A DNA stretch of 24,717 nt, from positions 1-24,717 of the IMG/VR virus record IMGVR_UViG_3300028025_002917; one strand, given 5' to 3'. Numbering within the stretch: position 1 is the stretch's first letter; each line of letters starts with the position of its first letter. Below the pieces are notes generated by a model. That model did no database searches. It worked only from the letters and a program-made list of their open reading frames with translations, and was not told the origin of the DNA. This document shows, piece by piece, positions 1 to 24,717 of this stretch. Source of the stretch: a virus. A program made the position numbers and the translations under genes.

Positions 1-10
1 TCTTTGTAGT

Positions 11-1222
11 ATGGAGTTTATAAATAAAATAGTAAAGTTTATAAAAAGAAGTAGAATTTCCAATTTAGGGCCCGCTAAAGATTGGAAATTGTATCAAGAA
101 TTATTTGGCACCAACCAAAGAAGGGTATCTCATGAAACTTCATTATCTATTCCTGCTTACTTTAGGGCTTTATCTATTTTATCGGAGCAAATAGCAAGTT
201 TACCATTTTCAATTTATGAATTAAAATCCGATGGAAATGTGGTTGAGGCTATTAATCACCCAATGTATAGCTTAATCAAATATAGACCTTCAAAAAAATA
301 CGATACTTTTAGTTTTCGGGAAGCCATTGTTAGGCAAGCCGTAAACGGTTCAATGTCCACAAAATCGGGTAATGTTCTTATTATTCCCAATAGAAATCAG
401 GCAGGTAATGTGATTGATTTGGTTTTGGTTGACGAACCGTGGGAAATGTACAAGATTAACGATGAATTTTACTATAAATTAGAATCTAATAATGAAATTT
501 ATAGCCAGTCCGAGGTACTTCACATAAAATCATTTAGCGATAACGGATATTGGGGCAAAAGTTTGATTGAGGCAGGAAAAACTACTTTTTCCAGAGCTTT
601 ACATGAAATTGATTACGGAAATGATGTTTACGCAAAAGGTACAAATCTTTCGGGCACTGTTGAAACCGATATGATATTAAACGAGGATCAATTAAACGCA
701 ATTAAAAAGGGTTGGGCAGATAAATATTCGGGCCCTAACAATCAACAAGGTGTAGCATTTCTACAGGCTGGTTTTAAATTTAAACCAGTATCTTCAAAAT
801 TAGATGCAGCCGATATTGACGCAAGAAAATTGACTATTGAAGATATTTCCAACCTTACTGGCGTTCCGGGCTTTCTTTTGTTAGGTCAAAACAATATTTC
901 TGCAACAAACATAGAAATATTAAATAGAATCTTTGTTCAATACACTTTAAGGGCTTGGACTAAGCGAATAGAAAACGAGTTTAATACAAAATTATTTCCA
1001 CAAAAGGATTGGGGTAAATATTTTGTTAAATTAGACTTAGATGAGTTGTATAGAGGTGATGTTATGGCTAGAGCAGAATTTTACACTAAACTTTATAATA
1101 TTAGAGCTATTGCACCAAATGAAATAAGAAATCTTGAAGGATTTAATCCTTATGAAGGTGGTGATAAATTTGGCATGCCATTAGCATCTAATAGTAAAGA
1201 AGTACCTAATCAAAATAATTAG
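11..1222 (+). CDS. Phage portal protein, HK97 type
   Basis: Portal proteins form the dodecameric ring at the capsid vertex through which DNA is packaged and ejected. The 403-aa length is normal for the HK97 portal family. The region around residues 42-66 (ETSLSIPAYFRALSILSEQI then ASLPF) matches the conserved helix of this family, as does the C-terminal third, with a VPGFLLLG loop followed by a long helix containing FVQYTLRAWTKRIENEFN (about residues 285-325). It is followed directly by the protease and capsid genes, the standard order. The start codon lies one base after a TAG at 7-9 that probably ends the preceding gene, which would usually be the large terminase but is outside the window. 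Family assignment is secure; the exact start is likely. Confidence 0.93.
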   Translation: MEFINKIVKFIKRSRISNLGPAKDWKLYQELFGTNQRRVSHETSLSIPAYFRALSILSEQIASLPFSIYELKSDGNVVEAINHPMYSLIKYRPSKKYDTFSFREAIVRQAVNGSMSTKSGNVLIIPNRNQAGNVIDLVLVDEPWEMYKINDEFYYKLESNNEIYSQSEVLHIKSFSDNGYWGKSLIEAGKTTFSRALHEIDYGNDVYAKGTNLSGTVETDMILNEDQLNAIKKGWADKYSGPNNQQGVAFLQAGFKFKPVSSKLDAADIDARKLTIEDISNLTGVPGFLLLGQNNISATNIEILNRIFVQYTLRAWTKRIENEFNTKLFPQKDWGKYFVKLDLDELYRGDVMARAEFYTKLYNIRAIAPNEIRNLEGFNPYEGGDKFGMPLASNSKEVPNQNN

Positions 1223-1224
1223 CG

Positions 1225-2118
1225 ATGCATTATAAAACCTATCCTCAATCAGCTACTAATGCAGCGAAGAAAGCTTTGAAGCATAAAGAAGATAATAATT
1301 CTAAGTGTGGAACATCTGTTGGTTGGAATAGAGCTAGGCAGTTGGCGAATAGAGAGGCATTGAGTGACGATGAAGTAATAAGGACATATAGCTTTTTAAG
1401 CCGTGCAAAAGTGTATGACCAGGGCAAATATTTTGATGAAGATGATAATGAAATATGCGGTTCAATAATGTATGATGCTTGGGGTGGTTCAACGATGTTA
1501 CCCTGGGCAGAAAAGACTGCTAATAAGATTATGCAAGACAGGTCAAATAATAATCAAATGGAAAGAAGATATTTTAATATCGAATACAAAAGCGATATAG
1601 AAACAAGGGAAATAACGGGCATAGCTTCATCATTAAATAGAGCCTATGATATGGGTAGTTTTGATGAAGAGATAGATATGGATGCTTTTAATGATGCAGA
1701 TTTTTCGGAGGCAGCCGCTTTATTTAATCACGACCAAAATATCGTGCTTGGTAGAGTTAAAAACAATACTTTAGTTATTAAAAGAGAGGGTAATAATTTA
1801 AAATACAATATTTTTCCACCCGAAACTCATGCAGCCGAAGACGTAATGAAATTAATTAAAAGAGGTGACATTTATCAATCTTCTTTTGCTTTTTCATTAA
1901 TGGAAAATGGTGACAGATGGGAAATGAAAGACGGGAGAATGAAAAGAACGATTACAAAGATTAATAAAGTGTACGATGTTTCACCGGTGACTTATCCGGC
2001 AAATCCAAATACTACTGTAGCTTCAAGAAGCATGGAAAGACATATTCAGCAAAATGAAAAAGCGGAATGCAATTTCAATGAGTTTGTTGAATTTTTAAAC
2101 AATTTAAAAAAATATTAA
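1225..2118 (+). CDS. Prohead protease (HK97 type) with an extra N-terminal domain
   Basis: This serine protease matures the capsid by cleaving scaffold or delta-domain segments of the capsid protein inside the prohead. The protease domain occupies about residues 112-270. It has a catalytic His in FNHDQNIVLGR, a catalytic Ser in the YQSSFAF strand, and the typical VYDVSPVTYPANP segment. It is preceded by about 110 residues that do not belong to the protease fold. These start HYKTYPQSATNAAKKALKHK and contain VGWNRARQLANRE and a WGGSTMLPWAEK segment. An internal ATG at 1558 (Met112) sits exactly at the domain boundary and could start a protease-only product. The gene is two bases after the portal stop and one base before the capsid start. 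The N-terminal domain recurs in phages of Bacteroidota; its role is unknown to me. Confidence 0.88.
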   Translation: MHYKTYPQSATNAAKKALKHKEDNNSKCGTSVGWNRARQLANREALSDDEVIRTYSFLSRAKVYDQGKYFDEDDNEICGSIMYDAWGGSTMLPWAEKTANKIMQDRSNNNQMERRYFNIEYKSDIETREITGIASSLNRAYDMGSFDEEIDMDAFNDADFSEAAALFNHDQNIVLGRVKNNTLVIKREGNNLKYNIFPPETHAAEDVMKLIKRGDIYQSSFAFSLMENGDRWEMKDGRMKRTITKINKVYDVSPVTYPANPNTTVASRSMERHIQQNEKAECNFNEFVEFLNNLKKY

Positions 2119-2119
2119 C

Positions 2120-3457
2120 ATGTTAAAATCCGATGAATTAAAGCAGTCGCGTTCCGCTAAAATAGAAGAAATGCGATCTTTAATTTCTGCCATTGAAACA
2201 TTAGGGGCGAATGCCAACGATGAACAAAGGTCGAAATTAACAACTATTAGGAACGAGGTTACTAATATTGAAAGTGACATTGAAAATCACTTGATGTTAG
2301 AAGCCGAAGCCAAAAGAATGGCAGCTCCTGCTACTAGGGGTAACGAAAACAAAGTTAGCGATGAGCAAAGAGTGAAGAAAAATTACTCATTCCTTCGTGC
2401 CGCTAACTTAGTAGCCAATAACAAAAACTTAGACGGCTTAGAACTTGAAATGCATCAGGAAGCTGAAAGAGAATTTAAGCAAGCTGGTATTTCTGCTTCG
2501 GGAAATCTTTACATTCCTAAAATGATTGTAAAGAATGAAAAAAGAGATATGACTGTTAGCTCCGCGGCTGGCGGTGGTAATACTGTACCAACTATTTTAG
2601 GGGATTTGATTCCATTTCTTGACCCTAGATTAGCTGTAATTCAAGCAGGTGCAACTTTGTTAACTGGTTTAACGGGTAACTTAGATTTTCCTAGAAATGA
2701 TGCTGCGGCTACTGCGGTTTGGGAGACTGAAAATTCTGCCAACGATGAAACAAGCCCAACTTTTGATAAAATCAGTATGTCGCCTAATCGTTTGGGTGCG
2801 TTTACTGATATTTCAAAACAGTTGCTCGTTCAATCGTCTATTGACGTGGAAAACTTTGTAAGAAATCGTTTAAGCGAAGCAATTAACAGAGCTTTAGATT
2901 ACGCGTTAATTAATGGTGATAATTCTACACAGCCATTTTACGGTATTTTAAACACAGCTGGCATTGGTTCAGTTGCTATTGGTACAGATGGCGGCCCGTT
3001 AACTTATAAGCACATTATTGACCTTGAAACTGCTTTAGCTGTTGATAATGCTGATTTTGGAACATTAGCATACCTTACTACTCCCGGAGTAAGAGGATTT
3101 TTAAAGAATACTGAAAAAGCTTCTGGCACTGCCCAGTTTGTTTGGTCAGATGGCGCACCTCCTGTTGGTCAACAAGGAATTAGAACTGATTTGTTAAATG
3201 GGTACCGTGCTTATGTATCAACGCAAGTGCCAAACAACCTTACTAAAGGTGGAGGTACTGATTTACATTCAGTAATTTTTGGAAACTTTGCCGAGTTACT
3301 TATTGGTCAGTGGGCTGGCTTAGATGTTGTGGTCGATCCTTATTCATCTAGCAAAAACGCCTTAGTTACCATTGTAGTTAACTCATGGTGGGATGCTGCG
3401 GTTCGTCACGCTGCTTCATTTGCAGCTATTAAAGATGCAGATATTACTGGCATATAA
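2120..3457 (+). CDS. Major capsid protein, HK97 fold
   Basis: This protein builds the icosahedral shell. At 445 aa it is long enough to include an N-terminal delta (scaffold) domain. Residues 1-70 are charged and helical (coiled-coil-like, rich in E, K, R and N), then a linker leads into the HK97 fold from roughly residue 145. The fold shows the family signature: AAGGGNTVPTILGDLIPFLDP, the TAVWETENSANDETSPTF stretch, a helix with ISKQLLVQSSIDVENFVRNR (spine-like), and a C-terminal segment where WDAAVRHAASFAAIKDADI is the usual ending. The protease encoded just upstream probably removes the N-terminal part during maturation; the cleavage site cannot be placed from sequence alone. Confidence 0.93.
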   Translation: MLKSDELKQSRSAKIEEMRSLISAIETLGANANDEQRSKLTTIRNEVTNIESDIENHLMLEAEAKRMAAPATRGNENKVSDEQRVKKNYSFLRAANLVANNKNLDGLELEMHQEAEREFKQAGISASGNLYIPKMIVKNEKRDMTVSSAAGGGNTVPTILGDLIPFLDPRLAVIQAGATLLTGLTGNLDFPRNDAAATAVWETENSANDETSPTFDKISMSPNRLGAFTDISKQLLVQSSIDVENFVRNRLSEAINRALDYALINGDNSTQPFYGILNTAGIGSVAIGTDGGPLTYKHIIDLETALAVDNADFGTLAYLTTPGVRGFLKNTEKASGTAQFVWSDGAPPVGQQGIRTDLLNGYRAYVSTQVPNNLTKGGGTDLHSVIFGNFAELLIGQWAGLDVVVDPYSSSKNALVTIVVNSWWDAAVRHAASFAAIKDADITGI

Positions 3458-3468
3458 AAATTAAAAAA

Positions 3469-3909
3469 ATGAAGAATATTTTAATTGGTTTGTTTGTTTT
3501 TGCCGCTATTGGATTGACGGCTTTTGTAAACGACCGAAGCAAAACACTTGATGCAAATTATGATGATGCTTCAAGTACATTTTATAGCTATTCAGTAAGT
3601 GACACAATCACTAATACTGAAATAGACACTATTACTATTCCAGTAAGCTTGTTAAGCCCTTGGAGCGGTTATTGGTCGATTGTATCTACTAATTTGTCAG
3701 GCACTACTTATATTTTGCCTACTGTCTTACAAGCTGCAAGTTCAACCGATTATACAAGTGTTGCTACATTAGACACTTTAAACGTAAATGGTTTAGTGCA
3801 ATCTAATGAAGATGCTATAATTGGTGGTACAAAATATAGATTAGTGTTAACTGGTGTTGGTACTCAATCAACCAAATATACTGCCTACTTTGTAGCTAAA
3901 AACCCATAA
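3469..3909 (+). CDS. Unknown protein with N-terminal hydrophobic segment, next to capsid gene
   Basis: Family not recognised. The 146-aa product begins MKNILIGLFVFAAIGLTAF, a short positive end and a hydrophobic run of about 17 residues that looks like a signal peptide or membrane anchor. No clean Ala-X-Ala cleavage site is evident. The rest is rich in Thr, Ser, Val and Tyr and looks all-beta (for example SVSDTITNTEIDTITIPVSL and GTKYRLVLTGVGTQSTKYTA). This could be an immunoglobulin-like or jelly-roll surface domain. The position directly after the major capsid gene is where head decoration proteins are often encoded, which would fit, but a hydrophobic leader is odd for a capsid component. 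Ten bases of A-rich spacer precede the start. Confidence 0.7.
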   Translation: MKNILIGLFVFAAIGLTAFVNDRSKTLDANYDDASSTFYSYSVSDTITNTEIDTITIPVSLLSPWSGYWSIVSTNLSGTTYILPTVLQAASSTDYTSVATLDTLNVNGLVQSNEDAIIGGTKYRLVLTGVGTQSTKYTAYFVAKNP

Positions 3910-3910
3910 A

Positions 3911-4123
3911 ATGAAAGTGAGATTTATAAAGTCTCCTTCAGGTTCGCCTCATTCTCTTGGATATTTTCAGGGGGATGAGGCAGAACTAAATGAGATTACG
4001 GCAAAAGAATTGATTAGGCTAGAAATAGCCATTGAAGTAAATGATAAGCCAAAAGAAATAGAGGCTAAAACAATCATTGAAAATACAAGTAGCACCAAAC
4101 CAAAAAAAGCTATTAGAAGATGA
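3911..4123 (+). CDS. Small unknown head-region protein (paralog-like to the gene at 6005)
   Basis: This is a 70-aa acidic to basic protein of unknown function. Residues 1-43 follow the pattern MKVRFIK, a Gly/Pro turn, then a GDEAEL strand and the helix ELIRLEIAIEV. The same pattern is seen in the 82-aa product at 6005-6253. Such small beta-strand, turn and helix proteins are common between capsid and connector genes of siphoviruses, but no role is established to my knowledge. The C-terminal part is a charged tail ending KPKKAIRR. The stop overlaps the next start as ATGA, so the two genes are probably translationally coupled. Confidence 0.75.
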   Translation: MKVRFIKSPSGSPHSLGYFQGDEAELNEITAKELIRLEIAIEVNDKPKEIEAKTIIENTSSTKPKKAIRR

Positions 4124-4704
4124 AACCTTGGAGAGTAACCGTTGACCAGACAAATGAATTATGGACTTTATCTGAAGTCAAAAATTATTTAAAAGTTGAG
4201 GATTCAGCGGACGACTCTTTAATCACTACTATTATTAAAGGTGCTAGGGAAGCGGTTGAGGCTAGACAAAATATTAGCACTTTAAATAAAACGATTGTAC
4301 AAAGATTAGAAAGATTTCCATCTTCTTATAAGGTTGCTACTGATTACGAAAATGTAATTAAATTATTGGTTTATCCGGTAATTAGCGTTACTTCAATTAC
4401 CTACTTAGACGAAAATGGGAATAGTCAAACATTACCACAAAATTTATACGAAGTTGACACATATAGAGGGATAATAGGTGAAGCAGTTGACCAGGACTTT
4501 CCTGATACTTATCTTTCATTAAATGATGTTACGATAACTTATGTAGCAGGTTTTGGAACAAGCGCAACAAGCTGCCCGACTGATATTAGAATAGCTATTT
4601 TAAAAATGATAGCGAACATTTACGAGAATAGGACTGATAGTGTTTATAAAATGCCAACGGCTTCGGACGTTATGTTAAATCGACACAAATATGACTGGGT
4701 ATAA
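4120..4704 (+). CDS. Head-tail connector protein (gp6-like)
   Basis: This is the adaptor that docks under the portal and extends the DNA channel, as in HK97 gp6. The sequence shows the family hallmark near residues 18-53: a Leu-rich SEVKNYLKVEDSADDSLI segment followed by the helix TTIIKGAREAVEARQN. A central beta part covers about residues 80-150 (VISVTSITYLDENG and DVTITYVAGFG). A C-terminal helix, DIRIAILKMIANIYENR, is also typical. The length of 194 aa is normal. It overlaps the previous gene by four bases and the next by fourteen. Confidence 0.87.
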   Translation: MKPWRVTVDQTNELWTLSEVKNYLKVEDSADDSLITTIIKGAREAVEARQNISTLNKTIVQRLERFPSSYKVATDYENVIKLLVYPVISVTSITYLDENGNSQTLPQNLYEVDTYRGIIGEAVDQDFPDTYLSLNDVTITYVAGFGTSATSCPTDIRIAILKMIANIYENRTDSVYKMPTASDVMLNRHKYDWV

Positions 4705-5047
4705 TAAGAATGAGGTTATTGGTAAAATGAGGGATCGGATTATTCTTCAAAATGTTACACGAACAAAAACGTTAACGGGTTTTACCACCGAAGCATGGAC
4801 GAATACGGCTACTATTTGGGCTTATATAGATAGTAAATTATCACGCTCAAATGAAACAGTAATTGAGGGTAAAAATACCGTTAAGAATGTTATTGAATTT
4901 ACTATTAGGTATAATTCAAGTATCACCGAAGAATCAAGAGTTATTTTTAATAACAAAGTATATCAAGTAAAAAATTTAGCCGTAAGTCACGATAAACGAT
5001 TTATTGACTTTACAGGTTTTTATTTTGATAGTTACGCAACCGTTTAA
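4691..5047 (+). CDS. Head closure protein / head-tail adaptor
   Basis: Head closure proteins (SPP1 gp16 and HK97 gp7 types) plug or extend the connector before tail joining. The 118-aa product has the expected small beta-barrel pattern: MRDRIILQNVTRTKT, an FTTEAWTNTATIWAYID strand, then ENTVKN-like and FTIRYNSSITEESRVIFNNK strands, and KNLAVSHDKRFIDFTG near the end. The start at 4691 lies inside the end of the connector gene. An internal ATG at 4727 (Met13, before RDRIILQ) matches where many family members begin and is a plausible alternative start, giving 106 aa. Position and fold pattern support the call. Confidence 0.82.
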   Translation: MTGYNKNEVIGKMRDRIILQNVTRTKTLTGFTTEAWTNTATIWAYIDSKLSRSNETVIEGKNTVKNVIEFTIRYNSSITEESRVIFNNKVYQVKNLAVSHDKRFIDFTGFYFDSYATV

Positions 5048-5049
5048 TT

Positions 5050-5622
5050 ATGTTTATTAGTCAATCAAAATTAAACAACCTTAGAAAGCTTCAAGCGCAA
5101 ACACAAAAAAAGCTTACTAAGAAAGGTGTTTTATTTGCTATTTATAACATTGCGGAAGCTGTTGTTGAGCTTGATAATTTAATGAAAAATATTACTGTTG
5201 AAAAAAGAAAAGAAATTCAAAAGGCAGCCGAACCAATAGCATTAGCGACGTATAGGAGTTTTGTACCTGTATCAAAAAAACCACATTATTATTATATTAA
5301 AGGTCAGGGTTTAATGTATGGAATTAGTCCTGGAAATTTACGACGTTCTATAAAAATTATTTCGGACGTAAAGAATTTAGAAAAAAGTCAAACATCATTA
5401 ATCGGGCCATTATATCAAGTACAAGGTAGAGGAGCAAAGTTAGATAGCGAAATGACTACTGATGGCTTTTACGCGCACATGGTGTATGGCAATACAAGGG
5501 GATGGGTTAAAAAAGTAAAGAATAAAGCCGAAAGAGCAGCTTCAATGGCTGTCATTCAAAAGATGTCGCAAGAAGCAATAAGGGTAGCAAAAGAATACCC
5601 GCGTAAATTCTGGGAAATATGA
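5050..5622 (+). CDS. HK97 gp10-like neck / tail completion protein
   Basis: This 190-aa product belongs by pattern to the HK97 gp10 group, which acts at the neck or in tail completion. The motif GNLRRSIKIISD (about residues 95-107) is the conserved strand-helix after the catalytically inert AP-type loop. HMVYGNTRGWV lies near residues 143-153, as expected from the common Y-G-x-x-x-x-x motif. The N-terminal 70 residues are strongly charged and helical (KKLTKKGVLF through EKRKEIQKAAE). The C-terminal helix is basic. It sits between head closure and tail terminator genes, the classical place. It overlaps the next gene as ATGA. Confidence 0.82.
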   Translation: MFISQSKLNNLRKLQAQTQKKLTKKGVLFAIYNIAEAVVELDNLMKNITVEKRKEIQKAAEPIALATYRSFVPVSKKPHYYYIKGQGLMYGISPGNLRRSIKIISDVKNLEKSQTSLIGPLYQVQGRGAKLDSEMTTDGFYAHMVYGNTRGWVKKVKNKAERAASMAVIQKMSQEAIRVAKEYPRKFWEI

Positions 5623-6008
5623 TAGGTAAACTAATATATGCGAGATTGTCAACTGCTTCAAATATTACTGCCATTATTAGCACTAATATCTACCCTGATA
5701 TTACGCCTCAAAATGTTGATTATCCATTTATTGTTTATTCCATCATTGATAGCAATCCAGTTGACTTTAAAGACGGACAAAGTAATTTAGAAGAAATTGA
5801 TTTGCAAATTGACGTTTATACCCAAAACTACGACACGACCCAAAACCTAGCTAATTTAATTAGAAATAGATTAGACAGATTTGTTGGTACAGTTGAGGGT
5901 GTTGAAGTGCAAACTATAAAATATGTTAGGCAAAGTTCACAGGTATTTAATGCAGAACTTTCTGTCTATTGGGTCAGTATTGATTTTATGATAAAAATGA
6001 AAAGATGA
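5619..6008 (+). CDS. Tail terminator / tail completion protein (DUF3168-like)
   Basis: Proteins of this family cap the tail tube and join it to the head. The 129-aa length and the alpha-beta pattern fit. The N-terminus is GKLIYARLSTASNITAIISTNIYPD, followed by the hallmark NVDYPFIVYSIID strand, then EEIDLQIDVYTQNYDTTQNL, which is the typical 'V-D-V-Y' edge strand before a helix with NLIRNRLDRF. The final strand ends WVSIDFMIKMKR. It overlaps both neighbours by four bases, which suggests coupled translation of the neck genes. Confidence 0.85.
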   Translation: MIGKLIYARLSTASNITAIISTNIYPDITPQNVDYPFIVYSIIDSNPVDFKDGQSNLEEIDLQIDVYTQNYDTTQNLANLIRNRLDRFVGTVEGVEVQTIKYVRQSSQVFNAELSVYWVSIDFMIKMKR

Positions 6009-6253
6009 AACTAAGACTTTTAAAAGAATGGAATGGAAAACAACCGGGTAACACTGGTGTATTTCTTTCGGAATATGGGGAACAAATGATTAAGGACGGC
6101 ATAGCAGAACTACTTGATGATGATTTTGTAGTGGAAGATATGCCAAAAAAAGAGGAAGTAAAACAAGATCCTGTTTACATTCCTATTCCTGTTCCTGCTG
6201 AATATTTCCAAAACGAAGAAGAAGAAAATATTACTAAACCAAAAAATAAATAA
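6005..6253 (+). CDS. Small unknown protein (paralog-like to the gene at 3911)
   Basis: The 82-aa product is of unknown function. Residues 1-42 run MKLRLLKEWNGKQPGNTGVF, then a turn and the helix MIKDGIAELL, parallel in layout to the protein at 3911-4123. The rest is acidic (EEEENIT, many D and E) with a proline-rich stretch DPVYIPIPVPAEYF, and looks disordered. It lies between the tail terminator and the tail tube gene. It may be a minor virion or assembly protein; no function can be claimed from the sequence. Confidence 0.75.
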   Translation: MKLRLLKEWNGKQPGNTGVFLSEYGEQMIKDGIAELLDDDFVVEDMPKKEEVKQDPVYIPIPVPAEYFQNEEEENITKPKNK

Positions 6254-6255
6254 CC

Positions 6256-6684
6256 ATGCCAACTACTGGAATTATAAACGGTACGTTAATGAGGCTTTAC
6301 AAGGATAGTGTAGCTATCGGGTATGCTACTTCGTGCCAAATGAATATTTCGTCTGCAATGCGTGAAATTCTTACAAAGGATTCTGCGGCTGGTGGATGGA
6401 GGGAAGTTAAAAAAGGGCAACTTTCTGGAACACTTTCTACGGAGGCGTTATATGCAGGCCCGGGCGATGCTTCAACCAATTATTTGTTTGACGATCTCTT
6501 TACCGACTTAGTCGCAGGTACCGCATTGACTATTAAGTTTACTACCGACGTTGTGGGCGATAATGTTTACACCATGAGTGCCATTTGTACATCATTAGAC
6601 CTTAACGCTGGCGTGGAAGAAAATGTTAGCTATTCAGCTTCATTTGAAGTTACAGGAGCGATTGTGAAAACAACTAAAGCATAA
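6256..6684 (+). CDS. Major tail tube protein
   Basis: The 142-aa product is small and beta-rich. The start GIINGTLMRLYKDSVAIGYA is the usual first beta-hairpin of siphovirus tail tube proteins. It is followed by SCQMNISSAMREILTKDSA and by WREVKKGQLSGTLSTEALY, the strand pair typical of the TP901-1/phi13-like tail family. The C-terminus (ENVSYSASFEVTGAI) matches the closing strand. Hexamers of this protein would stack to form the tube around the tape measure. The place in the operon, after the tail terminator and before the tail chaperone pair, is exactly as expected. Confidence 0.87.
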   Translation: MPTTGIINGTLMRLYKDSVAIGYATSCQMNISSAMREILTKDSAAGGWREVKKGQLSGTLSTEALYAGPGDASTNYLFDDLFTDLVAGTALTIKFTTDVVGDNVYTMSAICTSLDLNAGVEENVSYSASFEVTGAIVKTTKA

Positions 6685-6701
6685 TTTAAAAATTACCTAA
6701 A

Positions 6702-7070
6702 ATGAAAACAATAAAAATAGCTAATGCGGACATTCCAATTAAATTTGGTATGTTCGTTTTAGGTACATTTTTAAGGGAGAGGAACCTTAAATTAAGTGAC
6801 CTCTCCCTCCTTGGCGAAGATCTTCTTTTAGCCCTTGAATTAGCTTTTGCAGGCGTTCAACAAGGGTACAAATCTAAAGGCGAAAAATGTCCTTACGATT
6901 TACAATCCTTTTGCGATTTGGTCGATACTGATATGGGTGGCATAGCTCGTATAATGGAAATGATTTCAAACGAGATTTCACCTCCAGAAGATGAAAGCCA
7001 AAAAAACGTAGTGGCGAAGGCGGAGAACTCACCCTTGAATACATCGAACGCTTTTGTTTCGGAGTTTTAA
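6702..7070 (+). CDS. Tail assembly chaperone, upstream product (gpG-like)
   Basis: This 122-aa protein is the short product of the frameshifting chaperone pair that coats the tape measure during tail assembly. It begins MKTIKIANADIPIKFGMF, a beta-hairpin followed by helices (LSDLSLLGEDLLLALELAFA and YDLQSFCDLVDTD), the usual make-up of gpG-like proteins. At codon 102 the message reads A AAA AAC (7001-7007), a classic slippery heptamer. Ribosomes that do not slip continue to the TAA at 7068-7070 and add 20 residues (VVAKAENS and so on) that look unconstrained, as expected for a normal-frame tail. It is followed immediately by the T-type domain in the -1 frame and then the tape measure gene. 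Confidence 0.88.
   Translation: MKTIKIANADIPIKFGMFVLGTFLRERNLKLSDLSLLGEDLLLALELAFAGVQQGYKSKGEKCPYDLQSFCDLVDTDMGGIARIMEMISNEISPPEDESQKNVVAKAENSPLNTSNAFVSEF
7001..7007 (+). promoter_or_regulatory. Slippery heptamer for -1 ribosomal frameshift (A AAA AAC)
   Basis: In the frame of the gene at 6702 the bases read A-AAA-AAC, the canonical X-XXY-YYZ shift site. After a one-base slip the codons are AAA-AAA-CGT. The -1 frame is closed by a TGA at 6992-6994, just before the site, and is then open to 7348, so the heptamer lies at the start of the only window in which a shift could work. Six bases downstream, GCGAAGG (7014-7020) can pair with CCTTCGC (7079-7085), which may form a long-range stimulatory stem. 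Confidence 0.85.
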
Positions 7071-7348
7071 GATTTCCACCTTCGCAATACAATGAAATGA
7101 GTTTTAAAGAGGTTGTTATGGCTATGCAAGGCTATAATAATTTCTTTGAACAACAGGAGCAAACCGAATGGGAACGAATACGATGGCAAACAACTTTATT
7201 ACTAAATGTCCATACGGCAAAAGGGAAGAGTTTAAAGCCTAAAGATTTAATTGAATTTCCATGGGAGAATCCAACCAAAAAAGAAACTAAAAGAAGTTTG
7301 ACAAATAATGACAAAACAATATTTGACAAATGGGATAAAGAATTATAA
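7007..7348 (+). CDS. Tail assembly chaperone, T-type domain made by -1 frameshift
   Basis: This is the C-terminal part of a predicted 215-aa fusion: residues 1-102 from the gene at 6702, then 113 residues from CGT at 7007 to the TAA at 7346-7348. The -1 frame gives KRSGEGGELTLEYIERFCFG followed by VLRFPPSQYNEMSF and KEVVMAMQGYNNFFEQ. The last part resembles the T-type module of tail chaperones (a hydrophobic loop and then a helix with an E-x-x-x-x-x-x-G-Y motif). The ATG at 7097 would give an 83-aa stand-alone protein, but that start cuts into the middle of the conserved part, and the coding signal extends back to the slippery site. The next gene, the tape measure, starts one base after the stop, the usual arrangement. 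Confidence 0.82.
   Translation, partial: RSGEGGELTLEYIERFCFGVLRFPPSQYNEMSFKEVVMAMQGYNNFFEQQEQTEWERIRWQTTLLLNVHTAKGKSLKPKDLIEFPWENPTKKETKRSLTNNDKTIFDKWDKEL
7014..7085 (+). promoter_or_regulatory. Possible stimulatory RNA stem downstream of the frameshift site
   Basis: GCGAAGG at 7014-7020 is exactly complementary to CCTTCGC at 7079-7085, enclosing 58 bases. The 5' arm starts six bases after the slippery heptamer, a typical spacer. The match is only seven base pairs, so it may be chance. Many phage chaperone shift sites work with no obvious structure. Confidence 0.3.
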
Positions 7349-9451
7349 ATGGCAATAGGTAAACTACTTTTAAAGCTGGGTATTGATACCACTAATCTCG
7401 ATAAAGAATTAGGTAAGGTAGAAAAATCTATGACTAGGTTTGGACAAAATATGTCTAATCTTGGTTCAACTTTAACCCAGTCATTGACATTACCTATTAT
7501 TGGTGTAGGCGCGGCTGCTTTAAAATCTTTTGCGGATATGGAAAAGCTGCAAAACGGTTTAGTTGCTATTATGGGTAATAGTGAAGCTGCTGCGATTGAA
7601 TTAGAAAAACTACGAAAAGTTGCTGAGAATCCTGGTCTTGCTTTGCCTGAAGTGGTTAAGGCTTCGGCTACTTTACAATCTGTTGGAATGTCGGCTGATG
7701 TTGCTCGCGAAACCATAACTCAATTTGGTAATGCAGTTGCAAGGGCTGGAGAGGGTGCTGAAACTTTTGATGGTGTTATAGTTGCTTTAGGTCAAATAAG
7801 CGCGGTTGGTAAAGTTACGCAAGAAGATTTAAATCAAATTAAAGGCAGGCTTCCAGAGTTTGCCGATGTAATGAAAAATGAATTTGGCGTAGTAACAGCC
7901 GAAGCAATAAACAAAATGGGGCTTAGTGCGGAAGATTTTATAACAAGGTCGGTAAGTGCATTAGGTGAATTAGAAAGAGCAAAAGGAGGGCTTGGTAATG
8001 CTTTTGACAATTTAAAAGATAACGTTACAAATAGTCTTGCTGAACTTGGTAAAGTAATAAATACAAGTCTAAATGTTGAGGCTATTTTTTCAGCCTTATC
8101 AGACAAAATAAATTACTTGGTAGAAGGCTTTAAAAAATTGAATCCACAAACACAAAGTTTTATTATTTATACTGGTTTGGTTGTGGCTGCTATTGGGCCC
8201 GCTATATTTATAGTAGGTAAAATGATAACTACTTTTGGCGCATTAGCAGGCACAACAAAAATGATTATCGAGAATTTTAAAAAACTTAAAGGTGCTGTTA
8301 TAGGTGCATTTACTACTATTCTCGCTAATCCTGCTATTCTTGCGGTTGTGGCTGCCATTGCTGCCGTTGGTGCTATTGCTTTGTATGTTTACGATAACTG
8401 GGAGGCATTTTCAAGTAGGTTTCAAAATATATGGATTAACATAAAAAACAGTACCATGAAAGGCGTAGCTGATTTTATGAAAAACATAGATAAGCTACAA
8501 AAATTTTTAGGCATTGAATTGTTTGATGTTAGTGGTTTAACAAATTACACCGAACAACAAAAAGTAGTACAAAAAGAATTTAAAAGTATTGGTGAAACAG
8601 TTGATAGCCTTAAAGGTAAATTAAAAAGTTTATTTGTATCCGCTCCAAAAACAGGAGGCAAAACAGGCGGCATTGTGTCCGAGGATATAATAGAGCCAAC
8701 AAGTACACTCACGGGAGGTGGTGGTGGCGCTGTAACTACACAACCTAAAAATGAAACATTATCACCCACTAATTTACTGCCTACTATTGGTAAATTACCT
8801 GAACAATTAAGAAGTGTTACTGCTGAAACACAAAGAGCAAAAGAGGAGACAGATGCTTTTGCAATGGCTCAAAATGCAGCCGCTAAAGCGGTTCAATATA
8901 CAGATGAAAAAATCGCTGGATTAATAAAAATGAATAAAGAGTTAAGCGAAGGTTTAACTAATTTACTTAATGGAGTATTAACAGACGTTGCGACTGGTTT
9001 TGGCGAACAACTTGGCAATGCTTTTTCAGGTGCTAAATTTCAAGTAAAGGCGTTATTAATACCATTAGCGGATGCGATTATTCAGTTTGGTAAAATGGCT
9101 ATTCAGGCAGGTATAACCGCTCTTGCAATAAAAAAGGCTCTCACCTTGGCACAGGCTCCTCTTGCTATTGCGGCTGGTATTGCTTTAGTTGCGATTGGTA
9201 CTGCTATTAAAAATGGTATTGCTGCTCCAAAATTAGCGGAAGGTGGTTTGGCATACGGCCCAACTATGGCAATGGTTGGAGATAACAAATCCGCGCGAGT
9301 TGACCCGGAAGTTATAGCACCTTTATCTAAATTAAAATCAATGATGGGTGACATGGGAATGGGTGGAGGAGTATTAGAAACAAGGATAAGCGGAAATGAT
9401 TTGATTATATTGTTAAATCGTTCTCAAAAGACTTTAAACAGAGTACAATAA
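7349..9451 (+). CDS. Tail tape measure protein
   Basis: At 700 aa this sets tail length; by the usual rule of about 0.15 nm per residue, the tail would be near 105 nm. The N-terminus (about residues 1-200) is the conserved tape measure domain: IGVGAAALKSFADMEKLQNG, KVAENPGLALPEVVKASATL, ITQFGNAVARAGEG and KVTQEDLNQIKGRLPEFAD. Two hydrophobic stretches follow (about residues 270-295 and 325-350), then a Gly/Thr-rich linker with GGKTGGIVS and TGGGGGAV, and an Ala-rich helical part with further hydrophobic segments (about 585-630). The end has the frequent phage motif LAEGGLAYGPTMAMVGDN. The stop overlaps the next start as TAATG. Confidence 0.93.
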   Translation: MAIGKLLLKLGIDTTNLDKELGKVEKSMTRFGQNMSNLGSTLTQSLTLPIIGVGAAALKSFADMEKLQNGLVAIMGNSEAAAIELEKLRKVAENPGLALPEVVKASATLQSVGMSADVARETITQFGNAVARAGEGAETFDGVIVALGQISAVGKVTQEDLNQIKGRLPEFADVMKNEFGVVTAEAINKMGLSAEDFITRSVSALGELERAKGGLGNAFDNLKDNVTNSLAELGKVINTSLNVEAIFSALSDKINYLVEGFKKLNPQTQSFIIYTGLVVAAIGPAIFIVGKMITTFGALAGTTKMIIENFKKLKGAVIGAFTTILANPAILAVVAAIAAVGAIALYVYDNWEAFSSRFQNIWINIKNSTMKGVADFMKNIDKLQKFLGIELFDVSGLTNYTEQQKVVQKEFKSIGETVDSLKGKLKSLFVSAPKTGGKTGGIVSEDIIEPTSTLTGGGGGAVTTQPKNETLSPTNLLPTIGKLPEQLRSVTAETQRAKEETDAFAMAQNAAAKAVQYTDEKIAGLIKMNKELSEGLTNLLNGVLTDVATGFGEQLGNAFSGAKFQVKALLIPLADAIIQFGKMAIQAGITALAIKKALTLAQAPLAIAAGIALVAIGTAIKNGIAAPKLAEGGLAYGPTMAMVGDNKSARVDPEVIAPLSKLKSMMGDMGMGGGVLETRISGNDLIILLNRSQKTLNRVQ

Positions 9452-11673
9452 TGGCTGTAAGGTATCAAACAACGGTATATAATGAAAAAGGTAGAAAAAT
9501 TACTATATCAATAAAAGATACAGTTTTTTCAGGCTCCGTTGGAACTTTTGATACAATTAATGTTCAACTTCAATATGATAGCGAATCAAGTCAGGGAATG
9601 GAGCGTTTTGCTCCTATTATCGGATCTCGTTTAAGATTAAATTTGATTATAAATACAGAGCAATTACAAACACTACTTAATGACATAGGATTTGCGGTTG
9701 AGGGTAGATTTAGTATGGAGCTTACAAGTTATGAGGATGATAACACAACTGTGCTATTTAAATGGTATGGCTATATAGTTACAGATTTAGTAGAATTTGA
9801 AGACGTTACAACTGATATAGGATTTATTGCACAGATAGAAGCTGTTGACGGCTTAGCGTATTTAAAAACACTTCTTTATAAAAGTGAGGTTGGTCCTTAT
9901 TTAGGTCAAGATACAATCGTTCAACACATTTGTAATTGCCTTAATCAATTAGATTTTGTCCAGGAAAACTTAGTAGCTAATAATTTACCTATACTTCATA
10001 CCGTTTTTAATTGGCATGAAAATAGTATTAATTATTCGGCTGATAATGATTTTTCTTTAAGAACAGTAATTAATCATAGGGCTTTTTATCATAGAGATAC
10101 AAAAAATAATTATACTTATCAAAGTTGCTATGATGTTTTAAAAAAAATATGCCAGACTTTTGGCGCAAGATTATTATTTAGTGGTAATCAATATTGGTTT
10201 ATTCAAGTCAATGAATACCTTAATCCTAGTAATCATAGGTATTTTAAATATAATGGTTTTGGTATTCAAAGTTCTGGCACCTTTAATTTAGATTTTAGAA
10301 TTTTAAATCTTCAAACTGATTTGGCAAATAGTCAGTTAATGCGTTTAAGTGGAGGGAGGTGGTCGTATTATCCTCCGTTAAAAAATGTAGTTATACGTTA
10401 TAATTATTTTGGTAAACAAAATCTACTTGCAGGAAAAGAATATAGTTACGCAACCAATGCCACGCCTGAACAAGTTATTACACCTACATTAGATAGCACA
10501 AATGTAGAAGCAAGGTTAAGCTATACAGGCATATTAAATTTTTACGCTAGTGCATTAACGCCTGCTAATTTCGAGCCTTACCAATTTGTTTTTGCAATTA
10601 AATTAGCATCAATAGTTAATTCTTTTCCTTTACAAGGATTTACTTCCGCTAATTGGACATTGGGCAGTGGATGGCTTATTGATAATGCAATACTAGAAGG
10701 AACCTTAGTTGCAACGGAAGCCTATTACACTTCTTTTAGTGTTACGGCGAATAGAAAATATTACGTAAATATTAAGGTAAAACTAGAAAACACAGGTGAA
10801 TTAAGGTTGCGTTTAGGTGGAGTAACAAAAACAATAACCGAAACGGGAGATTATGAATATATTATTGAATCAACAAACACAGATACATTAAAATTAGATT
10901 CAATTTCTACGCCAAAATTTACGGGTAAAATAACTTCATTACAAGTAAAGCAGGAAAATAAATACCTAAAAAGGAATGTAGTATATACGTCTGGATTTAA
11001 TTTTCAATTGGATGCTGCAAGCTGGGAAACAACGGCTGCCGAATACGAATTTAACGTCGAAACAGTTTTTTCCGATAATGCTTTTGTTGTAAATAAAACC
11101 ATCTCATTTGACACTTTAGATATTCCAGACACTGCGGAGTATGTATGGTCAATGCGCTTAAAAGAAATGCGAAACGAAGCAGGTACAAATATTATAAGTA
11201 ATTACGCATTATCATATACGATAATGAATAATTATTTAGAATTTTTACCCGATGGAACAATAGGAGGACAAGCAGATATTCAGGAATATGGATCGGATAA
11301 CGATGAAAAATCATCTGTTATATTTGATTTAGATACCTATTTAGGCGATGGAATTTCAGCTACAACAAATGGAGCTTTAAAAGTAAAAGAGGATTCTGGC
11401 GCATTTAAATTAAGTAATACTTGGGATGTTGCAAACGGACAGGGATTTAATAAAGTGACACAGCTACTAGTTAACGAAGTAATTAAGGGACAATTAAGAC
11501 CTTTACCTAGAATGATTGATATGCCATTTCAAAATCTAAGCATTGACAATGTTTATTTGCCTCATAAAGTCATTGAGTATTCTGGAGGCTACTATATTTT
11601 TGAACGTGGTTTATTTGATTTAAATACCGATATTTGGAGAGGTGATTTTTTTAAAATAGATGACCATGCCTAG
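9451..11673 (+). CDS. Tail tip / baseplate hub-like protein with inserted carbohydrate-binding-like domain
   Basis: The 740-aa product follows the tape measure and takes the place of distal tail and hub proteins. The N-terminal 145 residues are beta-rich and carry FKWYGYIVTDLVEFED and IEAVDGLAYLKTLLY, a pattern seen in tail proteins of Bacteroidota phages. Residues about 220-255 (CYDVLKKICQTFGARLLFSG then NQYWFIQ) resemble a fold seen in hub proteins. Residues about 395-501 look like an independent jelly-roll, starting FTSANWTLGSGWLIDNAILE; the W-x-L-G-x-G-W motif with a later beta pattern (RKYYVNIKVKLENTGELRLR) resembles carbohydrate-binding modules of phage tails. The flanking sequence (FVFAIKLASIVN before, NVVYTSGFNFQLDAASWE after) appears to continue one beta-domain, so the module may be an insertion. 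The exact functional name is not certain. Confidence 0.72.
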   Translation: MAVRYQTTVYNEKGRKITISIKDTVFSGSVGTFDTINVQLQYDSESSQGMERFAPIIGSRLRLNLIINTEQLQTLLNDIGFAVEGRFSMELTSYEDDNTTVLFKWYGYIVTDLVEFEDVTTDIGFIAQIEAVDGLAYLKTLLYKSEVGPYLGQDTIVQHICNCLNQLDFVQENLVANNLPILHTVFNWHENSINYSADNDFSLRTVINHRAFYHRDTKNNYTYQSCYDVLKKICQTFGARLLFSGNQYWFIQVNEYLNPSNHRYFKYNGFGIQSSGTFNLDFRILNLQTDLANSQLMRLSGGRWSYYPPLKNVVIRYNYFGKQNLLAGKEYSYATNATPEQVITPTLDSTNVEARLSYTGILNFYASALTPANFEPYQFVFAIKLASIVNSFPLQGFTSANWTLGSGWLIDNAILEGTLVATEAYYTSFSVTANRKYYVNIKVKLENTGELRLRLGGVTKTITETGDYEYIIESTNTDTLKLDSISTPKFTGKITSLQVKQENKYLKRNVVYTSGFNFQLDAASWETTAAEYEFNVETVFSDNAFVVNKTISFDTLDIPDTAEYVWSMRLKEMRNEAGTNIISNYALSYTIMNNYLEFLPDGTIGGQADIQEYGSDNDEKSSVIFDLDTYLGDGISATTNGALKVKEDSGAFKLSNTWDVANGQGFNKVTQLLVNEVIKGQLRPLPRMIDMPFQNLSIDNVYLPHKVIEYSGGYYIFERGLFDLNTDIWRGDFFKIDDHA

Positions 11674-12037
11674 TTATACCGAAAGAGTAGTTATTTCAAA
11701 GCCTAGAGATTATCAATTAGTTGCAAATAACGCAGGTAGTGGTGGCGTGGTTAATAATAATGTAAATGAAAGTATTACAAATGTTACGGTAACTGGCTCT
11801 TTAATTTCTATATTTTCCGAAGAGTTTTTAAATACTTCATCTAATGTTTTGACGTACACTAAAAATAGTGGTGTTTTGCCAACTACAAATACAGATGCTT
11901 CAATTCAGGTTTATCAAAACGGACAAAAATTAATAGCATCTCAATACATCATTACACAGCCAGACACTATTACCATTGACAGTAATACTCATTACGATGG
12001 TTCAAATTACATTGTATTTGCAATAAACATAAACTAA
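11660..12037 (+). CDS. Small tail fibre-type protein sharing a module with the next gene
   Basis: The 125-aa product has no recognised family as a whole. Residues 1-50 are polar (VANNAGSGGVVNNNVNESIT). Residues about 52-125 form a module that recurs twice in the adjacent 1284-aa fibre: a Ser/Thr-rich strand with S-N-V-L-T-Y-T, then IQVYQNGQKLIASQYIIT and a final strand ending NYIVFAI. This suggests a common fibre or tail-surface building block. It overlaps the upstream gene by fourteen bases, and a second ATG at 11666 could be the start. The stop overlaps the next start as TAATG, so it is probably coupled to the long fibre gene and may act as its partner or adaptor. Confidence 0.72.
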   Translation: MTMPSYTERVVISKPRDYQLVANNAGSGGVVNNNVNESITNVTVTGSLISIFSEEFLNTSSNVLTYTKNSGVLPTTNTDASIQVYQNGQKLIASQYIITQPDTITIDSNTHYDGSNYIVFAININ

Positions 12038-15000
12038 TGGAAGAAATTAAGGCACCTAAAAAAGAAAGAAAGTTTTTAAAAGCCATTGGAAATATTGGTA
12101 AAGTTTTAGCAGAAGAGTTAGTTATGGGAATAGCAAGAAAATTTATCGGCAAAGCCATTGACAAAGTAGGAAATAAAAAACAAGGACTTGTTATTGCTTT
12201 TATTGTTTTGGCTTCATCATTTGTTTTTGCTCAATTTCCTACAAATACCAACAAACAAAGATTAGGTTTTCAAACTACGGCCGACGGTTTGGTTTGGCGT
12301 GGTTCAATCTCCGACACAGCATCTATTCAACCCGTATCAAACCAAAACGCATGGGTAATTCTTGATACCGTTAACCTAAAAATATACTCCTTTGATTTTA
12401 CTTCCAACGTTTGGAATCAAGTAGGCGGCGGTGCTTTTGCACAACCTATTGACTCATTATTTTTTAAAACAAGTGTTCCTCCAAACAATGTGGACACGGC
12501 TAAAATGCGATGGGATTCGGAATTAGGTACGGTAGTATTAGGTATGTATGATAAAGTGCCAAATGAACTTGGATTTAAAAACTTTTGGCTTGTTAAAAAT
12601 CAAACGGGTTCAACCATTACAAAAGGAAGTCTTGTATATGCTAATGGCACCGTTGGAGCAAGTGGAAGAATATCGGTATCAAAATTCATAGCAAACGGCA
12701 CAATAGATGCAAAGTATTTATTAGGAATAACGGCACATGATTTAAGCAACGGTGAAGACGGTTATGTCATTTCATTTGGCAAAATTAGACAAGTCAACAC
12801 TGATACTTTTCTGGCTGGGGCAATCCTTTACCCTTCGCCAACGGTGGCAGGTGTTTGGACGGACGTAGAACCTGTTGCACCAAATATTGATATGCCTATC
12901 GGCTTTTGTATTAATTCAAGTTCAAATAATGGTACAATTGCCATTCGTGTAGCATCTGGTTATAGTTTAAATGAATTGCATAACGTGGCTATTTCTTCGC
13001 CCGTTTCAAATGCCTCATTATATTATTCAGGTGGATTATGGAGAGATACAACGCCAACACTTTTAGTAAGTGATACGGCTTCAATGTTAGCCAACTATGC
13101 TACTAAAGCATACGCAGATACGAGTGGCAGATTTTACGCAAGGCAAGATTTTACTAATGTTTCTTCCTCAACTTTGACTTGGACACAAAGTGACACATTA
13201 GTAGTAGGTGGCGTAAATGTGGTGCAAGTTTACCGTAATGGACAAATACTTTTGCCAACTCAATACACAATACCAACTAATACTTCGGTTATAATTGGTG
13301 CAACTGCTTATAAAGTAGGTGAAAATTATACGGTGATTTTTCCCCGTGGTGGTGGCGGCGGTAGTGGAAGTGGCAGCGGATCACTTACCTCAATTTCTGG
13401 TGGTACGGGAATAATAGTCAATCCAAATCCTATCACAACCACAGGCACAGTGTCGGCTGATTTATCTGTTTTAATGGAGTTAACAGACACATCGTTATTA
13501 AATCTTACTACAAGATTTGCATCAAAATTAAATGCAGTGGACACGGCTTCATTATCTTCTAGGATAGATGCAAAAGGAACGGGTACTGTTACAAGTGTTG
13601 GTTCTGGTTTTGGTTTACTTGGTGGCACAATCACAACGACGGGAACTTTGCGTTTAGATACCACAATCTTATACGCAAGGCTACAAGATTCAATTAATAT
13701 AGCTATCGGGAATGATACCATAAAGATTTTAAAACAGGAATATCAACCAGCTTCATCAAGTGTTTTGACGTGGACGATAACGCCTAAATTTCCTATTCAA
13801 TTAAAGGCGTATATTTTGGTGTTCAGGAATGGGCAACTTTTGAACAATGACCAGTATAATTTAACGGACACAAATAAAATTACTATTGTTTCCACATCAT
13901 TTAAAATTGGTGCAAATTACACCGTAGCAACAGTTAGCGGTATTGGTTCAATAAATACAGGTGTGTTTCCAAATCCTATTTACCCCGACGCAGGCATAGC
14001 CTTGTCAACTGGTTCAACGTGGGCCTCATCTATTCCTAATAATTCAAGTAATTGGAATACGGCATTTACAGATAGATTAAAATGGGACGGAGGTAGCACT
14101 GATTTAGTGTCATCTACGGGGCGAACAAGCCTTGGAGGTACTACCATTGGACAATCAATGTTTACCTTAACAAATCCTTCGGCAATAACTTTTCCGAGGT
14201 TTAATGCAGATAACACTATTTCAGCTTTAACGTCTGCTAACTTTAGGAGTGCTATTGGTGCAGGTACTGTCACAACGGTAAATGCTTCAGCTACTTCGGG
14301 CAATCCAATTTCAATAGACAACAACACAACTACTCCAACCATAGAATTACTAAGTGCTACAAGTGCAAGAAATGGGTATTTAACTTCAAGCGATTGGACT
14401 ACATTTAATAACAAACAAGCCGCTTTAGGATTTACGCCAGCAAATAGCACAATCACCATAGGAACAAGCGCACCATTACAAGGTGGAGGCAATTTGACGG
14501 CTAATAGGACATTATCTATAACACAGGCAACAACCTCGGTAAATGGTTTTTTAACATCAACTGATTGGAATACCTTTAATAATAAAGTAAATATATCCGA
14601 TACGTCAACAATGCTATCACCGTATTTTCGAGATGCTGATACATCTTTATTAAATCTTACTTCAAGATTTGCGGCAAAACAAAATAATATTACATTAACC
14701 ACAACTGGAACAAGTGGATTAGCTACATTTAATGGCACTACTTTAAATATACCTAATTACACAGCATCGGGAGGCACCGGCACTGTAACAAGTGTAGGTT
14801 TAACCGCACCTTCTATATTTAACGTAAATGGCTCACCCGTTACAACAAACGGAACTTTAGCCCTTAGTTATAGTGGTACTGCTTTACCTTTATTGAACGG
14901 TGGCACAGGCGCAACAACGGCCGACGGGGCATTGACAAATTTAGGCGCAACGGCTCAAGGAAAATTATTGTTTGGGATTACAAATACCGTATCTGATAAA

Positions 15001-15891
15001 TTTATTAAAGTTAATACAGATAACACAATTAGCCTTTTAAATGCAGCTGATACCAGAACGGCTATTGGGGCAGGAACGGGAACAGTAACAAGTGTAAGTG
15101 GAGTATTACCAATTTCAGTATCTACAGGAACAACTACACCTGTTATAAGCATAGCAGATGCGTCAGTTGCAACGGCAGGCGTAATGACTACAAATGCACA
15201 AGGATTTATTGGTGATAAACAATTTTATAGCCCAGTTACTTTTTGGGATATAGCTTTTTTTAAAAATTACACCTATCAGGCGACAAGATTAGCAGGACTA
15301 TCTTCTACAGATAGATTTGCTACAGTTACATTAGGTAGTGGTTTATCTTTATCAGGTGGCATATTAAGCGCAACAAGTGGAGGCGTTACAAGTGTTACAG
15401 CATCTACTCCTCTTTCATCTACAGGAGGTGCTACGCCTAATATTACCATTGCAGATGCTGGAGCAAGTGCATCGGGCGTAGTAAATACAACTACTCAAAG
15501 TTTTGCAGGAAATAAAACATTTACGGGCACTTTAAACGTTTCATCTACAGGAACCTTTGGAGGCAGGGTAAATACTCCATGGCTTGAAAGAACATACACA
15601 TCATCTACGGCAACATCATTGACAGTTAGCGTAAATACAACATGGTTAAACATACATCAAGATGCTACCGTTACACTTACATTGCCAAATGCAGCTACCT
15701 ATCCTGGCAAAGAATTAATTATTAAACAAACAGGCAGCGGAAATGTATTATCTGCATCCTCAAATATAATTGGTTTTACAACTGCATTTAATGGTTCAAC
15801 ACAAACATCAATTATAGCTCCTGCTACTTATAGATTTGCAACACTTGTAAGCGATGGAACAAATTGGATTATTATGCAAAGAAATAATTAA
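12037..15891 (+). CDS. Large modular tail fibre-type protein with internal signal-anchor-like segment
   Basis: The 1284-aa product is built from modules. Residues 1-48 are charged and amphipathic. Residues 50-65 (LVIAFIVLASSFVFA) are hydrophobic and end in A-Q, like a Bacteroidota signal peptide. Residues about 66-130 carry the TTADGLVWRG module shared with the gene at 15902. Residues about 155-320 form a beta-domain (TKGSLVYANG, LLGITAHDLSNG). Two copies of the VYRNGQ/VFRNGQ module lie at about 371-437 and 568-635. A Gly/Ser linker (GGGGGSGSGSGS) follows the first. The second half holds repeats of fibre type: GTVTSVG, LLNGGTGATT, GFLTSTDWNTFNNK and DTSLLNLTTRFA. The C-terminal 95 residues are a compact beta-domain (VTLTLPNAATYPGKELIIKQ). 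No catalytic motif is evident. Trimeric receptor-binding or side fibre is the best guess. Confidence 0.8.
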   Translation: MEEIKAPKKERKFLKAIGNIGKVLAEELVMGIARKFIGKAIDKVGNKKQGLVIAFIVLASSFVFAQFPTNTNKQRLGFQTTADGLVWRGSISDTASIQPVSNQNAWVILDTVNLKIYSFDFTSNVWNQVGGGAFAQPIDSLFFKTSVPPNNVDTAKMRWDSELGTVVLGMYDKVPNELGFKNFWLVKNQTGSTITKGSLVYANGTVGASGRISVSKFIANGTIDAKYLLGITAHDLSNGEDGYVISFGKIRQVNTDTFLAGAILYPSPTVAGVWTDVEPVAPNIDMPIGFCINSSSNNGTIAIRVASGYSLNELHNVAISSPVSNASLYYSGGLWRDTTPTLLVSDTASMLANYATKAYADTSGRFYARQDFTNVSSSTLTWTQSDTLVVGGVNVVQVYRNGQILLPTQYTIPTNTSVIIGATAYKVGENYTVIFPRGGGGGSGSGSGSLTSISGGTGIIVNPNPITTTGTVSADLSVLMELTDTSLLNLTTRFASKLNAVDTASLSSRIDAKGTGTVTSVGSGFGLLGGTITTTGTLRLDTTILYARLQDSINIAIGNDTIKILKQEYQPASSSVLTWTITPKFPIQLKAYILVFRNGQLLNNDQYNLTDTNKITIVSTSFKIGANYTVATVSGIGSINTGVFPNPIYPDAGIALSTGSTWASSIPNNSSNWNTAFTDRLKWDGGSTDLVSSTGRTSLGGTTIGQSMFTLTNPSAITFPRFNADNTISALTSANFRSAIGAGTVTTVNASATSGNPISIDNNTTTPTIELLSATSARNGYLTSSDWTTFNNKQAALGFTPANSTITIGTSAPLQGGGNLTANRTLSITQATTSVNGFLTSTDWNTFNNKVNISDTSTMLSPYFRDADTSLLNLTSRFAAKQNNITLTTTGTSGLATFNGTTLNIPNYTASGGTGTVTSVGLTAPSIFNVNGSPVTTNGTLALSYSGTALPLLNGGTGATTADGALTNLGATAQGKLLFGITNTVSDKFIKVNTDNTISLLNAADTRTAIGAGTGTVTSVSGVLPISVSTGTTTPVISIADASVATAGVMTTNAQGFIGDKQFYSPVTFWDIAFFKNYTYQATRLAGLSSTDRFATVTLGSGLSLSGGILSATSGGVTSVTASTPLSSTGGATPNITIADAGASASGVVNTTTQSFAGNKTFTGTLNVSSTGTFGGRVNTPWLERTYTSSTATSLTVSVNTTWLNIHQDATVTLTLPNAATYPGKELIIKQTGSGNVLSASSNIIGFTTAFNGSTQTSIIAPATYRFATLVSDGTNWIIMQRNN
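13147..13941 (+). repeat. Two copies of a fibre module (VxRNGQ type) within the large fibre gene
   Basis: Copy A is at 13147-13350 (residues 371-437) and copy B at 13738-13941 (residues 568-635). Both follow the pattern SSS-x-L-T-W-T, about 20 residues, V-[YF]-R-N-G-Q-x-L, Q-Y, then I and G-x-N-Y-T-V. A third copy forms most of the gene at 11660-12037. The copies are diverged at the DNA level, so the duplication is old or the modules were exchanged. Confidence 0.75.
13495..13520 (+). repeat. Near-identical 26-base repeat, copy 1 (copy 2 at 14647-14672)
   Basis: Twenty-five of 26 bases match between 13495-13520 and 14647-14672, which encode LLNLTTRFA and LLNLTSRFA. This is much closer than the surrounding fibre repeats and suggests a recent duplication or gene conversion inside the fibre gene. 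Confidence 0.8.
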
Positions 15892-15901
15892 AAACATAAA
15901 C

Positions 15902-17035
15902 ATGAAACAACTCCTTCCCCTTTTCCTCTTCCTTTTGCCTTGCATTGCATTGGCACAGTATCCGAGCAATGGTAACCAAAAAATAACGCTCGGAGAACAG
16001 AGTACTGCCGATGGACTTATTTGGCGAGGTGTGGCAGCAACTGATACAGTAAGAAAGCCTTCCATTGATACCATGGCTTACATGGTTCTTGATACCACTA
16101 CAAATATAATATGGCACTATAAAAAGGCAACAAGTAACGCGTGGTTGCGTTTAAACCTTTTGCCGAGCGACACGGCTTCGATGCTGACACCGTATTGGAG
16201 GGCAGGTAGATTTAGTGGTGTTTTACCTGTAGCAAATGGGGGAACAAATACATCAACTGCCTTTACTGCTGGTTCAGTTATTTTTGCTGGAAGTGGTGGT
16301 ACATACACTCAAGACAATTCAGGTTTATTTTGGGATAATACAAATAATAGATTAGGTGTAAATAAAAGTAATCCTGATTGGACTTTTCAAGTAAATAGTG
16401 ATTTGGTACTACCTTTTTATATTAGCTCAACAGCTGATGCAACTATATTGGGAATAAATAACAATAATTCTGGAGATGGCGATCCGCAATTTAAATTTTA
16501 TTTGAATGAGATTGGTAAATATTCTTTTGGTGTAGATGATAGTGATAATGATAAATTTAAAATAGGAACAACTGATTTATCTACAGACACAAGAATCACA
16601 ATAGATGGAAGTAATATTGGTATTAACACTCAATCGCCAAATACAGCCCTCCACGTTGTTGGCAACGGCAGATTTACGGGAGTTGGCGCTGGTACATTTT
16701 CAAATAATTTAAATATAACATCTGATGGCACTTTAACAACAGCAACATCTGATATAAAATTTAAATACAATATAAGACCTTTAAATTATGGTTTAGAAAC
16801 ATTATTGCAATTAAAGCCTGTTAATTTTCAATGGATAGAAGGTGAAGAAGAAGATTTAGGTTTTATTGCTCAAGACGTTGCAGAAATAATACCAGAAGCT
16901 GTAAACACAAATTGGAATAGCGATTTATTAATGAGATATGAATCCATTATTCCTATCCTCACCAAAGCCATTCAGGAACAACAAGCCCTCATCAAAGCCC
17001 TTGAACAAAGAATTATTAACCTCGAAAATAAATAA
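15902..17035 (+). CDS. Secreted-type fibre protein with C-terminal peptidase S74 chaperone domain
   Basis: The start chosen is the ATG at 15902, ten bases after the previous stop; an earlier in-frame ATG at 15854 lies inside that gene and would spoil the signal peptide. The 377-aa product begins MKQLLPLFLFLLPCIALAQY, a clear Sec signal peptide with likely cleavage after Ala18. Residues 19-80 repeat the STADGLIWRG module of the large fibre. A fibre motif LPVANGGTNTSTA follows, then beta-rich sequence. The C-terminus (about 283-377) is an S74 intramolecular chaperone: Ser283 and Lys288 in SDIKFKYNI fit the catalytic dyad, followed by LKPVNFQW, GFIAQDVAEIIPEAV and a final coiled coil. Such domains fold trimeric fibres and then cut themselves off before the Ser. 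A signal peptide on such a protein is unusual. Confidence 0.83.
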   Translation: MKQLLPLFLFLLPCIALAQYPSNGNQKITLGEQSTADGLIWRGVAATDTVRKPSIDTMAYMVLDTTTNIIWHYKKATSNAWLRLNLLPSDTASMLTPYWRAGRFSGVLPVANGGTNTSTAFTAGSVIFAGSGGTYTQDNSGLFWDNTNNRLGVNKSNPDWTFQVNSDLVLPFYISSTADATILGINNNNSGDGDPQFKFYLNEIGKYSFGVDDSDNDKFKIGTTDLSTDTRITIDGSNIGINTQSPNTALHVVGNGRFTGVGAGTFSNNLNITSDGTLTTATSDIKFKYNIRPLNYGLETLLQLKPVNFQWIEGEEEDLGFIAQDVAEIIPEAVNTNWNSDLLMRYESIIPILTKAIQEQQALIKALEQRIINLENK

Positions 17036-17036
17036 A

Positions 17037-17633
17037 ATGAGATACCTATTTTTATTCCTTCCCTTGTTTTCATTTGCGCAAGACGTTGTCAAAGACACCG
17101 TTTACATACAAAAGCAAGGAAACATTTATTACATTATTCAGCAAACTACTTTGTCGGATAGCACCGTCACAGGCTCAAAGCAAATATTGGGCGATTCTGC
17201 AACTGCCATTCAAAGCCTTGTTACAGATGCTGAAAGGCAAAGTAACACGATTGCCATTCATGCAAAGCCTATTATCACAAAGGGTAAAGCCGTGCAAAGG
17301 ATTAATTATTACAATGATTTGCACCAACAAATAAGCAACAAGCCTGTCTATTTTACAACGGCACAAAGGGACACGGCAAAGTTTTTGGGAGACTGGAGGC
17401 TAAATTTTAACGGGGAAATTATTGATGGAGTTATTGAGTTAAATGTAAATAAGCGTTTAATTTTCAATCCTGATAATGGCAAAGTGTACACAATTTCAAC
17501 CAACTTGCTTTTAGCTACATTTACTAATCAAATATCCTTTACATTTAACTCCGTAAAATACGACTTGTATAAATACGCTGATGGTAAATTTGCAACCGTT
17601 GACGGTAATGTTAGGCTAATAAAAATTGAATAA
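17037..17633 (+). CDS. Small secreted protein of unknown function upstream of the holin
   Basis: The start chosen is the ATG at 17037, two bases after the previous stop; an upstream in-frame ATG at 16938 lies inside that gene. The 198-aa product starts MRYLFLFLPLFSFAQDVV, a typical signal peptide with likely cleavage after Ala14. The mature part has a helical stretch (about residues 35-100), then a C-terminal beta-domain with FLGDWRLNFNGEIIDGVIEL and a repeat of strands to the end. No family is recognised. It could be a fibre accessory, a periplasmic lysis helper, or a surface protein acting on the infected cell. Its location between the S74 fibre and the holin does not decide between these. 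Confidence 0.7.
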   Translation: MRYLFLFLPLFSFAQDVVKDTVYIQKQGNIYYIIQQTTLSDSTVTGSKQILGDSATAIQSLVTDAERQSNTIAIHAKPIITKGKAVQRINYYNDLHQQISNKPVYFTTAQRDTAKFLGDWRLNFNGEIIDGVIELNVNKRLIFNPDNGKVYTISTNLLLATFTNQISFTFNSVKYDLYKYADGKFATVDGNVRLIKIE

Positions 17634-18037
17634 TGAAAGCAACCTTAATCAACCTTTTGCATCTTGGATGGGAAAAGATAACGTATGCCATTTGTTGCGG
17701 ATGGATATTTAGCTTTTTTGTTCCTATAAAGGGATTTTTAATATTTACCGTATTTGTTGTTTTTGCTGACATGGCAACGGGAATTATTGCGGCAAAGAAG
17801 GAGGGGCAAAAGATAAATAGTCGTGGACTTTATCGTACCATAGAAAAAATAGTGGTATATTTTTGTGCTATCCTTATTTTCGAAGGTGCAAGAAATACTT
17901 TTAGCCTTCCTTTCAACATTACGTACATGTCAGCGTTTTTAATTGCGACGGTGGAGTTATATTCCATTTCAGAAAATACAAAACGTATAACAGGCGTAAA
18001 TCTTGGCGTTTTAATCACACGTTTTTTTAATCGTTAA
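17633..18037 (+). CDS. Phage holin family protein
   Basis: The 134-aa product has hydrophobic segments at about residues 28-50, 72-86 and 96-110. The pattern is that of the phage_holin_4_1 type family: WIFSFFVPIKGFLIFTVFVV, then the conserved DMATGIIAAKKEGQKINSRG loop, then the helix EKIVVYFCAILIFEGA. Holins form lesions in the inner membrane and time lysis. The gene starts with a TAATG overlap with its upstream neighbour and is close to the amidase gene, so the lysis cassette lies at the end of the late operon. Confidence 0.87.
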   Translation: MKATLINLLHLGWEKITYAICCGWIFSFFVPIKGFLIFTVFVVFADMATGIIAAKKEGQKINSRGLYRTIEKIVVYFCAILIFEGARNTFSLPFNITYMSAFLIATVELYSISENTKRITGVNLGVLITRFFNR

Positions 18038-18047
18038 AAATAATAAT

Positions 18048-18341
18048 ATGCAGACTAATTTAAAAGATGCCTTAAAAAGTGTTGATACAATTAAATCACC
18101 TTTAGGCGATGTGGCTTGTTATAGTTTCAATTTTGCGGAATTGACACAAGATATTTCAGTCCATTTAGAAAACAACAAAATTAAATTTACTTGGCGCGAA
18201 TATATTCAACTGGCTCAAATCATTTGGGATAAAATCAAGGAGACATCGCACGAATGTGCTGGCAAAGAGATAGAAGTGAAATTACCTGCAAAGCTATCAA
18301 TTGTTGGTGCCGCTTTTGCACTCATTGGATTTAAATTATAG
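18048..18341 (+). CDS. Unknown small protein between holin and amidase
   Basis: The family of this 97-aa product is not recognised. It is helical in look (TWREYIQLAQIIWDKIKETS) with two Cys (C26, C71) and ends in a hydrophobic stretch, LSIVGAAFALIGFKL. The place between holin and endolysin suggests a lysis accessory such as an antiholin, but there is no further support. Ten bases separate it from the holin stop. Confidence 0.65.
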   Translation: MQTNLKDALKSVDTIKSPLGDVACYSFNFAELTQDISVHLENNKIKFTWREYIQLAQIIWDKIKETSHECAGKEIEVKLPAKLSIVGAAFALIGFKL

Positions 18342-18373
18342 GCGCAGACAGATTCGCTACCTTATGCGGCTTC

Positions 18374-18401
18374 AGGGAGGTATATTGATTTATGCCTCCC
18401 T
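18374..18401 (+). promoter_or_regulatory. Hairpin just upstream of the amidase gene
   Basis: AGGGAGGTATA at 18374-18384 pairs with TATGCCTCCCT at 18391-18401, eleven base pairs with one wobble and a six-base loop. It ends 15 bases before the amidase start. Only TTAAAAATTG follows, so it is not a good intrinsic terminator. It could protect or process the message or tune translation of the amidase. Confidence 0.5.
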
Positions 18402-18416
18402 TAAAAATTGTAAATT

Positions 18417-19082
18417 ATGAATAAAAATGAATTTTGTATTTTCTTAGATGCTGGTCACGGAGGTATTAATCCTAAGGTAAAATTACCTAATGGTTATACT
18501 ACCTATCCTGCTAAATGTGCGCAACACAATAATAGCACGTTTCATTCTTACGGATGGTTTTTTGAGGGTGTTTTTAACCGGGCAGTTGTGCAATATATTG
18601 AACAATATTTAAATGACTGGGGCTTTGTAACAATGAAAGTTTATGATGAAATACTAGACACATCATTAGGCAAAAGAGTAAATAAGGCAAACTTTGCGGC
18701 TAAAAATTATAAAGCATCTTTGTATTTAAGCATTCACGGTAATGCAGCAGAAAATAAAAGTGCTAGAGGATGGGAGGTGTTTACATCACCAGGACAAACC
18801 AAATCAGATATTTATGCAGAATTTTTATTTAAGGAAGTAAAATTAAAATTTCCAAATTGGATTTTTAGGCCTGATACAACCGACGGGGATCACGATAAAG
18901 AAGCTAAATTTCATGTTTTAACGCAAACAAATATGCCTTCGGTTTTGTCTGAAAATGGTTTTTTTACCAACTATCACGATGCTAAATTAATGTTTGATAC
19001 AGAGTTTCAAAATAAAATAGCTTTGTGTCACGCTAGAGCTGTTTTTGAATACGCAACAAAAATAGGTTTAGTAAATTTTTAA
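18417..19082 (+). CDS. N-acetylmuramoyl-L-alanine amidase (amidase_3), endolysin
   Basis: This enzyme cuts the bond between N-acetylmuramic acid and L-Ala in peptidoglycan. The 221-aa product is a single catalytic domain with the zinc ligands in place: His14 in LDAGHGG, Glu50 in FFEGVFN and His107 in LSIHGNAA, with the catalytic Glu179 in LSENGFFTN. There is no signal peptide and no added cell-wall-binding domain, so it would depend on the upstream holin to reach the periplasm. It is the last plus-strand gene; the minus-strand genes converge on it from the right. Confidence 0.92.
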   Translation: MNKNEFCIFLDAGHGGINPKVKLPNGYTTYPAKCAQHNNSTFHSYGWFFEGVFNRAVVQYIEQYLNDWGFVTMKVYDEILDTSLGKRVNKANFAAKNYKASLYLSIHGNAAENKSARGWEVFTSPGQTKSDIYAEFLFKEVKLKFPNWIFRPDTTDGDHDKEAKFHVLTQTNMPSVLSENGFFTNYHDAKLMFDTEFQNKIALCHARAVFEYATKIGLVNF

Positions 19083-19112
19083 ATAAAAAAGGGGCAACGC
19101 AAATGTTACCCC
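19083..19112 (-). terminator. Intrinsic terminator of the minus-strand gene block
   Basis: Read on the minus strand this is GGGGTAAC, a six-base loop, GTTGCCCC, then TTTTTTATTT. The stem has eight pairs with one G-U on this strand, but a C-A mismatch on the plus strand, and the U-tract is only on the minus side. It lies 34 bases past the last minus-strand stop and so ends the leftward transcripts facing the late operon. Confidence 0.8.
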
Positions 19113-19145
19113 GATATTACCACTAATTAACAAAATGTAATCAAC

Positions 19146-19433
19146 CTAATTTATAAATTTCTTTAGCAAAGTTAACGCCAAATCTTTCGTAGCATCACCC
19201 ATTGATTCCTTATAAATTTTGTACGCTATTGTTATCATTCTCCCAGGTTCCATGAAATCCATCGGTGGTCTTTCGTCTTTCAATAATGGTTCCATGTAAA
19301 ATTTCAAAAGGAATAATTTTGCCTGTGTACCTTCCCCATATCTGATAGGTTTCGGATACAATTTAGAAATTTTTTCAATTTCTTTCCATGTAGAAATTTC
19401 AATACCATCTATTATTTCAACTTTTTGTTTCAT
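19146..19433 (-). CDS. Unknown protein, last gene of the minus-strand block
   Basis: The 95-aa product has no recognised family. It is charged and probably helical: STWKEIEKISKLYPKPIRYG, a hydrophobic patch TQAKLFLLKFYMEPLL, and a final helix MGDATKDLALTLLKKFI. There are no membrane segments or Cys pairs. A terminator follows its stop. A short region of 80 bases separates it from the next gene upstream, with an AT-only hairpin in between, so its expression may differ from the rest of the block. Confidence 0.7.
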   Translation of the reverse strand: MKQKVEIIDGIEISTWKEIEKISKLYPKPIRYGEGTQAKLFLLKFYMEPLLKDERPPMDFMEPGRMITIAYKIYKESMGDATKDLALTLLKKFIN

Positions 19434-19442
19434 CTTACTATG

Positions 19443-19457
19443 TTTTGTTTAGTTCCT
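19443..19457. repeat. 15-base direct repeat, copy 1 (copy 2 at 19531-19545)
   Basis: TTTTGTTTAGTTCCT occurs at 19443-19457 and 19531-19545. The second copy encodes the C-terminal ELNK of the gene at 19514; the first lies in the leader of the gene at 19146, where its minus-strand reading gives KELNKT and a stop. It may be a trace of a small local duplication. Confidence 0.6.
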
Positions 19458-19497
19458 TTAAAATACCACATGCAAGAAAAATACACATTTCAATAAA

Positions 19498-19523
19498 AAA
19501 TGATTTTATTTTTTCAATCATTT
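19498..19523 (-). terminator. Weak AT-only hairpin with U-tract on the minus strand
   Basis: AAATGATT at 19498-19505 pairs with AATCATTT at 19516-19523, eight pairs without strong G-C content. On the minus strand the stem is followed by TTTTTTATTG. It overlaps the stop codon of the gene at 19514. It may attenuate transcription into the gene at 19146, but the stem is weak. Confidence 0.3.
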
Positions 19524-19729
19524 GTCTTTTTTTTGTTTAGTTCCTCAATTAAAGCATCTGCCGTATCGACCGCACTTTCAACAATGCGCTCAATTTTAAT
19601 ATCAAGCCCATCTTTGTTGGCTATTATCCCTTGCAATGCCATTGCTGCAAAGTATTCGCGCTTTGTCAATCCTTTTAATGATGGTACCTGAATGTTTGGA
19701 TAGGCTTGTTCATTTGCTTTTGTTTCCAT
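19514..19729 (-). CDS. Unknown small protein of a phage-associated type
   Basis: The start chosen is the ATG at 19729 (METKANEQAYPNIQVP), giving 71 aa; an earlier ATG at 19759 would add ten residues and lies further inside the upstream gene. The middle, GLTKREYFAAMALQGI, is a pattern often seen in small prophage proteins found beside recombination or replication genes. The C-terminal helix is acidic and then Lys-rich. The function is unknown. It overlaps the end of the RuvC-like gene by twenty bases. Confidence 0.68.
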   Translation of the reverse strand: METKANEQAYPNIQVPSLKGLTKREYFAAMALQGIIANKDGLDIKIERIVESAVDTADALIEELNKKKTND

Positions 19730-20204
19730 GTTTTTGGTAATTTTTAGCCTGTAAAGCAAGAGTAAAACAATCGATTTCGTCTTGACTTATTTTGGCGGTT
19801 TTAAAATTTGGTTCAAATTTGTAACCTTCGCTTTGGAAGATTTTTAAAAATATTTCCTTTCCCCACTTCTTACCCTTTTGTTCCGGGGAAATATTGTAGG
19901 CTTCGCATCCATTTTCCTTAATCCATTCGTAGGCTATTCTAGATGCGCCTTGATTCATACCTACGTTTCGAGACATCTTGGAAAGAATAGCGCGGTTAAT
20001 AGAATTGTGAAAAGTTAAATTTTGAAGGCTGGAATCTTCAACCAGAACGACAGGATTCATATGTAATTTCCAAAACATAGCATCTTTTATAAAATCAACA
20101 AATCTTTTATACTTTTTAAATACAACCTGTTTGTTTGGACTAATAAAACACGCTGCCATTCCGTTTATTCTTATTGCTGGGTCAACACCTATGTATGTTC
20201 TCAT
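19710..20204 (-). CDS. RuvC-like Holliday junction resolvase (RNase H fold)
   Basis: The 164-aa product has the layout of phage-encoded RuvC-like resolvases, which cleave branched DNA during recombination, replication or before packaging. Asp8 lies in the first strand, YIGVDPAIRINGMA. Glu56 lies in VVLVEDSS, and Asp142 and Asp145 in ISQDEIDCFTLAL, giving the four acidic residues expected for two-metal catalysis. The segment NVGMNQGASR (about 80-89) is also typical. The length is close to that of cellular RuvC. It overlaps the upstream minus-strand gene by four bases. The identification rests on these motifs; the exact substrate is inferred from the family. Confidence 0.85.
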   Translation of the reverse strand: MRTYIGVDPAIRINGMAACFISPNKQVVFKKYKRFVDFIKDAMFWKLHMNPVVLVEDSSLQNLTFHNSINRAILSKMSRNVGMNQGASRIAYEWIKENGCEAYNISPEQKGKKWGKEIFLKIFQSEGYKFEPNFKTAKISQDEIDCFTLALQAKNYQKHGNKSK

Positions 20205-20584
20205 TTGTTTTCAATTATTTCAATCATTTTTTGCAAACCTGCAAGTTGAGCTTCTTCGTAGTTGTCATAAAAACCGACATTAGTATACATAGTTTTATTA
20301 TCAATAACTCCACTATATTGTTTAATTGTATTTTCATTATACCTAGAATAAATCGTATTGATACTAAAATCTATACCATACTTATTTCTAAGCCATTTAA
20401 AAACTTGCTGGTATAATGGTGCATAAGCAAGAAGCTTATAGCTACCTGAAGAAGGTTTGCTAACATAGACACCATCTAATGCTAAAGCTGCCGCATTATC
20501 AGGATACCATGCTAAGCATTCTTCATTGAATCCTAATTGATTTAGTTTTAATGTTTGTTTGAGTGGTACAAATTCTTTTTCCAT
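20201..20584 (-). CDS. Unknown conserved phage protein
   Basis: The 127-aa product begins MEKEFVPLKQTLKLNQLGFN. This pattern, followed by ECLAWY, LAPLYQQVFKWLRNKYGID and an ending with YEEAQLAGLQKMIEIIE, is common to a group of small proteins in phages and mobile elements of Bacteroidota, for which I know no function. There are no membrane segments. It lies between a membrane protein gene and the RuvC-like gene, with a two-base gap upstream and a four-base overlap downstream, so it is in one operon with them. Confidence 0.78.
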   Translation of the reverse strand: MEKEFVPLKQTLKLNQLGFNEECLAWYPDNAAALALDGVYVSKPSSGSYKLLAYAPLYQQVFKWLRNKYGIDFSINTIYSRYNENTIKQYSGVIDNKTMYTNVGFYDNYEEAQLAGLQKMIEIIENK

Positions 20585-20586
20585 AA

Positions 20587-21123
20587 TTAAAATAGTGATA
20601 ATTGAAATGAAGTAATATTTCTTTTAAAATTCTTAGGCATTTCTTCGTTAGCATTCTTAACAATGATTTTACGCCTTCTACGCTTTATAATTTTTGGCTC
20701 ATTAATTCCGTAGGCTTCAACTCCTTTGTCAACAAAGTTAATTTCCAAAAGATAACCGAAAACTATAATAGTTCCAACAAATAAAAACATGGTTATATAT
20801 TCCCCACCTTCGTAATGTTCTTGCAACCCGAAGAATATTTCTATTAAAGCCACAATCGTCGCGCCTAATGCTATTTTAGGTGGGTAAGTACTTCTACCTT
20901 TAGTTGGATTTAAAAAGTCCATGAAAACGACGGCAAAGCGTCCTAATTGCAATATAGAGGCTGCTATAATAGCTAACCAAAAATCTAAGGGTAAAAATAT
21001 CGCAGTCAGGTAGGCGTTTATGCCATACGTCAAAAGGATAGTTATCAGCATGATTGTAGGAATGTTGTCCGATATGCTTTCAAACGTCCATTTGAATTGC
21101 GTATTCGTAAAGTTTTTTTCCAT
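20587..21123 (-). CDS. Unknown four-helix membrane protein
   Basis: The 178-aa product has four likely membrane helices at about residues 21-44, 47-69, 82-101 and 108-130. A basic cluster (RRRRK, 148-152) lies near the C-terminus, suggesting that the tail is cytoplasmic. No known family is evident, and the sequence lacks a holin-type pattern. The gene is next to the glucosaminidase-like gene at 21145, 21 bases away, so the two may act together in the inner membrane, for example on cell-wall access or exclusion of other phages. That link is inference only. Confidence 0.75.
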   Translation of the reverse strand: MEKNFTNTQFKWTFESISDNIPTIMLITILLTYGINAYLTAIFLPLDFWLAIIAASILQLGRFAVVFMDFLNPTKGRSTYPPKIALGATIVALIEIFFGLQEHYEGGEYITMFLFVGTIIVFGYLLEINFVDKGVEAYGINEPKIIKRRRRKIIVKNANEEMPKNFKRNITSFQLSLF

Positions 21124-21144
21124 TTGTTTTTTGTTTTTTTTGGT

Positions 21145-21990
21145 TTAAAATTGATTGTAATCTTTCTTTAAAGGGAAATTATCCCGTTTAATTTGCCAGT
21201 ATTCAGCCATTAATGACGCTCTAAATTTGTAATCTGTATCGGTATGGTATCCTGATTTATATACGCATTTACAAATAGATTCATATAGCTTTATCCCTTT
21301 CATCCTGTAATTTGCCTTTTTACAGGCAGCATATCTTCCAGAATTTAAAACACCAGCCCATAACTCCATGCCTTGTTCTGTTGATTCTGCTTTCATGAAT
21401 TTAGCTCTAATAAACTTGTTTTTACCTCTAATTACTTCGCGTGTTTTGTAAGTCACATGATCGTGACCTTTCAATGCCTTAACCCCTCCAGCATTAGCGT
21501 GTTTACGCCAAAGTTCTGTTTCAACTCCTTGCGAGGTTGCCTCAATGATAAAGAAGGAATAAATCATTGATACAGGGAAATCGGTTAAAACGTGTACGTT
21601 CATTAGCATTGATTCATAGCAATAAGCAAGGTATATGCGACGTAATTTAGACCTGTCAACTCCTTTTAAATTCCTAAAGCCTCTACCTTCCAATGTTTGC
21701 CTTAACTGTTCACCGGATAACTTGCGCACCTCCCAGCCGTATGAGCGAGATCCGTAGGCGCTTTCATCAACTTCTTTTTTTTCGTCCTTACCTTGAATAG
21801 TTAACGACGTAATTTTGTGAACGTAAACCGTATCCCTTTGAATTAAAGGAACAAAGGAAGTATAATTGTATTGGGTATTTATTGGGGAATAAATCAACCC
21901 AATAACAAAAGCAACACCTAAGCCAGCAGCTACCTGATAAGGCAGCCTTTTATTTTGTGGGACGTATGTCTCAATTATTGGCTCTTTCAT
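21145..21990 (-). CDS. Membrane-anchored glucosaminidase / lysozyme-fold protein
   Basis: The 281-aa product has a short cytoplasmic start, one hydrophobic segment (about residues 20-35, VAAGLGVAFVIGLIY), a spacer, and from about residue 130 a domain resembling GH73 endo-N-acetylglucosaminidases. FIIEATSQGVETELWRKHAN with AGGVKAL fits the usual catalytic helix (Glu150), followed by the N-x-x-G-x-K loop. TREVIRGKN fits the T-x-E-x-x-x-G strand, with Glu185. A final helix region follows. It should act in the periplasm on peptidoglycan glycan strands. It is on the minus strand, away from the holin and amidase, and so is probably expressed at another time. It starts one base inside the stop of the upstream gene. 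The family call is by motif only. Confidence 0.7.
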   Translation of the reverse strand: MKEPIIETYVPQNKRLPYQVAAGLGVAFVIGLIYSPINTQYNYTSFVPLIQRDTVYVHKITSLTIQGKDEKKEVDESAYGSRSYGWEVRKLSGEQLRQTLEGRGFRNLKGVDRSKLRRIYLAYCYESMLMNVHVLTDFPVSMIYSFFIIEATSQGVETELWRKHANAGGVKALKGHDHVTYKTREVIRGKNKFIRAKFMKAESTEQGMELWAGVLNSGRYAACKKANYRMKGIKLYESICKCVYKSGYHTDTDYKFRASLMAEYWQIKRDNFPLKKDYNQF

Positions 21991-22256
21991 TATTCAACTA
22001 TTTTTAGTTCTGCATAAAAATAACCTCCATCATACTCGATAGTTTCGTCGCTTTTGTCTGCAATAACATTGCCGTCACAATCCTTTACAAGCCCTCCCCA
22101 TAGGAAAAAATCATCTGGGAAGTAATCTTCGTTACGCATTTTTGCGTAAACCTTTTCAACAGCGTGGCGGTTAGAATAGGCAGCCACTTCTTCGCATAAA
22201 TCTTGATACCTTTTGGCATTGCCAAAGTACATGACGGTGTAAATTTGCTTTTCCAT
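21990..22256 (-). CDS. Unknown small acidic protein
   Basis: The 88-aa product is not assigned. It reads MEKQIYTVMYFGNAKRYQDL, a helix with EVAAYSNRHAVEKVYAK, then FLWGGLVKDCDGNVIADKSD and a final beta-strand. The alpha-beta layout is typical of small phage proteins of unknown role. It is the first gene after the minus-strand terminator at 22351-22383. No Bacteroidota-type promoter (TAnnTTTG) was seen in the very AT-rich 94 bases between. Confidence 0.72.
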   Translation of the reverse strand: MEKQIYTVMYFGNAKRYQDLCEEVAAYSNRHAVEKVYAKMRNEDYFPDDFFLWGGLVKDCDGNVIADKSDETIEYDGGYFYAELKIVE

Positions 22257-22350
22257 TTGTTAAAATTTAGTAGTAATAAAAATGTTTTTTTGTTTCTTTT
22301 GTAAAAATATGTATAAATAATTATATAAAAAAATATTTATGTATTTATTT

Positions 22351-22383
22351 AAAAAAAAATCCCATACCGAAAGATATGGGATT
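22351..22383 (-). terminator. Intrinsic terminator dividing the minus-strand block
   Basis: On the minus strand, AATCCCATA, an eight-base loop and TATGGGATT form a nine-pair stem followed by TTTTTTTT. The U-tract is only on the minus side. It lies between the small gene at 22405 and the gene at 21990. The roughly 400 bases at 22257-22663 hold this terminator, an extremely AT-rich stretch (22257-22350) and two small genes described separately. Confidence 0.85.
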
Positions 22384-22404
22384 AAAAACAACTTAAACAT
22401 TCAC

Positions 22405-22542
22405 TCATTTACCAAACTTACTAATACTTATTTCTTTATCCGGTACCTCAATCCTTAGCTTCTTAAAATTCTCTATTGCCTCTTCAACCGTCGGGGCGTT
22501 GGTGATTATTCTGCCTGACTTCCATTTTATTTCCCAATACAT
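22405..22542 (-). CDS. Small unknown protein (45 aa)
   Basis: Read on the minus strand, the start chosen (ATG at 22542) overlaps the TGA of the upstream small gene as TGATG and gives 45 aa: MYWEIKWKSGRIITNAPTVE, then EAIENFKKLRIEV and a short end. An ATG at 22551 would add three residues. The small beta-hairpin then helix (V-E-E-A-I) resembles many short phage proteins. A terminator follows 22 bases after the stop, which supports a real transcript end here. Function unknown. Confidence 0.55.
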   Translation of the reverse strand: MYWEIKWKSGRIITNAPTVEEAIENFKKLRIEVPDKEISISKFGK

Positions 22543-22670
22543 CAGTACCATTTTTTTAAAGTGTCAATAATAAAGTAAATGGCATAAGCGAGAGTTAACA
22601 ACCCTCCAGCGGCCACAACAATAAAAGACAAATCCTTAATCAATTTTTGTTTTTCATTTTCTGTTAGCAT
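22542..22670 (-). CDS. Small single-pass membrane protein (42 aa)
   Basis: On the minus strand this reads MLTENEKQKLIKDLSFIVVA and then AGGLLTLAYAIYFIIDTLKK, ending WY. One hydrophobic helix lies at about residues 15-35, with charged ends. The start overlaps the stop of the gene at 22664 by seven bases, and the stop overlaps the next start, the packing usual in this block. Function unknown. Confidence 0.55.
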   Translation of the reverse strand: MLTENEKQKLIKDLSFIVVAAGGLLTLAYAIYFIIDTLKKWY

Positions 22671-22921
22671 GATTCTTTTTTTTCTTTTTGTTTTTTACGA
22701 TATTCAGCTTGATAAGCCTTGATTTTTTCAGCATTTCTCAACCTATAAGATTTGTGCTTGTCGTAATTTTCATTCTTGCACGTTGTTTTATTTTCATGGT
22801 ATATCCTTTTTTTATTTTCAAGATTTTTTAATCGCCTTTTTTCCCTTTGATAATCATTCATGTTCCGGTAGTATTTTTTCATGTACTCCGACTTCCATGC
22901 TTTTTTTTCCTCAGGTGTCAT
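22664..22921 (-). CDS. Unknown basic Lys-rich protein
   Basis: The 85-aa product is very rich in Lys, Arg, Glu, Tyr and Asn (MTPEEKKAWKSEYMKKYYRN, AEKIKAYQAEYRKKQKEKKE) and probably all helical. The tandem Y-x-x-x-Y patterns resemble N-terminal regions found beside HNH nucleases, but no nuclease motif is present. It could bind nucleic acid. It lies two bases after the dCTP deaminase-family gene in the same direction. Confidence 0.65.
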   Translation of the reverse strand: MTPEEKKAWKSEYMKKYYRNMNDYQREKRRLKNLENKKRIYHENKTTCKNENYDKHKSYRLRNAEKIKAYQAEYRKKQKEKKESC

Positions 22922-22923
22922 AG

Positions 22924-23457
22924 CTATTTGTTTAAATAGTTTTTTGAGGCTACAGGATCGCTCCCTTGATTTTTATACTTTGCATCTGCTTTTGAAGCAT
23001 AGTCCGTGTAAGGCATTTCGCTAATATCGTGATAACAGATTTGCGCAATCTTCATGCCAGGATAAATCTTCACTGGCTGAATGCAGGCAAGTTCCAATGT
23101 CCAATGCCCTTTAAAATTTACATCCCCAAATCCTGCGGTTATGTGAACAAACAACCCTAATCTCCCTAAACTCGATTTGCCTTGAATTATTGGAACGTGG
23201 CGCAAGGTTTCGGTATATTCCACCGTGGAGGCAAGATAAAGAATACCTGGTTGTAAAATCATGCCTTCATCGGGAATGATAATTTCTGCGTAATCATTTC
23301 TATTTCTTGTATCCAATACTTGGTCGGTGTACAACAACAAAGTTTTAGACAGCGTTAAATCAACACTATTTGTCCCAATGTTTGCCTCAATTAATGGCTC
23401 AATAACGATGTTTTTAGCTGCGATTTCGTCAATGATGGTCTTGTCTGTTAAAATCAT
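22924..23457 (-). CDS. dcd: dCTP deaminase family protein (dUTP-forming)
   Basis: The 177-aa product fits the dCTP deaminase / dUTPase-fold family, which in the deaminase branch converts dCTP to dUTP and ammonia. NSVDLTLSKTLLLY (residues 30-43) and GKSSLGRLGLFVHITAGFGD (93-112) are the conserved nucleotide-binding part, with Ser95, Ser96 and Arg99. WTLELAC has Glu122 at the place of the catalytic Glu. The C-terminal tail, KYKNQGSDPVASK, resembles the loop that closes over the substrate. Whether it also hydrolyses dUTP to dUMP cannot be told from these motifs. It overlaps the upstream gene by four bases. With the diphosphohydrolase-like gene nearby it points to control of the dNTP pool. Confidence 0.88.
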   Translation of the reverse strand: MILTDKTIIDEIAAKNIVIEPLIEANIGTNSVDLTLSKTLLLYTDQVLDTRNRNDYAEIIIPDEGMILQPGILYLASTVEYTETLRHVPIIQGKSSLGRLGLFVHITAGFGDVNFKGHWTLELACIQPVKIYPGMKIAQICYHDISEMPYTDYASKADAKYKNQGSDPVASKNYLNK

Positions 23458-23675
23458 TTGTTTTCGTTTTCTTCAAGTTTTATATAATCATTAAAATCCA
23501 ATATTCTCATTTCAGTCCTGTCGCATCTTATAGCAAATATGGCATAATTTTGACTTTGCTCCTTTTCCATTTCTTTGGCTTGTTTTAAAATGTCTTTAAG
23601 ATATAGCCTTTGGTCAAAATTTAAATGAATTATTATTTCATCATTAAACCATTCAACCGCCGTTTGCTTACTCAT
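23454..23675 (-). CDS. Unknown small protein
   Basis: The 73-aa product is not assigned. It begins MSKQTAVEWFNDEIIIHLNF and has a charged helix, RLYLKDILKQAKEMEKEQSQ, then a strand with FAIRCDRTEMRILDFNDYIK. The start TAVEWF is frequent in small phage proteins of Bacteroidota. It overlaps both neighbours by four bases, so it is translated in the same chain. Confidence 0.72.
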   Translation of the reverse strand: MSKQTAVEWFNDEIIIHLNFDQRLYLKDILKQAKEMEKEQSQNYAIFAIRCDRTEMRILDFNDYIKLEENENK

Positions 23676-24076
23676 TTATTTAAATCATTTAATTCTGGAT
23701 GAGTAAAATAAAATTCCGTTAACATTGCAGCATTTGCCATTAAGTGCGCGGAGTGTAAAAGCCCACTTTCAGCGTCTATCATTTCACCAAGTCGCATGGC
23801 TTCGAGGTGACGCATAGCGGAAGCGATTACCTCTGAAAATGGAAACCCTTTTTCCCAATTTCTGGCAGGATATTTTTTTAATCCTTCAGTCCAAACTTTC
23901 GCATATTCCCGTTGCGCAATAGCTGGACAAAGGTCGTAGCGTAGCTTATTTTCGTTTGTCCTAAATGGTTTGTTTTCGTCGTAGTCGGCATTCCTGCCAG
24001 ATGCTATCATTAACTCCCTAACTCTTTCATAGTTTGTTTTTGTTATTGATTTTTCTACTTCATTCATAATTATCAT
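23672..24076 (-). CDS. dATP/dGTP diphosphohydrolase-like protein (DUF5664 type)
   Basis: The 134-aa product matches the helical family known as DUF5664, or N-terminal dATP/dGTP diphosphohydrolase-like, related to MazG-type folds. The motifs are NENKLRYDLCPAIAQREYAK (41-60), GLKKYPARNWEKGFPF (65-80), AMRHLEAMRLGEMIDAESG (87-105) and LHSAHLMANAAML (107-119). By family, such proteins may hydrolyse purine dNTPs, but the activity here is inferred. The start may be at 24076 or at the fourth codon (24067). A 12-base palindrome lies directly upstream of the start. It shares the operon with the dCTP deaminase-family gene. Confidence 0.78.
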   Translation of the reverse strand: MIIMNEVEKSITKTNYERVRELMIASGRNADYDENKPFRTNENKLRYDLCPAIAQREYAKVWTEGLKKYPARNWEKGFPFSEVIASAMRHLEAMRLGEMIDAESGLLHSAHLMANAAMLTEFYFTHPELNDLNK

Positions 24077-24079
24077 TTT

Positions 24080-24091
24080 GTTGACGTCAAC
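24080..24091. promoter_or_regulatory. 12-base perfect palindrome, possible operator
   Basis: GTTGACGTCAAC lies three bases upstream of the minus-strand start at 24076, within a 137-base non-coding gap. A symmetric site so close to a start could bind a repressor or form a short RNA hairpin over the ribosome site. No other copy was noticed in the window. Such a palindrome can also arise by chance. Confidence 0.3.
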
Positions 24092-24167
24092 GATATGGTT
24101 TAAAAATGCCGTCTTTCCGTGCTGTCAATTCATCCTCTGACGCTTTTAGGTTGAAAGAAATGTTTAA
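24087..24167 (-). pseudogene. Possible coding remnant in the gap upstream of the DUF5664-type gene
   Basis: On the minus strand an open frame of 26 codons, closed on both sides by stops and without ATG, translates to a protein-like string with ASEDELTARKDGIFKPYR before the stop. The composition looks coding, but no start exists, and the source gene is not known. It may be the tail of a decayed gene or may be chance. Confidence 0.2.
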
Positions 24168-24213
24168 TTAGGGGAAAATAACATTTACCTAAACCCGAGG
24201 TCTGCAAATATCT

Positions 24214-24624
24214 TTATGTAGTCATATGACTAACCAATATTCTTTCCTGCCTAAAGCTACTCAATAAAGTTCGGTAAAGTTCACTGGTTGTAAGTAAAAG
24301 TTGCTTTACCGCCCTACATTGCTCAAATATCGCCGTAGCTTTTGGGTATTTCCCTTTCACATAAAAATCGGTTAATGTAGAGGAGTGCTTAACTCTTTTA
24401 TACTCCTCCTCTGGCATATCGCGAATGCAGCTCATCATTAAATAAGAATAGATACTTTCATTCATGCCAGATATAACCGTATATCTAGAGTAATAAGCAG
24501 ATAATTGTCTTAAATATTCGTCGCAAGAATCAAGGTCTTCAGCACTAGGCGCAACCGAAATCCAAGTATTTACCTCTTCACAAAAAGCCTTAATTTCTAA
24601 CATCTTGCTATTATACTCTTTCAT
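24214..24624 (-). CDS. Unknown helical phage protein
   Basis: The 136-aa product is all-helical in look: KEYNSKMLEIKAFCEEVNTW, DSCDEYLRQLSAYYSRY, then FEQCRAVKQLLLTTSELYRT and LLSSFRQE. The last part, with a Cys followed by a helix and RTLLS, resembles a family of small proteins beside single-strand DNA-binding and recombination genes in Bacteroidota phages. The function is unknown to me. A 14-base palindrome (24219-24232) covers its final codons. Ten bases separate its start from the upstream partial gene. Confidence 0.72.
   Translation of the reverse strand: MKEYNSKMLEIKAFCEEVNTWISVAPSAEDLDSCDEYLRQLSAYYSRYTVISGMNESIYSYLMMSCIRDMPEEEYKRVKHSSTLTDFYVKGKYPKATAIFEQCRAVKQLLLTTSELYRTLLSSFRQERILVSHMTT
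24219..24232. repeat. 14-base perfect palindrome at the end of a gene
   Basis: TAGTCATATGACTA spans the last codons of the minus-strand gene at 24214. It could be a short transcript end structure or a protein-binding site. No U-tract follows on either strand, so a terminator role is unlikely. Confidence 0.3.
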
Positions 24625-24634
24625 GGTGGTTTTT

Positions 24635-24717
24635 TTAAAATGGGAATCTTTCGTCGCTTATTATTCCATCGGTGTATTTAACGCCTATTTCAATAGCTTC
24701 GCTTAATTCCTTTTGAT
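24635..24717 (-). CDS. Partial gene, C-terminal end only (cut by window edge)
   Basis: The minus-strand frame is open from the right edge to the TAA at 24635-24637. The 26 residues seen include EAIEIGVKYTDGIISDERFP plus a final F. The end, D-E-R-F-P-F, resembles the acidic tip ending in P-F of single-strand DNA-binding proteins, but is less acidic than the standard form. With so little sequence, no firm identity can be given. Confidence 0.5.
   Translation of the reverse strand, partial: QKELSEAIEIGVKYTDGIISDERFPF

Follow-up and report, generated by a model that had tools for sequence, protein, structure and literature searches.

Putative Sec-dependent export of tail fibres in an uncultured siphophage with a predicted Bacteroidota host

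Three consecutive genes of an uncultured freshwater siphophage, two encoding tail fibres (fibre 1 and fibre 2) and one a small protein (gene 3), start with leaders of the Sec/signal peptidase I type that end directly before a glutamine, namely VFA↓Q in fibre 1, ALA↓Q in fibre 2 and SFA↓Q in gene 3 (arrows mark the predicted cleavage sites). In textbook tailed phages fibre assembly takes place in the cytoplasm. The features of the leaders and their upkeep among relatives strongly support a predicted export of all three products, and we regard it as slightly more probable than the opposite that the fibres are exported by Sec, cleaved at the N-terminus with which they would dock on the virion, wait in the periplasm and dock at or after lysis. 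A preliminary description of the sequence had spoken of leaders on three neighbouring genes, two of them with fibre-type products; the leaders are indeed present on all three at the positions given, and gene 3 is not a fibre.

The window, by which we mean the whole analyzed stretch of 24.7 kb, encodes portal, protease, capsid, adaptors, tape measure and hub followed by the fibre region (Table 1), with several of the gene names being assigned by gene order. No near relative of the window was found in the phage collection searched. The best match of the tape measure is Cellulophaga phage phi39:1 (28%, E 8e-27) and the sole match of the hub protein is Flavobacterium phage 11b; because of these matches and the leaders exposing Gln, a Bacteroidota host is predicted for the window phage. 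Fibre 1, fibre 2 and gene 3 are located 3' of the tail hub and 5' of the lysis genes, and the order in phi39:1 is identical. Several further products of the window deserve mention in their own right. The last ~70 residues of the protein encoded directly upstream of fibre 1 contain a repeat (..VYQNGQKL..YII..) which by eye resembles the interior of fibre 1 (..VYRNGQIL..YTI..). A protein encoded directly 3' of the capsid gene (3469-3909), found in 68 viral loci, starts with a hydrophobic stretch that is conserved (MKNILIGLFVFAAIGLTAFV/KNDRSK), with no Gln at a cleavage site, and may be a fourth product that is exported or tethered to a membrane. Far from the amidase, on the minus strand, a 281-aa protein with a single N-terminal membrane segment (21145-21990) is perhaps a membrane-anchored wall hydrolase.

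Table 1. Coordinates of the tail, fibre and lysis features of the window.
Feature	Position	Strand	Remarks
Tape measure	start 7349		
Hub protein	9451-11673		Without leader
Leaderless 125-aa protein	11660..12037	+	Directly upstream of fibre 1; no leader in scan
Fibre 1, 1284 aa	12037..15891	+	ORF; constant N-terminal part, hypervariable C-terminal end
Fibre 1 residues 1-50	12037..12186	+	Conserved basic amphipathic N-region; PKKER and FLK invariant in alignment
Fibre 1 residues 51-65, hydrophobic core and cleavage region LVIAFIVLASSFVFA, before Gln66	12187..12231	+	97 unique homologous leaders
Fibre 1 mature N-domain, from Gln66	12232..12435	+	Homologous to fibre 2 N-domain
Fibre 2, 377 aa	15902..17035	+	Leader and C-terminal S74 chaperone
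Fibre 2 signal peptide MKQLLPLFLFLLPCIALA, before Gln19	15902..15955	+	46/46 unique homologous leaders A↓Q
Fibre 2 mature N-domain	15956..16159	+	Common to fibre 1
Peptidase S74 intramolecular chaperone, fibre 2 residues 283-334	16748..16903	+	Pfam PF13884, E 1.5e-15
Gene 3, 198 aa, small predicted exported protein, not a fibre	17037..17633	+	Adjoins holin
Gene 3 signal peptide MRYLFLFLPLFSFA, before Gln15	17037..17078	+	Gln invariant in homologues
Holin	17633..18037	+	Pfam PF05105, E 2.4e-10; begins lysis module
Amidase endolysin	18417..19082	+	Pfam PF01520, E 6.3e-27; no leader in scan

All three leaders have the Sec/signal peptidase I form, with a basic N-region, an uncharged hydrophobic core and small residues at positions -3 and -1, the -3 residue being mostly A or S, and L or V in some forms of fibre 1. 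The +1 residue is Gln in each of the three window genes, following the Q-rule: on average 71% of the predicted signal peptidase I substrates of Bacteroidota have a +1 Gln, which is then cyclised (PMC5837995). In a simple leader scan of our own, 2.7% of composition shuffles scored as leader-like and 0.18% as leader plus Gln, corresponding to ~0.06 leader-plus-Gln genes expected among the 32 genes of the window against three observed, which are adjacent; fibre 1 is counted here only when starting from the internal Met30, as the scan missed it from its annotated start and also missed gp25 of phi39:1 (read by eye). The earlier argument that a repeat in three neighbours speaks against chance is thus borne out by the shuffles. 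The leader of fibre 1 is unusually long (65 residues) and its N-region contains the amphipathic and basic motif PKKER(K/R)FLK. This long N-region is real and not due to a wrongly assigned start, because the start codon overlaps the stop of the preceding gene (TAATG) and similarity among the relatives of fibre 1 starts exactly at the annotated Met. Large autotransporters are known to have extended signal peptides (ESPR), in which the hydrophobic core follows a long basic N-region. Fibre 1 resembles them in layout, as a large fibrous protein with such an N-region, and unlike them it has no autotransporter barrel. No C-terminal sorting domain of type IX secretion was present among Pfam and NCBIfam matches up to E 1, and a lipoprotein Cys at +1 is absent, this position being Gln or Ser. 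Gene 3 gave no Pfam or NCBIfam match above the cut-off, and its structure model (pLDDT 68) no significant fold match; the model of the fibre-1 N-domain reached a pLDDT of 44, and no relative of the window N-domain was found among solved structures.

Scans of viral contigs yielded several hundred loci with homologues, in which the leaders are retained almost throughout. A hydrophobic leader precedes the fibre N-domain in 293 of the 299 ORFs bearing this domain; in five of the six exceptions a contig end has removed the readable 5' region, and the remaining one starts inside the domain. For gene 3, the leader is found in all intact homologues and the Gln is kept down to 24% identity. The preliminary description had held that homologues without a hydrophobic segment would weaken the idea of export; every intact homologue found keeps its leader. 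The +1 Gln is not universal among the homologues of fibre 1, for which 56 of the unique leaders have Gln and the remainder Ser, 41 being of the form SYA↓SIDSIPYP. The hydrophobic core of fibre 1 contains one polar residue in 1067 positions, compared to 31% polar residues in mature positions. Since core and cleavage site persist despite changes at individual residues, the alignments indicate that the leaders are not fossils, and that they are maintained for a function rather than decaying. The N-region of fibre 1 was also considered as a free-standing module and this was rejected, as it was never seen without a leader in the fetched loci: in all 58 distinct sequences it is followed by the hydrophobic segment and the cleavage site. 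A start codon conserved directly after the cleavage site, from which a leaderless form could be made, was not present among the homologues. One relative of fibre 1 (57%) is encoded on a contig labelled as an Actinomycetales MAG (NBNH01000018.1), which is probably a mis-binned phage contig.

The assignment of fibre 1 and fibre 2 as tail fibres is based on their position, on a constant N-terminal part combined with a variable tip and, for fibre 2, on the S74 chaperone. The mean identity of fibre 1 to its relatives is 61-87% over residues 1-780, 40-48% over residues 781-1020 and 8-33% thereafter, and in fibre 2 the mean distance is 0.25 for leader and N-domain and 0.75 for the middle. The mature N-domains of both fibres share 38% identity over 68 aa (E 4e-8). 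Because the N-terminal end is conserved next to the cleavage site and the C-terminal end is variable, the former is likely the virion-docking end and the latter the receptor end. A role of gene 3 as a fibre-specific chaperone was also considered, as its variation tracks that of the fibre-2 tip (r 0.76), and was rejected; the two genes are adjacent, so that linkage alone could explain the covariation.

Leaders of the same kind are found in cultured phages. In the Cellulophaga phages phi39:1, phi10:1 and phi19:1, ten leader-bearing proteins of the adhesion module, nine of them with a +1 Gln, are listed as virion proteins on the basis of MS/MS, a status taken from the record notes and not from spectra, with vesicle contamination of virion preparations being possible. 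The source of these proteomic data is reportedly a PNAS paper. In phi39:1, gp25 (EMAA↓Q, by eye) and gp26 (SYG↓Q) occupy the position of the window fibres and carry the MS/MS virion note; in phi10:1, gp91-gp95 all have leaders before Gln, with the note on gp91-94; in phi19:1, gp101-104 have both leader and note, with gp104 predicted to be cleaved before Lys instead of Gln. In phi13:2, leaders are present on gp84, gp86 and gp87, and gp84 is annotated as structural by similarity. Among the proteins of head, tube and tape measure that were examined in these Cellulophaga phages, none has a leader. As in the window, the Q-rule leaders of phi39:1, phi10:1 and phi19:1 are located on consecutive genes in fibre position, between the tail hub and the lysis genes, but the fibre bodies have no detectable relation to those of the window, and a profile comparison of the window N-domain with the fibre N-termini of phi18:1 and phi39:1 revealed no similarity. 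Over the leader and the first 42 residues, gp94 of phi10:1 is 93% identical to gp87 of phi13:2 while the bodies differ, and the body of phi13:2 gp87 is 66% identical to phi39:1 gp26, which has a different leader. As phi10:1 and phi19:1 belong to the Assiduviridae and phi13:2 to the Pachyviridae, leader modules travel between unrelated phages. The annotation of the Cellulophaga records makes no mention of leaders, nor was a mention of them found in the literature searched.

Such leaders are not a general property of phage fibres. Eight other Bacteroidota phages (phi18:1, phi38:1, P12024S, P2559S, 11b, P12002L, B40-8 and Colly_1) have no leader on their fibres or on proteins in fibre position, so that a fibre can do without export. 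Leaders are likewise missing from baseplate-region proteins of FCL-2, tail proteins of 6H and the fibres of five phages whose hosts belong to other phyla. A small protein of 6H (8153-8707) has a leader visible by eye (MFS↓Q). Other tail fibres share with fibre 2 the C-terminal S74 (endosialidase chaperone) domain; unlike those of the window, the S74 and other fibres of Synechococcus, Thermus, Klebsiella, Methylophilales, E. coli and Maribacter phages are leaderless. Virion proteins that pass Sec with cleaved signal peptides are known from filamentous phages of the M13 type, their coat proteins being the example. Virions of that type assemble in the membrane, whereas the window phage is tailed and encodes head proteins, a tape measure, a holin and an endolysin.

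According to the reading we favour, fibre 1, fibre 2 and gene 3 would be made with cleavable signal peptides and would cross the inner membrane via host Sec, with residues 1-50 of fibre 1 predicted to stay in the cytoplasm. Signal peptidase I would cut the leaders, and the exposed Gln, where present, would be converted to pyroglutamate. This cut would generate the mature fibre N-terminus, which is conserved and probably attaches to the tail, with receptor binding left to the hypervariable tip at the C-terminus. Heads and tails would assemble in the cytoplasm while the fibres wait in the periplasm, and the fibres would join the virions once holin and endolysin open the cell. Export and cleavage in the window phage are read from knowledge of Sec and the Q-rule, and we infer periplasmic waiting and docking at lysis. 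Given that neither a type IX sorting domain nor a lipoprotein Cys is present, the fibres should be retained behind the outer membrane until lysis, and Pfam and NCBIfam scans revealed no route across it. It speaks against this reading that a fibre of 1284 aa would be awkward to accommodate in the narrow periplasm, as do the leaderless fibres of the eight other Bacteroidota phages and the unusual length of the fibre-1 leader. The periplasmic pool may possibly exert a side role, such as receptor occupation or surface digestion. O-glycosylation was considered as a general reason for export, using the Bacteroidota motif D(S/T)-hydrophobic (PMC12871550), and was rejected, the motif being enriched in the window fibres and depleted in the leader proteins of the Cellulophaga phages. 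The hub protein contains eight such motifs compared to 2.5 in shuffles.

Alternative readings differ mainly in where the leader-bearing proteins end up. Targeting might be inefficient, with a cytoplasmic pool joining virions with the leader still attached and an exported pool acting in the envelope, for example in receptor occupation (superinfection exclusion) or in digestion of surface polysaccharides before release. This would account for a conserved leader together with virion presence in relatives, and the pectate-lyase bodies in Cellulophaga phages would find their substrates outside the cell. We nevertheless judge it unlikely, as a conserved internal start for a leaderless form is missing, the leader would precede the conserved docking end, and a virion pool would not need the strict upkeep of cleavage site and Gln. 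Less probable still is that the proteins are exported only, as secreted adhesins or decoys, the MS/MS identifications in Cellulophaga phages then reflecting co-purified periplasmic or vesicle material. The leaders by themselves would direct the proteins to the periplasm, phages of Porphyromonas gingivalis encode Q-rule proteins whose function is unknown (PMC10367356), and the virion content of the window phage is predicted from its genes. The position 3' of the tail hub, the S74 chaperone and the constant N-part with hypervariable tip argue for virion fibres instead, as do the ten annotated virion parts of the three cultured phages; moreover, the tail module of the window offers no second fibre candidate of similar size besides the leader-bearing genes, and no outer-membrane crossing route was found. 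The earlier suggestion that the proteins are secreted to coat the host or to catch other phages therefore holds with respect to export and is disfavoured as their sole role by the MS/MS annotation of the Cellulophaga proteins.

Two further options of the preliminary description fare worse. Uncleaved hydrophobic segments that stay in the virion and help the tail to cross or fuse with the host membrane at entry would fit the conserved amphipathic basic stretch before the hydrophobic part of fibre 1, as a membrane-active peptide might have, but are quite improbable: small -3/-1 residues and the Bacteroidota-specific +1 Gln are conserved across leaders of different sequence, the signal peptides of fibre 2 and gene 3 are short and plain, and gene 3 bears the same type of leader without being a fibre. 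The leaders as functionless fossils of capture from host surface proteins are the most improbable reading, even though the pectate-lyase bodies of Cellulophaga phages look like host-type enzymes and gp26 shows sub-threshold similarity to a carbohydrate-binding domain. All homologues retain the core and the cleavage site, polar residues are nearly absent from the core of fibre 1 compared to its mature part, and leaders have been swapped between unrelated phages, where they are retained and reused with different bodies.

Signal peptides on tail-fibre virion proteins were not reported in the part of the literature covered by our search. Phage-encoded Q-rule proteins are already known from P. gingivalis phages (Nixviridae) and, like the window leaders, have Bacteroidota-type signal peptides exposing Gln, but they are not described as tail fibres or virion proteins (PMC10367356). 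We tentatively propose, with somewhat less confidence than we place in the docking mechanism itself, that virions are completed outside the cytoplasm in a class of tailed phages of Bacteroidota, with fibres that are exported and matured by host Sec, signal peptidase I and glutaminyl cyclase and dock on finished particles at or after lysis, and with leader modules exchanged between unrelated families. The proposal would be relevant to the expression and study of such fibres, since the leader would be part of their maturation pathway. Should the fibres of abundant Bacteroidota phages prove to be Sec substrates, virion assembly would partly depend on host secretion, the docking of fibres would be tied to lysis, and fibres in virions should bear pyroglutamate and perhaps host O-glycans.
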